From contig JBAGRP010000001.1 in the NCBI GenBank assembly GCA_036924855.1, forward strand, positions 124,001 through 188,000: a stretch of 64,000 nt of DNA, given 5' to 3'. Position numbers and translations under genes: made by a program. This stretch comes from Nitrobacteraceae bacterium AZCC 2146 (GTDB lineage Bacteria > Pseudomonadota > Alphaproteobacteria > Rhizobiales > Xanthobacteraceae). The notes below the pieces were generated by a model. It was not told the origin of the DNA. It did no database searches and worked only from the letters and a program-made list of their open reading frames with translations. Shown piece after piece: positions 1-64,000 of this stretch (position 1 is the stretch's first letter; each line of letters opens with the position of its first letter).

Positions 1-47
1 GTCACGACGACGATCGGTCGGCCGAATTTATCGCGCGTTGCTGTCAT
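1..47 (-). CDS. beta-ketoacyl-ACP synthase, N-terminal fragment (fabF1XL-like)
   Basis: Only the first 15 codons lie in the window, reading MTATRDKFGRPIVVV, which is typical of the N-terminus of a FabF-type ketosynthase just before its TGMG motif. A purine-rich ribosome site (GGGGAGAG) lies directly upstream. It follows the acpXL, fabZ-like and second ketosynthase genes on the same strand, the order known for the lipid A very-long-chain fatty acid cluster of Rhizobiales, where fabF1XL comes next. The gene is cut by the window edge, so the assignment rests on the short N-terminus and context. Confidence 0.6.
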   Translation of the reverse strand, partial: MTATRDKFGRPIVVV

Positions 48-77
48 GATCTCTCCCCGTCGGCCGTGCTGTTCGCG

Positions 78-1286
78 TCAACTGATGGCTTCAACCAGCG
101 CCATGCCTTCGCCGCGCCAGTGGCCAGCCCCGATCACCACAATCTGGGTGGGTGGCTTGGACATTTCAATCTCCAGCCCGGTTGAATCGTTGGGCGGAAA
201 CATCGCGCCGCGCGAAATCGCCAGCGCAGCGAGGCCAAGCCCGAGCGGAAACTGCGTCTCAAGCGCGTGGCCGAACGATGTGCCGGTGGCGCGCACCGCG
301 AGGTCGGCATGTTGCTTCAGGAACGTGCGCTCTTCGGATGTCGCAGGCTCCGCGCCGGTCGCGCCGGTGATGATTGCGGTGTCGCTCTTCAATGCGCCTA
401 ATTTCGACCACAGCTTCTCCAGCGACGCCGTGACTTCGCCGGGATTCTTGCGGCGCGCCTGATCGGCGACGACATTCTTGAGACGCGCATAGGGTTTTGC
501 GCCGCGTGCTTGTGCGTGGGTCTTGGATTCGATCACGAGGAACGCGCCGCCGGAGCCGAGCGCAAAACCGCTGGCCTGCTCACGTGCCCACACCGTTTCG
601 AACTTGTTCTTGATATTGAAGTCGTCGAACTCATACAGCAGCAGCAGATCCTTGCGCTCGCCATTATGTGCCGCGCCGATCAGCGCGATGTCGCTTTGCC
701 CGGCGGCAATCCGCGCCAGCGCGATGCGCGCGGCGTCGACGCCGGCGGCTTCTTCGCCCATGAAGGTGCGCGACGATCCGGTGACGCCGTGCACGATGGC
801 GATGTTGCCGGCGAGCAGGTTGGAGAGCTGCGCCAGAAACAGCGTCGGCCGCAGATCGTTCATCAGCCGTTCGTTGAGAAATCCGGGCGACGAGGCGCCG
901 TGGGCTTCCGAATTCAGGATGCCGGAATCCACGACGAGATCGCGTTCGCCGCCGCCAGCGGCGACGATCATGTCCATCCGCGACAGGATTTCCTTGTTGC
1001 CCTTGATGCCGGCGGATTCCAGCGCCAGGCCGGCGGCATAGGTGCCGATCCGCTGCCAGGCCTCCATCTGCCGCTGATCGCCCTTCTTGGGGATCTGGGC
1101 GTCGAAGGAAACCGGGGCGAGCGGATGCACGATGTAGGGCGCAAAATTGGTTTCATCGACGTTGATGCGCTTCTGGTTCAGCGCATCCCAATGCGCGTCC
1201 GGGCCTTCGCCAAGCGACGTGGCAAGGCCGATGCCGGTGATCCAGGCTTCTACCGGCTCGGAATTCGCAGGTCGCGTTTCAACCAT
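78..1286 (-). CDS. beta-ketoacyl-ACP synthase-like protein without catalytic Cys (fabF2XL-like)
   Basis: The 402-residue protein has the thiolase-fold layout of a condensing enzyme: WITGIGLATSLG at the N-terminus, a glycine-rich middle (FALGSGGAFLVIE, about 241-253) and IVVIGAGHW near the end. At about residues 167-173, where FabF enzymes carry the nucleophilic Cys in an ATACTSG-like motif, it reads GVTGSSR. The first catalytic His region also diverges (ITGATGAEPATSEE, about 306-319), while GTSFGHALET keeps a His near 340. It overlaps the fabZ-like gene by 8 bases, so the two are probably coupled. By position it matches FabF2XL of the lipid A VLCFA cluster. I infer a non-catalytic partner, like a chain-length factor, for the neighbouring ketosynthase. 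Confidence 0.8.
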   Translation of the reverse strand: MVETRPANSEPVEAWITGIGLATSLGEGPDAHWDALNQKRINVDETNFAPYIVHPLAPVSFDAQIPKKGDQRQMEAWQRIGTYAAGLALESAGIKGNKEILSRMDMIVAAGGGERDLVVDSGILNSEAHGASSPGFLNERLMNDLRPTLFLAQLSNLLAGNIAIVHGVTGSSRTFMGEEAAGVDAARIALARIAAGQSDIALIGAAHNGERKDLLLLYEFDDFNIKNKFETVWAREQASGFALGSGGAFLVIESKTHAQARGAKPYARLKNVVADQARRKNPGEVTASLEKLWSKLGALKSDTAIITGATGAEPATSEERTFLKQHADLAVRATGTSFGHALETQFPLGLGLAALAISRGAMFPPNDSTGLEIEMSKPPTQIVVIGAGHWRGEGMALVEAIS

Positions 1287-1752
1287 GGGACATTGCCTGT
1301 TGGGGGAAGTCTATGCGCCTGGCCATGGTTTCCATGTGCCCGCGCAAATCCGGATGAGGGAACGGGACGTGGCGAAACGTCAGCGTCGCGTTGCAGACCA
1401 GCTTGCCCTTGGCGCTGACCTTCACCGCCGTCATGGCGAAGCCGGAGCCTTCGTGCACGATGCTGGCGTCGATCATCAGCTTCTCGCCGGGGGTGACGAA
1501 GGTGCGCATCTTGGCTTCCTTCACCGCTGCCAGGAACGGCATGCGCTCGAACTTCATCAGCGCGATCAGCAGCCAGCCGGAGGTCTGCGCCATCGCCTCG
1601 ATCAGCAGTACGCCCGGCATCAGCGGAAAGCCCGGAAAATGCCCCTCGAAGATGGTGCTTTTTTCCGGAACGTTCGCTTCAACCGTAATGGTTTTATCGC
1701 CGACATTGAGGTCGGCGATGCGGTCGATCAGATGAAAATATTCGAGGTTCAT
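1279..1752 (-). CDS. FabZ-type 3-hydroxyacyl-ACP dehydratase (fabZXL-like)
   Basis: A 157-residue hot-dog-fold protein with the FabZ signature GHFPGFPLMPGVLLIEAMAQ at about residues 37-56. His38 and Glu52 are the expected catalytic pair. FabZ enzymes dehydrate 3-hydroxyacyl-ACP in the fatty acid elongation cycle. Lying directly downstream of the specialised acyl carrier gene and overlapping the next ketosynthase, it probably serves elongation of the very long 27-hydroxylated acyl chain of lipid A rather than bulk synthesis. It is slightly longer than housekeeping FabZ (about 145-150 residues). Confidence 0.85.
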   Translation of the reverse strand: MNLEYFHLIDRIADLNVGDKTITVEANVPEKSTIFEGHFPGFPLMPGVLLIEAMAQTSGWLLIALMKFERMPFLAAVKEAKMRTFVTPGEKLMIDASIVHEGSGFAMTAVKVSAKGKLVCNATLTFRHVPFPHPDLRGHMETMARRIDFPQQAMSHG

Positions 1753-1761
1753 GGCGGGGCG

Positions 1762-2046
1762 TTACGCGCCCTTGGCCGCGACCAATTCGTCGATGCGGGC
1801 GCTGAGGTTCTTCAGGACGAAATACTGCTCGGTGGTCGCCTTGCCGTCATTGACCTCCTGGGTCCACTTTTCCAGCGGCAGCTTGATCCCGAACGCCTTG
1901 TCGATGGCGAAGGCGATATCGAGGAAATCCAGGCTGTCGATGCCCAGATCGTCGATCGCGTGGCTCTCCGGCGTGATCGTGTCGCGAGGAATGTCGCAGG
2001 TTTCCGCGATGATTGTGGCGACCTGATCGAATGTGGTGGACATCAT
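1762..2046 (-). CDS. acpXL: specialised acyl carrier protein AcpXL
   Basis: A 94-residue acidic carrier protein with the phosphopantetheine attachment motif [14 protein letters not shown]; Ser38 is the modified residue. The length and the C-terminal half (IKLPLEKW, then ATTEQYFVL) fit AcpXL, the carrier for very-long-chain hydroxy fatty acids attached to lipid A in Rhizobiales, better than housekeeping AcpP (about 78 residues). It is the first gene of the minus-strand cluster, followed at 9 bases by the fabZ-like gene. Two ATG codons are adjacent; AAAGG lies upstream. The roughly 185 bases beyond its start hold its presumed promoter; I could not pick out convincing promoter boxes. Confidence 0.88.
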
Positions 2047-2231
2047 TAAGCCTTTGATAGATTGAAGATAAATGTCGGGACGGCGCGGAAAGAGGGGGCT
2101 CGGCCCCGGAACGCCCTGTCCGCCGGAAGGAGTCGATTGCCCGTATAACGGAGGGAGGCTCTCAGTTCAATGGCAGTTGAGCACCTGCTCACCTGCCAGT
2201 TCCGGGCGGCGGACTATTCGGTTGGATGGTC

Positions 2232-2579
2232 TCAGGTCTGCGGTACGACGATATGGGCGCAATCGCGGCGGCCCGTTAGCACGCAATCCTGGGTCTTGCG
2301 GAGGTCGGCGATGCTGATGGCGAGCCAGATGCCGATCCCGGTCAGCGCCGCGGTCAGGGCGAAGGCGGCCGCGTTCGCCAGCATGCGGTGGTGGAAGTCG
2401 TCGGGCTCGTCGCGGGGACGTTCAAATCGCGAGAGGTCGTCAGCCCCATGCGAGGTGTTCGCAGCAGGGCGACCGCCCGGAACGGTCGGATGATGCGGGA
2501 GCGTGGCCGAGGTGCGCGGCACGAATTTGAGCACGCGGTGCTCGTCGTCCCCCCTGATGATCGGCTGCTGGGTCTTCAT
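2232..2579 (-). CDS. small single-pass membrane protein, unknown function
   Basis: A 115-residue protein. The N-terminal half is polar and basic (GDDEHRVLKFVPR). One hydrophobic helix follows at about residues 66-90 (LANAAAFALTAALTGIGIWLAI), then a short tail with two cysteines (residues about 97-106). No signal peptidase site is evident, so it should be an anchored inner-membrane protein. I recognise it only as a type of hypothetical protein seen in Bradyrhizobium-like genomes. It stands alone between acpXL and a divergent gene. Function unknown. Confidence 0.6.
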   Translation of the reverse strand: MKTQQPIIRGDDEHRVLKFVPRTSATLPHHPTVPGGRPAANTSHGADDLSRFERPRDEPDDFHHRMLANAAAFALTAALTGIGIWLAISIADLRKTQDCVLTGRRDCAHIVVPQT

Positions 2580-2796
2580 GGTTGCCCGGTCTGCGATATT
2601 TGTTGCATGACCCTAGCACGATGTCCGCACGGCGAGCAGATAAAGTCCGCATGGCACGAATGCGGCAATCCATCCTCTGGCTGTCCTGCAACTGGTCCTC
2701 GCGGCGATGTGAGAGTCGCTTGATTGAACGGCAGGGCGGTCCTGTCATATTCGCCGTCGCCCAAAGTTGAGACAAGTCATATTTGGAGAATTGATC

Positions 2797-3423
2797 ATGG
2801 CCAATACCCGCGAACCGCTGCTGCAGCCGATCTCGATCCTGTCGCTGCGCCCGACGCAGATGACGGTGGGGATGCGGGAGGTCAAGGAAAAGCGCAAGCG
2901 CTGGCGCGAGCACAAGTCGAAGCGCAAGCAGGCCGAGCTGTTGGGCAAGCACATGATCCCGGTGGTGCTGGGGCCGGACGGGAAACACTACGTCGTCGAT
3001 CACCATCATCTCGCCCGGGCGCTTCATGAGGAGGGCGTGAAGGATATTCTGGTCACGATCATCGCCGACCTCACCATGGTCGACAAGGGGGCATTCTGGG
3101 GTGTTCTCGACAACCACCGCTGGGTCTACCCCTACGATGCCATGGGCGAGCGGCGTCATTTCAGGGATGTGCCAAAATCGATCGCCGAGCTGAAGGACGA
3201 TCCATTCCGCAGCCTCGCCGGCGAGATCCGGCGGGCGGGCGGTTATGCCAAGGACACGACGCCGTTCAGCGAATTTCTCTGGGCGGACTTTTTGCGCCGC
3301 CGGCTGTCGCGCAAGGGCGTCGAGGCCGATTTCGAGAAGGCGATCGAAAAGGCGCTGGCCTTGGCCAAGGGCAAGGACGCGATCTATTTGCCGGGCTGGT
3401 GCGGGCCCGCGTCGGACGACTGA
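2797..3423 (+). CDS. ParB-like protein (ParBc_2 / DUF-type ParB-like nuclease family)
   Basis: A 208-residue protein carrying a ParB/sulfiredoxin-like core: SLRPTQMTVGMREV (about 17-30), IPVVLGPDGKHYVVDHHH (about 57-74) and ARALHEEG. The VVDHHHLARAL stretch is the family hallmark of the stand-alone ParBc_2 proteins, which lack the KorB-type DNA-binding part of true partition ParB. The chosen ATG has GGAGA 8 bases upstream; an in-frame start 10 codons earlier has none. Its last 40 bases overlap the end of the convergent mgtC-like gene. The molecular role is not established. Confidence 0.8.
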   Translation: MANTREPLLQPISILSLRPTQMTVGMREVKEKRKRWREHKSKRKQAELLGKHMIPVVLGPDGKHYVVDHHHLARALHEEGVKDILVTIIADLTMVDKGAFWGVLDNHRWVYPYDAMGERRHFRDVPKSIAELKDDPFRSLAGEIRRAGGYAKDTTPFSEFLWADFLRRRLSRKGVEADFEKAIEKALALAKGKDAIYLPGWCGPASDD

Positions 3424-3905
3424 TCGGCGCCGTCCGATACCGGCAAGTCACGCTCAACCTTGCCGCCAAGCACGCGGTGCAAGGCGTGCTCGATGCGGCC
3501 GCCGGCCAGCAGGATGGCAAAGGTGATCACCAGTGCCACGATGACGATCCGCCATTGCCCGGCGCCGCACATGATGCCGATGCAGGCGGTCAGCCAGGTG
3601 CAGGCGGCGCTGGTGAGGCCGCGGATGCGAAAATGGTGTTCGGCATGGAAGATCACGCCGGCGCCGAGAAAGCCGATTCCGGTCAGAATGCCCTGAACCA
3701 CCCGGCTGCCGGCGTCCGTAAAGCCGCCACCGCGCATCGGATCGGCCAGTACCGTCACCATCGCAGTGGCCAGGCTGACCAGCGCCAGCGTGCGCAGACC
3801 GATCGGCTTGCCCTGCAGATCGCGGTTGAGGCCGATCACGCCGCCGGCGAGGGCGGCGACGCCGAGCCGCAAGATGATCTCCGACCAATCGAGCAAGGCC
3901 ATCAT
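3384..3905 (-). CDS. MgtC/SapB family membrane protein
   Basis: A 173-residue protein with hydrophobic segments and the MgtC family signatures: LRLGVAALAGGVIGLNRDLQGKP at the N-terminus, GLRTLALVSLATAM, and GILTGIGFLGAGVIF, followed by IRGLTSAACTWLTACIG. The family acts in the inner membrane and is linked to growth at low magnesium and to acid or intracellular survival. The protein ends in a short cytoplasmic tail and lacks the longer C-terminal domain of some MgtC proteins. Its 3' end overlaps the ParB-like gene by 40 bases in convergent orientation. The next gene on the strand starts 600 bases upstream, so it may share a transcript with the AhpD-like gene. Confidence 0.88.
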   Translation of the reverse strand: MMALLDWSEIILRLGVAALAGGVIGLNRDLQGKPIGLRTLALVSLATAMVTVLADPMRGGGFTDAGSRVVQGILTGIGFLGAGVIFHAEHHFRIRGLTSAACTWLTACIGIMCGAGQWRIVIVALVITFAILLAGGRIEHALHRVLGGKVERDLPVSDGADQSSDAGPHQPGK

Positions 3906-3927
3906 CCCTTCCTGCGCGCCGTCGCGC

Positions 3928-4506
3928 TTATTTCGGCAGCCGGCCCATCATGTAGAACTCGTCGTTCGGGCGCATGCTGGTGACATTGGCCATCCGGTTC
4001 GACAGCGCGAAGAACGCCGCAATCGCGGTGATGTCCCAGATATCATCGTCGCTGAAGCCGTGGCCGCCGACTTCGGCGAAATCCTGCTCGGAGATCGTCT
4101 CCGCGGACTTGCTTACCTTCATCGCAAAATCCAGCATCGCGCGCTGCCGCGGCGTGATGTCGGCCTTGCGGTAGTTCACCGCGATCTGGTCGGCGATTTG
4201 CGGGTTCTTGGCGCGGATGCGCAGGATCGCGCCATGCGCAACCACGCAATAATGGCACTGGTTGGCGCTCGACGTGGCGACCACGATCATCTCGCGCTCG
4301 GCCTTGGTCAGGCCGCCGTCTTTCTCCATCAGCGCGTCGTGATAGGCGAAGAAGGCGCGGAACTCGTCGGGCCGATACGCCAGCGTCAGAAACACGTTTG
4401 GCACGAAGCCGGATTTTTCCTGCACTGCGAGAATGCGGGTGCGGATATCGTCGGGTAGGATGTCCAGGGCCGGCGTCGGAAAACGTTTTGCAATCGGCTG
4501 GGTCAT
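3928..4506 (-). CDS. carboxymuconolactone decarboxylase / AhpD-like peroxidase-related enzyme
   Basis: A 192-residue all-helical protein of the AhpD superfamily with a redox motif C-x-x-C-x-x-x-H (QCHYCVVAH; Cys84, Cys87, His91). The flanking MIVVATSSAN and the C-terminal ALSNRMANVT fit the uncharacterised peroxidase-related subfamily. These proteins probably reduce peroxides using the CxxC pair, with substrate unknown. The ATG at 4506 was preferred to an in-frame TTG two codons earlier; GGA lies upstream. It lies 22 bases upstream of the mgtC-like gene on the same strand. Confidence 0.82.
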   Translation of the reverse strand: MTQPIAKRFPTPALDILPDDIRTRILAVQEKSGFVPNVFLTLAYRPDEFRAFFAYHDALMEKDGGLTKAEREMIVVATSSANQCHYCVVAHGAILRIRAKNPQIADQIAVNYRKADITPRQRAMLDFAMKVSKSAETISEQDFAEVGGHGFSDDDIWDITAIAAFFALSNRMANVTSMRPNDEFYMMGRLPK

Positions 4507-4590
4507 GAGCAAGGTCCGTCACGGCGCGTGATGCGCTGGCGGCGGACCTTAGGCGATGATCGCGGCGGCGAAAAGCGGTTGAACGCAAGT

Positions 4591-4690
4591 CCTCATGGTG
4601 AGGAGGCGCTTCTTCAGCGCCGTCTCGAACCATGACGATATGGCACTCATCCTTCGAGACGCGCGCAAGAGCGCGCTGCTCAGGATGAGG
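4591..4690. repeat. pair of palindromic dispersed repeat units
   Basis: Two imperfect palindromes in tandem fill the gap between the AhpD-like and HerA-like genes. The first (4591-4635) starts CCTCATGGTGAGG and ends TCTCGAACCATGA. The second (4646-4690) starts CTCATCCTTCGAGACG and ends GCTCAGGATGAGG. A related unit occurs at 13438-13566 in the opposite sense. The pattern suggests a REP-like intergenic family, able to form stem-loops between 3' ends of genes. Confidence 0.65.
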
Positions 4691-4697
4691 AGTCTGG

Positions 4698-6449
4698 CTA
4701 CCGCAGCGGCTTCTTCAGCAGCGAAAAGCGGTCGGGATCGAGGCCGAGCGAGGGCTGCAGCATCGGCGCTTCCAGCGTGCGTGCCACCGGCCGCTCCGTG
4801 AAGCCCGGATCGTTCGGCACGTCGCGGTGCGAGGTGGCGCCGCGCCAGCGTTCCAGCACCGCGCTGACGAAATGCATGTCATGGCCGGCGGCGACCGACG
4901 GTACCGTCGAGATCGTCGCCTCGGAGCGCGGCAACTGATGCGGCGGCACTTCCTTGAAACGCAACCGGGTCGGCAGCGCCACGCCCTCGCCGAAGGCCAG
5001 CACTTCGCGGGTGCCCAAAGATGGCACGAAGGAGAGCAGGTTGGCCGCGGCGTCGGAGACGGCGGAGCGGAGCAGGGTCTGGTCGCGTTCGTTGGCGAGC
5101 CGCATCGCGAACAGCGTGTTGCACTGGGAGATGATGGTGGCGTCGAGTTCGGCGGGACGCTGCGTCACCAGGCCGAGATAGACGCCGTATTTGCGGCCTT
5201 CCTTGGCGATCCGCGACACCGCCTTGCGGGTCGGGCCAAAGCCGATGTTGCGGTCGGCGGAGGCGTAGCGATGCGCTTCCTCGCAGACGAACAGCAGCGG
5301 CGACACGCCGTCGCTCCACAGCCCGAAATCGAACGCCATCCGGCACAGCACCGACACCACGGAATCGACGACCTCGGCCGGGAAGCCGGCCAGCTGCATG
5401 ATGGTCATCGGCTTGCCGTTGGCCGGCAGCCGGAACAGGTAGCTGATGACTTCCGCCATGGTGTCGCCGCCGACGTTGGCGTTGTCGAACATGAAAGCGT
5501 AGCGCGGATCGTTGCGCACCGTCTCGATGCGCGAGATCAGCTTGTGATAGATGATGCGTGACGAGCGGTTCTCGAGTTTGCCCATGCGCTCGTCGATCAG
5601 CGAAATCAGATCGACCAGCCGGTAGGGCACCGGGGTGTCGGCGGTGTAGCCGACTGTTTTCGGATCGGCCCGCTTCAGCCCGACGCGGTCGGAATTCTGG
5701 TATTGGGTGTAGACGCCCTTGGCGATCGGGATCACCTCGCTGAGAATTTCCAGCTCTTCCGACACGCCGGGGCGGCCGGCGAACAGCACGTCGACGATTT
5801 CCTCGAAATTGAACAGCCAGAACGGCAGTTTCAGATTGCGCGGATTGAGCACTACCGCGCGATCGCCGAAGCAGCGGCCATATTCATTGTGGACGTCGAG
5901 CAGGAAGATGCGCAGGTTGGGGCGGACCCGCAGAATTTCGTTGAGCAGCAGCGAGACGCCGCTGGACTTGCCGACGCCGGTGGAACCGAGCACGGCGAAA
6001 TGCTTGCTCAGCATTTCCTCGACATCGACATAGGCGATGACCGACTTGTCCTGTTGCAGCGTGCCGACATTGATCTGGTCCGAGCCGGTCGGCGCGTAGA
6101 CCGTCCGCAGTTCCTGGTTGGTGATCAGGCCGACGATGTCGCCGATGGTCGGATAATTGGTGACGCCGCGCTGGAATTTCGGTCGCTCCGGCGCGCCGCT
6201 GATCTCGCCGAGCAGATCGACGGAGGCGCTGGCGATATAGAGGTCCGATGCCGGCAGGTTCTCGCAGGAGACTTCGGTGATCATCGCGATGATCGTCGAG
6301 GTCGCGCATCGGATGCTGACGAAGCGGCCGACGGTGCCGCGGGCTTCCGCGGGCGCCATCTGGCTGGTCGCCAGAAGCCCGACGCGGGCCAGCGAGCCCC
6401 TGACTGAAATGATGCGCCCAAATGACGCCGCTGCGGCCAAATCTGTCAT
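4698..6449 (-). CDS. HerA-like ATPase (DUF87 family)
   Basis: A 583-residue P-loop ATPase with an N-terminal beta-rich HAS-barrel-like region (FGRIISVRG, GRFVSIRC). Walker A is GSTGVGKSS at about 155-163 and Walker B is LLFVCEEAHRY at about 385-395; a probable sensor/arginine-finger region is EGRKYGVYLGLVTQRP. This is the layout of HerA/FtsK-type hexameric translocases. Archaeal HerA works with NurA in DNA end resection, but no NurA-like gene is visible here. The ATG giving MTDLAAAASFGRI was chosen because the HAS region begins directly after it; an upstream in-frame extension is low-complexity and lies in the intergenic region. No strong ribosome site is seen. Confidence 0.85.
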   Translation of the reverse strand: MTDLAAAASFGRIISVRGSLARVGLLATSQMAPAEARGTVGRFVSIRCATSTIIAMITEVSCENLPASDLYIASASVDLLGEISGAPERPKFQRGVTNYPTIGDIVGLITNQELRTVYAPTGSDQINVGTLQQDKSVIAYVDVEEMLSKHFAVLGSTGVGKSSGVSLLLNEILRVRPNLRIFLLDVHNEYGRCFGDRAVVLNPRNLKLPFWLFNFEEIVDVLFAGRPGVSEELEILSEVIPIAKGVYTQYQNSDRVGLKRADPKTVGYTADTPVPYRLVDLISLIDERMGKLENRSSRIIYHKLISRIETVRNDPRYAFMFDNANVGGDTMAEVISYLFRLPANGKPMTIMQLAGFPAEVVDSVVSVLCRMAFDFGLWSDGVSPLLFVCEEAHRYASADRNIGFGPTRKAVSRIAKEGRKYGVYLGLVTQRPAELDATIISQCNTLFAMRLANERDQTLLRSAVSDAAANLLSFVPSLGTREVLAFGEGVALPTRLRFKEVPPHQLPRSEATISTVPSVAAGHDMHFVSAVLERWRGATSHRDVPNDPGFTERPVARTLEAPMLQPSLGLDPDRFSLLKKPLR

Positions 6450-6735
6450 GTCAAAAATCGCGTTGTCGCGCCCCGGTTGGGGCCGACTATGCAGCGCAGG
6501 GACTGGACAAACGGTTAAGGCGCCCCTTGGTAGTGTTGAGCAGACGGGCTGCACACCGGTGGGAATTTGCAGGGAAGCGCCAATCTGGCGTCCACGGCCG
6601 GGGCGCAGCGTACCCAGCCTTTACCCGCTGTTAACCAGCGCCGAGGTGACGCGGGCCGGCGGTTCCCGGCTTGCGTTGCGAGGCGTCGTCACGGTACCCC
6701 TCTATGCCGGTTGACTGACCTCGTTCGGAACTCAC

Positions 6736-7632
6736 ATGCGCATCGATTTTCCCGGACTGCAGGCGTTTCTGAGCATCGCGGAGCGTGGCAGCTTTTCGCG
6801 CGCTGCCGCCCATCTGAATCTGTCGCAGACGGCACTCAGCCACCGCATCAAGAAACTGGAGGAGGATCTCGGCCTGCAACTGCTGGCCCGCACCACGCGG
6901 CAGGTCGCGTTGACGCCGGCCGGGCTCGAACTGCTGCCGACCGCCCGCCGGATGATCGGTGAACTCTCGGATTCCATCGATCTGTTGCGGGCACGCGGCC
7001 GCAAGCGGCAGGAGCACATCGCGCTGGGCTGCCTGCCGACCATCGCCGCCTACCACCTGCCGCGGGTGCTGAAGGAATTCAACGCGCTGCATCCTGGGAT
7101 CTCGATCAAGATCCACGACAATTCGGCCGGCGAAATCGCCACTTTGGTGCAGTCCGGCCAGGCCGAGTTCGGCGTCACCATCATCGCCATGAACATCTGG
7201 GATCTCGCTGCCACACCGCTGATCAAGGAGCGATTTGTGCTGCTCTGCACCAAGGACAGTGCGTTCGCGCAGCGCAAGTTCGTGGCGTGGTCGCATTTGC
7301 AGGATACGCCGCTGATCCGGATCAGCCCGCAGGCCGGCAACCGCGCGCTGATCGATGACGCACTCGGCGACCGGCGCGACAGCCTGAACTGGCGTTACGA
7401 GGTGCAGCATCTGCAGACCGCGGTGGGCATGGTGTTCGAAAAACTCGGCGTCGCCGTGGTGCCGAATATCGCCGTTGCCACCCAGGGCACCGCGGGCCTG
7501 GTCGCGCTGCCGCTGCGCAACCCGAGCGTCAGCCGCACCGTGGGGATCGTCGTCAAAAGGGGATTGCCAGTCAGCAAGCCTGCCCAGGCGCTGATCGATC
7601 TGATCCGGGCTTACTTCCAATCGGTGCAATAA
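6736..7632 (+). CDS. LysR-family transcriptional regulator
   Basis: A 298-residue LysR protein. The winged helix-turn-helix is at residues 1-60 (FLSIAERGSFSRAAAHLNLS, then SHRIKKLEEDLG), followed by a linker helix and a two-lobed effector domain (IALGCLPTIAAYHLPRVL, GVAVVPNIA). It precedes, in the same direction, the Bug-type binding protein and the aromatic catabolic genes at 7817-14566, and probably controls them in response to a pathway intermediate. The 286-base gap before it, shared with the divergent HerA-like gene, presumably holds both promoters; I see no certain operator. Confidence 0.92.
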   Translation: MRIDFPGLQAFLSIAERGSFSRAAAHLNLSQTALSHRIKKLEEDLGLQLLARTTRQVALTPAGLELLPTARRMIGELSDSIDLLRARGRKRQEHIALGCLPTIAAYHLPRVLKEFNALHPGISIKIHDNSAGEIATLVQSGQAEFGVTIIAMNIWDLAATPLIKERFVLLCTKDSAFAQRKFVAWSHLQDTPLIRISPQAGNRALIDDALGDRRDSLNWRYEVQHLQTAVGMVFEKLGVAVVPNIAVATQGTAGLVALPLRNPSVSRTVGIVVKRGLPVSKPAQALIDLIRAYFQSVQ

Positions 7633-7816
7633 ATCGCTTTCCGAAATATATGCAGGCGACCGTCTGATTATGCCACAATTCTCATTTGTTTCATATATCG
7701 GAATTGGCTAATCCGGGTGCCGCAACGGTCCGGAGACGTCGCAAGTCATGCGGCGTGCAACGCGCTGAATTAAAAAACCCAAGGGTGGACGCGCGCAGCG
7801 TCTTTTCGGATTTACG

Positions 7817-8827
7817 ATGACGCACCGATTTTCAACAAAGCTGAACGGTATTTTTAACGGCTTGCGGGTCTCTCTCGCCTTGATGACTGCTGCCGTTTTC
7901 TGGTCGGCCGCGTCGGCGCAGGCCCAATCCACCTATCCAACCCGCCCGATCCGCGTGATCGTTCCCTTCGCCGCCGGTGGCGTGGCCGACATCACCATTC
8001 GCATTGTGTCCGAGAAACTCGGCGACAAGCTTGGGCAGCGCTTCATCGTGGAAAACATGCCGGGCGCCGGCGGCGTCGCAGCCGCGCGCGCCGTGACGTC
8101 GTCCAATCCCGATGGTTACACGCTGGCGCTGCTCAGCAACGGCACCGCCGTCAGCGTTCCCTTGTTCAAGAGCCTGCCGTTCGATCCGGTGAAGAATTTC
8201 GAGCCGATCTCCAGCATCGGCTTCTTCGACTTCGTCGTCGGCACCAACGCGGAATCGTCGCACAAGACGCTGCCGGACCTCATCAAGTTCGCGCGCGACA
8301 ATCCTGGCAAGCTCAATGTCGGCACCATCAGCGTCGGCAGCACGCAGAATCTGTCCGCGGAATTGCTGAAATCGACCGCCGGCGTCGACTTCCAGATCGT
8401 GCCCTATCGCGGCACGCCGGAAGTCATCGTCGGTCTGCTGCGCAAGGATATCGACGTCATGATCGACAATTATGTCGGGATGAAATCGGCTCTGCTGGAT
8501 CAGAAGATCCACGCCGTCGGCACGACGGGCGAGGGGCGCTCGGTCATCCTCAAGGACGTGCCGACGCTCGCCGAAGGCGGCGTCAAGGGGTACGACGTGG
8601 TGTCCTGGAATGCGCTGTTCGCCCCCGCAGGTACGCCGCCGGCGGTGATTGCCAAACTCAATGCCGGGCTGCGCGAGGTGCTGGCATTGCCGGACGTCAA
8701 GCAGAAGCTGCTCGATCTCGGCATCGAGGCGCGCGCCGGCTCGCCGGAAGAACTGAAAGCGAGACTGGTCGCGGATATCGCCAAGTGGACCAAGGTGATC
8801 GAGCAGTCCGGCATTCCGAAACAATAG
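7817..8827 (+). CDS. Bug-family (TctC-like) periplasmic solute-binding protein
   Basis: A 336-residue exported binding protein. The signal peptide (about 1-36) ends SAASAQAQS. The mature part begins with the Bug hallmark YPTRPIRVIVPFAAGGVADI and continues with AARAVTSSNPDGYTL, VPYRGTPEVIVGLL and LFAPAGTPPAVIAKLNAGLREVL. Bug proteins bind carboxylated or aromatic acids and usually serve tripartite tricarboxylate transporters (TctAB) or act as sensors. No TctA or TctB gene is nearby, so it is an orphan binding protein here. It starts the catabolic block after the LysR gene and probably binds the aromatic acid or an intermediate. Confidence 0.9.
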   Translation: MTHRFSTKLNGIFNGLRVSLALMTAAVFWSAASAQAQSTYPTRPIRVIVPFAAGGVADITIRIVSEKLGDKLGQRFIVENMPGAGGVAAARAVTSSNPDGYTLALLSNGTAVSVPLFKSLPFDPVKNFEPISSIGFFDFVVGTNAESSHKTLPDLIKFARDNPGKLNVGTISVGSTQNLSAELLKSTAGVDFQIVPYRGTPEVIVGLLRKDIDVMIDNYVGMKSALLDQKIHAVGTTGEGRSVILKDVPTLAEGGVKGYDVVSWNALFAPAGTPPAVIAKLNAGLREVLALPDVKQKLLDLGIEARAGSPEELKARLVADIAKWTKVIEQSGIPKQ

Positions 8828-8864
8828 ACACCCGCGCGTTCACACGATTCAAGCCACGCAGGAC

Positions 8865-9737
8865 ATGATGACAAAACCAACGGTTCCCGGCCCCGATCCC
8901 GATACGCGCACCCCGAAGTTCAAGCTGCCGCCGCTTGCCTGCGATGCGCACACCCACATCTTCGGGCCCGGCGCCAAGTATCCCTATGTGGGCTCCTACA
9001 TCCCGCCAGACGCGCCGTTGGAGGATTTCCAGAAGCTGCACAAGAAGCTCGGCATCGGCCGCGCCGTGATCGTCAATGCCAGCGTGCACGGCACCGACAA
9101 CAGCGTCGCGCTCGATGCCATCAAGGTCAGCGAGGGTCGCTACCGTGCGGTGGCCAATATCGACGGCACTATTACCGAGAAGGGCCTGCAGGAGCTGCAC
9201 GAGGGCGGCTTCCGCGGCTGCCGCTTCAACTTCGTGCGGCATCTCGGCGGCGTGCCGGACATGAAGGTGTTTCACCGCATCATCGACATGATCGCGCCGC
9301 TGAACTGGCACGTCGATCTGCACTTCGACGCGATCGACCTGCCGGAATATGCCGGCCTGCTGGCCAAGCTGCCGGTGCGCTACACCATCGACCATATGGG
9401 CCGCGTGAAAGCGGCGGACGGTCTCGATCAACTGCCGTTCCGCACCCTGATCGAACTGATGCAGCGCGACGAGAAGTGCTGGGTCAAGGTGTCGGGCTGC
9501 GAACGCATCACGTCGGCAGGCCCGCCCTTCACCGACGCCGTGCCCTTTGCGCGAAAAATCTGCGAGACCGCGGTGGATCGCGTGATCTGGGGCACCGACT
9601 GGCCGCATCCCAACGTCAAGGCGATGCCCAACGATGGCGACCTGGTCGATCTGATTCCGCTGTTCGCGCCGGAGCCGGACGTGCAGCAGAAGATCCTCGT
9701 CGATAATCCCGCGCGGCTGTTCGAGTTCGATAGTTAA
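8865..9737 (+). CDS. amidohydrolase-family lactonase, LigI-like (2-pyrone-4,6-dicarboxylate hydrolase)
   Basis: A 290-residue TIM-barrel amidohydrolase. It shows the cog3618/LigI pattern: CDAHTHIFGP with His29 and His31, GFRGCRFNFVRHLGG, WHVDLHFDAIDLPE, the barrel His in YTIDHMGRVK, and the catalytic Asp in WGTDWPHPN. LigI hydrolyses 2-pyrone-4,6-dicarboxylate to 4-oxalomesaconate in the protocatechuate 4,5-cleavage pathway. The GalB-like and LigK-like genes downstream catalyse the following two steps, which supports the call. Related hydrolases with other lactone substrates exist, so the exact substrate is inferred. Confidence 0.8.
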   Translation: MMTKPTVPGPDPDTRTPKFKLPPLACDAHTHIFGPGAKYPYVGSYIPPDAPLEDFQKLHKKLGIGRAVIVNASVHGTDNSVALDAIKVSEGRYRAVANIDGTITEKGLQELHEGGFRGCRFNFVRHLGGVPDMKVFHRIIDMIAPLNWHVDLHFDAIDLPEYAGLLAKLPVRYTIDHMGRVKAADGLDQLPFRTLIELMQRDEKCWVKVSGCERITSAGPPFTDAVPFARKICETAVDRVIWGTDWPHPNVKAMPNDGDLVDLIPLFAPEPDVQQKILVDNPARLFEFDS

Positions 9738-9766
9738 GCGCGCCGGCGCCAAGGGATGAACAGAAC

Positions 9767-11083
9767 ATGAGTCAATCAACCGCAACCATGGATGCTCCCG
9801 CGACGATGCGTTCGCGACCGCGGCGCTGGTGGACGCAGCTTTGGGTGCAGGTGCTGATCGCCATGGCGTTCGGCGTCTTGCTCGGGATCTTCGATCCCGA
9901 TCTGGCGACGAAGATGCAGCCGTTCGGCGATGCCTTCATCAAGGCGATCCGGATGCTGATCGGTCCGATCATCTTCTGCACCGTCGTGCACGGCATCGCG
10001 CATATGTCGAACATGACCCGTGTTGGTCGAATCGCCGTCAAATCCCTGGCTTATTTTGAAGTGATGACGACGATCGCGATTATCATCGGGCTTGTTGCCG
10101 TCAACCTGCTGAAGCCCGGCGTCGGCATGAACATCGATGCCTCGACGATCAATGCCAGCATCGTCGAACCCTATGTGAAGCAGACGGCCGCTGTCGGGCT
10201 CGTGCCGTTCCTGATGAACATCATTCCCAACACCTTTATCGGCGCTTTCGCCGAGGGCAATATCCTCCAGGTGCTGTTCATCTCGGTGATGTGCGGCTTC
10301 TCCCTGACCTGGCTCGGGGATCGTGCCAAACCCATGGTCGATATCGTCGATGTCGCTGCGAAGATGGTGTTCGGCATCGTCAACATCGTGATGCTGGCGG
10401 CACCCGTCGGAGCGTTCGGCGCGATCGCCTTCACGGTCGGAAAATTCGGCCTTGGCTCGCTGGCGTCTCTCGGCAAGCTGCTCGGCGGGTTCTATTTGAC
10501 CTGCGTTATCTTCATCGTGGTCGCGTTCCTGCCGGTTGCCATGCTGTGCGGCTTCAGTCTGTTCAAGCTGATCCGGTACATCTGGGAAGAAATCCTCGTC
10601 TGCATCGCGACGACGTCATCCGAAGTGGTGATGCCCCGCCTGATGTCCAAGCTCGAATTTCTTGGCTGCGAAGAAAGCGTTGTTGGTCTTGTCGTACCAA
10701 CCGGTTACTCGTTCAACTTGGACGGAACCTGCCTTTATCTCGCAACGGCCTCGGTTTTTCTGGCGCAGGCAACCAACACTCAGTTCGATCTCAGTCATCA
10801 GATCGGGCTGTTGTTGATTCTGTTGATCACCTCGAAAGGCGCTGCAGGTATCGCCGGTGCGGCCTTTGTCGTGCTCGCGGCGACGCTGTCTGCGGCGCAA
10901 TCGATCCCGGTCGCAAGTGTCGCGTTGATCCTCGGCATTCACCGGCTGATGTCGCAGGGGCTGACGCCGACCAATTTTATCGGCAATGCCGTGGCAACGA
11001 TCGTGATCGCGAAGTGGGAAAAGGCACTGGACGAGCGCCGCATGCAGCAGGTGCTCGACGGCCAAATAACCTGGAAGGGCTGA
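9767..11083 (+). CDS. DctA-type dicarboxylate:cation symporter (DAACS family)
   Basis: A 438-residue multi-pass transporter with DAACS family signatures: IKAIRMLIGPIIFCTVVHGI, NIIPNTFIGAF, the serine-rich re-entrant loop CIATTSSEVVMPRL, the conserved GYSFNLDGTCLYL and TSKGAAGIAGAAFVVL. DctA imports succinate, fumarate or malate. Located between the LigI-like and GalB-like genes, it may import a substrate or intermediate with two carboxyl groups. Length is normal for the family (about 430-445). Confidence 0.93.
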   Translation: MSQSTATMDAPATMRSRPRRWWTQLWVQVLIAMAFGVLLGIFDPDLATKMQPFGDAFIKAIRMLIGPIIFCTVVHGIAHMSNMTRVGRIAVKSLAYFEVMTTIAIIIGLVAVNLLKPGVGMNIDASTINASIVEPYVKQTAAVGLVPFLMNIIPNTFIGAFAEGNILQVLFISVMCGFSLTWLGDRAKPMVDIVDVAAKMVFGIVNIVMLAAPVGAFGAIAFTVGKFGLGSLASLGKLLGGFYLTCVIFIVVAFLPVAMLCGFSLFKLIRYIWEEILVCIATTSSEVVMPRLMSKLEFLGCEESVVGLVVPTGYSFNLDGTCLYLATASVFLAQATNTQFDLSHQIGLLLILLITSKGAAGIAGAAFVVLAATLSAAQSIPVASVALILGIHRLMSQGLTPTNFIGNAVATIVIAKWEKALDERRMQQVLDGQITWKG

Positions 11084-11149
11084 GCCGCCGATATCCGGCA
11101 CGTGCTGGCCTGAATCGTTTGCTGATAATCTGAGATGGAGAAGAGTCCG

Positions 11150-11872
11150 ATGTCGAAACAGAAAACAGGCCTGGTGGTTTCCGCCCATCCCGGCGATTTC
11201 GTCTGGCGCGCCGGCGGTGCCATCGCGCTGCACGCCAAGAAGGGCTATCGCGTCAAGATCGTGTGCCTTGCCTTCGGCGAGCGCGGTGAATCGCAGTTCG
11301 CCTGGAAGCAGCCCGGTATGACGCTGGAGAAGGTCAAGGCCGGCCGCCGCGACGAGGCCGAGCGCGCCGCCGCCATGCTCGGCGCCGAGATCGAGTTCTT
11401 CGACGCCGGCGATTATCCCTTGCACCTCACCGAGGCGCACAAGGAGCGGCTGATCGATATCTACCGCGAGCTCAATCCTTCGTTCGTGCTGACGCATTCG
11501 CTGGAAGATCCCTACAACGTCGATCATCCCGCCGCGAGCGCCGCCGCTCAGGAGGCGCGCATCATCGCGCAGGCGATGGGCCACAAGCCGGAGGCCGAAT
11601 ACAGCTACAGCGCGCCGCCGGTGTTCCTGTTCGAGCCGCACCAGCCGGAGATGTGCAATTTCAAGCCGCAGGTGATCCTCAACATCGACGAGGTCTGGGA
11701 TATCAAGCGCAAGACGTTTGAAATTTTGGCCGCGCAAAAACATCTGTGGGCCTATTACGAGCGCGTCGCACTTCAGCGCGGCATGCAGGGCGGCCGCAAC
11801 ACCGGCGCCGCGATGACCTATGGCGAGGCCTATCAGCGGCTGTTCCCGATGACCCTGGAGGTATTGGCATGA
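11150..11872 (+). CDS. GalB-like 4-oxalomesaconate hydratase (PIG-L/LmbE fold)
   Basis: A 240-residue PIG-L/LmbE-fold protein. The metal site motif, AHPDD in most deacetylases, here reads [10 protein letters not shown]: His13 and Asp16 are kept but the first Asp, the general base in MshB-type deacetylases, is Gly. A third metal ligand is in [12 protein letters not shown]. In Pseudomonas putida, GalB of this fold hydrates 4-oxalomesaconate to 4-carboxy-4-hydroxy-2-oxoadipate. The next gene, overlapping by ATGA, encodes the aldolase that cleaves that product, so a hydratase role is favoured over deacetylation. The ATG at 11150 has GGAGAAG upstream. Confidence 0.8.
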
Positions 11873-12561
11873 AACCGGTCGTTGTCCGAAACATTCAGCG
11901 TGCCGACGCCGATGTCGTAAAACGCCTCGGCGCGCTCGGCGTCTCCACCTCGCACGAGGCCTGTGGCCGTTTCGGCCTGATGAAGACCTATATGCGCCCG
12001 GTCTGGTCTGGCGCCGAAGCCGCGGGCACCGCGGTGACCGTGCTGGCGCAGCCCGGCGACAACTGGATGCTGCACGTGGCGATCGAGCAATGCCGCCCCG
12101 GCGACATGCTGGTGGTGGCCTGCACCACCGACAATACCGACGGCATGTTCGGCGATCTCCTGGCGACGTCGCTGAAGGCGCGCGGTGGTGTCGGCCTGAT
12201 CATCGATGCCGGCTGCCGCGATATCAAGACGCTGCGCGAGATGGGCTTTCCGGTGTGGTCGAAGGCGATCTCCGCCAAGGGCACGGTGAAGGCGACATTG
12301 GGTGCGGTGAATATCCCGGTGGTCTGCGCCGGCGCGCTGGTCAATCCTGGCGATGTCGTCATCGCCGATGAGGACGGCGTGGTGGTGATCCCGCGCACGG
12401 ACGCCGCCGATGTCGCCGTCAAGGGCGAGAAGCGTTTTGCGGAAGAGGAAGGCAAGCGCGAGAAGCTCGCCTCCGGCATTCTCGGCCTCGACATGTACAG
12501 CATGCGCGAGCCGCTGGCGAAGGCCGGCCTCGTCTATGTCGACGATCCCGATCAGGCCTGA
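11869..12561 (+). CDS. ligK: 4-carboxy-4-hydroxy-2-oxoadipate aldolase (LigK/GalC type, RraA-like fold)
   Basis: A 230-residue protein with the RraA-like fold shared by class II CHA aldolases. Visible motifs are [12 protein letters not shown] near the N-terminus, [12 protein letters not shown], the active-site stretch [19 protein letters not shown] (Arg-Asp pair) and [18 protein letters not shown]. The enzyme cleaves CHA (and 4-hydroxy-4-methyl-2-oxoglutarate) to pyruvate plus oxaloacetate or pyruvate, ending the 4,5-cleavage pathway. It starts inside the stop of the GalB-like gene (ATGA), so translation is probably coupled. RraA itself is shorter (about 160 residues) and lacks the C-terminal extension seen here. 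Confidence 0.87.
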
Positions 12562-12579
12562 TCCGGACAGGAGGCTTTG

Positions 12580-13428
12580 ATGAAACTCCGCATCCTGCTC
12601 GGCGACCATCCCCACACCGCGGCGCTAAAAAGCGGCGCGGTCAAATCCGATCTCGTCGAACTGGAGTTCGCGAACTATTCGCCGACCAACAAGGGCTTCA
12701 AGCCGATGGTCCGCGAAGGCGCCTTCGACGTCGCGGAGATGGCGATCGTCACCTATTTGATGGCGAAGGCCCACCACAAGCCGATGGTGCTGCTGCCGAG
12801 CGTGATGATGGCGCGGTTTCAGCATTCTTATGCGGTGAGCAACCCGGCTGCCGGAATCGTCAAGCCCAGAGATCTCGAAGGCAAGCGCGTCGGCATCCGC
12901 TCCTTCACCACCACCACCGGCGCGTGGCTGCGCGGCATTCTCGCCAATGACTATGGCGTCGACCTCGAGGCGATCGACTGGGTCACCTTCGAGGATCCGC
13001 ATGTCGCGGAGTACGTCGATACGACCAAGCGTGCGCCGGCCGGCCAGCAGATCATGCAGATGCTGTTCGATGGCGAGTTGGACGCCGTACTCGGCGAGAA
13101 GAGCGACGATCCGCGTGTGCAGTTGCTGTTCCCGGATCCTGCCGCCGAAGAGAAGATATGGTTCGACAGACACGGCGTGGTCCCGGTCAACCACATGACG
13201 GTGGTCAGCAAGGACCTCTCCAATAACCATCCCGAAATCGTGCGCGAGGTCTATCGCATGCTGCAGGAGAGCAGGGCGGCCGCGCAAGGTAAGTCGCCGT
13301 CCTTCAGCGCCAACGAACTGACGCGTTCGCTCGAATTGATCACACGATATTCCGCCCAGCAGGGCCTGATTCCGCGCGCCTACGCCGTCGATGAATTGTA
13401 TGACGACGTCACCCGTGCGCTGCGCTAG
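12580..13428 (+). CDS. 4,5-dihydroxyphthalate decarboxylase-like protein (type 2 binding-protein fold)
   Basis: A 282-residue protein without signal peptide that resembles Pht5/PhtE-type 4,5-dihydroxyphthalate decarboxylase, a family built on the type 2 periplasmic-binding fold. Features: LRILLGDHPHTAALKSG at the start, FDVAEMAIVTYLMAKA, LEGKRVGIRSFTTTTGAWLRG, and MLFDGELDAVLGEK. If it decarboxylates 4,5-dihydroxyphthalate it would yield protocatechuate, feeding the LigI/GalB/LigK steps. However, many homologues are uncharacterised and some act on other aromatic acids. An AGGAGG site precedes the ATG at 12580; a TTG codon directly before it was rejected. Confidence 0.72.
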   Translation: MKLRILLGDHPHTAALKSGAVKSDLVELEFANYSPTNKGFKPMVREGAFDVAEMAIVTYLMAKAHHKPMVLLPSVMMARFQHSYAVSNPAAGIVKPRDLEGKRVGIRSFTTTTGAWLRGILANDYGVDLEAIDWVTFEDPHVAEYVDTTKRAPAGQQIMQMLFDGELDAVLGEKSDDPRVQLLFPDPAAEEKIWFDRHGVVPVNHMTVVSKDLSNNHPEIVREVYRMLQESRAAAQGKSPSFSANELTRSLELITRYSAQQGLIPRAYAVDELYDDVTRALR

Positions 13429-13437
13429 AACTCGGTA

Positions 13438-13566
13438 CCCCTCATCCTCGCCTGAACGCAATTGCGTACGGGCTGGAGGAGCGGCCCCTTGGCCGCGTCT
13501 CGAAGGACGAGGGGATGTTCATCCTCATGGTTCGAGACGGCGCAAGTGCGCCTCCTCACCATGAGG
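13438..13566. repeat. palindromic dispersed repeat (REP-like), opposite sense to 4591-4690
   Basis: Between two catabolic genes. The right unit starts CCTCATGGTTCGAGACGG (from 13523) and ends CCTCCTCACCATGAGG (13566), forming a stem with a short GCAAGTGC loop. It is nearly the reverse complement of the first unit at 4591-4635. The left unit (13438-13516) runs from CCTCATCCTCG to CGAAGGACGAGG. I infer two members of one intergenic repeat family. Confidence 0.65.
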
Positions 13567-13609
13567 GCCGATGGTGCATTCTGAAACAAGAATACCGAGG
13601 ACATCGCCC

Positions 13610-14566
13610 ATGAAGCCTGAACCGATTTTCGATCTCGCCCATCTCGGCCATATGGAAATGCTGACGCCGAAGCCTGACGAGAGTCTGAAGTTCTTCGTCG
13701 ACGTGATGGGCATGACGGTGAGCGGCCGCCAGGGCGAGTCGGTCTATCTGCGCGGCTGGGACGACTATGAGCGCTATTCGCTGAAGCTGACGGCGTCGAA
13801 CACCTCGGGCATGGAGCACATGGCGCTGCGCGCGCGTAGCCCGCAGGCGCTGGAGCGCCGCGTCGCCGCGCTGAAGGGCTCGGAGTTCGCGATCGGCTGG
13901 ACCGACGGCGATCTCGGCCACGGCCCGGCCTATCGCTGCAGGGATCCCGATGGCCATATCGTCGAGCTGTATTACGAGACCGAATGGTACGAAGCGCCGC
14001 CGGAACTCAAGCCCGCGCTGAAAAATCAGGCGCAACGCTTTCCCGCGCGCGGCATCAATGTGCGCCGGCTCGATCACCTCAATTGCCTCGCTGTCGATAT
14101 CAAGGCCAACCGGATTTTCTTCGAGGAGTATCTGGGCCTGCGGCTGACCGAACAGATTGTGCTCAATGACGGCACCGAGGCGGCGATGTGGATGACCATG
14201 TCGAACAAGAGCTATGACTTCGCCTATTCGCGCGATCACTCCGGCACCCACGGCCGCTTTCATCACGTCACCTACGCGCTCGACAGCCGCGAGGACGTGC
14301 TGCGCGCCGCCGATATCTTTCTGGAGAATGGCGTCTACATCGAGACCGGCCCGCACAAGCACGCGATCCAGCAGACCTTCTTCCTCTATGTCTACGAGCC
14401 CGGCGGCAACCGGGTCGAAGTCGCCAATGCCGGCGCGCGGCTCATTCTGGCGCCAGACTGGAAGCCGATCGTCTGGAGCGAGGACGAGCGCAAGAAGGGC
14501 CAGGCCTGGGGCCTGAAGACCATCGAATCCTTCCACACTCACGGCACCCCGCCGGTGGAGGACTAG
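13610..14566 (+). CDS. type I extradiol ring-cleavage dioxygenase (catechol 2,3-dioxygenase family)
   Basis: A 318-residue two-domain vicinal oxygen chelate protein. The N-terminal domain (about 9-125) contains LGHMEMLTPKPDESLKFF; the C-terminal domain (about 152-300) holds the iron site. Probable ligands are His156 (RLDHLNCLA), His218 or His219 (GRFHHVTYAL) and Glu270 (GNRVEV), matching in spacing His153, His214 and Glu265 of XylE. The family opens catechols at the 2,3 (meta) position using Fe(II). The 4,5-cleavage of protocatechuate is classically done by the unrelated LigAB type, so this enzyme may act on another catechol or substitute for it. The ATG with CGAGGAC upstream was chosen over an in-frame GTG 13 codons earlier. 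Confidence 0.88.
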   Translation: MKPEPIFDLAHLGHMEMLTPKPDESLKFFVDVMGMTVSGRQGESVYLRGWDDYERYSLKLTASNTSGMEHMALRARSPQALERRVAALKGSEFAIGWTDGDLGHGPAYRCRDPDGHIVELYYETEWYEAPPELKPALKNQAQRFPARGINVRRLDHLNCLAVDIKANRIFFEEYLGLRLTEQIVLNDGTEAAMWMTMSNKSYDFAYSRDHSGTHGRFHHVTYALDSREDVLRAADIFLENGVYIETGPHKHAIQQTFFLYVYEPGGNRVEVANAGARLILAPDWKPIVWSEDERKKGQAWGLKTIESFHTHGTPPVED

Positions 14567-14605
14567 CCCCGCTCGCCGCATCCTCTGGTACGCATCTTGC
14601 TTTGT

Positions 14606-14630
14606 CCGTGTCGGGTTATTTTGGACACGG
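14606..14630 (+). promoter_or_regulatory. perfect 7-bp hairpin before the NCS1 permease gene
   Basis: CCGTGTC (14606-14612) and its reverse complement GACACGG (14624-14630) flank an 11-base loop. The hairpin lies in the 72-base gap between the dioxygenase stop and the permease start, just before the GGGGGCGAG ribosome site. It could be an attenuating stem for read-through or a leader element. There is no T-tract, so it is not a classical intrinsic terminator. Confidence 0.35.
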
Positions 14631-14638
14631 GGGCGAGC

Positions 14639-16051
14639 ATGACCAATTCCGAGTTGCGGGCCGACATTCACAGCATTGAGCCGATTCCGGATGCCGACCG
14701 GGATTCCACCGGGCCGCAGCAGATGTGGATCTGGGCCGGGGCGAACATCGCGCCGGTGAACTGGGCACTCGGCGCGCTCGGCATCATCCTCAAACTCGGC
14801 CTGTGGGAGACCATTGCCGTCATCGTCATCGGCAACCTGTTCGGCTGCGCGATCTTCGGCGCCTTCACGGTGATGGGCCACAAGACCGGCGTCAACCAGA
14901 TGGTGCTGAGCCGCTCGGCCTTTGGCCGCCGCGGTGCCTATCTGCCGAGCCTGCTGATGTTCCTGATGACGCTGGGCTGGATCGGCGTGAACACCTATTT
15001 CCCGGTCAAGATCTCCATGGCCATTCTCGGCCAGTTCGGCATTGCCGATACCTGGATCGCTAATTTCATCGTCATCACCATCGTCATGGTGCTGCAGGTG
15101 GTGATCGGCATCTACGGCTTCTATGCGATCCGCACCTTCGAGAAATATACCGTGCCGGCCACCGTGGCCATCATGGTGCTGATGAGCGTGCTGGCCTGGA
15201 GCCAGCCCGGGGTCGTCAACTGGAATCTGAAGAGCTCATTGCCGCCTGGCGCGCATCTGGCGATGCTGTCGCTGCTGACGACCGCGGTCGGCGTCGGCTG
15301 GGGAATTTCCTGGGTCACCTGGGCCTCGGACTATTCGCGCTTCGTGCCGCGCAGCGCGTCGTCGAAATCCGTGTTTTGGTACAGCTATATCGGCATGTTC
15401 GTGCCGACGGTGTGGCTTGCCGTCCTCGGTGCCACCATCGCGTCCGTCACGCTCGACGCCGATCCGGCCAAGATGGTCAGCGCCGTGTTCGGCGGCGCGG
15501 CTGCCATTCTGGTGCTGCTGATGGTGCTGCATGGCCCGATCGCCAGCAATATCCTCAACGTCTATTCGGCGGCGCTGGCGGCATTGAGCATGGGTCTCAA
15601 GCTGTCGCGAACGGCGCTGGCGCTGATCGTCGGCATAGCCGGCTATCTCGTCACGATCTACTTCATCGCCGCGCCGTCATTCGCGAAAGCCTTCGACAAC
15701 TGGCTGATCAGTCTGCTGCTGTGGATGAGCCCCTATGCTGGCGTCGTCATGGCCGACTTCTTCATCAAGCGGAAAGGCCAGATCGACGTCGCCGAGCTCT
15801 ACAAGTCGCCCGAGGCCAGCGCCTATGGCGACATCAACTGGGCCGGCACGATCGCGTTCCTTGTCGGACTCGTTGCCGGCTGGTCGGTGCAGGACGGCCT
15901 GGTGCCGGCGCTGCAGGGGCCGATCTCGATCAACTTCCTGGGCGGCGCGGATCTGAGCTGGCTGGCGGGGATCGTGGTCGCCGGCGGCGTATATCTGGCG
16001 CTCGACAAGTTCACCGCAACGGCACCGGCCGCGGTGCCAGCGGCGGAGTAG
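14639..16051 (+). CDS. NCS1-family permease (cytosine/purine/allantoin-type)
   Basis: A 470-residue protein with about 12 hydrophobic helices and NCS1 signatures: QQMWIWAGANIAPVNWALGALG, GHKTGVNQMVLSRSAFGRRGAYLPS, and WVTWASDYSRFVP in the helix 6 region. NCS1 carriers take up nucleobases, hydantoins, allantoin or related heterocycles with Na+ or H+. The substrate cannot be read from sequence. It lies last in the catabolic block, after a 72-base gap with a hairpin, so it may be partly independent. GGGGGCGAG precedes the chosen ATG. Confidence 0.88.
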   Translation: MTNSELRADIHSIEPIPDADRDSTGPQQMWIWAGANIAPVNWALGALGIILKLGLWETIAVIVIGNLFGCAIFGAFTVMGHKTGVNQMVLSRSAFGRRGAYLPSLLMFLMTLGWIGVNTYFPVKISMAILGQFGIADTWIANFIVITIVMVLQVVIGIYGFYAIRTFEKYTVPATVAIMVLMSVLAWSQPGVVNWNLKSSLPPGAHLAMLSLLTTAVGVGWGISWVTWASDYSRFVPRSASSKSVFWYSYIGMFVPTVWLAVLGATIASVTLDADPAKMVSAVFGGAAAILVLLMVLHGPIASNILNVYSAALAALSMGLKLSRTALALIVGIAGYLVTIYFIAAPSFAKAFDNWLISLLLWMSPYAGVVMADFFIKRKGQIDVAELYKSPEASAYGDINWAGTIAFLVGLVAGWSVQDGLVPALQGPISINFLGGADLSWLAGIVVAGGVYLALDKFTATAPAAVPAAE

Positions 16052-16223
16052 GCTACGGGTGATGCGGCGGTCGCGCGCTCTGCGCGCGGCCCGTGGAGGC
16101 TGGTCGTCGTCATTCGCTGGCGCGACCGCGAACGATGCTCAACAGAAGCGAAATGGCTTCCCCACGCTGCGCGCGGGGGCCACAGGCGAGGCGCGCCGGA
16201 TGTGCAGCTCCACCAGCGTTCAA

Positions 16224-16430
16224 TCAACGCTGCTCGGCTCTTGCTACGCTCCAAAGAAGCGCAGTGAGGCAACCAAACAACAAGATGGCGCCCCCCACCA
16301 ACGGCACGTCGGGCATCAGCGCTGCCACTACGCCGGCGAAGACGACGACCGCGACGATCGCAATTGCAAGGGCGTCGTCGTCCACGAAAAGCCCGATCAG
16401 TTCGCGCAGCGCATTGGCCAGTATGGTCAC
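16224..16430 (-). CDS. small two-helix membrane protein, coupled to upstream gene
   Basis: A 68-residue protein beginning at a GTG that overlaps the stop of the gene at 16427-17176 as GTGA. Sequence: an amphipathic start (TILANALRELIGLFVDDD), a first membrane helix (ALAIAIVAVVVFAGVVAALM) and a second (LVGGAILLFGCLTALLWSVA). The overlap strongly suggests translational coupling and a joint function. I do not recognise the family. The 172 bases between it and the NCS1 gene hold nothing I can call. Confidence 0.7.
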   Translation of the reverse strand: MTILANALRELIGLFVDDDALAIAIVAVVVFAGVVAALMPDVPLVGGAILLFGCLTALLWSVARAEQR

Positions 16431-17176
16431 GACAAAACCTCCGCCTTCGGGCGGCGTGCCAGCACGACTGCCGCGCCGCTGACAGCCAGAAACATCGCTG
16501 CAAATCCGACGATGGCCAGATCCGAGCCCGGCCAGGCCACTCCGAGACCTTCGCCGGTCCAAAAGACACCAAACGCGGACAGCATGATGCCGACGGCGAA
16601 TTTGAGCGTGTTTTCCGGAACCCGCGCCAACGGCCGATGCACGATCAAGCCGACCGCAGCGACCGCCAGACATGCCGCAACAGCGCCGACGCTCGCGGGA
16701 ATGAGCATTCCGTGGCCGCTACCTAGCGCAATCACGATGAACACGACTTCAAGCCCTTCGAGAAGTACCGCCTTGAAGGTCGTCAGCGCCGCAACCCAAT
16801 CGAGCCGGGCCTCGTTGCGGCTGGCCTGCTCGCGCAGTTCTGCGGTCTCGGCCGCAAACGCCGTCGCTTCATCATGGAGCGGGATGACGCCCGCCGCGCG
16901 CAGGATCGCCTTTCGCAGCCACCGCATGCCGAACAGTAACAGCAGAACTCCAATGACGAGCTGCAGCAGCCGCAGCGGCACATGATCGAGCAGCGGGCCG
17001 AGCGCCACGACGATGAGCGCCAGCACGATCAGGCCGGCGAGGCTACCAAGCCCGGCTGGCCGCCAGCCGCGAACGATGGCGACGGCCAGCACGATCGTCA
17101 GAGCCTCAACCGCCTCAACCAGCGAGGCCAGGAACGCGGCCGTCATTACCGGCCAGACGAGGGCCAGACTACCCAT
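16427..17176 (-). CDS. multi-pass membrane protein (COG4280-like), possible transporter
   Basis: A 249-residue protein with about six to seven hydrophobic helices. Two glutamate-containing helices form a repeated pattern: FLASLVEAVEALTIVLAVA near the N-terminus and VLLEGLEVVFIVIALGSG in the middle, each followed by basic residues. Such inverted-repeat E-motifs are seen in metal/cation exporters (UPF0016/GDT1, LysE-like), but I cannot place it firmly; COG4280 proteins look like this. The ATG giving MGSLALVWPVM was chosen as the hydrophobic region starts there; an in-frame extension of 13 codons is less likely. Confidence 0.68.
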   Translation of the reverse strand: MGSLALVWPVMTAAFLASLVEAVEALTIVLAVAIVRGWRPAGLGSLAGLIVLALIVVALGPLLDHVPLRLLQLVIGVLLLLFGMRWLRKAILRAAGVIPLHDEATAFAAETAELREQASRNEARLDWVAALTTFKAVLLEGLEVVFIVIALGSGHGMLIPASVGAVAACLAVAAVGLIVHRPLARVPENTLKFAVGIMLSAFGVFWTGEGLGVAWPGSDLAIVGFAAMFLAVSGAAVVLARRPKAEVLS

Positions 17177-17282
17177 GGCGCAATACCCCCGTTGTGAGGG
17201 GCGGACAATTTTCAAGCTCGCTCGTCATCCGCATATTCTTCCTGACTCTGGTCACGGGAATGCAACGCCCTTTTTCAAAGAC

Positions 17283-18785
17283 CTATTGCCGACTCGTCGG
17301 CCGATAGCCGTCCGTAAGCGTCTGCATGAAGCTCACAAGCGCGTCTTCCTCGGCGTCCGAAAGGTCCAAATGTCCGACCCGGCTCGTGTTCATATTGTCG
17401 GTTGACTCGGGCGCAGGCCAACAAGTCGTGCCTTCGCCGGCGTCGCCCGGCTGGCAGCGCGGCAGCACGTCACGCGTATTGTAGAAATGCACGATCGCCT
17501 TCAGGCTGGTGAAATATCCGTTGTGGCCGTAGGCCTTCACGAAGCCTGGATAGGGTCGCTTGTCGACATTGCGCAAGGTCGGCACCTGCATTCGCGCCTG
17601 GTTGGCTGGCGCAAGCTTGACCCATCGCGCATCCACAGCCGAGGGCTGGCTCAGCACATGGCCGCCGCGGAGAAACGTGCCGACGCCGCCATCGACGAAT
17701 GACGACCCTTGCGGATTGGCCTGATAGCCCAAGGCGTCGGGCCGGTCTTCGCGGTAGTAAGGAAGCCGCCGGTTGGCCGGCGTCCCAATATTGCTTGAGG
17801 TAAAGTCGGTGAACAGCGGATCCTCGCCTGGCCCGCCGTCGCGGTGGCATGTATTGCATTGCGCCTTGCCGCGGAAGAGATCGTAGCCGGATTTCTCCTG
17901 CGCCGTGAATTGCGCCTGGTTCGCAAGCACGGCATCGAATTTGGACGCAAACGCGGTGACTTCGGCGGAAGCCTCATAGCCGGCGATGGATTGCGCCATC
18001 TGGTCAAAGGTGGTGTTGACCCGGCCGCGATCGAGGCGGTCGAGATGAACCGGCAATTCGTCGCCGGTGGACGGTGGCCCGGGGCGGGCGCAGACCTGCT
18101 CCACGTCGTTCGGCCATTCGACCGCGAATGCCTGCGGGCCCCACATGCTCTCGAACAGCGCGCGATAGGGGCGCTGCGAAGCGCGATAAACTGCGCAGGC
18201 CACATCGGGCAGGCCCATTTCCACCGGGTTGGTGGGCGGCCCCTCTGCCTGCTCAGCGGCAGGATTCCCGAGTCGGCGGCCGGTCGCGCGCATGTCCCAG
18301 AAATTACCGCCGACAAGATCGCCCTGCGCGGAATTGAAATGCAACACCGGCGAGAGCGGCGCGTAGGCATGCGACTGTGGCTTGCGATTGCTGAAGCGGG
18401 TTCGCACCGATCCGGGATAGGAGCCGGTGGTCCGGTTCAGCTCCGATACCGGGCCCGTAAAGCCGGTCTCGGGCATATGGCAGAACGCACAGGCTTCATT
18501 GCGGTTTACCGAGAGCTGCTTGTCATACAGCATCAGCTTGCCGAGCAACTCGATTTGCTGGACCTGATTATCCGGCGGCTCGGCAAGGCGCTCGATCGTT
18601 CCCGCCTCGATCTTGTCGATCTCGGCCTCGACTTGCGCGATCTCCTGCAAAACCTGCGGCGAGAGCGTTGTAGCGGCTTCCTCCGCGCGCGGCGCATCTG
18701 CTCCCATGGCAACGACGATCATGATCGCTGCAAACGACAAGACCGGATGCGACGTGGCGCGCACGCATGGATCAGTAAATCGCAT
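17283..18785 (-). CDS. exported di-heme cytochrome c peroxidase (MauG/CCP family)
   Basis: A 500-residue protein with a signal peptide (about 1-35, hydrophobic core FAAIMIVVAMGA) and two c-type haem motifs: CAFCH (Cys99-Cys102-His103) and CNTCH (about residue 311-315). The surrounding QIELLGKLMLYDKQLS and VPTLRNVDKRPYPGFVKAYGHNG are typical of the bacterial di-haem peroxidase/MauG family. It acts in the periplasm, reducing H2O2 or oxidising a protein or aromatic substrate. It is longer than classical CcpA (about 330-350) because of insertions between the two haem domains. A 70-base gap separates it from opgC upstream. Confidence 0.87.
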   Translation of the reverse strand: MRFTDPCVRATSHPVLSFAAIMIVVAMGADAPRAEEAATTLSPQVLQEIAQVEAEIDKIEAGTIERLAEPPDNQVQQIELLGKLMLYDKQLSVNRNEACAFCHMPETGFTGPVSELNRTTGSYPGSVRTRFSNRKPQSHAYAPLSPVLHFNSAQGDLVGGNFWDMRATGRRLGNPAAEQAEGPPTNPVEMGLPDVACAVYRASQRPYRALFESMWGPQAFAVEWPNDVEQVCARPGPPSTGDELPVHLDRLDRGRVNTTFDQMAQSIAGYEASAEVTAFASKFDAVLANQAQFTAQEKSGYDLFRGKAQCNTCHRDGGPGEDPLFTDFTSSNIGTPANRRLPYYREDRPDALGYQANPQGSSFVDGGVGTFLRGGHVLSQPSAVDARWVKLAPANQARMQVPTLRNVDKRPYPGFVKAYGHNGYFTSLKAIVHFYNTRDVLPRCQPGDAGEGTTCWPAPESTDNMNTSRVGHLDLSDAEEDALVSFMQTLTDGYRPTSRQ

Positions 18786-18855
18786 GGGAGGCTCCTTTGC
18801 CGGAACCGGCGTTTCGATGGGTGACGGGCTCGCGGCTGTCCCGCTTCGACATCGG

Positions 18856-19995
18856 TCAACAGGGCTCCACGAAGAGAGCTAGGCGATCTTGCTGTCTGGA
18901 CCATGTCGAAAAGTATGCGCTTGCCGTTAAAAGCAATATTCCGACCATTCCCACGAGAATTTGAACCCCAAGTGAGTTCAGGCTTAGTTCGATCGCAGCA
19001 TGGGCGCAAAACGACAGGACGATGCCGATGCAAAAGACCTGAAGCGAGTTCCGGCCACACGTGATCAGCGGCGCCAGCGCGCGCCATTGCAGAACGGGCG
19101 AATCCACCCGCAGAAACCGCGTGATGACAATCGCCAGGGCAATTAGGTGCATGACCCGGTAGGGCGCGAGATTCGTCTTATCGTTGGGATCGAACGGCTC
19201 CAGGATCCACTGAGGAAGCGGACTGGCAAGGTCGGGTGCGTGAATTGCCATCGTCACCACGCAAGCAAAGGCAAGATAAGCGATCGCGAGCCAGAACACA
19301 GTCCTTGTTCGGATGATCGATTGAAGGGCCTGAGCGCCGCCGAGGGCGATCCAGGCGCCCAGGAAAAACAGGAATTGCCATGTGAACGGATTGAAATACC
19401 AGAAGCCCGCTGGAGAGGCTGCGAGATTCCACCCAAAATGCCTTCCAGCAAGATACACGATCATCGAACCAATCAATATCAGCGTCGGTGTGCGAACCAT
19501 CAACCACAGGGCCGGAGCAAACGTTCCCAACAACAGAATATAGAGCGGAAGCACGTCCAGATTGACGGGCCGATATCTCAAAGCCAGGGCCTGGATAAAT
19601 TCCCGGAACGGCATACCCATGAAAACAGCGATGTTGAACTGGTTCAGATCATCCGAATCATGAAGTTCTCGCGAGACCCACGCGATAAGAGCGATATAGA
19701 CGGCAACCACACATATGTGCGCGGCATAGAGTTGGAAAGCGCGCCTTGCCAGCTTCGAGGCCGCCGCAACGTAGCCCCGCTCGATCATCACTCTTCCGAA
19801 AGCGAACGCGGCGGTGTAGCCGGATATGAACACAAACAGATCAGCCGCATCGCTAAAACCATAATTCCTGGTTGTGAGCGAACTCAGTACCTCGTGCGGG
19901 ATGTGATCCAGAAAGATCGCCCAATTCGCCAGGCCGCGGAACAGGTCCAGCCTGACGTCCCGACCGGCGAAAGCAAGATCTGCGCGAGCCAGCAT
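18856..19995 (-). CDS. OpgC-family membrane acyltransferase
   Basis: A 379-residue protein with about ten hydrophobic helices and OpgC signatures: DVRLDLFRGLANWAIFLDHI near the N-terminus, FSDAADLFVFISGYTAAFAFG, and FNPFTWQFLFFLGAW. OpgC transfers succinyl groups to osmoregulated periplasmic glucans; many proteobacterial homologues are annotated only by family. It follows the RND membrane-fusion gene with almost no gap. GAGG lies just before the ATG at 19995, which I prefer to a GTG three codons earlier (20004) that sits one base after the upstream stop. Confidence 0.85.
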   Translation of the reverse strand: MLARADLAFAGRDVRLDLFRGLANWAIFLDHIPHEVLSSLTTRNYGFSDAADLFVFISGYTAAFAFGRVMIERGYVAAASKLARRAFQLYAAHICVVAVYIALIAWVSRELHDSDDLNQFNIAVFMGMPFREFIQALALRYRPVNLDVLPLYILLLGTFAPALWLMVRTPTLILIGSMIVYLAGRHFGWNLAASPAGFWYFNPFTWQFLFFLGAWIALGGAQALQSIIRTRTVFWLAIAYLAFACVVTMAIHAPDLASPLPQWILEPFDPNDKTNLAPYRVMHLIALAIVITRFLRVDSPVLQWRALAPLITCGRNSLQVFCIGIVLSFCAHAAIELSLNSLGVQILVGMVGILLLTASAYFSTWSRQQDRLALFVEPC

Positions 19996-20005
19996 GGCGT
20001 GCACC

Positions 20006-21199
20006 TCATTGCCGGGTTGTCGACGAAGACGACACAGGGCTGGCGGCCTGCGATGCTGCCGCCGCTACGCGAACGGTGTCGCCGGTCGCCAAGGTTTCCG
20101 GGGGGCTATTGATGATCCGATCGGATGGTGACAAGCCGGCCAGGACCTCCACGCTGTCACCGAGATCGCGACCCAGTTGCACGCTCTTGAGGACGACCTT
20201 GTCATGACTGTCGAGGGTTGCGACCTGCGTGCCCTGATTGCCGGTGACGAGCGCGGTCGATGGAACCTTCACCAGATTCGCCTCGGTCGGAATCTCGAAG
20301 TGCACATTGCAGTAGCTGCCGCCGAAGAATTTTCCGGCTGCATTGTCGGCCTGCAGTTCGACCTGCATGCTGTGCGAAGTTGGGTTTATGGCCTTGGAGA
20401 TATGCGAGAGCGTCGCATCGAATTGCACGCCCGGGTATTGCGGCATTTCGAACGTCGCCTTCACGCCGGGGGCAAGCCCGGCCGAGAACGATTGCGGCAC
20501 CTGCACGTAGATGCGAACCCGATGCAAGTCGGACACCTCGAACAGCGGCTGCCCGGAGCCTCCCGAGTTGATCAGCATTCCGAGCTCGACGTTCCGGGCG
20601 GTCACGACGCCATCGAAGGGCGCGGAGAGCGTCTTGAACGATTGCATCGCCTCGAGCTGCCGGACGTTGGCCTCGTTGGCGTCGACGACGGCCTCTTTTG
20701 CAGTCGCGTCTGCTGCGGTCTGGTCCGCAAGCTGCTGGGCGACGATCTGCTTTTGCACCAGAATATTATTGCGGTTGGCGGTCAGCGTCGCAATTTGCTC
20801 GTTGGCCTTGACACTCGCCAGCGTCGCTTTCGCCTGGCTAAGCTGCTGGTCGAGATCGGGAGCATCGATGCTGGCCAGCACCTGTCCGGCCTTCACCGGC
20901 GACCCGATGTCGTGGTCCCAGCTTTTTACGTAACCATTCACGCGCGCGAAGATTGCCGCTCTGTTGAACGGTTGGATATTGCCCGGCAACGTCAGCGCTT
21001 GATGCGAAGCGCCGGGAATGAGTTGGGCGAGGGCAACGGTCGGGATTGCCTGCGTGTTGGTCCAGTCCATCACTTCCTGCTTGCTCTGCGCGCGGCCGAC
21101 GAAGCCGTGGCCCACGACAAGTGCTGCAAGCAGAACGGCGGCAGTAGCGGCGGTCAGGAGGCTCCGCCGACCTGGAGCTTTGATGTCTTCCGAGGGCAT
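20006..21199 (-). CDS. RND efflux membrane-fusion (periplasmic adaptor) protein
   Basis: A 397-residue adaptor with an N-terminal membrane anchor (SLLTAATAAVLLAALVVGHGF), a lipoyl/barrel-sandwich half (FNRAAIFARVNGYVKSWDHDIGSPVKAGQVLASIDAPDL), a helical hairpin (about 120-190), the second lipoyl half (LSAPFDGVVTARNVELG) and a beta-barrel. It links the inner-membrane RND pump to an outer-membrane channel. The ATG at 21199 has GGAGAG upstream; an in-frame TTG seven codons earlier is less likely. It is co-transcribed with the pump gene 26 bases upstream. No TolC-like channel gene is adjacent. Confidence 0.9.
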   Translation of the reverse strand: MPSEDIKAPGRRSLLTAATAAVLLAALVVGHGFVGRAQSKQEVMDWTNTQAIPTVALAQLIPGASHQALTLPGNIQPFNRAAIFARVNGYVKSWDHDIGSPVKAGQVLASIDAPDLDQQLSQAKATLASVKANEQIATLTANRNNILVQKQIVAQQLADQTAADATAKEAVVDANEANVRQLEAMQSFKTLSAPFDGVVTARNVELGMLINSGGSGQPLFEVSDLHRVRIYVQVPQSFSAGLAPGVKATFEMPQYPGVQFDATLSHISKAINPTSHSMQVELQADNAAGKFFGGSYCNVHFEIPTEANLVKVPSTALVTGNQGTQVATLDSHDKVVLKSVQLGRDLGDSVEVLAGLSPSDRIINSPPETLATGDTVRVAAAASQAASPVSSSSTTRQ

Positions 21200-21225
21200 T
21201 TTCTTTTTCTCTCCGCTCAATGCGA

Positions 21226-24200
21226 CTATGGGGTTGCGACGCCTGCCGGTTTCGCACTGCCAAGCCGGCGGCCGTGCACCAGGCTGAAGATTGTCGGCAC
21301 CAGAAACAGCGTGGCGCAGGTGGCAAAGATCAGCCCGCCGATCACGGCACGTCCCAGTGGCTGGTTCTGTCCGGGCTCGATCGCCATCGGCAGCATGCCG
21401 ATGACCATGGCGAGCGCCGTCATCATGACCGGGCGGAAGCGCGATCCGCCTGCCTCGAATGCCGCCGCCATGGCACTCGCGCCCGCCGCCATCCGCTCAC
21501 GGGCAAAGCTGATGACCAAAATGCTGTTGGCGGTCGCCACGCCCATGCACATGATCGCGCCGGTGAGTGCGGGAACGGAAAGCGTTGTTCCGGTCCCGAA
21601 CAGCATCCAGACAATGCCGGCCAGTGCGGTCGGCAGCGCCATGACGATGACGAAGGGATCGATCCAGGACTGGAAGTTGATGACGATGAGCAAATAGATC
21701 AGCACGATGGCCGCCGCGAGACCGACGAAAAGCTGCTGATAGGCGCTTGTCATCGTGCTCACCTGACCGCGCAGCGCGACGCTCGCGCCCGTGGGCAGAT
21801 CTTTTGCGGTGTCGTGGATGACCGTCCGAATGTCCGACGCCAGTGCACCGAGATCGCGTCCCTGCGGCGTCGCGAAGATGTCGATCACCGGCTGAACATT
21901 GTAGTGGGAGACGACGGCATTGCTGTTGGTCCGCTGGACCTGCGCCAGGCCGCCGAGGAGCTGGGTGTTGGCTGCGGCGGCTGATGTCACCGGAATGTTC
22001 TGCAGACCGGTCATCGAGTTGATATCGCGTTGCGGGGTCTGGACCGAGACCGCGTAAGAGACCCCATTGGTCGGATTCAGCCAATAGGTCGGCGCAGACT
22101 GCGAGCTTCCCGACAGCGTCGTCAGCATGGCGGTAGCAACGTCCTTTTCGGTGAGGCCGGCCAGCGAGGTGAGTGAGCGGTCGACATTGACGTCAAGGGT
22201 CGGCTGCTGAAACGCCTGCTGGATTCGCGCATCGGCGATGCCAGGGATCGCTCTGATTTTCGTCAGCAACGAATTGGCATACTTCCGATTTGCCGCGAGA
22301 TCCTTGCCCGCAACCTGAAGGTCGATTGGAGCCGGCACGCCGAAGTTCAGAACCTGACTGACGATATCAGCGGGAAGAAAGGCGAAGCTCGTACCGGGGA
22401 ACTGCCGGGGCAGCCTCTCGCGCATGGTCTTGATATAGTCGTCGGTCGGCGCATGATTGGGCTTGAGGCTGATCAGAATGTCGGCGTCTCCGACGCCGAT
22501 GGTGCCGGAGTTGTTATAGGCCATGTTGATGCCGCTGACCGTGAGTCCGATATTGCTCACGATGCCGTCGAGTTCACGGGAGGGAATGATGCCGTGAATG
22601 GCGGTCCCGATCCGGTCGGTCAGGCTCGTCGTCTCTTCGATCCGCGTTCCCGTCGGGGCCCGGATATGAAGCTTGATCTGGCCGCCATCCACAGTCGGGA
22701 AGAAGTCCTGGCCGAGATAGGGCGCAAGGCCGAATGACAGCAGGCTGAAGCACAGGAACCCGGCGATCAGCTTGATCCGGTTCCGCAGACAGAGCTGCAG
22801 CAGACCTAGATAGGTTTTGCTCACGTTTTCGAACATGTGTTCGAAGCCGCGCTGGAAGCGTGCGAGCGGATTGCGGCTGGCTTTCGCGTGAGCGGCTTCA
22901 TCGGACGAGCCGTGGACGCGTTGATGGCGCAACAGATAGTTGGCCAGCGTCGGCACCAGCGTGCGCGACAGCACATAGGAGGCCGCCAGCGCGAGCATCA
23001 CGGCTTCGGCGAGTGGCCGAAACAGGTAACCGGCGACGCCGCCGAGCCCGAACATTGGCACGAAGGCGATGCAGATGCAGAGCAGCGACACCGTCGCCGG
23101 CACAACGATCTGGTGCGCGCCGTCGAGAATGGCAGGCTCGATCTCCTTGCCCTGCTCAAGATGCCAATTGATGTTCTCTATGGTGACGGTGGCGTCGTCG
23201 ACGAGAATTCCGACCGCGAGCGCCAGGCCGCCGAGCGTCATGACATTGATGGTCTCGCCCAGCAGCGAAAGGCCGGTCAGCGCAGCCAATATCGCCAGCG
23301 GGATTGAGAGCGTGATGATGAGGGTCGAGCGCCAGCTTCCAAGGAACAGCAGGATCATCATCCCGGTCAGTACTGCCGCGATAACTCCTTCCCTGACGAC
23401 ACTGGATACCGCATCGGTCACGAAAACCGATTGATCGCCCACAGCCGTCAGCTTCAGGCTGCTCGGTAGCGTCTGCGATACCGAAGGCAGCAGGCCCTTG
23501 ACGCCGTTGATGATATCGAGCGTCGAGCTGGCGCCCGCCTTCATGATGGTCAGCAGCACGGCGCTGGCGCCATTGACGTGAACGGCGTTGGTCTGCGGCG
23601 GACTGCCGTCATGCACGTAGGCCACGTCACGCATATAGATGACGGTGCCGTTGACCGTCTTGATCGGGAGGTCGTTGAAGGCTTCGACCGCTTTCGGCGA
23701 GTCGTTCAGGTTGACGGTATATTCGTATGAGCCGATTTTCTGCGTTCCGACCGGCGTGATCAGATTCTGCAGCGAAAGCGCGTTGATGACGTCATTCGCC
23801 GAAACGCCGTATTGATGCAAAGCCTGCTGGTTGAGATCGGCCTGGACCTGGCGCACCTTGCCACCGAAGGGAAGCGGCAACGCGGCGCCCGGAACCGGAG
23901 CCAGGGCAGGGCGGATGAAATTCAGCGCCGAGTCGAAGATCTGGGTTTCGGACATCTGGTCGCTTGAAAGCGCAAGCTGCAGAATGGGGACGCTCGAGGC
24001 ATTGAAGCTCAGGATCAACGGTGGCGTGATGCCGGGCGGCATCTGCTTCAGCACCGTCTGCGACATGCCGTTGACCTGGGCCAATGCGGCATTGATGTTC
24101 ACCGTCGGCTGAAAGAAGATCTTGATGATCCCGTAGTTCACGATCGACTGGGATTCGATATGCTCGATGTCGTTGACGCTGTTGGGCAACGACCGCTCGT

Positions 24201-24402
24201 AGAACGTGACGATGCGGCCGGCCATATCGTCGGCAGGCAGACCGGTGTAGCTGAACACCACACTGATGACGGGGATATTGATGTTCGGGAAAATGTCGGT
24301 TGGCGTCCGCAGGGCCGACGCCGTGCCGAAGATCAGAATCAACACCGCCATGACGACGAACGTATACGGCCGTCGCAGGGCAAGCCGAACTATGCCGATC
24401 AT
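21226..24402 (-). CDS. RND multidrug/solvent efflux pump (HAE1/AcrB type)
   Basis: A 1058-residue inner-membrane pump, normal length for AcrB-like proteins. It has 12 predicted helices in two 6-helix halves. Family motifs: RPYTFVVMAVLILIFG in TM1, PTDIFPNINIPVISV, the proton-relay aspartate pair in LALAVGILVDDATVTIEN (TM4), and YLLIVINFQSWIDPFVIVMALP in the second half. RND pumps export drugs, solvents or lipophilic compounds using the proton gradient. It heads the minus-strand operon pump, adaptor, opgC, and faces a LysR regulator, which likely controls it. Confidence 0.93.
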   Translation of the reverse strand: MIGIVRLALRRPYTFVVMAVLILIFGTASALRTPTDIFPNINIPVISVVFSYTGLPADDMAGRIVTFYERSLPNSVNDIEHIESQSIVNYGIIKIFFQPTVNINAALAQVNGMSQTVLKQMPPGITPPLILSFNASSVPILQLALSSDQMSETQIFDSALNFIRPALAPVPGAALPLPFGGKVRQVQADLNQQALHQYGVSANDVINALSLQNLITPVGTQKIGSYEYTVNLNDSPKAVEAFNDLPIKTVNGTVIYMRDVAYVHDGSPPQTNAVHVNGASAVLLTIMKAGASSTLDIINGVKGLLPSVSQTLPSSLKLTAVGDQSVFVTDAVSSVVREGVIAAVLTGMMILLFLGSWRSTLIITLSIPLAILAALTGLSLLGETINVMTLGGLALAVGILVDDATVTIENINWHLEQGKEIEPAILDGAHQIVVPATVSLLCICIAFVPMFGLGGVAGYLFRPLAEAVMLALAASYVLSRTLVPTLANYLLRHQRVHGSSDEAAHAKASRNPLARFQRGFEHMFENVSKTYLGLLQLCLRNRIKLIAGFLCFSLLSFGLAPYLGQDFFPTVDGGQIKLHIRAPTGTRIEETTSLTDRIGTAIHGIIPSRELDGIVSNIGLTVSGINMAYNNSGTIGVGDADILISLKPNHAPTDDYIKTMRERLPRQFPGTSFAFLPADIVSQVLNFGVPAPIDLQVAGKDLAANRKYANSLLTKIRAIPGIADARIQQAFQQPTLDVNVDRSLTSLAGLTEKDVATAMLTTLSGSSQSAPTYWLNPTNGVSYAVSVQTPQRDINSMTGLQNIPVTSAAAANTQLLGGLAQVQRTNSNAVVSHYNVQPVIDIFATPQGRDLGALASDIRTVIHDTAKDLPTGASVALRGQVSTMTSAYQQLFVGLAAAIVLIYLLIVINFQSWIDPFVIVMALPTALAGIVWMLFGTGTTLSVPALTGAIMCMGVATANSILVISFARERMAAGASAMAAAFEAGGSRFRPVMMTALAMVIGMLPMAIEPGQNQPLGRAVIGGLIFATCATLFLVPTIFSLVHGRRLGSAKPAGVATP

Positions 24403-24564
24403 GACGCTCTCCTAGGTGAAACGAGGTGCCGTCGCCCCGGCCGCCGATCCCTGGAGCGGCCTTGGCGCGTCACTGTCCTCATGCTGTTGCTCCGCCCGAG
24501 GGCGCGCGGCTCCCACCGACAATCCGGAATCTAGGGTTGAGTTTCCCATTCGTAAAATGCATTC

Positions 24565-24597
24565 TCTTCATTCCTACATGCTCGTTCTGAATGAAGA
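24565..24597. promoter_or_regulatory. inverted repeat in the RND/LysR divergent region
   Basis: TCTTCATTC (24565-24573) is mirrored by GAATGAAGA (24589-24597), 9-base perfect arms with a 15-base spacer. The right arm overlaps the presumed ATG of the LysR gene. This is a plausible LysR-type binding site for autoregulation and for control of the efflux operon 160-190 bases away. The overlap also raises the chance that translation starts later, at the GTG near 24615. Confidence 0.5.
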
Positions 24598-25541
24598 AGC
24601 TGAGTTCCGGTCGCGTGAACAAGACGGCCCCCAAATTAGGTGCGATCGATCTGAACCTGCTGGTGGTGTTCGACGCCATCATGCGGGAACGATCGGTCAC
24701 GCGGGCCGGACAGCGATTGAGTCTCAGTCAGCCCGCCATGAGCCATGCGTTGACCCGATTGCGGCACGCGCTGAAAGACGAACTGTTCGTCCGCAGCCCA
24801 AACGGCATGGTGCCGACGCCGCGGGCCGAGCAACTCGCCACCCCGATCCGAATTGCACTCGACGGGCTGCAACAATCGCTGGAACCGATTCAGTTCGATC
24901 CTTCAAAGGCGGCGACGACTTTCCGTATTGCCGTCGACAATTATGCGGCGATCGTTCTCGTCGCGCCGATCGCAGCGCATGTGGCCAGGATAGCTCCCGG
25001 GGTGACGCTGGATTTTAGGCCGAGCGGCACATTAGACGTTCTCGACATGCTTGATCGAAGCGAACTGCATTTGGCGATGGGTCCGTCAGGAGTCCAGGGC
25101 GAGCGGTTCTCCCGGAGGCGGCTGCTGCAGGATCAATTCGTCGTCGTGCACCGCAAGGGTCATCCGGCCGCGAAAGCACGGGAATTCTCGACGGAGAAGC
25201 TGACAACGCTGCCCCAACTGGAGATCTCGTCGGCTCAATTCGGGCCCGATTTTGTCGAGCCCGGCCCTGGAAGATCAAAGCCTGGCCTTAAACCGGCGAT
25301 GCGTGCGCCATTCCTGGCGGCGGCGCAGATTCTGGCGACATCGGACCTGGTGTCGGTGCTTCCGCTGAACGTCGCCAAAAACATGACAAGGTCTCACCAT
25401 CTGGTCTTCCGCCGACTGTCACGTCCGCCTAAGCCGATCGAAGCTGCCATGATTTGGCTGCGACGGCTCGACAACCAGCCGGCGCACGCATGGCTGCGCG
25501 ATGTCATCAGCCGCGTGATCAGTGACTTGCGGGACACCTGA
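24591..25541 (+). CDS. LysR-family regulator, NodD-like subgroup
   Basis: A 316-residue LysR protein. The HTH lies at about 16-75 (LNLLVVFDAIMRERSVTRAG, then LSLSQPAMSHALTRLRHAL), followed by a co-inducer domain with FRIAVDNYAAIVL and a late HTH-free tail. The SLSQPAMSHAL and IDLNLLV patterns are those of the NodD/NahR/LeuO-like branch. It is divergent from the RND operon and probably regulates it. ATG at 24591 lacks a clear ribosome site and overlaps an inverted repeat, so a GTG start at about 24615 is possible. Its 3' end abuts an IS remnant. Confidence 0.9.
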   Translation: MKKLSSGRVNKTAPKLGAIDLNLLVVFDAIMRERSVTRAGQRLSLSQPAMSHALTRLRHALKDELFVRSPNGMVPTPRAEQLATPIRIALDGLQQSLEPIQFDPSKAATTFRIAVDNYAAIVLVAPIAAHVARIAPGVTLDFRPSGTLDVLDMLDRSELHLAMGPSGVQGERFSRRRLLQDQFVVVHRKGHPAAKAREFSTEKLTTLPQLEISSAQFGPDFVEPGPGRSKPGLKPAMRAPFLAAAQILATSDLVSVLPLNVAKNMTRSHHLVFRRLSRPPKPIEAAMIWLRRLDNQPAHAWLRDVISRVISDLRDT

Positions 25542-25552
25542 GGACCAGGGCG

Positions 25553-25709
25553 CGGACTCATTAGCACGCAGCCAAATTCGGATTGATGCGAGCTTGATGA
25601 ATGCCAGATAGTTGACCGAGAGTTTGTCGTATCGGGTCGCGACACGCCGACATTGCTTGATCGTGTTGAAGAACCGTTCGATTAAGTTGCGCCTGGTCAA
25701 CTTCGGAAA
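25553..25709 (-). pseudogene. remnant of an IS5-family transposase C-terminus
   Basis: A short stretch translates to RRNLIERFFNTIKQCRRVATRYDK followed by LSVNYLAFIKLASIRIWLRAN, split here for length; it matches the conserved C-terminal region of IS5/IS427-type transposases (ERFFNKLK, ATRYDKLA, KLAAIRIWLR). No upstream DDE region or start is present. The fragment sits directly after the LysR stop codon, so the original insertion may have altered the 3' flank of that gene. No terminal repeat was identified. Confidence 0.75.
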
Positions 25710-25828
25710 CTGGCTCGCATCACAAAAGCCGATATTCAGTGGAACTGGCAATTGATAGGGAATGATAACGCATCAGAAGCAGAACCGTGCAAATGCAGGT
25801 TCAAATCCTGCCCGGCAACCACGCGTGC

Positions 25829-26767
25829 TCATTCAGGCGTGCTCGAAGGCGCGACCGGTGCGAACGCATGCGCGTTCTTCTGCACGAACTCCCGAACGCT
25901 CATCGGCGACACGCCGGTCAATCGCTCGACATCGTGGCTGAACCGGTCGTACCGGTTGTCCTGATGCAGCTGCGCCATCGTCGCTACGTGCGAGACCACA
26001 TGAGGGGGCATCGGGAAGGCGGCAAGTTGCTCCTTCCATATCTCCAGGGGAACGTCGATGTAAGTGATCGCGCGACCAAGCGCTGCAGAGAACTCGCGCG
26101 CGACCGCGTCCATGTCCTGCGAAACAGGCCCAGTCAGATGGTACGTCTGGCCGATATGCTCGGCAGGATCACTGAGAATCTCGGCGATCACCCGAGCGAC
26201 ATCGAACGCGGCGATAGCCGAGTTCTTGCCCTTCCCAAAGGGCGCCAGAAGCTTGTTCTGCATGGAGATACCTTTGGTGCTCTGAAGAAAAAGTCCTTCC
26301 ATGAACGCCGTCGGTCGGACCTCCACGACCGGCAGCCCGGACCAGGACAGTATCTGCTCCGCCAACCAATGCTGCTTCTGCTGCGGGCTGGCAGTCGTAT
26401 TGAAGATGTCCATCTCGTTTACGGTCATTTGGGAGAGATTGATGAACGCCTTCACGCCATGGTGCCTGGCGACGACGGCGACGTTGGCCGCTGCCTCGAG
26501 ATAGGTCGGGGAGACCGACATCGCGAAGCAGAGGCGTTCGCATCCCTCGATGGCGCGGTGAACGGCCATGATGTCGAGCAGATCGCCGACCACGACCTCT
26601 GCACCGAGAGCGCGCAACCTCGTGGCCCGCTCGTCGTCGACCCGCACCTGCGCCCGTACCCGGAATCCGCGGGCGAGAAGCATCTCCGTCACCGCGCGGC
26701 CCACCGAGCCGATCCGTCCGGCCGCACCGGTCACGAGAATCGGAAGTTCATGCTGTGCTTCATTCAT
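25829..26767 (-). CDS. NmrA/SDR-type NAD(P)-binding protein
   Basis: A 312-residue atypical SDR of the NmrA type. The N-terminal dinucleotide motif is VTGAAGRIGSVGRAV (about 12-26), followed by LRALGAEVVVGDLLD, which resembles the second strand acid pattern of QorB/NmrA proteins. The region GKNSAIAAFDVARVIAEIL and YHLTGP is typical of the family. There is no YxxxK motif, so it could be a redox sensor or an NAD(P)-dependent reductase/isomerase. It is the last gene of the minus-strand operon running from 30737; the gap to the upstream hydrolase gene is 82 bases. Confidence 0.82.
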   Translation of the reverse strand: MNEAQHELPILVTGAAGRIGSVGRAVTEMLLARGFRVRAQVRVDDERATRLRALGAEVVVGDLLDIMAVHRAIEGCERLCFAMSVSPTYLEAAANVAVVARHHGVKAFINLSQMTVNEMDIFNTTASPQQKQHWLAEQILSWSGLPVVEVRPTAFMEGLFLQSTKGISMQNKLLAPFGKGKNSAIAAFDVARVIAEILSDPAEHIGQTYHLTGPVSQDMDAVAREFSAALGRAITYIDVPLEIWKEQLAAFPMPPHVVSHVATMAQLHQDNRYDRFSHDVERLTGVSPMSVREFVQKNAHAFAPVAPSSTPE

Positions 26768-26849
26768 CTTCCACCTCGCTCAGAATGGATATGCATTGCC
26801 GCGCCGCGAAGGCTCTCCGCGGCACGTCGATCGGCAAAACTTTCCCCCG

Positions 26850-27809
26850 TCATCCTTTGAGGAACGCCAACAGGTCTGCGTTCACTTGGGCGGCGTGGGT
26901 GACGCACATGCCATGCGGAGCGCCAGCATATTCCTTCAGGCTCGCGTTTGGCAGGATCTTCACCGAACGCCTGGAGGCAATGTCGATCGGAACGATCTGA
27001 TCATCATCGCCCTGCAGGAGCAGAGTTGGGATCGTCATTTTCTTGAGATCATCCGTGAAATCGGTCTCGGAGAAGGCCTTGATGCAGTCATACTCGCCTT
27101 GGAGGCTCCCCATCATGCCCTGAAGCCAGAAGGAGTCGATCTGGCCCTGCGAAACCTTCGCCTTGGGACGGTTATAGCCAAAGAACGGCATCGCCAGTTC
27201 CTTGAAGAAGCCCGCCCGATCGGCAACCAGGCCTGAGCGCAGGCCGTCGAACACGCTCATAGGCGCGCTGTTCGGGTTCGTCGGCGTCTGCGCCATATGA
27301 GGAGGCACCGCGGAAATCAGGACTGCTTTCGACACACGCGATGTGCCGTGGCGGCCGATGTAACGCGCGACCTCGCCTCCACCGGTCGAATGGCCGATCA
27401 TCGTTGCACCCTTGACGTCGAGCGCATCGAGGAGCGTGGCGAGATCGTCGGCGTAGGTATCCATGTCGTTGCCGGTCCATGTTTGGTCCGATCGACCATG
27501 GCTGCGACGATCATGCGCGATGACGCGATAGCCGTTGTTGCCCAGGAACAGCATCTGGGCGTCCCAAGCATCCGCCGTCAGCGGCCATCCATGGGAGAAG
27601 GTGACGACCGGACCGGCGCCCCAGTCCTTGAAGTAGATCTTGGCGCCGTCTTTCATTGTCGCGGTCGTCATGGAATCTGATCCTTTATGAGAAGCTTGGT
27701 GTGCGGGCGGTTTGGTATCGTTCGCCGTCTTGGCGAGCGCCACCTTCGGGAGGCTGAGAGCAGCGACGACACCGCCACCAGCGAGCAGGAGCTGCCGCCG
27801 CGACGTCAT
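26850..27809 (-). CDS. alpha/beta hydrolase, non-haem chloroperoxidase type, with twin-arginine signal
   Basis: A 319-residue protein. Residues 1-28 form a Tat-type signal ([18 protein letters not shown]), suggesting export of a folded enzyme. The catalytic domain starts near residue 50 and shows [19 protein letters not shown], the nucleophile elbow GHSTGGG with Ser141, and [10 protein letters not shown] plus a C-terminal His (GAPHGM). This is the cofactor-free haloperoxidase/esterase family, which hydrolyses esters and can form peracids. Its ATG overlaps the stop of the nitrilase gene (ATGA), so coupling is likely. Most relatives are cytoplasmic and start where this one has MTTATMKDG, so the signal peptide is notable. 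Confidence 0.85.
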
Positions 27810-28816
27810 GAAACCGCTCCGACTGATAGGCACGATCTGGCTTCTTCCAGCCGATCGGTTAGGGTGACGGCATCCGGCGTGGAGTGCGCGCCGCGCTCAT
27901 GGACATGGGACTTCGGTGTTCGGTCGATCAGCAGGCTGAGTAGTTCCGGCCGGCTATAATGACCGCGCGAATCCATCAGGCGCTTGCGCTTGTCGATGGC
28001 CCAGAAATCGAGATCGGCGATAACCTCTCCTTCGCCCGAGCGCAGCGGCGCGCCCATCAGTTCGCCCTCTGGAGAGACGATCGCGGTAAAGCAGCCGCTG
28101 GAGATCGGCTCAATGCTGCAGCCGGTGTCCTTCATGACCTGGGCTTGCTGCTCGGCATCCAGCCAGGCGGTTGCATTGACCACGAAGCACGCGGCCTCCA
28201 ATGCGTGCTGGCGGATATTGACTGAGATCTGCTCGGAGAAGCCGTCGCCGGCGAACGAGCCAGGATACATGGCCGAATGAATTTGCTCGCCATCGGCCAT
28301 CAAGGCGTAGCGGGCCAGCGGGTTGTAATGCTCCCAGCAGGCCAGTTGACCGATGCGCCCCACGGCGCTGTCCACACAGCGCAGCCCGGAGCCATCGCCT
28401 TGACCCCAGACCATGCGTTCATGATAGGTCGGGGATATCTTGCGGCGGTGCTGGATGAGCGTGCCGTCAGCATCGAACAGGAGTTGCGCGTTATAGATCG
28501 TGCCGCCATCGCGCTCGTTGACGCCGATGGAGACGACCATGCCGGCTTGCTTGGCGGCTTCGGCGATTGCACGGGTAACGTCGGACGGTACGGTCACCGC
28601 CTGATTAAGCAATTTAAAGTACTCTGCGCCCATCTGGTAAGGCGCTTCGACGAAGGAAAAATAGGGGTAGTAGGGAACGACCGTTTCCGGGAAGGTTGCG
28701 AACTGGACGCCTTGGCGCCCAAGCTCGAGAATCTTCTTGACGACTTTGCCGACAGTACCCTCGCGACTGTAGAGAACGGGGCTGAGCTGCACGGCCGCGG
28801 CTTTGACAACAGGCAT
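27806..28816 (-). CDS. nitrilase (carbon-nitrogen hydrolase, branch 1)
   Basis: A 336-residue nitrilase-fold enzyme with the full catalytic set: Glu44 ([11 protein letters not shown]), Lys126 ([12 protein letters not shown]) and Cys160 ([16 protein letters not shown]). The latter motif is characteristic of true nitrilases and cyanide-degrading enzymes rather than amidases. It converts organic nitriles (or cyanide) to acids and ammonia in the cytoplasm as large oligomers. It is the second-last in-operon partner of hydrolases, overlapping the Tat-type hydrolase. No radical-SAM or acetyltransferase genes of the Nit1C cluster are nearby. Confidence 0.92.
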
Positions 28817-28996
28817 CGTGGCGGGTCCTTGTTAGCGGGTTGTTGATGTAGTCGTCAGCCCGCCGCGACATGGCTCCGCCACATCCCGAAGTGCGCTTCG
28901 AGATCGCTTGGCGATCGAGCAGTCACGAAGCTGACGAAAGCGGTCGCGATGGAGCCTGGAGCGCTATCAAGCTCCCAACGAGGCCCGCGGGTCGCG

Positions 28997-29371
28997 TTAC
29001 GAACGCGGAGGTTCGCCGATGAGCATGGCGAGCGGGGCGAGCGGCCCGAGAGCGATCAGCTCGAATTCCATCATGCCGGCCACGCCCAGAGGAAGCTTCT
29101 CCAGAAGTTCGTGCGCTTCCGCAGTGCTGGTCGCGTTCACGATGAACACGACGCCGTAGCCCTCCGTCTGGAAGAACCACTGCTCGATCTTGCCGGCGAG
29201 ATGATTGCGAACCGTGGCGCGAACCTCATGGGGCAGGACCGGCGCAATCGCCTCGGGCGTGCCCTTGGCTGTGACCGAGCCGATCGCCAGGATCTTGGTT
29301 GTCGGACCGACCACGGCGGCGAGCGCGGGCAATATCTCGGCGTGGACGCGCGGATTCTTGACGTCAGGCAT
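28997..29371 (-). CDS. YCII/muconolactone-isomerase-like small protein
   Basis: A 124-residue cytoplasmic protein with the pattern KILAIGSVTAKGTPEAIAPVL, then an amphipathic helix (RATVRNHLAGKIEQWFFQ) and VVFIVNATSTAEAHELLEKLPL, ending LGPLAPLAMLIGE. This resembles the dimeric alpha/beta ferredoxin-like fold of muconolactone isomerase and YCII-related proteins. Ribosome site AAAGGA precedes the ATG. It is a paralogue of the neighbouring gene at 29413-29868, with which it shares most motifs, but it has no signal peptide. Role unknown; possibly binding of a ring-cleavage or aldehyde intermediate. Confidence 0.7.
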   Translation of the reverse strand: MPDVKNPRVHAEILPALAAVVGPTTKILAIGSVTAKGTPEAIAPVLPHEVRATVRNHLAGKIEQWFFQTEGYGVVFIVNATSTAEAHELLEKLPLGVAGMMEFELIALGPLAPLAMLIGEPPRS

Positions 29372-29412
29372 TTGATGTTCCTTTTTCTGGATTGGTGCGA
29401 GGCAGCCGCGAA

Positions 29413-29868
29413 CTACTTGGCAGGATCGGCCAAGAGCACGCGAAGCGGGGCGATCGGGCCGACCGGGATGATCTGGAACTCCATCAGACCCGCCTGGCCG
29501 AAAGGAAACTTGCCCAGCAATTCCAGAGCCTCCTTTGGGTCGGTGACGTTCATCATGAACACGACGCCGCTCTGATCCTGCTTGAGGTACCACTGGTCAA
29601 TTTTTCCAGCGAGATAGAGCCGTACCGTATCGCGCACTTCAGCAGGCAGGAGCGGCTTCCACTGATCCGGCGACCCCTTGGCTGTGAAGGTGCCGATTGC
29701 CAGCAGCTTGGTCGTCGGGACATCGAGGCTCGATGATGGGGATACCGACTGAGCGAACGAAGCGGCCGGGCCGATCGCTGCGAGCACCGCGACGAGGGCG
29801 CCGAAGCAGGCGAGCCTCGTCAAACGGGTCGCGCGTACGGCGAAGTTGTCGAGCGCGCGCGGGCTCAT
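29413..29868 (-). CDS. exported paralogue of the YCII/muconolactone-isomerase-like protein
   Basis: A 151-residue protein with a clear signal peptide (about 1-40; hydrophobic core ACFGALVAVLAAIGPAASFAQS). The mature domain repeats the motifs of the downstream gene: TKLLAIGTFTAKGSPDQWKPLL, AGKIDQWYLKQDQSGVVFMMNVTDPKEALELLGKFPFGQAGLMEF and IPVGPIAPLRVLL. The pair therefore arose by duplication, with one copy routed to the periplasm. Its ATG overlaps the stop of the upstream hydrolase gene (ATGA). Function unknown. Confidence 0.72.
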   Translation of the reverse strand: MSPRALDNFAVRATRLTRLACFGALVAVLAAIGPAASFAQSVSPSSSLDVPTTKLLAIGTFTAKGSPDQWKPLLPAEVRDTVRLYLAGKIDQWYLKQDQSGVVFMMNVTDPKEALELLGKFPFGQAGLMEFQIIPVGPIAPLRVLLADPAK

Positions 29869-30737
29869 GACAGCATCGCCTTCGCTACTTGCGCGGGCTC
29901 ATCGGCCTGCAGCCAATGGCCCGCCGGTATGACGGTGAGGGACGCATTTTTGAGCTGAGATTGACGCCGCTCGGCCATGGCGACGGGGAAGTAGGGGTCG
30001 TATTGTCCCCAGATCAGCTTGACCGAAATATCGAGCGTCTTGAGCGCTGTCAGATGCTTGGCGTTTCGGGCGTGTTCATCGAAAAATTCCGCCGCCAACT
30101 GCACGAAGGCAGGACCGGCGCCGGGTTGGGCGATGAAGTTGTCGCTGATCAGCGGACCGATGAACGCGCTGAAATGGGGTCTTTGCGCCTCAGGCAAGGG
30201 GTCCAGGAATTTCTTCTGCTGCCATTTCAGCAGCCAGCCAAACTGTTCGGGGCTCTGGGCGATCGCTATTGCAAGGGCCTGCATGCTCCGGGTCGCAAAG
30301 AGCGTGATCATCTCGGGCCAAAGAACCGTGGAGTCCTCGCTATAGGCCGAGTTGAGCATGATCGCGGAGTCGACGCCTCCCGGATGGGCGAGCGCGTAGT
30401 TGAGCGTCGCCATCCCGGAGGAATCGTGAGCCACCGGGACGATCTTCCCAAGGCGCAGACCTTCGACGACCGCTTCGAGGTCGCCCAGTTGCTGCTTGAA
30501 GCTATAGGTGGAGCCAGCGGGTTTGTCGGACGCGCCAAACCCCAGAAAATCGAACGTCACGACGCGCCGCCCGCTGGCGACCAAGTACGGAATCAGGTCG
30601 TCCCAGATATGCAGGTTGTCGGGGAAGCCGTGCATGAGCACGAAGGCTGGGCCAGAGCCCGCATAATCTCGAGCGTAGAGGGTTCCTTCCCCCCGCGGAA
30701 TACGGTGCTCGGAGAACTTGCCGGGATCAGAAGACAT
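29865..30737 (-). CDS. alpha/beta hydrolase with Asp nucleophile (haloalkane dehalogenase/epoxide hydrolase-like)
   Basis: A 290-residue hydrolase: oxyanion loop LMHGFPDNLHIWDDL, strand 5 elbow VPVAHDSSGMAT where Asp105 replaces the usual Ser, then an acid in WGQYDPYFP and a terminal His in PAGHWLQADEP. An Asp nucleophile is typical of haloalkane dehalogenases, epoxide hydrolases and fluoroacetate dehalogenases. The His-Asp-Ser-Ser-Gly order instead of H-D-W-G leaves the exact substrate open. It is the first gene of the operon that includes the nitrilase and the Tat-type hydrolase, facing the two regulator genes. Confidence 0.82.
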   Translation of the reverse strand: MSSDPGKFSEHRIPRGEGTLYARDYAGSGPAFVLMHGFPDNLHIWDDLIPYLVASGRRVVTFDFLGFGASDKPAGSTYSFKQQLGDLEAVVEGLRLGKIVPVAHDSSGMATLNYALAHPGGVDSAIMLNSAYSEDSTVLWPEMITLFATRSMQALAIAIAQSPEQFGWLLKWQQKKFLDPLPEAQRPHFSAFIGPLISDNFIAQPGAGPAFVQLAAEFFDEHARNAKHLTALKTLDISVKLIWGQYDPYFPVAMAERRQSQLKNASLTVIPAGHWLQADEPAQVAKAMLS

Positions 30738-31139
30738 GCATCATCCTATCTTCCTCATGGAAGCGCTGAGGTCGGCGCGTGATTGGCGACCATGCCGTGA
30801 GAAGATCCGCCTCTAGCGAACCCTTTGAAGAGTCGTATCCGCGAGTACCGGACAGCGCAGCCACAGGACTCGTGTTGATGACGACCAAGAACATTCTTCT
30901 CTGCCTCGGCCCGGGAAAAGAGCGATAACTGAGTAAGGCAGGACGTGAACTGTTTGTTGTTTGTACCTTAACGCCTCAAGCCTTTCCGGCGTAGGTCGTT
31001 CTTGCCACCATTCGTGACATGGGTCGGTCCGGGCACGCGCAACTTGCCGCGTGCGGACGCCGAGCGGCTATTTCGGAACAGGGCTCGTGGATGGCATTAA
31101 TTTGGGGTAGTGTGTGAATTCCAGACGCGAGGAGTAGAT

Positions 31140-32096
31140 ATGCATCGGGTCGGTTTCATCGTGCCGCAAAGATTTCAATTGATGAGCCTTGCGGCACTGA
31201 CTGCGTTCGAGATCGTGAACCTGCCCCCGGCCGATCAGCGCTACGACATCCATTTGCTGTCGGAACATGGCGGTCCGGTTCGGTCCTCCTCAGGAATGAT
31301 GCTGGAAACCGAGGCGTTCGGAGATCCCGCCTTCGACACCGTCATCGTGGGTTCGATCACCGAGATGGACATGCCTCGCTCCAATGCGACCATGATCGCA
31401 TTCGTGCAGGAAGCCGCCAAGGCGTCGCGGCGGATCGCTTCGATCTGCAGTGGGGCGTTCGTGCTGGCTGAAGCGGGCCTTCTGAATGGTCGACGTGCGA
31501 CGATGCACTGGGCCCATGCAGCGAGCTTCAGGGCCCGGTTTCCGGATGTCAGGGCGGAGGAGGACCGGATTTTCATCAATGACGGCCCGGTCTGGACGTC
31601 GGCGGGAATGACCGCGGGGATCGACCTCGTTCTGGCATTGATCGACAATGATCTCGGTCCCGAAGCCGCGAAAATGGTCGCCAGGCTTCTGGTCATGAAC
31701 CAGCGCCGGATGGGTGGACAAAAACAGCATTCCGCGCTGCTCGATATGACGCCGAAATCTGATCGCATCGAGTTGGTTCTGGCGCACATCCGTCAAAACC
31801 TCCGGAACTCGCTCACGATCGAGGAGCTTGCGGCCGTCGCCAATCTCAGCCCCCGCCAGTTCAGTCGTGCCTTTTTAGCTGAGACAGGTCAGTCACCGGC
31901 CAAAGCTGTAGAACAGCTTCGGCTGGAGGCCGCCAGATTCATGATGGAGGAAGGGCGGCACACGGTTAACGTCGTGGCGCAGGAAACGGGTTTTGCAGAC
32001 CGCGAACGCATGCGTCGCGCGTTCCTCCGGACCTTCGGTGTGCCCCCGGAGCTATTGCGCAGGAACGCTCGACGGGAGGCGGTCGCGGCTGCCTGA
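31140..32096 (+). CDS. GlxA-type regulator (DJ-1/PfpI domain plus AraC HTH), first of a tandem pair
   Basis: A 318-residue protein: an N-terminal DJ-1/PfpI domain (about 1-175; ASICSGAFVLAEAGLLNGRRAT with Cys in the nucleophile-elbow region, then TSAGMTAGIDL) and a C-terminal AraC-type double HTH (about 210-310; LTIEELAAVANLSPRQFSRAF, then VAQETGFADRERMRRAFLRTFG). AGGAG precedes the ATG. It is highly similar to the next gene. It faces the hydrolase/nitrilase operon across about 400 bases with no clear operator, so it may control that operon in response to a small metabolite sensed by the DJ-1 domain. Confidence 0.88.
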   Translation: MHRVGFIVPQRFQLMSLAALTAFEIVNLPPADQRYDIHLLSEHGGPVRSSSGMMLETEAFGDPAFDTVIVGSITEMDMPRSNATMIAFVQEAAKASRRIASICSGAFVLAEAGLLNGRRATMHWAHAASFRARFPDVRAEEDRIFINDGPVWTSAGMTAGIDLVLALIDNDLGPEAAKMVARLLVMNQRRMGGQKQHSALLDMTPKSDRIELVLAHIRQNLRNSLTIEELAAVANLSPRQFSRAFLAETGQSPAKAVEQLRLEAARFMMEEGRHTVNVVAQETGFADRERMRRAFLRTFGVPPELLRRNARREAVAAA

Positions 32097-32263
32097 CTTT
32101 GGGCTATCAAAAATGTAGGCTTGAGTCTGGCTCTCAATGCGGGGCCGAACGGCGCTCTCGGCCATCCGGCCCGTGCGTGAGCATCCGGGTTCGACGGCAG
32201 AGCATACCTCCTGGATGATACCCGTCTGGACTATCATCCACATTTCGGACAGTAGGAGCAGCC

Positions 32264-33235
32264 ATGCATCGGGTAGGTCTCATTGTCCCGCACGGCTTCC
32301 AGCTCTTGAGTCTTGCGCCCATGACGGCATTCGAAATGACGGGATTCGGGCTTGCGAAGCCGCCTCCGGCCGATACGCACTATGACCTCCATCTGTTGTC
32401 AGAGCACGGCGGTCCCGTTCGATCTTCCTGTGGTTTGACCGTTGACACCGAAGCATTCGGCGATCCGGCTTTTGATACAATTATTGTCGGCGCGATCACC
32501 GCGTTCGAAATGGCCCCATCAAGCGCAAACTTGATCGCCTTTGTGCAAAAAGCTGCCCGGGCGTCGAGGCGCACCGCTTCATTTTGCAACGGGGCGTTTG
32601 TTCTTGCTGAAGCCGGACTTCTCGATGGTCGCCGCGCGACGACGCATTGGATTCAAGCGGCCAGTTTCAAGGCTCGGTTTCCGGATGTCAGGATGGAGGA
32701 GGACCGGATCTACATCAATGACGGTCCGATCTGGACGTCGGCTGGAATGACCGCAGGAATCGATCTTGTCCTAGCGATGATCGATAAGGACCTGGGTCCC
32801 GAAGTTGCGAAAGTCGCTGCCAAGCTTATGGTCATTAATCAACGTCGGATGGGCGGACAAACACAGCATTCCGCTCTCCTCGACATGACGCCGAAATCCG
32901 ATCGCATCGAATTGGTCGTGGCGTACATCCGTCAAAATCTGCGGAATCCGCTCACAATCGAGGAGCTTGCGGCCGTCGCCAACCTCAGCCCTCGTCAGTT
33001 CAGCCGCTCTTTTCTGGCCGAGACGGGTCAGCCCCCGGCGAAGGCCGTCGAGCGACTTCGGCTGGAAGCTGCCAGGTTCATGATGGAGGAAGGGCGGCAC
33101 ACGGTTAACGTCGTAGCGCAAGAAGCGGGTTTTGCTGACCGCGAACGCATGCGGCGGGCGTTCCTCCGGGCCTTCGGTGTGCCCCCGGAGGTGTTGCGCA
33201 GGATTGCTCGACGGGAGGCGGTGGCGACTGCCTGA
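32264..33235 (+). CDS. GlxA-type regulator, second tandem copy
   Basis: A 323-residue paralogue of the preceding gene with the same two domains: DJ-1/PfpI (TASFCNGAFVLAEAGLLDGRRAT keeps the Cys) and AraC HTH (LTIEELAAVANLSPRQFSRSF, VAQEAGFADRERMRRAFLRAFG). By eye the last 80 residues are nearly identical to the first copy, and the similarity continues into the bases after both stop codons. A short insertion near residue 26-31 (GFGLAK) distinguishes it. GGAGCAG precedes the ATG. The 167-base gap between the copies has no gene. An IS110 element follows. Confidence 0.87.
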   Translation: MHRVGLIVPHGFQLLSLAPMTAFEMTGFGLAKPPPADTHYDLHLLSEHGGPVRSSCGLTVDTEAFGDPAFDTIIVGAITAFEMAPSSANLIAFVQKAARASRRTASFCNGAFVLAEAGLLDGRRATTHWIQAASFKARFPDVRMEEDRIYINDGPIWTSAGMTAGIDLVLAMIDKDLGPEVAKVAAKLMVINQRRMGGQTQHSALLDMTPKSDRIELVVAYIRQNLRNPLTIEELAAVANLSPRQFSRSFLAETGQPPAKAVERLRLEAARFMMEEGRHTVNVVAQEAGFADRERMRRAFLRAFGVPPEVLRRIARREAVATA

Positions 33236-33350
33236 CTTTGGGTCTGGCCGAGGCTTTCAATGTCAGTAAATGATGCTGTGGACGGCTCCTCCACGTGAGT
33301 GCCATGAATGTGGGCGCTGTTAAAACTCCCACGATTCAGAGGAGCGAGCC

Positions 33351-34382
33351 ATGCAGATGATAACGACAATCGGTTTAGACATCGCCAAGTCAGTCTTCCA
33401 AGTCCACGGCGTTGATGCTGGCGGCCAGGTAGTCATTCGTCGTCAACTGAAGCGACGGTCAGTCCTGGGGTTCTTTCAGAAGCTGCCACCATGCCTGGTT
33501 GGCATAGAGGCTTGCGCCTCGTCTCACCATTGGTCGCGCGAACTTCAGGCGCTCGGCCATACCGTTCGGCTAATGCCGCCGGCCTACGTGAAGCCCTATG
33601 TCAAACGGCAGAAGAATGACATGGCTGACGCAGAGGCTATCTGCGAGGCGGTCACCCGAGCCAACATGCGTTTCGTGCCAACAAAGACGCCTGAACAGCA
33701 GAGCTGCCTGATGCTTCACCGCACCCGCCATCTGTTCATCCGCCAGCAGACCGCGGTAATCAATTCGATCCGGGCGCATCTTGCCGAGTTCGGCATTGTC
33801 GCGCCGGTCGGACGCAAAGGCGTCACGGAACTGCTGCATATTGTTGCCGACCCGAGCGACAAGCGGCTGTCAGAGGTTGCCCGTGCGTGTCTTGCCGCGC
33901 TCGGCAGTCAGCTACTCGGTCTCAAGCAGCAGATTCTGGAGTTCGATCGGATGATCCTGGCTTGGCATCGGTCCAACCAGACGAGCAAACGCCTTCACTA
34001 CATTCCCGGGGTAGGTCCGATGCTGGCGACCGCTCTGGTCACCAGTGTTGCTGACCCGAGCACCTTCCGATCGGCACGTAACTTTTCTGCTTGGATCGGG
34101 CTGGTTCCGAAGCAGCACTCAAGCGGGGGCAAGGAGCGGCTCGGCAGCATCAGCAAACAGGGTGATCGCTATTTACGCAGCTTGTTCGTCGCCGGAGCAC
34201 TCGCCGTCATCCGCTACGCCAAGATTCATGGCACCGGGCATCGGCCCTGGCTCACGGCGTTGTTGGCGCGAAAGCCGACCAAGGTTGCTGCTATCGCGCT
34301 TGCCAACAAAATCGCGCGGATGGCCTGGGCCATGATGGCCAAGGGCGAGCGCTACAAGGAACCCATCGCGCTTGCGCGGTAA
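33351..34382 (+). CDS. IS110-family (IS1111 group) transposase, intact
   Basis: A 343-residue DEDD transposase. The N-terminal RuvC-like domain has IGLDIAKSVFQVHG (Asp), VGIEACASSHHW (Glu) and KNDMADAEAICEA (Asp-Asp). The C-terminal transposase_20 domain has IPGVGPMLATALVTS and a serine in SISKQGDRYLRSLF. IS110-family elements integrate by a bridge-RNA-guided route in some members and lack long terminal repeats. GAGGAG lies upstream of the ATG. Element borders are not visible to me. Confidence 0.93.
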   Translation: MQMITTIGLDIAKSVFQVHGVDAGGQVVIRRQLKRRSVLGFFQKLPPCLVGIEACASSHHWSRELQALGHTVRLMPPAYVKPYVKRQKNDMADAEAICEAVTRANMRFVPTKTPEQQSCLMLHRTRHLFIRQQTAVINSIRAHLAEFGIVAPVGRKGVTELLHIVADPSDKRLSEVARACLAALGSQLLGLKQQILEFDRMILAWHRSNQTSKRLHYIPGVGPMLATALVTSVADPSTFRSARNFSAWIGLVPKQHSSGGKERLGSISKQGDRYLRSLFVAGALAVIRYAKIHGTGHRPWLTALLARKPTKVAAIALANKIARMAWAMMAKGERYKEPIALAR

Positions 34383-34698
34383 ACGAGATCGCGCCGGGCA
34401 ACCGGCGTGATGTGAAGGTTGGGAGGGCGAACAGCACGTAATGCAGAGCCGGTCGATCCGGCGATCAGGACAACCCACATGTGCCATCGCATTGTTATCG
34501 AATGCGGGTTTTTGACCGGGACCTGATCCGCGGAGGGCATTATGGCCAGCGGTCATGTGAACCGCATTAAAAGGCCGAACACATGGCTGCACCGACCAAT
34601 GCTGCAAAACGTAAAGAAAGCTCTTGCCAATCCGGAGCCGTCCACACATGGCACATCGCGTCGTCTAGCTGCGCTGCAGAATTTGGTCGCTATTGGTG
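34383..34698. other. non-coding right flank of the IS110 element
   Basis: This 316-base stretch has no convincing gene. Short open frames with residues such as HTWHIASSSC occur but look like fragments that commonly travel with the right end of IS110-type elements. I see no intact terminal repeat. The presumed right end of the IS110 element lies somewhere here, before the IS1182 border at about 34699. Confidence 0.4.
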
Positions 34699-36393
34699 CA
34701 GGCTGTGTAAAAACGTTTTTCCTCCCCCAAAAACTGCACGCAACCGGGGACTATCCGCGTCGACACGACGGTCTGAGCATATTTTTGCTTGGTCGAGTCC
34801 AGAGTCAACCCGGGCGCAAGCTCGGGCCACACTGAGCGACCTGAACGGTCACACGATGCGCATAACAACACGAGCTCTTCACGCCCGGATTGCCACCAGG
34901 AGCGCCTTGATGCCGACGATATTCATTACGCGCGTGAGGTTGTAGGCGAGTACGTTCAGCGCCATTTCGGTCGCGACATTGGGCAACCGCTTCATTAGAA
35001 AGTGTGTTGCACCCATCCGCATCTTGAGTGTGGCAAACGGATGCTCGACGGTTTCGCGGCGCACACGCATGGCTTGCGGGTTCCGATCGAGCCGCGTCTG
35101 CGCGGCCTCGACGACGTGTTCGTGTTCCCAGCGTTTGATGCGGCGCTCGTTGGACGTTGTGCACTGATCCTTGAACGGGCAGGTGCAGCACGCCTTCGTC
35201 AAGTAAATCCGCATTTTCTGGCCATCTTCATCAGCGGTGAAGTGGTGCGCCAGCTTCTCGCCGGCCGGGCAGCGATAGACATCGTCCTTGGCCAAATAGA
35301 CAAAATCAGGTTTCCCAAAGCGGCCTGCCGACTTGGCTCCCGAGGTTTGCGGCTTGGGTAGCGTGACCGCGACCCCGGCCTGTTCGCATGCCAGGATTTC
35401 CTCACCTTTAAAGTAGCCCCGATCCGCAACGACGTCCAAGTTATCGCTGCGCAGCGCGGCTTTCGCCGCCTGCGCCATCGTCGCCAGTTGCGATCTATCG
35501 GTGCCGACGTTAGTGACCTCGTGCGCGACAATCAGATGGTTCGTGGTGTCGACCGCACTTTGTACGTTGTAGGCGACCATGCCGGAGCCGCGCCCGCTCG
35601 TTGCCATCGAGCGGCAATCGGGATCGGTCAGCGATATCTGCTTGTCCGGCGAGGCGAGCAATGCCTTTTCAATAGCGGCCAGCCGTTTCACTTCTTCTTC
35701 GAGCTTCGCCAGCTTTTCCCTAAGCCGCGTCTTGGTCAGCAGCACCGTTTCTGACGGCTCTTCTCCTGCGGCGGTCCGGCGATCGGCGGTGTCCAGTTGA
35801 CTCATGTAGCGCGCAACGCTCTCTTCGATCTGCTTCTGGCGGCGCTGGATCTTGCCTTGCGTGAAGTTGTTGTCGCGACTGTTCACGGCCTTGAACTTGC
35901 TGCCGTCGATGGCAACGCTGGCCTTCGTCAGCAGGCCCATCTTCCGGCACAACTCGACGAATTGCGCGCAAACCTTCCTGATCGCTGGGCCATTGTCCTT
36001 GCGGAAGTCGGCGATGGTTTTGTGATCCGGCACGAGCCGTCCGGTCAGCCACATCACCTCGAGATTGCGGCCGGCCTCGCGCTCCAGCCGCCGGCTCGAT
36101 TGGACCCGGTTGAGATAGCCGTAAATGTAGAGCTTGAGCATCGGCGAAGGATGGTACGCTGGCCGGCCGGTCGCTGCAGGATCAACGCCATCGAACCCGA
36201 GGTCGCGCAGTTCCAACGCATCCACGAACACATCGACCGCGCGAATAGAATTGCCCTCGTCGACCCAATCATCGAGGCATTCCGGCAACAGCGTCGTCTG
36301 CTGGCGATCCGCCCCTAAAACGAAACCGTGCATCACTTCCCCCGCCGATTCAGCAAGAGAATCATAGCATCGACCGGGTTTTCACACAGCCTG
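34699..36393 (-). mobile_element. IS1182-family insertion sequence with matching ends
   Basis: The left end reads CAGGCTGTGTAAAAACG (34699-34715). The right end, on the other strand, reads CAGGCTGTGTGAAAACCCG, giving terminal inverted repeats of about 16 positions with one or two mismatches. The element is about 1.7 kb and carries one intact transposase gene on the minus strand. Flanks TTGGTGCA (left) and TGGGTGCA (right) differ at one of eight bases and could be an old target duplication, though chance similarity is possible. Confidence 0.82.
34879..36333 (-). CDS. IS1182-family DDE transposase, intact
   Basis: A 484-residue transposase. N-terminal DUF772-type domain (YHPSPMLKLYIYGYLNRVQSS, then PDHKTIADFRK); catalytic Asp in SVAIDGSKFKAV and VVADRGYFKGEE; Glu in RRETVEHPFATLKMRMG. 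A Cys cluster (KACCTCPFKDQC) precedes the last motif. The ATG at 36333 follows a GGGGGAAG site; a GTG one codon earlier is also possible. No frameshift is visible, so it may be active. Confidence 0.92.
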   Translation of the reverse strand: MHGFVLGADRQQTTLLPECLDDWVDEGNSIRAVDVFVDALELRDLGFDGVDPAATGRPAYHPSPMLKLYIYGYLNRVQSSRRLEREAGRNLEVMWLTGRLVPDHKTIADFRKDNGPAIRKVCAQFVELCRKMGLLTKASVAIDGSKFKAVNSRDNNFTQGKIQRRQKQIEESVARYMSQLDTADRRTAAGEEPSETVLLTKTRLREKLAKLEEEVKRLAAIEKALLASPDKQISLTDPDCRSMATSGRGSGMVAYNVQSAVDTTNHLIVAHEVTNVGTDRSQLATMAQAAKAALRSDNLDVVADRGYFKGEEILACEQAGVAVTLPKPQTSGAKSAGRFGKPDFVYLAKDDVYRCPAGEKLAHHFTADEDGQKMRIYLTKACCTCPFKDQCTTSNERRIKRWEHEHVVEAAQTRLDRNPQAMRVRRETVEHPFATLKMRMGATHFLMKRLPNVATEMALNVLAYNLTRVMNIVGIKALLVAIRA

Positions 36394-36650
36394 GGTGCAT
36401 AGCAGACTGAGGCAAGCCGTCGCCCGGCAGACTTGTGGGTTCACGGACTGATTTCTTAGTATCACTGCCACCGCGGACGAACGATTTCCGGCGCAGGAGT
36501 CTTAGTCCGGCACTTACCGCATCAATCACATAGCGCACAGAACTACGCCGTGCCCTTCCAGCGTCCCTGACGGTCGTCATATCGCAGTCGGTGAAAATGC
36601 CGGCGGATGCAGGTTCGCGCGGATTACTGGCCTGTCTTCAGCGGCGGTGT
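36394..36650. other. intergenic stretch without a supported gene
   Basis: About 257 bases between the IS1182 element and the binding-protein gene. One short open frame on the minus strand (with YVIDAVSAGLRLLRRK) has basic low-complexity content and crosses the IS border, so I do not call it. No terminator-like stem or repeat was evident. Confidence 0.35.
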
Positions 36651-37853
36651 TTAACGCGTTTGCTCGGCGGACAGAGCTTCTGCATAAGGAAAACGAAGTC
36701 CGCCGGAAACGAAGTCTGGCGGTGACACCACGATTTGCCTCGACCCATTCCGGAATTGTTCAACTTCGTGACCGGATATTCCCTGGAATTGGACCTGCAG
36801 GACTCGCGGCTCCGGCCATTCGCCTTTTACCCCGAACCTGATGTCGCCCATGACGGTGTGAAAGGTCGCGCCTCGTGCGTAGGTGGAGAGGCTGGCGTCG
36901 TCGAAGCCGCCGGTCGCGTCGACAGCCTGGGCAACCACCTGCATCTGGGCATAAGCAAGCGGCGCCATGTAATGTCCCAGGAGGTCGACGCCGGCGGCGC
37001 CGGCCCGCGCCTGATAGGTGTTCAGGAATTCCTGAACCCCGGGGAACATCATCCTGGGGACCGGCGCCCAGTATTCGTAGTTCACGAAGCCATTGAGCAG
37101 CGGGCCGAGGGTGGTTTTCACCGCGGTGTTCTGCGGACCGATCATGCCGCCGCCGACCATCTTCGGGCGGAACGGGTGTGCATGGATGGTGCGCACGAGG
37201 CCGATCGAGTCCGCGAGGTAGGAGCAGAGAAACAACAGGTCGCAACCGCTTGCGGCGACAGCGTCGATGACAGGTTTGAAATTTTCGGTCGTCAGCGGAT
37301 AGGTGGCTTCGTGGACGATCCGGAATCCATACTTCCCGGCATTGGCCTTCGCGCCGAGAATCGGATTGCGCGAAAATTCCGCATCCGCCGAGACCAACGC
37401 CACGGTCGAGGGCCGAGGCGCCTGCGCAGCGGCAAGCTCGAAAAATCCTTCGGTGAGCGCGGCGTTCGGATCCGGCCCGGTCGGTATCATGGCGAAGTAG
37501 TTGGGATAGGCGAGCGCGTTGTTGACGCCGAGGCCCATCAACCCGACGAAAAAGCGCTGCCGCTCCATGATCAACGGCATCGCCGGCAACAGGGTGTTGG
37601 TGCCGTAACCGCCGATGACGAGATCGACCTTGTCTTCGTCCATCAGCCGTTGGTAGAGGCCGGGAACCAGTGAGGCGTCCGCGCGATCGTCGTAGCAGAT
37701 GAGTTCGACAGGTCGCCCGAGCAATCCACCCCGGTTGTTGATGTCCTCCCGCCAGATGTCATGGGCGAGCCGGGCCGACCGGCTGTTGCCCGCGAGCGGA
37801 CCGGTCAGCGAGAGGCAGTAGCCGATACGGATGGGCGCTGGCGTGGCGGGCAT
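36651..37853 (-). CDS. PBP1-type branched-chain/amide binding protein without signal peptide
   Basis: A 400-residue type 1 binding-fold protein: IRIGYCLSLTGPLAGNSRSA at the start, DIWREDINNRGGLLGRPVEL, VDLVIGGYGTNTLLP, VALVSADAEFSRN and VVGGGMIGPQNT-like lobe contacts. The N-terminus MPATPAPIRIGY has no signal peptide, and the in-frame upstream sequence is arginine-rich and overlaps the next gene, so export is unlikely. Cytosolic PBP1 proteins such as AmiC act as ligand sensors. It starts 11 bases after the isochorismatase gene with AGAGG before its ATG. It may sense or sequester a small amide/acid substrate; a missed export signal is the alternative. Confidence 0.8.
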   Translation of the reverse strand: MPATPAPIRIGYCLSLTGPLAGNSRSARLAHDIWREDINNRGGLLGRPVELICYDDRADASLVPGLYQRLMDEDKVDLVIGGYGTNTLLPAMPLIMERQRFFVGLMGLGVNNALAYPNYFAMIPTGPDPNAALTEGFFELAAAQAPRPSTVALVSADAEFSRNPILGAKANAGKYGFRIVHEATYPLTTENFKPVIDAVAASGCDLLFLCSYLADSIGLVRTIHAHPFRPKMVGGGMIGPQNTAVKTTLGPLLNGFVNYEYWAPVPRMMFPGVQEFLNTYQARAGAAGVDLLGHYMAPLAYAQMQVVAQAVDATGGFDDASLSTYARGATFHTVMGDIRFGVKGEWPEPRVLQVQFQGISGHEVEQFRNGSRQIVVSPPDFVSGGLRFPYAEALSAEQTR

Positions 37854-37864
37854 GTCGCGCCTCT

Positions 37865-38515
37865 TCAAGCGCCGGCTTTGGCGCGCCCGGCGAGCAACTG
37901 CAGTTCCCAGGCCAAGGCGACACCGCTGGCTCCGCCATGTTCGAGAACGACGCCGGCGACGCCGGCGGCTGTCTCCTCGCGCGCCCAATCACGCTGCCAT
38001 TCGCCGAGCACGGCCATCCAGGTGATCGGCACGGCTCCTGCGGCGACCATGCGACGCACGGCCATGTCATGAGCTTCCAGTGAAACGCCGCCTGAAGCGT
38101 CGGTGACGATGAAGACGTCATATCCCTCGGCGAGCGCCTGGATCGCCGGCATGGCGAGGCAGATCTCGGTGTAGAGCGCGGCCAGCACGAGCTGCTTGCG
38201 CCCGCTCTTCTTCACGATGTCGGTAACCTTGGGGTCTTCCCAGGTGTTGATGAAGGTGCGGTCGATCGGCTTCTGCTCCGGAAAGACATCCTGAAGCCCC
38301 TTGATGATGTAGCCGCCGCGTTCCTCGATCACCGTGGTCAGGATCGTCGGCACGTTGAAGACCTTCGCCGTCTTGGCGAGGCCGATGACGTTGTTGACGA
38401 TCATCGCCGGGTCGTGGCTGTTCAGGTTGGTGAACTGGTACGGCTGATGGTCGATCAGCACGAGGATGCTGTCTTCCGGGCGCAGCAGGGCGTCGAGGCC
38501 GGTCTTGGCGGGCAT
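37865..38515 (-). CDS. isochorismatase-family hydrolase (YcaC-like)
   Basis: A 216-residue hydrolase with the YcaC pattern: SILVLIDHQPYQFTNLNSHD (Asp), a Lys in KKSGRKQLVLAALYTEICLAMPA and the Cys of TEIC at the nucleophile position, then VFIVTDASGGVSLEAHDMAVRRM. The family includes cysteine hydrolases of amides and hydroxamates, but YcaC's substrate is unknown. A weak Rossmann-like strand order fits. It is between the SnoaL-like and binding-protein genes, on one probable operon with them. Confidence 0.87.
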   Translation of the reverse strand: MPAKTGLDALLRPEDSILVLIDHQPYQFTNLNSHDPAMIVNNVIGLAKTAKVFNVPTILTTVIEERGGYIIKGLQDVFPEQKPIDRTFINTWEDPKVTDIVKKSGRKQLVLAALYTEICLAMPAIQALAEGYDVFIVTDASGGVSLEAHDMAVRRMVAAGAVPITWMAVLGEWQRDWAREETAAGVAGVVLEHGGASGVALAWELQLLAGRAKAGA

Positions 38516-38545
38516 GGGGACTCCTTGGGATGGGCAGGCGGCGGC

Positions 38546-38923
38546 TCAGGCGCCGGTGGGGTCGATAAAGACGTGGAGGGTATGGATGTGGCTGCCTTCG
38601 AACCGGGCGACATCGGTTCCGGTCACGGCTACGGGACCGTTCGGTGGACCGGCCTGCCAGCGCAGCCGTCCGACACCGTGGTGGCCGACGGCGGGGCCCA
38701 TCGCCGTGAAGGCGAAGTTGGGCGGCAGGCTCGACAACAGCGCTTCCACCGCGTGGCTGATAGCGGCATGGCCCGTCGCCAAGGCATCCGGTTCATACAA
38801 TGTCGCGTCGCCGGCATAGAGTTCTGCGATGGCTTTCATCCGGCGGGAGGCGTTGCGCTCGCCGAACACCCGTGCGAGATTTGCCTGCATGAGGCTGTCA
38901 TAGTCGATGGATTTCGAGCTCAT
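38546..38923 (-). CDS. SnoaL-like / NTF2-fold small protein
   Basis: A 125-residue protein with an N-terminal helix (RMKAIAELYAGDATLYEPD), then a beta-rich part (GRLRWQAG, VTGTDVARFEGSHIHTLHVFID). It has the length and pattern of the cone-shaped NTF2/SnoaL fold used by isomerases, hydratases and dehydratases as well as binding proteins. No clear catalytic residue can be named from sequence. It is 30 bases upstream of the isochorismatase gene on the same strand. Confidence 0.75.
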   Translation of the reverse strand: MSSKSIDYDSLMQANLARVFGERNASRRMKAIAELYAGDATLYEPDALATGHAAISHAVEALLSSLPPNFAFTAMGPAVGHHGVGRLRWQAGPPNGPVAVTGTDVARFEGSHIHTLHVFIDPTGA

Positions 38924-39083
38924 CTTCTGCCCTCCAGGGATCGGGAGTTCCGGAGGGCGAATGTCTTCAAAGGCTTGATACGGTTTCGCTCGCCTGTCCG
39001 GTCGCGAGTCTATTGCCCCGCCGTTTTGCGGAAGACACTGTTCGATTTTGCTGTTGGCAGTCCGAATCCGCTACGGGATCTGA

Positions 39084-39965
39084 TCAGTTTTTCCGGTCGT
39101 GCCGCCACGCTGCCGGTGTCGCTCCGGTGAGTTTCCGGAACGTGCGCCCGAAATGCACCGCATCGGCAAAGCCGGTGGCCTCGGCCACCTGGTCGAGCGA
39201 GGCGGGGGTGTCGATCAGCAGGGCCTGCGCACGGCGGATGCGCGCATCGAGTTGCCAGCGATAGGGCGCCATCCCGGTCGAGGCCTTGAACGCCCGGCTG
39301 AAGTGCGACTGCGACAGTTGCGCCAGCTGCGCCAGATGCGCGAGCTCCACGCGCGCAGGCAGCCGCGCGTCGAGATATTCGACGATACGCCGAAGTTGCC
39401 AGGGAGCCAGGCCCTTGGCGTCCGCGCCAGGCTCCGGTGGATTGGCGAAGAGCTGCGCCGTGATCGCGGCGGTCAGCCCGTCGCCATAGAGTTGCACTGA
39501 CGGATCGGGATCGTTCACTGCATAGGAGAGCAGCCTGACCAGGGTCCAGATGCGATCGTCGGAAAAGCGCAACCGCGGCGTAGTGATCGCATCGGCGTCG
39601 AATTCGGTGGCCAGCCGCTCGCCGAGCACCGCGAGATCGAAAGTCAGGGTGGCGTCCTTCACGAAGCGCGTGTCGGCGCTGTAGCCCCACATCTCCATGC
39701 CGGCCGGCGCGAAGTGCATGTGCCTGGGCATATAGCCGATCGGGCAGGGCTGGTCCTCGCGCAGGCGTGGTTCGCAGTGGCTTCCGATCTCTTCCAGCAC
39801 AACGCTGAGGCGGGTTTCGGTCTCGTAGCGCAGATGATGAGTCACCCGGCCCGCGCAATGGAATTCGCTGACGTCGACGCCCACGCCGTTCCATGCGCGC
39901 TGCGCCATCGACAGGCTCAGCACGTTCTCAGGTAATGGCGTCAAACGATCGGTGCGCGTCTGCAA
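39084..39965 (-). CDS. AraC-family transcriptional regulator
   Basis: A 293-residue AraC protein. The C-terminal double HTH spans about 192-290: VELAHLAQLAQLSQSHFSRAFKA, then ATGFADAVHFGRTFRKLTGATPAAW. The N-terminal half is a sensor with a CRYETETRLSVVLEEIG-like cupin pattern. TTG at 39965 follows a GGAGAG site; an ATG 19 codons later is an alternative. It is the upstream gene of the SnoaL/isochorismatase/binding protein set and probably regulates it. Confidence 0.9.
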   Translation of the reverse strand: MQTRTDRLTPLPENVLSLSMAQRAWNGVGVDVSEFHCAGRVTHHLRYETETRLSVVLEEIGSHCEPRLREDQPCPIGYMPRHMHFAPAGMEMWGYSADTRFVKDATLTFDLAVLGERLATEFDADAITTPRLRFSDDRIWTLVRLLSYAVNDPDPSVQLYGDGLTAAITAQLFANPPEPGADAKGLAPWQLRRIVEYLDARLPARVELAHLAQLAQLSQSHFSRAFKASTGMAPYRWQLDARIRRAQALLIDTPASLDQVAEATGFADAVHFGRTFRKLTGATPAAWRHDRKN

Positions 39966-40122
39966 GGTCGGGCTCTCCGGCTGTCAGAGCGAACAGCTTA
40001 GCGCGGGGGCGCTGAGAGTCACGTCACGGGACCTCATCAGTCGCGATGAAATAATGATATGCAGATCGTTGAGTTAGGGGGCCAAGTTTCTGAGAATACA
40101 GAAGTATTCAAGTGGCTGGGGA

Positions 40123-40598
40123 ACTAGGATTCCAGCCCAGACTCGTGTGGCCGATCAAAAACCGTTGGCCTGCAGTAACTTGCGAGCAGCCACGGCGGTC
40201 GTGTAGGCGCACTGTGGACCATTGTTGTGGACCATTCAAGCCGCGGCGGGACCAAACCCGCCTCGGGCGGCTAGGGCCGGCGAGGGAGCTCCATCTTACT
40301 GAAGCTGGTAGATGATCGAGCTGTCCTGACGTCGCGTTCGGGTGACCCCAGCGGGTGGCTCGCGAGCGTCCCATATGCCTCCCGACGACGACTTCGCCAG
40401 ACACACCCGTTATCTCAGCTTCGCACGCTGATTACTGCGTTTACGGGTGGCGCAATCCTGGATGCCCGACGTTAGAATAGCCGAGCACTTCGATCGCAGT
40501 AGCTCGCCGTGCGTCAGACGCTGGCAGGAAGGTTTTGACCTTTTCGGATGAGGTCTGAGGTTTTGTCCAGAGGCTTCGCGACCGGCGGCTTCTGGCGG
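40123..40598. repeat. ~480-bp direct repeat, copy A
   Basis: This stretch is nearly repeated at 55298-55777, including ACTAGGATTCCAGCCCAG at its start and the segment ACCGGCGGCTTCTGGCGG at its end. By eye the two copies agree at well over 90 percent of positions. It has no convincing gene; open frames on both strands are short. In both copies it ends exactly at the border of the same IS. It may be a remnant of a larger element or a non-autonomous one. The 157 bases before it, after the AraC gene, hold nothing that I recognise. Confidence 0.8.
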
Positions 40599-42191
40599 AT
40601 TGTGTTGATTTAGTTTGCGGTTGATCAACGTTGGCCGGCGTGATTCCATCCTTGTGTTGCTTTGCGGAGGGGCAGGACGATGATGGGGATGCAGACGTCG
40701 CCGGCACGGCTGTTCTACGATTTCTGCCTCGATGACCACGTTCCCGGCGATCACCTGCTTCGTCGCATCGACCAGTTCCTCGAACTTGAGACGGTGCGCT
40801 CGGAACTAAAGCCGTTCTACAGCACCATTGGCCGCCCCTCGATTGATCCTGAGCTGATGATGCGGATGCTGATCGTCGGCTATTGCATGGGCATCCGATC
40901 CGAACGGCGGCTGTGCGATGAGGTCCATCTCAACCTGGCCTATCGCTGGTTTTGTCGTCTGGGGCTCGACGGCAAGGTGCCGGACCACTCCACCTTCTCG
41001 CGCAACCGCCATGGCCGGTTCCGGCAGAGTGATATCCTGCGGCATTTGTTCGAGGCGGTGGTGGGGCGGTGCCTGCGCGAAGGTCTTGTTGGCGGTGAGG
41101 GGTTCGCGGTGGACGCGAGCCTGATCGCAGCCGATGCCAACAAGCAGCGGTCCATCCCCGGAGATCAGTGGCGGGTCGATGACCTTGGCGCCGATGCCGG
41201 GCAGGCTGTTCGCGAGTATCTGGCAACCCTGGACGATGCTGCTTTCGGCGCTGCCAGCGAGGTGACGCCGAAGTTCATCTCGCCTTCGGATCCAGCCGCG
41301 CAGTGGACCGGCGCCCATAAGGGGCACGCCTTCTTCGCCTACGCAACCAACTACCTGATCGACACGGAGAACGCTGTCATTCTCGACGTCGAAGCCAGCC
41401 GAGCCATCCGCCAGGCGGAGGTCGGAGCCTCACGCACTATGATCGATCGAACCACCAAACGCTTTGGCCTCAGGCCCCGGTACCTTGCTGCCGACAGCGC
41501 CTATGGCTCGGCTGCGAACCTGGCCTGGCTGGTCAAGGAGCGGCAGATCGAACCGCACATCCCGGTGTTCGACAAGTCCAACCGGACCGACGGCACCTTC
41601 TCGCGATCCGACTTCGTCTTCGACGCTGAACGCAACCACTACACCTGCCCACAGGGCAATTTGCTGGTGCAGTTCAGGCGAACCTTCGCGACGCCGCGCT
41701 CGGGCATCACCAAAGACGGAACGCGGCTATACCGATCGAGCAAGTCTGATTGCCAGGGCTGCGCCCTCAAGGCGAAGTGCTGTCCGAACACGCCGCAGCG
41801 CAAAGTGCCGCGTGACCTCGACGAAGATGCTCGTGATGTCGTCCGAGCTCTGGCAAACACGCCGGCCTACGAACGTTCGCGGCATCGCCGGAAGAAGATC
41901 GAGATGCTGTTCGCCCATCTCAAGCGCATCCTTAGACTCGGTCGCCTCAGATTGCGCGGCCCCAACGGCGCACGAGACGAATTCCTCCTCGCCGCCACCG
42001 CCCAAAACCTGAGAAAGCTCGCAAAGCTTCGACCGATGCCGGCCGTCTGCCCTCTGGGGGCATGACGATGCACACGATCAAGGGGCTGAGGCCTCCATGA
42101 ACGGCCCGGATTAGAAACATCGCCTCTATAAATAGACGTGGGACCGGAAAGGACCGGCTCGAATGCAACGCGGCGACTAAATCAACAATAT
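40599..42191 (+). mobile_element. IS copy 1 (1593 bp, IS1182/IS5-like), plus orientation
   Basis: The left end reads ATTGTGTTGATTTAGTTTG and the right end, on the other strand, ATATTGTTGATTTAGTCGC, so the ends share TGTTGATTTAGT as an inverted repeat. The same ends and length recur at 53444-55036, which fixes the borders. It is one flank of the cargo region at 42192-53443 and is in opposite orientation to copy 2. The insertion splits a palindromic target (see findings). Confidence 0.9.
40680..42065 (+). CDS. IS1182-like DDE transposase, intact copy 1
   Basis: A 461-residue transposase. The N-terminal DUF772 domain has FYSTIGRPSIDPELMMRMLIVG and SERRLCDEVHLNLAYRWF; the DDE residues lie in FAVDASLIAADANK, YLAADSAYGSAANLAW and KIEMLFAHLKRIL. 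A cysteine cluster (CQGCALKAKCC) precedes the last motif. The ATG at 40680 has GGGGCAGG before it. The translation is the same as that of copy 2. Confidence 0.92.
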   Translation: MMGMQTSPARLFYDFCLDDHVPGDHLLRRIDQFLELETVRSELKPFYSTIGRPSIDPELMMRMLIVGYCMGIRSERRLCDEVHLNLAYRWFCRLGLDGKVPDHSTFSRNRHGRFRQSDILRHLFEAVVGRCLREGLVGGEGFAVDASLIAADANKQRSIPGDQWRVDDLGADAGQAVREYLATLDDAAFGAASEVTPKFISPSDPAAQWTGAHKGHAFFAYATNYLIDTENAVILDVEASRAIRQAEVGASRTMIDRTTKRFGLRPRYLAADSAYGSAANLAWLVKERQIEPHIPVFDKSNRTDGTFSRSDFVFDAERNHYTCPQGNLLVQFRRTFATPRSGITKDGTRLYRSSKSDCQGCALKAKCCPNTPQRKVPRDLDEDARDVVRALANTPAYERSRHRRKKIEMLFAHLKRILRLGRLRLRGPNGARDEFLLAATAQNLRKLAKLRPMPAVCPLGA

Positions 42192-42318
42192 CGGCGCAAA
42201 GCGGTCGGTCGCATAAACGACCTGATCGGTAGCAGCGAACTAGTGTATTCGAAGGTCATACGGCCGCCGATCGGAATGCTTGATGCGGACCAGGGGACGC
42301 AGTCCGCTCTGTGAGGCC
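42192..42318 (+). pseudogene. possible 3' part of an ORF separated by the IS
   Basis: Reading from the IS border in the frame GAT CGG CGC AAA, the stretch encodes RRKAVGRINDLIGSSELVYS and ends TQSAL at a TGA. No start lies in this piece. At the other end of the cargo, at 53353-53443, an ORF start (MVDQPDKRAAYNDSAVRISA, then NQIPDRPLLAD) is interrupted by IS copy 2 in the same frame relation. The two halves could be one small gene. I do not recognise the product. Confidence 0.3.
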
Positions 42319-42375
42319 GCCTGCGGCATCGCAAGGACCAACGCGCCGACCGTGCTCATCGACGCCGGGCGTGTC

Positions 42376-43962
42376 CTAAGTTCGGTAGATTCCGACCAGT
42401 TCGGCTCGCAGCTTCGCCTTCTGAATCTTGCCGGTTGCGGTCTTCGGCATTGTCTCGGTGAAGATAATGCGTTTCGGGCATTTGAAAGGGCTGAGATGAC
42501 TCCGCACTTTCTTCAGAAGGGTCTCTTCATCGATCCTATGCCCAGCTTTGAGAATGACGACTGCTGTCACCGCTTCGCCCCAGCGATCATGCGGCAGACC
42601 GATTACGGCTGTCTCCTGCACGCCGGGATCAGCGGCGTAGAGCGCCTTTTCCACCTCAATGGACGCGACGTTCTCGCCGCCGCTCTTGATTACGTCCTTG
42701 AATCGGTCCTCGAACCACAGAATGCCGTCCCTGTCGAAATGACCGGAATCGCCGGAGTGAAACCAGCCATGGACGAAGGCCGCGGCAGTGGCGGCGGGAT
42801 CGTGCAGATAGCCCGACATGACTTGCGGACTGCGATAGACGATTTCACCTGATTGACCTTGAGGCAAAAACTGGCCCGCTTCGTTCATGATCGCGACTTC
42901 GACATTGGCTGACGGCGTGCCGACCGCCCCTGGATGGCTCAATTGATGCTCCGGCCGGAAATACACTGCAAGCGGGTTCATCTCGGTCTGGCCGAACATC
43001 AGGGCGAACTGGCAACCGAAGCGCGCGATCGCCTTCTGTAGTTCGTGGGTCGGCATCGGCGCCATCGCATAAATCGCAAGACGCATGCTCGAAACGTCGC
43101 GATCATGCTGATCTAGCTGTTCCAGCATCGCGCGATACATCATAGGCAATGCGAATGTCAGGGTCAGGTGCTCGGATTCGATCAGGGTGAGAAGGCGATC
43201 CGCGTCGAAACCACGCTGAATGAAAATAGCAGCGCCGACCGCGATCGCCGGAGTCACGATGACATTCAACTGGGCGGTGTGGAACAACGGCATGAGAGCC
43301 GTCACGCGATCGTCCGCCGTCATGCGTGTGTCGAGTGCGACCCCAAGGGACTCAAGATAGACCGCCAGATGGCTGCTGACGACGCCCTTGGGCGCCGAGG
43401 TGGTGCCGCTGGTGTAAAGATACGATATCGGGTCGCGGTCTGTGACGAAAGCTGCCGGTTCGTGTTGGGGCATGCCCTTCTGCAGCGTGTCGAAGGTAAC
43501 GGTCCGGCGATCTGCGATCGCCGTATCGCCCACGTCGCCAATGACGACCACGTCCTTCACACCGGCGGTATCGACCAGCGCGCCCTCAAGCTGTTCGATC
43601 AGTGCACTCTCGACCACGACGCCTTTGACGGCGGCATGATTCAGCACATAGGCAAGTTCACCGTAGCGCCAGAACAGATTGATGGGCACGCACACCAGGC
43701 CGAGTTTGGCGCAGGCGAAATAGGTGACAATAAATTCCGCGTTGTTCGCCGTCATTAATCCCAGGGCATCGCCGCGCCGATAGCCGAGGCCCGTGAGTCC
43801 ATGCGCTGTTCTGTTTACCCATTCATTGAATTCGCGGTAGGTAAGGCGACGATCCGCATCGACGATGGCGAGCCGACCCGGAGCCCGCGCAGCGCTGCGG
43901 ATCAGAAGGTCGCCGAGATTGACGCGAGAAATAAGATTTCGATACAGACTTTCCTCAGGCAT
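42376..43962 (-). CDS. acyl-CoA ligase (AMP-forming), second in the minus-strand operon
   Basis: A 528-residue ANL-family enzyme: P-loop-like YLYTSGTTSAPKGVVSSH (about 170-187), A5 motif MFGQTEMNP, the A7 stretch GWFHSGDSGHFDRDG, and the C-terminal catalytic Lys in KTATGKIQKAKLR. It forms an acyl-CoA from an acid, ATP and CoA. The ATG at 43962 has GGGGAG 9 bases upstream, preferred to one 15 codons earlier. It is the last gene of the operon reading away from the TetR gene, about 350 bases from the other ligase; that gap contains no supported gene. Substrate is probably a branched or medium-chain acid, inferred from the neighbours. Confidence 0.9.
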   Translation of the reverse strand: MPEESLYRNLISRVNLGDLLIRSAARAPGRLAIVDADRRLTYREFNEWVNRTAHGLTGLGYRRGDALGLMTANNAEFIVTYFACAKLGLVCVPINLFWRYGELAYVLNHAAVKGVVVESALIEQLEGALVDTAGVKDVVVIGDVGDTAIADRRTVTFDTLQKGMPQHEPAAFVTDRDPISYLYTSGTTSAPKGVVSSHLAVYLESLGVALDTRMTADDRVTALMPLFHTAQLNVIVTPAIAVGAAIFIQRGFDADRLLTLIESEHLTLTFALPMMYRAMLEQLDQHDRDVSSMRLAIYAMAPMPTHELQKAIARFGCQFALMFGQTEMNPLAVYFRPEHQLSHPGAVGTPSANVEVAIMNEAGQFLPQGQSGEIVYRSPQVMSGYLHDPAATAAAFVHGWFHSGDSGHFDRDGILWFEDRFKDVIKSGGENVASIEVEKALYAADPGVQETAVIGLPHDRWGEAVTAVVILKAGHRIDEETLLKKVRSHLSPFKCPKRIIFTETMPKTATGKIQKAKLRAELVGIYRT

Positions 43963-44308
43963 GTGCGTGCTCCCCAGCGTGATTTCGAGCCGGCCGATTT
44001 TAGTCATTGGCAGCCGGAAAATTCTGTCGATAGGATTTCGAGGCGTTTGGTGGCGAACTCAGGTCTAACGGCGATTCCCGCTCCATCATCACAAGGCGCA
44101 GCGTCCACAATCTTGTGTGTCGCCGCCGCTCAGCGCCCCATAGGGGCGATGGCAGGCGCGAAGAGCCGCGTCTAACCGACATGGCTTGACGTTGCGCATT
44201 TGAAGTTTCCCGATCCCTAGTAACACTCGGCGCCATTGCAATAGATCTGGTGTCCACAGAGAAGGGTTTTTTCGTACTGGCCGCAACTTCGCATTCTGAC
44301 TTCCGCTG

Positions 44309-45859
44309 CTATATAATTCTGCTCTTGCGATCGCCCCAATAGCGATCACGCAGCAAGCGCTTGTAGAGCTTCCCGGTGGGAAGACGGGGAAGCTCGGCCT
44401 CGAAATCTACAGAGCGCGGGCACTTTTGACGCGACAGATGTTTGGCGCAGAAGGCAATAAGCTCGTCTGACAGAGCGGAACTCGCTGGTATGCCAGGCAT
44501 CACCTGCACAACCGCCTTTACTTCTTCACCCAAGTCTTCGTTTGGGATGCCGAAGACGGCAGCGTCGGCGATCTTCGGGTGTGTGATGAGCAAGTTCTCG
44601 CATTCCTGCGGGTAGATATTTACGCCTCCGGACACGATCATGAAGGTAGCTCGGTCCGTCAGGTACAGGAACCCGTCGTCGTCCACGTATCCGACATCGC
44701 CGACCGTGCTCATCGTTGCATCCGGTGACCGTGCGTCAGCCGTTTTCGCGGGATCGTTGAAATACTCGAAGGGAGTGGCGGTCTTGAACCAAAGCGTGCC
44801 CGATGTTCCCTTTGGGCACGGCTTCATGTCCTCGTCCAGGACATGCAGGTCCCCAAGCATGACTTTGCCTACCGTGCCACGGTGCGCAAGCCATTGTGCG
44901 CTGTCGCAGGCGGCGAACCCGAGCCCTTCCGTCGCGCCGTAATATTCGTGAATGATAGGCCCCCACCATTCGATCATTTGTTCCTTGACCTGCGACGGAC
45001 ATGGCGCGGCCGCATGGATGACGACCTCGAGAGAGGACAGATCATGGCCCTCTCTTTCGGCTCGCGGCAGCTTAAGCATCCGCGAAAACATGGTGGGCAC
45101 CAGTTGACTGTGGGTCGGCCGGTATTTTTCGACCAACTGCAGGTAATGCTCCGGATCGAAATTCTCCATGATGATCGCGGTTCCGCCGTTGCGGATGACG
45201 AGATTGACGGCCGCCTGCGGCGCCGAGTGATAGAGCGGGGCAGGGGACAAATAGACCAGGCCTTCCCGATAACGCCAAAGTTTCTGAAGAAAATCGAACA
45301 ACGGGAGCTGCTGTGACGGCGGTTGTTCAGGCAGGGGGCGGATAATGCCTTTCGGTTGACCGGTGGTGCCCGATGAATAGAGCATTGCAGTGCCGACCGA
45401 TTCGTCGGCGATCGGAGTCGTTGACATCGATGCCAGGGCATCGTCGAAATTGAGGATGCGATTGCCGTCGCCCGGACCATTCACGACCAGCGCAGCTTCC
45501 ACTTTCGGGCACTGGCTAAGGGCCTCGATGGCGACGGCACGCTTTTCTTCCGAAAAGATCAGCACCTTGGATTCGCTGTTGTTAATGATGTAGGCGAGCT
45601 CCTGAGGCGTCAGGAATGAATTGATGCAGGTAAAGTAGAGGCCGGCGCGCTCGCCTGCTCCGCAGCACTCGAGATAGCGCGCATTGTTCTCCATGAAGAT
45701 CGCATAATGATCGAGACGCTTCAGGCCGCGGCTTCGCAGGAAGTGCGCGAGCTGGTTGGTGCGTGCTTCGAGTTCGGCGTAGGTAACCGTCTCGCCCGAT
45801 TGCGCCATGATGAAGGCGGGCTGGTCACCCTTCGGTTTAGCATGCATGCCTGGGTACAT
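44309..45859 (-). CDS. acyl-CoA ligase (AMP-forming), FadD4-like
   Basis: A 516-residue ANL-family enzyme with AMLYSSGTTGQPKGIIRPLP, EYYGATEGLGFAACDS, and the A8/A10 motifs STVGDVGYVDDDGFLYLTDR and PRLPTGKLYKRLLRD (catalytic Lys). AGGGAG precedes the ATG. It is 63 bases downstream of the SDR gene on the same strand. Its overall pattern (EAERAGLYFTCINSF-like, with CGAGERAGLYFTCIN) is close to FadD4-type ligases. Two ligases in one cluster suggest more than one acid is activated, or activation at two steps. Confidence 0.9.
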   Translation of the reverse strand: MYPGMHAKPKGDQPAFIMAQSGETVTYAELEARTNQLAHFLRSRGLKRLDHYAIFMENNARYLECCGAGERAGLYFTCINSFLTPQELAYIINNSESKVLIFSEEKRAVAIEALSQCPKVEAALVVNGPGDGNRILNFDDALASMSTTPIADESVGTAMLYSSGTTGQPKGIIRPLPEQPPSQQLPLFDFLQKLWRYREGLVYLSPAPLYHSAPQAAVNLVIRNGGTAIIMENFDPEHYLQLVEKYRPTHSQLVPTMFSRMLKLPRAEREGHDLSSLEVVIHAAAPCPSQVKEQMIEWWGPIIHEYYGATEGLGFAACDSAQWLAHRGTVGKVMLGDLHVLDEDMKPCPKGTSGTLWFKTATPFEYFNDPAKTADARSPDATMSTVGDVGYVDDDGFLYLTDRATFMIVSGGVNIYPQECENLLITHPKIADAAVFGIPNEDLGEEVKAVVQVMPGIPASSALSDELIAFCAKHLSRQKCPRSVDFEAELPRLPTGKLYKRLLRDRYWGDRKSRII

Positions 45860-45922
45860 TGCGGTCGCTCCCTGTGGTGATGTTGATGCCGAATTGACTT
45901 CGGTCTTGAATCGAATTCGAGT

Positions 45923-46792
45923 CTATGCGCCCGCAGCGTTCGCCAGGAATGCGGCGCTATTGACGTTAAAGAAGCCGGAACCGGATAGCGCCTGTCCGCC
46001 ATCGACCCAAAGCGACGTGCCCGTGATGTACGATGCGAGCGGTGAAGCCAGAAACGCCGCCGCTTCACCGATCTCCTGCGTGACGCCCATACGTCGCAGC
46101 GGGATGTTGGCCACGAAATTTCCGCTATCCTCCGTGGAAGAAATCCGCCGCATGCCCTCGGTATCACCGACAAAGCCGGGAATAATGCTGTTGGAACGAA
46201 TGCCGTAAGGACCCCATTCAAGCGCGAGGTTTTTCATCAGCATCTCGACCCCGGCCTTTGCCGGGCCGACATGGGCTTGGTAGGCATGCGGCATCATTGC
46301 CATCGGCGCGGTCACGAAGAGTATAGATCCGCGCGTCCGCTCCAGCTGGTCGAAGGCAATCCGGCTGGCGTTGAAGGATCCAACCAGGTCGATGTCGACG
46401 ACCGTCTTGAACCCGTTGAATGAAAGATTCTCCCCCTTGACGAGGAAATTGCCCGCGGCGCCACAGACCAGGACGTCGATGTCGCCGAGGGTATCGCGCG
46501 ATGCGTTCATGGCGGACTGCAGTTGATCCGGCATCCGGACATCCGCCGAAGTAGCCGATACCCTGGCGCCGATCTCGCGCAAGCTGGCTGCCGCAGCATC
46601 GAGCCGTTCCTGAGAGCGTCCGCAGAGCCCGATATTGGCGCCGAGGCCCGCGAAAGTTCGTGCAATGCCCAAATTGATCCCGCTGCCGCCGCCGGTGACG
46701 AAGACGGTCTTTCCCGCAAAGAGATCGCGTGGGAGAATGCCTTGTTGGTCCGGCTTGGACGCGTCCATCGCGTATTTTCCTGTATCCGTCAT
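45923..46792 (-). CDS. SDR oxidoreductase, dienoyl-CoA-reductase-like, without catalytic Tyr
   Basis: A 289-residue SDR. The cofactor motif is TGGGSGINLGIARTF (about 34-48). The usual YxxxK motif is replaced: at the catalytic position the sequence reads AYQAHVGPAKAGVEML, with Lys kept and no Tyr four residues before it. Such a site is typical of 2,4-dienoyl-CoA reductases and related peroxisomal-type enzymes, which are also SDRs. It starts 3 bases after the next SDR stop. Acyl-CoA substrate is inferred from that and the cluster. Confidence 0.85.
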   Translation of the reverse strand: MTDTGKYAMDASKPDQQGILPRDLFAGKTVFVTGGGSGINLGIARTFAGLGANIGLCGRSQERLDAAAASLREIGARVSATSADVRMPDQLQSAMNASRDTLGDIDVLVCGAAGNFLVKGENLSFNGFKTVVDIDLVGSFNASRIAFDQLERTRGSILFVTAPMAMMPHAYQAHVGPAKAGVEMLMKNLALEWGPYGIRSNSIIPGFVGDTEGMRRISSTEDSGNFVANIPLRRMGVTQEIGEAAAFLASPLASYITGTSLWVDGGQALSGSGFFNVNSAAFLANAAGA

Positions 46793-46795
46793 CGA

Positions 46796-47689
46796 CTAGC
46801 CGGTCTCCCCACCGAAATAGGGCGGTTTACCCGTCGTCCAGGTCTCGCCCCAGAGCTGGCCGCCGCCATCCACGGTAAGGGTTTCGCCCGTTACGAATCC
46901 CCCGGATGGTCCGGCGAGATAGACACAAGCTTCCGCCACATCCCATGCCGACCCTGCATGCATCATTGGGTTGGATCGCGGATAGGCAGCGCGCGCTTCC
47001 GGCGAATATACCTTCCAGCCCTCGGTCTCGATCAACCCCGGCGCCACGCAATTGACACGGATCTTCAGAGGCGCCCACTCGACCGCGACGCTGCGCGAAA
47101 GGCCGACGACTCCAGCGCGCGCGGCGACACTGTGCGCGATGCCATAGAGCCCGTGGGTGGTGACGACCACAATATTGATGATGCTGCCGGGGTGCCTGGC
47201 GTCGCGCCAATGCTGTGCGGCAGCCTGCATCATGTACCAGGTGCCGTTGAGATTGGTATTGATGACGGCGCTCCAGCCCTTCACGGAAATGTCGATCGCA
47301 GCCTGCGGAAACTGACCGCCGGCGCTGTTGATCAGGCTGTCGACTCGGCCTTGCGCCTTCCAGATGTTATCCAGCAGCGCGCGAACTTCATCCGGCTTTC
47401 TGATGTCGGCGGTGTGTGCCGAGGCTTTTAGCGTGTGCTGCGTCAGCCGCGCCGTCAGCGCGTCGAGTTTCGGCTGGTTGCGGCCGACCAGAACGACGTG
47501 CGCGCCAAGCCGCGCGAACAGCCATGTGATCGCGCGCCCAATCCCGCCGGTTGCGCCCGTGACCACCACGACCATGCCGCCCAGCGCATCGGATGCGAAC
47601 ACCGTGCGTTGGATTGCCAACTCGTCGTCGATGAGGCCGAATGTTTCCGGCGCGGGAGGTGAATCAGCGTCAACCATGCCGGCCACCAT
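46796..47689 (-). CDS. SDR oxidoreductase with altered active site
   Basis: A 297-residue SDR with VVVTGATGGIGRAITWLFARLG (cofactor motif TGATGGIG, about 45-52), the NSAGG motif and VNTNLNGTW-type strand 5. At the catalytic site it reads GIAHSVAARAGVVGL: neither Tyr nor Lys of the YxxxK pair is in the usual place, with Arg at the Lys position. It may be a citronellol/acyl-CoA-type SDR that uses other residues, or be inactive. Its C-terminus has GGGQLWGE. It overlaps the acyl-CoA dehydrogenase stop by 20 bases. Confidence 0.82.
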   Translation of the reverse strand: MVAGMVDADSPPAPETFGLIDDELAIQRTVFASDALGGMVVVVTGATGGIGRAITWLFARLGAHVVLVGRNQPKLDALTARLTQHTLKASAHTADIRKPDEVRALLDNIWKAQGRVDSLINSAGGQFPQAAIDISVKGWSAVINTNLNGTWYMMQAAAQHWRDARHPGSIINIVVVTTHGLYGIAHSVAARAGVVGLSRSVAVEWAPLKIRVNCVAPGLIETEGWKVYSPEARAAYPRSNPMMHAGSAWDVAEACVYLAGPSGGFVTGETLTVDGGGQLWGETWTTGKPPYFGGETG

Positions 47690-48894
47690 CTTTCAGCAGT
47701 TCGCCGGCAATAATCATCTTGCGGACTTCCGTCGTGCCCGCGCCGATTTCCAACAGCTTGATCGAGCGGAACAGGCGGTTGATTTCCGACTCCCAGATGT
47801 AGCCGCTGCCGCCGTGGATCTGCACGGCCTTGTCGAGCACCGCATGACAGGCCTCGGCCGCGTACATCACCGAGGCCGCGGTCAGCTTGTGGATGTCGCC
47901 GCGGCCGCCGCCGTCGATTTCCAGCGATGCGGCCTCTGCAAGTGTGCGGTAGGTGAAGGTGCGCATGGTCTCGACCTGGACATACATCTCGGCGAGCATC
48001 GACTGCACCATCTGGAATGATCCGATCGGCTTGCCGAACTGCTGGCGGGTTTGCGCGTAGTCGATGGAAAGTTGCAGCGCCCGCTCTGAAATGCCGAGGC
48101 ACAGAGGGGAGATCATCGCGCGTTCGAGGTCCAGACCGCTCATCACGATAGATACGCCGCTGTTTTCGCTCCCGACGAGATTTTCGGCGGGAACCCGGCA
48201 ATCCTCGAAGACGAGTTCGGCGGTTTGGCTGCCCCGATACCCCATCTTGGTCAGCTTCTGGGCGACCTTGAAGCCGGAAAAATTCTTCTCGATGATGAAG
48301 GCGGAAATGCCATGCGCGCCTTTGCCGCGGTCGGTCTTGGCGTAGACGAGCAGGACGTCTGCGACAGGTCCGTTCGTGATGTAGATCTTGCTGCCATTGA
48401 GGATGTAGTGATCGCCATCTCTGCGGGCGGTGGTCCGCATCGATCCCAGGGCATCGGAACCCGCGCCAGGCTCGGTGAGGCCGAGTGCGCCGATCGTGCG
48501 GGCCGGCGCAGAGATAAGGCAGATACTTGCGGCGCTGCTGCTCGTTGCCGTTGCGATAGATGTTGTTGGCGCACAAATTGTCATGCGCCACCCAGGACAG
48601 CGCCATGGCGTGGTTCCAGCGGGCGAATCCCTGCAGCACGAGGCCCGCGGCCAGAAGATCCTGGCCGGACCCGCCGTACTCCTCGGGAATGGTGACGCCG
48701 AAGAAGCCATTGTCGCCGATCTTGGGAAACGCCGTTTCCGGCCACCACTCGTCCCGGTCCATTCGCTCGCAGAGCGGATAAAGCTCCTTATGGGCGAAGC
48801 GGTCAGCCTGATCGAGGATTGTCTGCTGCTGCTCGTCAAGACCGAACGTGGATATGCGATTGTCGCCGCTCGATCCAGCATGACCTGTGCTCAT
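47670..48894 (-). pseudogene. acyl-CoA dehydrogenase broken by a one-base frameshift
   Basis: The N-terminal part reads from ATG at 48894 (STFGLDEQQQTILDQA, then TIPEEYGGSGQDLLAAG) and continues to YLPYLCAGP. From there the reading frame changes: the conserved GALGLTEPGAGSDALGS, the FAD-binding IYITNGP region and the C-terminal QIHGGSGYIWESEINR are in another frame. Removing one base (plus-strand C near 48495) restores PHIGALGLTEP. So the gene is frameshifted, or the sequence has an error there. The family dehydrogenates acyl-CoA to 2-enoyl-CoA with FAD. It is first of the minus-strand operon. Confidence 0.85.
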
Positions 48895-48940
48895 GCGCGC
48901 TCTCTTTCCGCCCTGGTGCCGGCCGCGTGATCGCGGCTCA

Positions 48941-48959
48941 TAATGAATATCATTCATTA
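48941..48959. promoter_or_regulatory. palindromic operator for the TetR regulator, acyl-CoA dehydrogenase side
   Basis: TAATGAATATCATTCATTA is a perfect palindrome with 8-base arms and a 3-base centre. On the minus strand it overlaps the -10 box TATAAT (48956-48961), with TTGACA (48976-48981 region) 15 bases upstream of it. It is about 50-70 bases before the acyl-CoA dehydrogenase start. A related site occurs on the other promoter. Confidence 0.75.
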
Positions 48960-49044
48960 TACGAAGGCGAGCTTCTGTCAATCGCGCTATTGTCGCAATG
49001 TGGATATTGCAGTGCGATGATTTCCGCCGGAACCGCGCTCGGCG

Positions 49045-49074
49045 TTGACAAGCACAAGATGAATGATATTCAAT
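49045..49074 (+). promoter_or_regulatory. promoter of the TetR gene with second operator
   Basis: TTGACA (49045-49050) is followed at 16-17 bases by TATTCA near 49067. The operator ATGAATGATATTCAAT (49059-49074) overlaps the spacer and -10, and its complement ATTGAATATCATTCAT matches the operator at 48941 in all but one or two positions. This arrangement suggests repression by the TetR-family product of its own gene as well as of the divergent operon. Confidence 0.7.
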
Positions 49075-49137
49075 ATGCGGATTGGGTGCGCCGGTGTGCG
49101 ACCTGAAACGCATTCGCGACAACATCTGGGAGCAGGC

Positions 49138-49740
49138 ATGCCAGCGATAAGCCCGCAGCGAATGCAGGATCGTTACGATGCGATCGTTGAAGCTGCCAAG
49201 AGCGCTTTTTCCGAAAAGGGATACGAGGCAACTTCGATAGCCGATATTGCACGCACGGCGCAGATCTCCGATGGTCTCGTCTATCGTTATTTCCGCAACA
49301 AGCGGGAATTGCTGTACGAGGTGCTCAAAAAATTCTACGAGCGGATCCTTCTTGATCTCGAAACCCAGGCCTTCAGGCACGACGCGTTTACCGCGCGGCT
49401 CGAAGCCCTCATTCGCAGGCATCTGCAGGTCTTTGTGGCCGACACCGATCTGTGTCGTCTGTTTATTTCTGAGGTAAGGACCGCAAGCGACTACGAGGGC
49501 TCTTCGATCCAGGAGTTGAACAGGCAGTACACTTCCGTACTCATTCGCATCGTCAGGGATGCGGTGAAGGCGGGTGAGGTGCGGCCGGACGTGAACCCCA
49601 AGCTTCTGCGCGACGTGCTCTTTGGCGCGATCGAGCATCTGGCCTGGCGTCATGTCAATGGCAAGGGCCAGCTTCGAGTTACGCAAACCGCTCGTGACCT
49701 CACACTCATGCTGACCTCCGGCATTTGTGGTGTCCGGTGA
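49138..49740 (+). CDS. TetR-family repressor
   Basis: A 200-residue TetR protein. The HTH is at about 13-62 (AIVEAAKSAFSEKGYEATSI, then ARTAQISDGLVYRYFRNKRE). The helical C-terminal domain contains LRDVLFGAIEHLAWRHV. The ATG at 49138 has GGGAG upstream; earlier in-frame ATGs have none. It lies between two promoters carrying matching palindromes, so it likely represses both operons, with an acyl-CoA as probable ligand. Its stop overlaps the biotin carboxylase GTG (GTGA), so it is the first gene of the carboxylase operon. Confidence 0.9.
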   Translation: MPAISPQRMQDRYDAIVEAAKSAFSEKGYEATSIADIARTAQISDGLVYRYFRNKRELLYEVLKKFYERILLDLETQAFRHDAFTARLEALIRRHLQVFVADTDLCRLFISEVRTASDYEGSSIQELNRQYTSVLIRIVRDAVKAGEVRPDVNPKLLRDVLFGAIEHLAWRHVNGKGQLRVTQTARDLTLMLTSGICGVR

Positions 49741-51221
49741 TCGGTCGTTTTCCGTTTAGTGCGGTGCTGGTCGCCAATCGCGGCGAAATCGCCGTTCGCA
49801 TCATCCGGACGCTGCAGAAGCTCGGATTGCAGAGTGCGGTCGTCTATCATGAGGTCGATGCCCAGTCCCTCGCGGTAACGCTCGCGGATCACGCGATCAG
49901 GATCTCCGGAAAAACCCCTGTTTCGTCCTATCTGGATGCCGACCAGATTATCGCTGCCGCCTTGTCGGTGGGGGCCGGTGCGATCCACCCCGGCTATGGC
50001 TTCCTATCCGAAAATGCGGGCTTCGCCCGCGCGGTCGAGGCTGCCGGACTTATCTTTGTCGGCCCTTCCGCCAGCGCGATCGAGTTGATGGGAGACAAGA
50101 TCCGGGCGCGCAATTTCGTCGCGCGCAGCGGATTTCCTGTGGCGCCATCTGCTATCGAGGAGGATGACCCAGCCACGTTTCTTGACCGCGCGCGCGCGGT
50201 CGGTGCGCCTCTTCTCGTCAAGCCATCGGCAGGAGGCGGCGGCAAGGGTATGCGCATTGTTCGCGACCTCGCCGAGCTCGATGATGCGGTGGCGCAGGCG
50301 CGGGGCGAAGGGCAGCGTTATTTTGGTGACGGGCGATTGTATGCCGAGCGGTTCGTGGAACGGCCACGACATATCGAGGTTCAGGTCCTCGGCGATTCCT
50401 TCGGCAATGTGGTGCACTTGCATGAACGGGAATGCTCGGTGCAGAGGCGTTTCCAGAAGATCATCGAAGAGACGCCGTCGCCGGCGCTCTCGGTCGAACT
50501 CCGCAAGACCATCTGCGAGACCGCCGCAGGCATCGCGCGGGCAGCCGGGTACAAGAATGCCGGAACCGTAGAGTTCATCTACGGGCGAGGCGAGTTCTAT
50601 TTCCTCGAAATGAACACGCGGCTGCAGGTTGAACATCCCGTGACCGAGATGACGACCGGACTGGATCTGGTCGAGCAGCAATTGATCGTTTCGGCCGGAC
50701 ATCCACTCGCCTTCAAACAGGACGACGCGCGGGGCAGCGGCCATGCCATCGAAGCCCGGCTTTACGCGGAAGCCCCCGAGCGTGACTTTGCGCCGACGAC
50801 GGGCAGGGTGCTGGCGCTCCGATACCCGGAAGGCGAGGGCGTCCGCGTCGATAGCGGCATCGCCCAGGGGCAGCTTGTCACGACCGCATTCGATCCGATG
50901 CTGGCAAAGATCATCGTCCATGCGCCGACCCGAAGCGAGGCGATCGCGCGCGCAAGGCGGGCCATCGAGGATTTCGTCCTGCTGGGATGTGAGACCAATG
51001 CTGCTTTCCTGGGGCGTATCCTGGGGGATGAAGGCTTCAAGGCCGGCGAAGTTCACACCGGCTATCTCGACGAACATCCGGGCATCGCCAAGGGGCCCGC
51101 GCCTGACGCGGGTATCCAAAGGCAGTTATTGGCGGCGGCGGCGCTGCTGACCAGGCCGGCGCGTGACGCAGCGGATGCCATACCCTCGCTGCACGCTTCC
51201 CTCGGAAGCTGGAGAAACTGA
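49737..51221 (+). CDS. biotin carboxylase subunit of an acyl-CoA carboxylase
   Basis: A 494-residue ATP-grasp enzyme starting at GTG inside the TetR stop codon. Domains: biotin carboxylase N-terminal (VLVANRGEIAVRIIRTLQ), ATP-grasp (KPSAGGGGKGMRIV), catalytic region EMNTRLQVEHPVTE and the biotin carboxylase C-terminal domain (AIEARLYAEAPERDFAPTTG). It carboxylates biotin with bicarbonate and ATP. The subunit lacks the biotinyl domain seen in MccA/AtuF-like alpha subunits (about 660 residues), which is separate here. It is one of the three carboxylase genes in tandem. Confidence 0.92.
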   Translation: MIGRFPFSAVLVANRGEIAVRIIRTLQKLGLQSAVVYHEVDAQSLAVTLADHAIRISGKTPVSSYLDADQIIAAALSVGAGAIHPGYGFLSENAGFARAVEAAGLIFVGPSASAIELMGDKIRARNFVARSGFPVAPSAIEEDDPATFLDRARAVGAPLLVKPSAGGGGKGMRIVRDLAELDDAVAQARGEGQRYFGDGRLYAERFVERPRHIEVQVLGDSFGNVVHLHERECSVQRRFQKIIEETPSPALSVELRKTICETAAGIARAAGYKNAGTVEFIYGRGEFYFLEMNTRLQVEHPVTEMTTGLDLVEQQLIVSAGHPLAFKQDDARGSGHAIEARLYAEAPERDFAPTTGRVLALRYPEGEGVRVDSGIAQGQLVTTAFDPMLAKIIVHAPTRSEAIARARRAIEDFVLLGCETNAAFLGRILGDEGFKAGEVHTGYLDEHPGIAKGPAPDAGIQRQLLAAAALLTRPARDAADAIPSLHASLGSWRN

Positions 51222-51222
51222 C

Positions 51223-51726
51223 GTGCATCACACCTTCGTCATTGGTGGCGAACCTCACGCGATCTGGCTTTCGCGTTCGCCGGAGGGATATCGCCTGGCG
51301 CTTGCCGAGGGAGGAAGTGCGGCTGTGTCGCTTGCCCAAACCCGCGGTGGCGAGGAACGTCTGACTGTTGACGGCAGCAGCGAACCCATCGCTTACGTGG
51401 TCGAGGGAGATACGGTTCACATTCATCTTCGAGGCAGATCGTATGCGGTGCGATATGTCGATCCGCTCGTTGCCCTCGCAGTCGAGGCGGACACCGCCGG
51501 ACACCATATCGCCCGGGCCCCGATGCCCGGCGTCGTGGTGTCGGTGAAGGCGGTCGTTGGCGAACGGGTGGTGGCAGGCACCGTGGTCGCCGTCATCGAG
51601 AGCATGAAGCTCGAAACGGCGATTCGCGCGGCACAGGACGGCATCGTCGAGAAAATTCATGTCACGGCAGGGGAGAGTTTCGATCGCGATGCGGCCCTGG
51701 TGACGCTCTCCCGGGAGGCTAGTTGA
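51223..51726 (+). CDS. biotinyl carrier subunit of the acyl-CoA carboxylase
   Basis: A 167-residue protein. The last 75 residues form a biotinyl/lipoyl domain with the biotin site ESMKLE (Lys129) and the preceding ARAPMPGVVVSVKAVVGE. The first 90 residues carry an IRLRG-like beta domain (GDTVHIHLRGRSYAVRYVD) resembling the BT domain that links carrier and carboxylase in MccA-type subunits. GTG at 51223 with GGAG before it is chosen. It suggests that a fused alpha subunit has been split into two genes. Confidence 0.88.
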   Translation: MHHTFVIGGEPHAIWLSRSPEGYRLALAEGGSAAVSLAQTRGGEERLTVDGSSEPIAYVVEGDTVHIHLRGRSYAVRYVDPLVALAVEADTAGHHIARAPMPGVVVSVKAVVGERVVAGTVVAVIESMKLETAIRAAQDGIVEKIHVTAGESFDRDAALVTLSREAS

Positions 51727-51727
51727 A

Positions 51728-53335
51728 ATGCAGCGCGTCAGCTCCCTGATCGACACGCGCGACGACGACTATCGCGCCAACGACCGCCACAACCGGCGCC
51801 TCGCCTCCGACCTGAAGGAACGCCAGAATGTCGCGCGGCTCGTCCGCCCCGAACGTGACAGGGAACGGCTTCGTCGTCAGAACAAGATGTTCGTTCGCGA
51901 CCGCATCGAGGCGTTGCTCGACCCGGGAACGCCGTTTCTGGAGCTTTCGACGCTGGCGGGGAACATGGCCTATGACGGCGAGGTTCCGGGCGCGGCCCAG
52001 GTAACGGGCATCGGCATCGTATCCGGCAAGGAAGTCATCGTTCACGCCGACGACGCCAGCGTCAAAGGCGGCGCGTGGTATCCCCTGTCGGTCAAAAAGA
52101 TCGTGCGGGCACTCGATATCGCGATCGAAAACCACCTTCCGGTCGTTCATCTCTGCGACAGCGCGGGTGGCTTTCTGCCGCTGCAGGCCGAATTCTTCGC
52201 AGACCGTTATTTCGCCGGGCGCATCTTCCGCAACCAGTCCATCCTGTCGAAGATGGGCGTGCCCCAGGTCGCGGTGGTGATGGGCCATTGCACCGCCGGC
52301 GGCGCCTACATTCCCGCGCTCAGTGACTACAACATCATTGTTCGTGGCACCGGAGCAATTTTCCTCGGGGGCCCACCGCTTGTGAAAGCGGCGACCGGCG
52401 AGGAAGTGACCGTCGAGGAACTGGGCGGCGCCGACATGCATACCAGCGTATCGGGAACCGGAGACTATGCGGCATCCTCCGAGCTGCATGCGATCGCGAT
52501 CGCCCGGGATATTGTCGAACGGTTTCGACGGCCTGAAAAGGCAGGGGTCGACTGGATCGAGCCGGAGCCGCCGGCGTATGATCCGGAACAACTCTACGGC
52601 ATTATCCCCCGGGATCCCCGGGTGCAGTTTGATATGCGCGAGGTGATCGCGCGCATGGTGGATGGCAGCCGCTTTCACGAATACCAGCCGCGCTATGGTC
52701 AATCGCTGATCTGCGGCTTTGCGCGCGTGCATGGCTATCAGATCGGAATACTTGCTAACAACGGCGTGCTGTTCAACGACAGCTCGCTGAAAGGCGCGCA
52801 TTTCATCCAGCTTTGCGACAAGAACCGGACGCCGCTGCTGTTTCTGCAGAACATCACCGGCTTCATGGTCGGACGCGAGTACGAGCGGCGCGGCATCACC
52901 AAGGACGGCGCGAAGCTGATTATGGCAGTGGCCGGTGCGTCCGTTCCGAAATTTACGGTGGTCTGCAACGGATCTTACGGCGCTGGAACCTACGGCATGT
53001 CGGGACGTGCCTTCGACCCGCGGTTCATGTTTTCCTGGCCTCAGTCCCAGGTTTCGGTGATGGGCGCCGAGCAGGCGGCCGGTGTCCTGACCGATGTGAA
53101 ACTGCGGCAACTCGCCCGCAGCGGCCTGCAATTGTCCGAACAGGAGACCTCGGCCATTCGCGATCCGGTTCTGGAAGACTATCGGCGCCAATCGAGCGCC
53201 TATTACGCCACATCGGAAATCTGGGACGACGGCATCCTAGATCCGGTCGACACCCGCAATGCCATCGGCATCTCGCTGAGCGCAGCTCTCAACGCGCCGA
53301 TTGCCTCGCCACACTACGGTGTGTTCCGAATGTAG
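51728..53335 (+). CDS. carboxyltransferase subunit (methylcrotonyl/geranyl-CoA carboxylase type)
   Basis: A 535-residue carboxyltransferase. Crotonase-like N- and C-halves: SILSKMGVPQVAVVMGHCTAGGAYIPALSDY, then EELGGADMHTSVSG, RFMFSWPQSQVSVMGAEQAAG and LLFLQNITGFMVGREYERRGI. This layout matches MccB/LiuB/AtuC, which carboxylate 3-methylcrotonyl-, geranyl- or isohexenylglutaconyl-type CoA esters. The exact substrate cannot be separated on sequence alone. It is 1 base from the biotinyl gene and ends the operon except for a truncated ORF. Confidence 0.9.
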   Translation: MQRVSSLIDTRDDDYRANDRHNRRLASDLKERQNVARLVRPERDRERLRRQNKMFVRDRIEALLDPGTPFLELSTLAGNMAYDGEVPGAAQVTGIGIVSGKEVIVHADDASVKGGAWYPLSVKKIVRALDIAIENHLPVVHLCDSAGGFLPLQAEFFADRYFAGRIFRNQSILSKMGVPQVAVVMGHCTAGGAYIPALSDYNIIVRGTGAIFLGGPPLVKAATGEEVTVEELGGADMHTSVSGTGDYAASSELHAIAIARDIVERFRRPEKAGVDWIEPEPPAYDPEQLYGIIPRDPRVQFDMREVIARMVDGSRFHEYQPRYGQSLICGFARVHGYQIGILANNGVLFNDSSLKGAHFIQLCDKNRTPLLFLQNITGFMVGREYERRGITKDGAKLIMAVAGASVPKFTVVCNGSYGAGTYGMSGRAFDPRFMFSWPQSQVSVMGAEQAAGVLTDVKLRQLARSGLQLSEQETSAIRDPVLEDYRRQSSAYYATSEIWDDGILDPVDTRNAIGISLSAALNAPIASPHYGVFRM

Positions 53336-53352
53336 GATGAAGGATTCACTCG

Positions 53353-53443
53353 ATGGTCGATCAGCCCGATAAGCGCGCCGCTTATAACGACTCAGCAGTC
53401 CGGATTTCCGCGAACCAAATTCCTGACCGGCCGCTCCTGGCGG
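53353..53443 (+). pseudogene. truncated ORF at the carboxylase operon end, cut by IS copy 2
   Basis: An ATG 17 bases after the carboxyltransferase stop, with AAGGA before it, opens a frame reading MVDQPDKRAAYNDSAVRISA then NQIPDRPLLAD, which the IS interrupts after about 30 codons. It has no family that I recognise. It may be the 5' half of a gene whose 3' half lies at 42192-42318 (see findings). Confidence 0.45.
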
Positions 53444-55036
53444 ATATTGTTGATTTAGTCGCCGCGTTGCATTCGAGCCGGTCCTTTCCGGTCCCACGTC
53501 TATTTATAGAGGCGATGTTTCTAATCCGGGCCGTTCATGGAGGCCTCAGCCCCTTGATCGTGTGCATCGTCATGCCCCCAGAGGGCAGACGGCCGGCATC
53601 GGTCGAAGCTTTGCGAGCTTTCTCAGGTTTTGGGCGGTGGCGGCGAGGAGGAATTCGTCTCGTGCGCCGTTGGGGCCGCGCAATCTGAGGCGACCGAGTC
53701 TAAGGATGCGCTTGAGATGGGCGAACAGCATCTCGATCTTCTTCCGGCGATGCCGCGAACGTTCGTAGGCCGGCGTGTTTGCCAGAGCTCGGACGACATC
53801 ACGAGCATCTTCGTCGAGGTCACGCGGCACTTTGCGCTGCGGCGTGTTCGGACAGCACTTCGCCTTGAGGGCGCAGCCCTGGCAATCAGACTTGCTCGAT
53901 CGGTATAGCCGCGTTCCGTCTTTGGTGATGCCCGAGCGCGGCGTCGCGAAGGTTCGCCTGAACTGCACCAGCAAATTGCCCTGTGGGCAGGTGTAGTGGT
54001 TGCGTTCAGCGTCGAAGACGAAGTCGGATCGCGAGAAGGTGCCGTCGGTCCGGTTGGACTTGTCGAACACCGGGATGTGCGGTTCGATCTGCCGCTCCTT
54101 GACCAGCCAGGCCAGGTTCGCAGCCGAGCCATAGGCGCTGTCGGCAGCAAGGTACCGGGGCCTGAGGCCAAAGCGTTTGGTGGTTCGATCGATCATAGTG
54201 CGTGAGGCTCCGACCTCCGCCTGGCGGATGGCTCGGCTGGCTTCGACGTCGAGAATGACAGCGTTCTCCGTGTCGATCAGGTAGTTGGTTGCGTAGGCGA
54301 AGAAGGCGTGCCCCTTATGGGCGCCGGTCCACTGCGCGGCTGGATCCGAAGGCGAGATGAACTTCGGCGTCACCTCGCTGGCAGCGCCGAAAGCAGCATC
54401 GTCCAGGGTTGCCAGATACTCGCGAACAGCCTGCCCGGCATCGGCGCCAAGGTCATCGACCCGCCACTGATCTCCGGGGATGGACCGCTGCTTGTTGGCA
54501 TCGGCTGCGATCAGGCTCGCGTCCACCGCGAACCCCTCACCGCCAACAAGACCTTCGCGCAGGCACCGCCCCACCACCGCCTCGAACAAATGCCGCAGGA
54601 TATCACTCTGCCGGAACCGGCCATGGCGGTTGCGCGAGAAGGTGGAGTGGTCCGGCACCTTGCCGTCGAGCCCCAGACGACAAAACCAGCGATAGGCCAG
54701 GTTGAGATGGACCTCATCGCACAGCCGCCGTTCGGATCGGATGCCCATGCAATAGCCGACGATCAGCATCCGCATCATCAGCTCAGGATCAATCGAGGGG
54801 CGGCCAATGGTGCTGTAGAACGGCTTTAGTTCCGAGCGCACCGTCTCAAGTTCGAGGAACTGGTCGATGCGACGAAGCAGGTGATCGCCGGGAACGTGGT
54901 CATCGAGGCAGAAATCGTAGAACAGCCGTGCCGGCGACGTCTGCATCCCCATCATCGTCCTGCCCCTCCGCAAAGCAACACAAGGATGGAATCACGCCGG
55001 CCAACGTTGATCAACCGCAAACTAAATCAACACAAT
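53444..55036 (-). mobile_element. IS copy 2 (1593 bp), minus orientation
   Basis: Same length and ends as copy 1: left end ATATTGTTGATTTAGTCGC, right end on the other strand ATTGTGTTGATTTAGTTTG. Opposite orientation to copy 1, so the two frame the 11.25-kb cargo as inverted copies. It splits the MVDQ ORF. The 261 bases to the right, up to repeat copy B, contain only small fragments and nothing I can name. Confidence 0.9.
53570..54955 (-). CDS. IS1182-like DDE transposase, intact copy 2
   Basis: The 461-residue translation is identical to that of the transposase at 40680-42065, with the DDE motifs FAVDASLI, YLAADSAYGS and KIEMLFAHLK. Identity of the two copies at the protein level points to recent transposition or gene conversion. 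The reading frame is complete, so it may supply transposase to all copies. Confidence 0.92.
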   Translation of the reverse strand: MMGMQTSPARLFYDFCLDDHVPGDHLLRRIDQFLELETVRSELKPFYSTIGRPSIDPELMMRMLIVGYCMGIRSERRLCDEVHLNLAYRWFCRLGLDGKVPDHSTFSRNRHGRFRQSDILRHLFEAVVGRCLREGLVGGEGFAVDASLIAADANKQRSIPGDQWRVDDLGADAGQAVREYLATLDDAAFGAASEVTPKFISPSDPAAQWTGAHKGHAFFAYATNYLIDTENAVILDVEASRAIRQAEVGASRTMIDRTTKRFGLRPRYLAADSAYGSAANLAWLVKERQIEPHIPVFDKSNRTDGTFSRSDFVFDAERNHYTCPQGNLLVQFRRTFATPRSGITKDGTRLYRSSKSDCQGCALKAKCCPNTPQRKVPRDLDEDARDVVRALANTPAYERSRHRRKKIEMLFAHLKRILRLGRLRLRGPNGARDEFLLAATAQNLRKLAKLRPMPAVCPLGA

Positions 55037-55297
55037 CGGCGCAAAGCTGCCGCTCCCGGGCATTTCCGTTCTTGCGGTGCCGGGTCAACGGTGTACGCAA
55101 GCAGGCGTTAAATCTCTCTGCTGGGGTTCAAATTGCAAGGTCTCACGGTTCATCCCCAAAAGCTTCCGCCAAGTCGGTTGCCGAGTTCGAGACGTTCGTG
55201 TCGGTTGCTTCTTTGCGGCCTGGGTTTGCTGATGTCGCTGAGCGTACAGCAGTACACGATCGGAAGTTCGCGGCGCGTGTTGAATGGTTGAATGGAC

Positions 55298-55777
55298 ACT
55301 AGGATTCCAGCCCAGACTCGCGTCGTGGATCAAAAACCGTTGGCCTGCAGTAACTTCGCGAGCAGCCACGGCGGTCGTGTCGGCGCACTGTGGACCATCG
55401 TTGTGGACCATTCAAGCCGCGGCGGGACCAAAGCCACCTCGGGCGGCTAGGGCCGGCGAGGGAGCTCCATCTTACCGAAGCTGGTAGATGATCGAGCTGT
55501 CCTGATGTCGCGTTCGGGTGACCCCAGCGGGGCGGCTCGCGAGCGTCCCATATGCCTCCCGACGACGGCTTCGCCAAACACACCCGTTATCTCAGCTTTG
55601 CACGCAATTACTGCGTCTACGTGTGGCGCGATCCTAGATGTCCGACGTTAGAATAGCCGAGCACTTCGATCGCAATTGCTCGCCGTCCGTCAGACGCTGG
55701 CAGGAGGGTTTTGACCTTTTCGGATGAGGTCTGAGGTTTTGTCCAAAGGCTTCGCGACCGGCGGCTTCTGGCGGCGG
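55298..55777. repeat. ~480-bp direct repeat, copy B
   Basis: Second copy of the repeat at 40123-40598, beginning ACTAGGATTCCAGCCCAG and ending GGCGGCTTCTGGCGGCGG. It differs from copy A by scattered substitutions, so it is older than the IS copies, which are identical. Like copy A, it ends at an IS border. No gene supported. Confidence 0.8.
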
Positions 55778-57186
55778 ATATTGTTGATTTAGTCGCCGCG
55801 TTGCATTCGAGCCGGTCCTTTCCGGTCCCACGTCTATTTATAGAGGCGATGTTTCTAATCCGGGCCGTTCATGGAGGCCTCAGCCCCTTGATCGTGTGCA
55901 TCGTCATGCCCCCAGAGGGCAGACGGCCGGCATCGGTCGAAGCTTTGCGAGCTTTCTCAGGTTTTGGGCGGTGGCGGCGAGGAGGAATTCGTCTCGTGCG
56001 CCGTTGGGGCCGCGCAATCTGAGGCGACCGAGTCTAAGGATGCGCTTGAGATGGGCGAACAGCATCTCGATCTTCTTCCGGCGATGCCGCGAACGTTCGT
56101 AGGCCGGCGTGTTTGCCAGAGCTCGGACGACATCACGAGCATCTTCGTCGAGGTCACGCGGCACTTTGCGCTGCGGCGTGTTCGGACAGCACTTCGCCTT
56201 GAGGGCGCAGCCCTGGCAATCAGACTTGCTCGATCGGTATAGCCGCGTTCCGTCTTTGGTGATGCCCGAGCGCGGCGTCGCGAAGGTTCGCCTGAACTGC
56301 ACCAGCAAATTGCCCTGTGGGCAGGTGTAGTGGTTGCGTTCAGCGTCGAAGACGAAGTCGGATCGCGAGAAGGTGCCGTCGGTCCGGTTGGACTTGTCGA
56401 ACACCGGGATGTGCGGTTCGATCTGCCGCTCCTTGACCAGCCAGGCCAGGTTCGCAGCCGAGCCATAGGCGCTGTCGGCAGCAAGGTACCGGGGCCCGAA
56501 GGCGAGATGAACTTCGGCGTCACCTCGCTGGCAGCGCCGAAAGCAGCATCGTCCAGGGTTGCCAGATACTCGCGAACAGCCTGCCCGGCATCGGCGCCAA
56601 GGTCATCGACCCGCCACTGATCTCCGGGGATGGACCGCTGCTTGTTGGCATCGGCTGCGATCAGGCTCGCGTCCACCGCGAACCCCTCACCGCCAACAAG
56701 ACCTTCGCGCAGGCACCGCCCCACCACCGCCTCGAACAAATGCCGCAGGATATCACTCTGCCGGAACCGGCCATGGCGGTTGCGCGAGAAGGTGGAGTGG
56801 TCCGGCACCTTGCCGTCGAGCCCCAGACGACAAAACCAGCGATAGGCCAGGTTGAGATGGACCTCATCGCACAGCCGCCGTTCGGATCGGATGCCCATGC
56901 AATAGCCGACGATCAGCATCCGCATCATCAGCTCAGGATCAATCGAGGGGCGGCCAATGGTGCTGTAGAACGGCTTTAGTTCCGAGCGCACCGTCTCAAG
57001 TTCGAGGAACTGGTCGATGCGACGAAGCAGGTGATCGCCGGGAACGTGGTCATCGAGGCAGAAATCGTAGAACAGCCGTGCCGGCGACGTCTGCATCCCC
57101 ATCATCGTCCTGCCCCTCCGCAAAGCAACACAAGGATGGAATCACGCCGGCCAACGTTGATCAACCGCAAACTAAATCAACACAAT
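55778..57186 (-). mobile_element. IS copy 3, deletion derivative (1409 bp)
   Basis: The ends are the same as in copies 1 and 2 but the length is 184 bases less. Both ends are intact, so it could be mobilised in trans by copy 1 or 2. The deletion junction lies near 56493-56505 (GGTACCGGGGCCCGAAGGCG), at a place where GGGGCC from one side meets CCGAAGG from the other. Confidence 0.88.
55904..57105 (-). pseudogene. transposase of IS copy 3, inactivated by 184-bp internal deletion
   Basis: The N-terminal part matches copies 1 and 2 as far as FISPS, where the 184-base deletion shifts the frame. The remaining catalytic motifs are partly lost: the YLAADSAYGS region is in another frame and the C-terminal part (KIEMLFAHLK) is only readable in the original frame. 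The protein is therefore inactive. Confidence 0.9.
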
Positions 57187-57313
57187 CGGCGCAAAGCGGC
57201 CACTGGCACGCCCGATGTCCTCGACATCGGTTGAAATTTGCGCTTGGCACGCTTGAGTCTGAATCGATATCCCCCGCAGGGGGCGTGCCATTTGCTGAAT
57301 TATATCATCTCGC

Positions 57314-58216
57314 CTACACGTCGCTTGCTGCTTGCCTCAGTAATGCAATTTCGGCCCGGCTCGGGAATGACGGCGTCGTATTGAGCCGTGTCACGGAATG
57401 CGAAGCAGCCGCAACCGCAACTTTCACGGCAGTCGTGATCGTCATCCCGTTGACGACAAGACCTGCCAATGTCCCTACGAATACGTCACCGGCACCGGCG
57501 CTGTCCACGGCAACGACTTTCGGTGCGTCTACTACAGTTTCGCTTCCGCCGGAAATTATCAGTGCCCCGCGCTCACCCAGCGTGACGATCGCCGTCGCTA
57601 TGCCACGGGTCCGGAACGCCGCGGCGAGTGATGACGAGCCCTGTGTCAGCAGTTCGGCCTCGCCCTCATTGGCGATGACGATGTCGAAGAGCGCAAGAAG
57701 ATTGCCCATATCCGAAGCGATGGGCGCTGTATTCAGAATGCGGAGGGCGCCGCGCGCCTGCGCTTCGCGGGCCGCCGCTTCCGTCGAATCTGCCGACAGA
57801 TTTCCCTGCATCAGAAGGACGTCACCCGGCATCAAGGCGCGGCATAAATCCCGCGCCTGATCAGATGTGATCGCGCGCGCGCATGCGGCGCTGCTGACGA
57901 TGACGTTCTCGCCGCCGGTCGCCACCCAGATCGCCGACATATCCGTCGGCGCGTCGCATGGTAGCCAGTGTGCTTCGAGGCCGGCCTCATCGCGCAAGGC
58001 GGCGGCGACGAAGGCGGCATCGGCATCGCGCCCCACCGGTGCGGCAAGGCGCGTCGCAGCCCCGGTGCGCGACGCGGCGACGGCCTGGTTCAGGCCCTTG
58101 CCGCCGGCGCAGCGCGTGGTGCTGTCGGCCAGCAGGGTTTCGCCGGGCCGCGGCAGACGCGCGACGCGCTGGATCACGTCGAGGGTCGCATTGCCGAGCA
58201 CCAGCACGCGGCTCAT
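57314..58216 (-). CDS. PfkB-family carbohydrate kinase (ribokinase-like)
   Basis: A 300-residue kinase. The N-terminal signature is TRCAGGKGLNQAVAASRTGA (about 35-54) and the C-terminal signature is VDSAGAGDVFVGTLAG, with the catalytic Asp in GAGD. It phosphorylates a sugar or nucleoside using ATP in the cytosol. It is the last gene of the minus-strand series from 62412, overlapping the BtpA-like gene as ATGA, so translation is coupled. The presence of a second PfkB kinase fused to a regulator in the same locus makes the division of tasks unclear. The 127 bases to its right belong to the IS flank. Confidence 0.9.
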   Translation of the reverse strand: MSRVLVLGNATLDVIQRVARLPRPGETLLADSTTRCAGGKGLNQAVAASRTGAATRLAAPVGRDADAAFVAAALRDEAGLEAHWLPCDAPTDMSAIWVATGGENVIVSSAACARAITSDQARDLCRALMPGDVLLMQGNLSADSTEAAAREAQARGALRILNTAPIASDMGNLLALFDIVIANEGEAELLTQGSSSLAAAFRTRGIATAIVTLGERGALIISGGSETVVDAPKVVAVDSAGAGDVFVGTLAGLVVNGMTITTAVKVAVAAASHSVTRLNTTPSFPSRAEIALLRQAASDV

Positions 58217-59061
58217 GGGTGCGCCTTGCGCACAACGGCCATGAAGGCGGCGAGCCTGACCGGATCGACCGCGTTCCACCAGCCGCCATCGTGCTTGAGC
58301 GCGCTGGCGACGATCACGGCATCGGCGAACTGCAGGATCGCGGCGACGTTGTCGGGAGTAACGCCGCTGCCGACCATGCTCGGCAGCTTGGTCGCGCCGG
58401 TGACGGTTTCGAGGTCATCGAGGTTTGCACTGTCGCCGGTGCGCTGGCCGGTCACGATCACCGCGTCGGCATCGAAGAATTCCGCGTCCCGCGTCAGCTC
58501 CTGCAAAGTGCGATCGGCCACGATAGCGTGGGCGCCATGCTTGACATGGACGTCGGCGAAGATCGCCACGTCCTTGGCGCGCAGCCAGGAGCGGTAGCGG
58601 CTCGCAGCGCCGGCCTTGCCTTCCATGAAGCCTTCGTTGGCCACGTAGGCGTTGGCCCACTGGTTGACCCGCACGAAGGCTGCGCCCGCAGCCTTGGCGA
58701 CGGCGATTCCCTGCACCGCGCCGTTGGCCAGCACGTTGATGCCGATGGGCAGCCCGGACTCGCGGCGCACGCGGTCGGCCATCACGGCCATGCAGGCGGC
58801 GGTTTCCGGACCGAGTTCGTCCGGCTTGGCGAATGGGATATCGCCGTGGTTCTCGACGATCAGGCCATCGACGCCGCCTGTGCGATAGCGCGCCGCTTCG
58901 GCGCAGGCGAAGTCATAGATGCCGGCGACCGGCTCGCCATCGTAATGCGGCGAGCCCGGCAGCGGCAGCGAATGGATGACGCCGATGACGGCCTTGCGCC
59001 GCCCGAAGATGCGCGCGACCGCATTGTCCTTGGCGCGATAGATCGAGGTGTTTTCGGACAA
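58213..59061 (-). CDS. BtpA/SgcQ-family protein
   Basis: A 282-residue TIM-barrel-like protein with the BtpA pattern: AVIGVIHSLPLPGSPHYDG, VDGLIVENHGDIPF, GLPIGINVLANGA, and VIVTGQRTGDSANLDDLETV, then GSGVTPDNVAAIL. The family includes a photosystem I biogenesis protein of cyanobacteria and SgcQ, near a sugar utilisation gene set in E. coli. The molecular role of the bacterial ones is unknown; a sugar-phosphate aldolase/isomerase-like activity is a guess. Overlaps the PfkB gene by ATGA. The gap to the fusion gene is 15 bases. Confidence 0.87.
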   Translation of the reverse strand: MSENTSIYRAKDNAVARIFGRRKAVIGVIHSLPLPGSPHYDGEPVAGIYDFACAEAARYRTGGVDGLIVENHGDIPFAKPDELGPETAACMAVMADRVRRESGLPIGINVLANGAVQGIAVAKAAGAAFVRVNQWANAYVANEGFMEGKAGAASRYRSWLRAKDVAIFADVHVKHGAHAIVADRTLQELTRDAEFFDADAVIVTGQRTGDSANLDDLETVTGATKLPSMVGSGVTPDNVAAILQFADAVIVASALKHDGGWWNAVDPVRLAAFMAVVRKAHP

Positions 59062-59076
59062 GGGCTGTCTCCGGAT

Positions 59077-60300
59077 TCAAGTGAGCGTATTGGAGGAAAC
59101 ATCTGCACCGTCGACGAGACGAAGCAGATCGGGGCCGGACGGGCGCAATTCCTGCGCGCCGAACCGGGTGACTTGCAGGCTGCCCGCCGCGCAAGCGATA
59201 TCGAGCGCCCGCGGCAGCGGGCAGTCGTTGAGCCACGCCGCCAGAAAGCTGCCGACAAAACTGTCGCCGGCGCCCGTCGTATCGACGACGCTGACCGGCA
59301 GTGCGCGGGCCTCGACGATCGTACCATCGCGCGTCACCGCGGCTGCGCCATCGGCGCCCAATGTCACGATCATCAGTTCGGGGCCGCTCTGCCCGGCGGC
59401 GCGGGTCATGGCCGCGAGGTCCATCAGGCCGCTGCGGATATCACCGGCAACGGCCTGCAGCGATGCCAGCGTTTCGCGGTGGAGCACGATCAGGTCGAAG
59501 GAGCGAAACGCTTCATCGGCGTGACCGCGCAGCCAGTCGGCCGGCAGACCGGTCGCCTGCATGCTGGTGCGAAAGCCTTTTGCCCGCGCCTTTGCGACAG
59601 CCGCCATCTGGGCGGGCACCTGGTAGCCTTCCAGGTGCAGCCACCAGCGCGACGGGCCGGGATCGGTGGCCTCGACAAAGCGTTCGACGTCGACGTCGTT
59701 GAGCAGCGACGGCTCGTTGACAATGGTGCGGCGGCCATCGGCTTCCACCAGCACCAGCGCGCGGTTAAGGCGTCCGCTACGCCGTTCGCGGGGAATAATG
59801 AGGTCGACGCGACGGCGCGACAATTCCGCCGCTGCCCAGTCGCTGTCCTGATCGACGCCGATCGACGTGATGATCGAGGCGGCAACGGCAAACGGCGCGC
59901 CGAGGCCGGCGGCGATGGCCGCGACGTTGGCCGCGGGCCCGCCGATGGATTTGACGATCTCATGGGCCAGCCGGCGCTCTTCGCGTTGCGGCAGGCGATC
60001 GAGGCAGGCGATGTAATCGACACTGACATAGCCCACCGTGGTGAGCCGCGGTATCGACGCGTTGATGCGCAGATTGGGCTCGGGCTGCCGCTTGCGCGCC
60101 GTCAGCGCGCGGGCGGTCTCGGCCGGCCGGTAGTTCAGCGCGGCGATCGCCTCGTCGACCCGCGCCCGCGTGGCCCCTGCCACCGTCACCCGGCCGCCGA
60201 TCACATTCGACACTGTTCCCTTCGACACGCCGGCCGCGCGGGCGACGTCGTCGATGGTCGGCTGGGTGCGATGGCCGAGACCGTGCGGGTCGTCAGACAT
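59077..60300 (-). CDS. LacI-type HTH fused to a PfkB carbohydrate kinase
   Basis: A 407-residue protein with two parts. Residues about 14-70 are a LacI-family DNA-binding domain: TIDDVARAAGVSKGTVSNVI, the recognition helix and the hinge-like stretch NYRPAETARALTARK. The rest (about 87-395) is a PfkB kinase: VDYIACLDRLP, SIGGPAANVAAIAAGLG and the ATP/catalytic motif DTTGAGDSFVGSFLAAW with Asp346. LacI proteins normally carry a periplasmic-binding-fold sensor in this place. I infer that the kinase serves as the sensor, tying DNA binding to sugar phosphorylation state. It overlaps the ABC ATPase gene by 8 bases. The palindrome at 62446-62459 is the candidate operator. Confidence 0.88.
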   Translation of the reverse strand: MSDDPHGLGHRTQPTIDDVARAAGVSKGTVSNVIGGRVTVAGATRARVDEAIAALNYRPAETARALTARKRQPEPNLRINASIPRLTTVGYVSVDYIACLDRLPQREERRLAHEIVKSIGGPAANVAAIAAGLGAPFAVAASIITSIGVDQDSDWAAAELSRRRVDLIIPRERRSGRLNRALVLVEADGRRTIVNEPSLLNDVDVERFVEATDPGPSRWWLHLEGYQVPAQMAAVAKARAKGFRTSMQATGLPADWLRGHADEAFRSFDLIVLHRETLASLQAVAGDIRSGLMDLAAMTRAAGQSGPELMIVTLGADGAAAVTRDGTIVEARALPVSVVDTTGAGDSFVGSFLAAWLNDCPLPRALDIACAAGSLQVTRFGAQELRPSGPDLLRLVDGADVSSNTLT

Positions 60301-61369
60301 GGGTGACCTTCGGCAGACGGGCGCGGCGCAGCAGGTCGAGCCGCAGGCGATACGACGCGGTCATGCGGCTCTCTCCGTCGTCGAAGGCGGCGAAGCCGGG
60401 GAGCTCATTGGCGCGAATGCAGGCGGACAGCCGCGGCGCAGGCGCTGTTGCTGCGAGCGGCGGATCCGCCGCCAGGCAGGCGTCGATGCGATGCTCGCAA
60501 CGCGACGCGAAGCGGCACTGTGTCCATTCGGCATAGGGGCTCGGCGGCTCGCCGGTGATGGTCTCGCGGTCGCGCGCGGCGCCCGGCACCGGGCTCGGTG
60601 TCGCGGCCAGCAGCATGCGCGTGTAGGGATGCCGCGGATCGGCGAAAATGGTTTCGGACGGCCCGGTCTCCACCAGCCGGCCGGCATACAGCACGCCCAC
60701 ATGGGTCGCGAGATGCCGCACCACCGCCATGTCGTGGGAGATGAACACGTAGGACACGCCGAGCCGTGTGCGTAATTCGCTGAGCAGGTTCACCACCTGC
60801 GCCTGGATCGACAGGTCGAGCGCCGACACCGGCTCGTCGCAGACGATCAGTTCGGGTTCGACAGCCAGGGCTCGCGCGATGGCCACGCGCTGGCGCTGGC
60901 CGCCGGAGAATTCGTGCGGAAAGCGGTTGGCATAACTGCCGTCGAGCCCGACCAGCGTCAGCAATTCCGCGACCCGCTCGTCTACCTTGTTCGCCGGTCG
61001 CAGCTGATGCAGCAGGATCGGTTCGGCAATCGCAGCACCGATGCGGACGCGCGGGTCGAGCGAGCCGAACGGATCCTGGAAGATGATCTGGATTCGCCGG
61101 CGCAGGCGCCGCAGGTCGGCCGGCGCGAGCGAACGCACATCGATGCCGTCGAAGATGATATGGCCAGCATCCGGCTCGATCAGCCGCAGCAGCATGCGCC
61201 CGATGGTGGTCTTGCCCGAACCGCTTTCGCCGACCAGCGCGAACACATCGCCCCGCTGCAGCGAGAAGCTGACATCGGTGACCACGCGCGCGGACTTTGC
61301 GCGGCCGAACAAGCCGCCGCCGGAGACAAACGTCTTCGAGAGGTTTGCGACGTCAAGCAGCGCACTCAT
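60293..61369 (-). CDS. Dpp/Opp-type ABC transporter ATPase (DppF-like)
   Basis: A 358-residue ATPase: Walker [19 protein letters not shown]-loop IIFQDPFGSLDP, signature FSGGQRQRVAIARAL, Walker B LIVCDEPVSALD and the C-terminal oligo_HPY Cys-rich tail (CRFASRCEHRIDAC). It powers uptake of peptides, nucleosides or small sugars with the membrane proteins encoded divergently. It overlaps the upstream ATPase gene (ATGA) and the fusion gene downstream (8 bases). Confidence 0.92.
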   Translation of the reverse strand: MSALLDVANLSKTFVSGGGLFGRAKSARVVTDVSFSLQRGDVFALVGESGSGKTTIGRMLLRLIEPDAGHIIFDGIDVRSLAPADLRRLRRRIQIIFQDPFGSLDPRVRIGAAIAEPILLHQLRPANKVDERVAELLTLVGLDGSYANRFPHEFSGGQRQRVAIARALAVEPELIVCDEPVSALDLSIQAQVVNLLSELRTRLGVSYVFISHDMAVVRHLATHVGVLYAGRLVETGPSETIFADPRHPYTRMLLAATPSPVPGAARDRETITGEPPSPYAEWTQCRFASRCEHRIDACLAADPPLAATAPAPRLSACIRANELPGFAAFDDGESRMTASYRLRLDLLRRARLPKVTHV

Positions 61370-62412
61370 GTGACATGCTCCTCGAGCGGCGCACGCCAGC
61401 ACGCGATCCAGTGCTGCGACTTGATCTCACGCAGCGGCGGATAGTCCGTCTCGCATTGCGCGATCGCGAACGGGCAGCGCGGCGCGAAGCGGCAGCCGAG
61501 CGGCATCGCGCCGGGCGAGGGCACCTGGCCCTCGATGGCGGCCAGCGGCCGGCCGCGCTCATCGGCACGCGGCATCGCGGCGAACAACGCCAGCGTATAG
61601 GGATGCTGGGGATCGCCGAACAGATCGGCCCGCGATGCCCGCTCGACGATGCGCCCGGCATACATCACGGCGATCTCGTCGGCGATCTCGGCGACCACCG
61701 CGAGGTTGTGGGTGATGAACAAAACAGCGGTGCCGAGTTCGGCGCGCAACTGGTCGATCAGCCGCAGGATCTGGCTCTGGATTGTGACGTCGAGTGCGGT
61801 GGTCGGCTCGTCGGCGATCAGGATCGCAGGGCGGCACATCAGCGCCATGGCGATCATCACACGCTGTCGCATGCCGCCGGACAATTGATGCGGATAGGCT
61901 TTCAGCCGGGTCTCGGGGGCAGGGATCTGGACGCGGCGAAACATCCCCAGCGCCGCGGCGAGCGCCGCCTGCCGCGACAGTCCCTGATGCACCACAAGGG
62001 CTTCGGTGACCTGGTCGCCCACTGTCATCACCGGGTTCAGCGCGGTCATCGGCTCCTGGAACACCATGGCCATGCGGTTGCCGCGGATGTCGTTGAGCGC
62101 GTCCTCGCTGGCGTCGGCGATGTCCTCGCCGTCGAGCACAAAGCTCGCACAGGACAGATCCGCCGACGGCGGCAGCAGCCGCATCAGCGACAGCGCCGTC
62201 AGACTCTTGCCCGACCCGGATTCGCCGACCAGGCAGAGAATGCGTCCGCGCCGCAGCGTGATATCGACGCCGTCCACAATCGCCACGCCCGGTGCAAAAC
62301 CGACGCACAGGTCGCGCACCTCCAGCGCCACGCGCTGCGAATCCGGCAAAATACCGGTTGGCGCGAAATCGGGCTGGTGCTGATTCTGCATCTTGTTTGG
62401 TCGGTTCGGCAT
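61366..62412 (-). CDS. Dpp/Opp-type ABC transporter ATPase (DppD-like)
   Basis: A 348-residue ATPase (from [11 protein letters not shown]) with Walker [19 protein letters not shown]-loop [13 protein letters not shown], signature [15 protein letters not shown], Walker [13 protein letters not shown] and a Cys-rich oligo_HPY tail ([14 protein letters not shown]). It forms a heterodimer with the DppF-like protein. Two ATG codons (62412 and 62391) are possible; neither has a strong ribosome site. The gene opens the minus-strand operon reading away from the permease genes; the divergent region holds the palindrome. Confidence 0.9.
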
Positions 62413-62459
62413 TGACAGAACGTATTTCAGCCGAAAATATACATTTTGAACCGGTTCAA
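62412..62459 (+). promoter_or_regulatory. permease promoter with LacI-type operator
   Basis: TTGACA (62412-62417) lies 17 bases before AAATAT/TATACA-like -10 sequences (62435-62443). Directly after them is the perfect palindrome TTGAACCGGTTCAA (62446-62459), with the central CG typical of LacI-family operators. Its position after the -10 box suits a repressor that blocks transcription of the permease genes starting at 62477. The minus-strand ATPase operon starts within 35-55 bases on the other side and could also be controlled. Confidence 0.72.
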
Positions 62460-62476
62460 TCAAGCAGAGTTTGAGC

Positions 62477-63421
62477 ATGGCCCGCTATCTCGCCACCAGG
62501 CTGATCTCCCTGATCCCGATCTTGTTCGGGACATCGGTCGTGGCGTTCCTGCTGGTGCGGCTGGTGCCGGGCGATCCGGCCGTCGCTTTGCTCGGCATGG
62601 AAGCCGACGCGCGGTCGCTGGCGGCGTTGCGCCAGCAGATGGCGCTCGACCAGCCCGTTGTCGTGCAATACGTGACCTGGATCAGCCATATTCTCACCGG
62701 CGATTTCGGCCGTTCGATCCAGGGCGGCCGCGCGGTGTTTCCGCTGCTGCTCGGCGCGCTGGCACCCACCGCCTTGCTGGCGGCCGCAGCGCTTGTGATC
62801 TCGCTCGTCATCGCCATTCCGGCCGGCATCGTCGCCGCCACCCGTCGCAACAGCGGCGCCGACTACGCCGCGTCGTCTCTGGCGCTGTGCGGATTGTCGC
62901 TGCCGAGCTTCTGGCTCGGCATTCTTCTGATCCTGGCGTTCTCCATCTACTTTCCGATCCTGCCGGCTTCCGGTTACGTCTCGCCGCTGGTCGATCCGAT
63001 CGGCCATCTGCGCCATCTCGTGCTGCCGGCGCTGACTCTCGGTGCTGCGCTCGCTGCCGCCACCATGCGCATGACCCGCGCTGCCATGCTGGAAGTGATG
63101 CGCGCCGACTACGTCCGCACCGCGCGCGCGAAAGGTCTGTCGCGCCGCACCGTGATCTGGGGCCATGCGCTGCGCAACGCGCGGATGCCCATCGTCACGC
63201 TGCTCGGCATTCAGCTCGGCCAGTTGCTCGGCGGCGTCGTGGTCACCGAGACGGTGTTCTCGTGGCCAGGCATCGGCAAGCTTACGGTCGATGCCATTTT
63301 TGCCCGCGACTATCCGGTGGTGCAGGGCGCCGTGCTGCTCACCGCCACCTTGTTCGTGCTGATCAACCTGGTCACCGACCTGATCTACACCGCGCTCGAT
63401 CCGCGGGTGCGGTTGTCATGA
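62477..63421 (+). CDS. ABC transporter permease (DppB-like)
   Basis: A 314-residue permease with six hydrophobic helices. Family motifs: RLISLIPILFGTSVVAFLLVRLVPGDP at the N-terminus, VVQYVTWISHILTGDFGRS, and the EAA loop DYVRTARAKGLSRRTVIWGHALRNA, then the GVVVTETVFSWPGIGKL stretch. It works with the next gene and the two ATPases. The ATG at 62477 was preferred to a TTG two codons earlier. Confidence 0.93.
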   Translation: MARYLATRLISLIPILFGTSVVAFLLVRLVPGDPAVALLGMEADARSLAALRQQMALDQPVVVQYVTWISHILTGDFGRSIQGGRAVFPLLLGALAPTALLAAAALVISLVIAIPAGIVAATRRNSGADYAASSLALCGLSLPSFWLGILLILAFSIYFPILPASGYVSPLVDPIGHLRHLVLPALTLGAALAAATMRMTRAAMLEVMRADYVRTARAKGLSRRTVIWGHALRNARMPIVTLLGIQLGQLLGGVVVTETVFSWPGIGKLTVDAIFARDYPVVQGAVLLTATLFVLINLVTDLIYTALDPRVRLS

Positions 63422-64000
63422 GCACAGCAGCAACCTTGCGTGCGCCCGGCCCGGCCGCATTATTGCGGGCGATGACCCGCGATCCGCGCGCCGCGCTCGG
63501 CGTCGGCATCGTCGCATTGGCCATTGTGGCGGCGCTCGGCGCGCCGCTGATTGCGCCCTATGGGCCGGACACGCCGGATTTCGTCAACACGCTGGCGCCG
63601 CCGGCGCCCGGCCACTGGCTAGGCACGGATGAGCTTGGCCGGGACGTGCTTTCGCGCATCATCTACGGCGCGCAGACGTCGCTGTTTGTCGGCATTTTGA
63701 GCGTCGCGGTGGCCGGCATCGCCGGCACGGCGCTGGGCCTGATCGCCGGCTATTTCGGCCGCGCGGTGGATGCGCTGATCATGCGGCTGATGGATATCGT
63801 GTTCGCGTTTCCGAGCATCCTGCTGGCGCTGGCGATCACCGCTGTGCTCGGCCCCAGCCTCAACAATGCCGTGCTGGCGATTGCGGTGGTCAACCTGCCG
63901 GTATTCGCCCGCGTCGCGCGCGCGCAAACCCTGGTGGTGCGTGAACTCGAATTCGTCGAGGCCAAGCGCGCGCTCGGCTTCGGCACCGCCAATATCCTGG
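63418..64000 (+). CDS. ABC transporter permease (DppC-like), 5' part
   Basis: Starts at ATG overlapping the preceding stop (ATGA) and runs off the window. The first 194 codons read MSTAATLRAPGPAALLRAM, then ALGVGIVALAIVAALGAPLIAP, HWLGTDELGRDVLSRIIYGAQTSLFVG and EFVEAKRALGFG. TDELGRDVLSR is the DppC-family signature and the EAA-type loop EAKRALGFG appears at the right edge. The missing solute-binding protein gene, if any, probably lies beyond 64000. Confidence 0.9.
   Translation, partial: MSTAATLRAPGPAALLRAMTRDPRAALGVGIVALAIVAALGAPLIAPYGPDTPDFVNTLAPPAPGHWLGTDELGRDVLSRIIYGAQTSLFVGILSVAVAGIAGTALGLIAGYFGRAVDALIMRLMDIVFAFPSILLALAITAVLGPSLNNAVLAIAVVNLPVFARVARAQTLVVRELEFVEAKRALGFGTANIL

Follow-up and report, generated by a model that had tools for sequence, protein, structure and literature searches.

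A LacI-type DNA-binding head on a ribokinase-family kinase, a candidate local repressor of an alphaproteobacterial transport operon

Among proteins that combine an enzyme, or an enzyme fold, with a DNA-binding domain in one chain, BirA, PutA and NadR are known enzyme-repressors, E. coli YeiI is a helix-turn-helix (HTH) plus PfkB protein, and ROK regulators have a kinase fold joined to a DNA-binding domain. However, these use other HTH types or enzyme folds, and to our knowledge none joins a LacI head to a PfkB kinase. With the LacI/GalR regulators (LacI, PurR, RbsR, CytR and CcpA), the protein described here shares an HTH scoring above the family cut-off, the hinge leucine, which in LacI acts in the DNA minor groove, and an even, CG-centred predicted promoter palindrome, but it has a PfkB kinase in place of their periplasmic-binding-protein-like sensor. 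With the ribokinase/PfkB family (E. coli ribokinase, sulfofructose kinase YihV and ketohexokinase) it shares the fold and the GG and GAGD motifs, whereas these enzymes lack the N-terminal LacI head.

In a study of LacI regulons, even palindromes are given for 1251 of 1303 LacI regulators and a CG centre for 1173 of the 1303, and the main text uses the word "kinase" once and "fused" not at all (PMC4052901). The nearest biochemical parallel is the E. coli FruK-Cra pair: FruK (ribokinase family) binds DNA-bound Cra (LacI/GalR family) dimer to dimer with a Kd of ~2 nM (PMC11157272). In both cases a ribokinase-family kinase is found with a LacI-family regulator, but FruK and Cra are two proteins and Cra retains its sensor, whereas the fusion is one chain without such a sensor. 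The preliminary description of the locus, made from its sequence, named no characterised example, and a search of the open-access literature, YeiI included, over titles and the starts of abstracts, likewise recognised no description of a LacI-PfkB fusion. Enzyme-repressors are known as a class, and within that literature no description was found of one built from a LacI head and a PfkB kinase.

The window, a stretch of 64,000 nucleotides from Nitrobacteraceae bacterium AZCC 2146, contains the fusion gene on its minus strand (Table 1). The preliminary description had proposed a complete LacI-type HTH and hinge helix followed by a PfkB kinase in one protein; the motifs it quoted are present in the ORF, which starts with ATG and is free of internal stops, and the domain search that it suggested placed both Pfam domains above their cut-offs. 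Its claim that the usual LacI sensor is absent also stands, as no periplasmic-binding-protein-type domain was found among the Pfam families reported up to E 1; a ROK domain gave no match in the same range. Against the ribokinase equivalog model TIGR02152 the fusion scored 96.1 bits, below the curated cut-off of 299.65, and by this cut-off it is not a ribokinase. None of the best 25 of 39 families had a curated equivalog cut-off that the fusion reached, and NF007416 (YeiI-type, NCBIfam) was not among these 25.

Table 1. Features of the fusion locus, in window coordinates
Feature	Position	Strand	Basis
LacI HTH-PfkB fusion gene	59077..60300	-	single ORF, 407 aa, two Pfam domains above cut-off
LacI-type helix-turn-helix, residues 15-59	60124..60258	-	PF00356, 54.7 bits (cut-off 27)
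Hinge-helix region, residues 60-70	60091..60123	-	Leu66 in 225/232 aligned homologues
PfkB / ribokinase-family kinase domain, residues 86-385	59146..60045	-	PF00294, 133.2 bits (cut-off 25.8)
GAGD catalytic motif, residues 343-346	59263..59274	-	Asp346 in 231/232 aligned homologues
ABC ATPase 1, oligopeptide type	61366..62478	-	PF00005, PF08352
ABC ATPase 2, oligopeptide type	60293..61402	-	PF00005, PF08352
BtpA / SgcQ family protein	58213..59061	-	PF03437, 247.6 bits; TIGR00259 above cut-off
Stand-alone PfkB kinase RK1	57314..58279	-	PF00294, 144.8 bits
ABC permease 1, divergent from the fusion operon	62477..63421	+	PF00528, 158.6 bits; ORF listed from TTG 62471
ABC permease 2	63418..64000, continuing beyond the window to about window-equivalent 64275	+	ORF in L009
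Predicted operator TTGAACCGGTTCAA	62446..62459		motif at 15/17 fusion loci; 14 invariant columns
Promoter-like hexamers TTGATT-16-TATATT	62436..62463	-	consensus scan, 1 found against 0.1 expected; no proof of function alone

The kinase half has a ribokinase fold when its predicted structure is compared with known structures; where the structures align, it is ~23-25% identical to ribokinase and YihV, and the hinge is predicted with pLDDT below 50. In the alignment the fusion has counterparts of ribokinase Asp16, Asn46, Glu143 and Asp255. Conservation of residues was determined in 232 proteins, after 8 of 240 homologues outside 365-450 aa had been left out; since these were retrieved by similarity, the counts are biased toward conserved positions. 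Both halves were found complete and conserved in the same polypeptide, in support of the preliminary description. Arg64 of the hinge is kept in 229 of the 232, and Leu66 occupies the position of LacI Leu56. In the kinase half, Gly120 (232/232) and Gly121 (231/232) of the GG motif are kept, as is the catalytic aspartate Asp346 of DTxGAGD, while the position of ribokinase Lys43 is Pro in 231 of the 232 fusions. The linker between head and kinase is of near-constant length.

With the window protein as query, 492 homologues were found at E ≤ 1e-3, and with the Rhizobium etli fusion 961, each search having ~8000 scored candidates; the homologue set consists of the best 120 of the 492 and the best 120 of the 961. 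We refer to the two lists as clade A (window query) and clade B (R. etli query). Among these listed matches, 233 of 240 contain both the LacI HTH and the PfkB domain, one of them the window's own protein, which excludes chance or sequencing error as the origin of the fusion; an error or a stop codon between the domains, which the preliminary description had named as a refutation, was therefore rejected. Seven of the 240 are PfkB-only. Five of these (P0034, P0035, P0103, P0181 and P0196) start with late HTH/hinge residues and look truncated, and P0192 and P0234, which start at or inside the kinase, may be fragments or genuine stand-alone kinases. Clade A names include Bradyrhizobium, Tardiphaga, Bosea, Methylobacterium, Alsobacter, Jiella and one Variovorax MAG, and clade B includes Rhizobium, Shinella, Mesorhizobium, Kaistia, Skermanella and Thalassospira, among others. 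The LacI-PfkB fusion is thus a large, mostly alphaproteobacterial family rather than a one-off. Where names are given, the 240 listed homologues are mostly called "ribokinase" or "carbohydrate kinase", and at least two (P0184 and P0193) "LacI family DNA-binding transcriptional regulator".

In the genome survey that the preliminary description had called for, the fusion proved rare: with the own genome included, it was found in 4 of 397 genomes of the order and 2 of 398 of the phylum (E ≤ 1e-60), and in 1 of 391 of the family (E ≤ 1e-50); the 17 congeners listed in the family survey were all without it. Two conserved peptide patterns, scanned against the GTDB collection, picked out 11 fusion loci and one partial match (L024, Gulosibacter, residues 147-258 only, 33%), which was left out of the fusion loci. 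The loci occur in two forms, A, which has the gene arrangement of the window, and B. Two Rhizobium plasmids carry the fusion. On one of these, pRsp8C3a of R. etli 8C-3 (L028), typed as conjugative, the form B operon is preceded by a type I restriction-modification set and by a gene with the annotation Kiwa KwaB-like. The rare, patchy occurrence together with the two plasmid carriers suggests horizontal spread. In a tree built from 38 kinases, a branch with support 99/94 separates the 23 fusion kinase domains from the 15 other PfkB kinases, which is compatible with a single fusion event, the comparison kinases being few and some branches long.

The neighbours named in the preliminary description, ABC ATPases (here two), a BtpA protein and a second PfkB kinase, were all found on the minus strand, in the order ATPase 1, ATPase 2, fusion, BtpA and RK1. 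The ATG of the fusion gene overlaps the 3′ end of the ATPase 2 gene, and ATPase 1 probably starts within the listed ORF, at an ATG near 62412 or 62391. RK1 scored 197 bits against TIGR02152 (cut-off 299.65), and neither RK1 nor BtpA, which passes the subfamily model TIGR00259, reached a curated equivalog cut-off. A sequence search of PDB with BtpA gave weak matches only (best E 0.0016), and the literature search found no report joining the BtpA family with an ABC transporter and a kinase; for BtpA together with SgcQ it listed a single genome paper. Permease 2 has relatives, 67-81% identical, in the same place in several fusion loci. Past the window (L009, plus strand), genes for a solute-binding protein and for a GATase1_like protein (PF07090) follow. 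Next come an AtzH-like gene and a ribokinase, whose score of 334.3 bits exceeds the curated cut-off of 299.65. Window 57314-64000 and L009 6472-12106 together form a transport/catabolic cluster with an oligopeptide-type ABC transporter, BtpA, PfkB kinases, GATase1_like and AtzH-like proteins, and related BtpA/kinase/GATase1_like clusters, there with ribose-type transporters, occur repeatedly in the order. At three Bosea-type loci and in Lichenibacterium (L015-L018), the fusion gene and permease 1 diverge directly from each other, and close relatives of the two ABC ATPases were not recognised in these stretches of roughly 21 kb.

The surroundings of the cluster show further features. Three IS copies, ~99% identical and with a DDE-type transposase ORF, lie at window 40577-42210, 53425-55058 and 55756-57201, the third without ~180 internal bases present in the other two, and the copies abut the 3′ side of the fusion operon. 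A repeat of ~390 bases, 86% identical, flanks the cluster on both sides (window 55039-55427 and L009 12168-12544) and possibly marks the edges of an acquired island; G+C is 66.4% in the cluster and 62% in the window.

The presence of RK1 in the same operon means that catalysis by the fusion may be dispensable in form A, which counts against reading the fusion as a repressor-kinase. It also bears on an alternative in which the kinase domain is a ligand sensor only, making the fusion a plain sugar-responsive repressor without physiologically relevant phosphorylation while RK1 does the metabolic work. Such a reading also agrees with the RK1-like kinases of most of the 20 fusion-less stretches described below, and ROK-family repressors offer a precedent for a kinase fold turned sensor. 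We nevertheless consider it rather unlikely, because the near-complete retention of Asp346 would be needless for a pure sensor, and because the form B operon of R. etli has no annotated kinase other than the fusion in its 25-kb stretch. For the same reason the fusion may be the pathway kinase in R. etli; in form A, most of the flux may pass through RK1, the fusion acting as a sensor-kinase.

A candidate operator nearby had been mentioned in the preliminary description without coordinates. When the promoter regions of the fusion loci were scanned for CG-centred even palindromes, the LacI-style palindrome of Table 1 was found in the divergent promoter at the head of the operon, ~2.1 kb upstream of the fusion gene, and TTGAACCGGTTCAA ranked first in each of 10 form A loci. 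At the five form B loci the site lies just ahead of the fusion gene and reads TTGAAACGCTTCAA, TTGAAGCGCTTCAA or TTGAAGCGGTTCAA. The count of 15 of 17 fusion loci with the motif TTGAANCGNTTCAA includes L021, whose DNA begins 58 bases before the match so that its upstream region is not visible; with this locus left out, the count is 15 of 16. The other exception is L023, a locus with a 37%-identical fusion and readable upstream DNA that lacks the motif, and it stands against the repressor-kinase reading. Ten form A promoters were aligned: at a mean column identity of 48%, all 14 columns of the operator are invariant, as is one further A. The motif occurs once in the 7.64 Mb of the window's genome, at the operator, but a reversed control pattern also occurs once, and therefore the evidence for the operator is its position and conservation, not its count. 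Second copies were seen in Jiella (L020, 19261-19274), upstream of a form B-type transporter cluster, and in Bosea sp. CRIB-10 (L016, 4127-4140), near the start of a PfkB-like ORF, and Acidimangrovimonas (L022) has two tandem copies 21 bases apart (7742-7776).

As a control, we used BtpA stretches without a fusion nearby. Of the 397 genomes surveyed in the order, the own genome included, 42 have BtpA relatives, and 20 such stretches were taken from the 48 BtpA matches besides the window's own; they are mostly high-scoring and not random, and one of the genomes (G347) has, on a different contig, a form B fusion that comes with a site (L029). These stretches hold similar kinases, GATase1_like proteins and ribose-type transporters, and the motif TTGAANCGNTTCAA was found in none of the 20. 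Seven of the 20 contain a canonical LacI relative whose identity to the LacI of L022 is 44-46%; among the 13 without a relative at ≥44%, L081 and L082 have matches of 27-30%, and no LacI relative was recognised in 11. A CG-centred 12-base palindrome was common to at most 3 of 8 stretches in the canonical LacI group and 3 of 12 of the others. The motif at 15 of 17 fusion loci and at none of 20 stretches with similar enzymes indicates that the site goes with the fusion and not with the enzymes, that is, the predicted operator tracks the fusion across genera. The 11 stretches that have neither a fusion nor a recognised LacI relative, on the other hand, are a point against the repressor-kinase reading.

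The same comparison bears on the explanation that the HTH is vestigial or serves some other purpose, that the fusion is an ordinary kinase and that another regulator binds the palindrome. Binding of DNA by the fusion is a prediction, and besides that of the fusion the genome has one other LacI HTH at E ≤ 0.001 (C1:55134-55277), two in all. We judge this explanation very improbable, however, as the HTH and hinge residues are near-invariant within each of the two clades, the palindrome follows the fusion and is missing from the fusion-less stretches, and the central bases of the palindrome differ between forms A and B, as do the recognition helices.

The promoter-like hexamers of Table 1, a consensus match only, face the fusion operon, and the predicted operator shares bases with the -35-like hexamer and takes up the spacer, which is typical of sites for repression. 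This position argues against the fusion being an activator or dual regulator on the same palindrome, with ligand or product required to switch the operon on; a conserved site would fit any regulatory mode, but we regard activation as improbable here.

We therefore favour, as fairly probable, the reading of the fusion as a local LacI-type repressor with a ribokinase-family kinase as effector, in which ligand in the kinase relieves repression. In this mechanism the sugar kinase would replace the sugar-binding sensor of a LacI-type repressor. A dimer of the fusion would use its HTH heads and hinge helices to hold TTGAACCGGTTCAA in the divergent promoter, and would block both the permease arm and its own operon (the ABC ATPases, the fusion, BtpA and the second kinase). 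The compound imported by the transporter would be bound, and probably phosphorylated, by the kinase domain, and the ligand-bound or closed state would pass through the near-constant linker, loosen the grip on DNA and open the operon. We infer DNA binding, dimerisation, repression rather than activation, catalysis, the substrate and the coupling of the two halves, and the substrate would be a small sugar or sugar-like compound. Of the interpretation in the preliminary description, the two intact halves and a palindrome that accompanies them are supported; that sensing and phosphorylation coincide, with ligand or ATP state passed on to the DNA, may be so. A stronger version, which we put forward tentatively, makes the catalytic cycle itself the signal. 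Affinity for DNA would then be set by the state of the kinase (empty, sugar-bound, with sugar and ATP, or product-bound), the repressor would read first-step flux or the sugar-to-ATP state and not sugar concentration, and operator-bound molecules would phosphorylate their own inducer.

If the repressor-kinase reading is true, the fusion would be a natural one-chain version of the FruK/Cra kinase-repressor pair, with the sensor swapped for an apparently active enzyme, and one protein would both process a sugar and switch its genes. With its predicted operator, it offers a compact system for asking whether affinity for DNA is governed by catalysis or by ligand binding alone. The fusion also gives a handle on the substrate of the BtpA/GATase1_like/PfkB transport clusters, and many proteins now named only "ribokinase" or "carbohydrate kinase" would be transcription factors.
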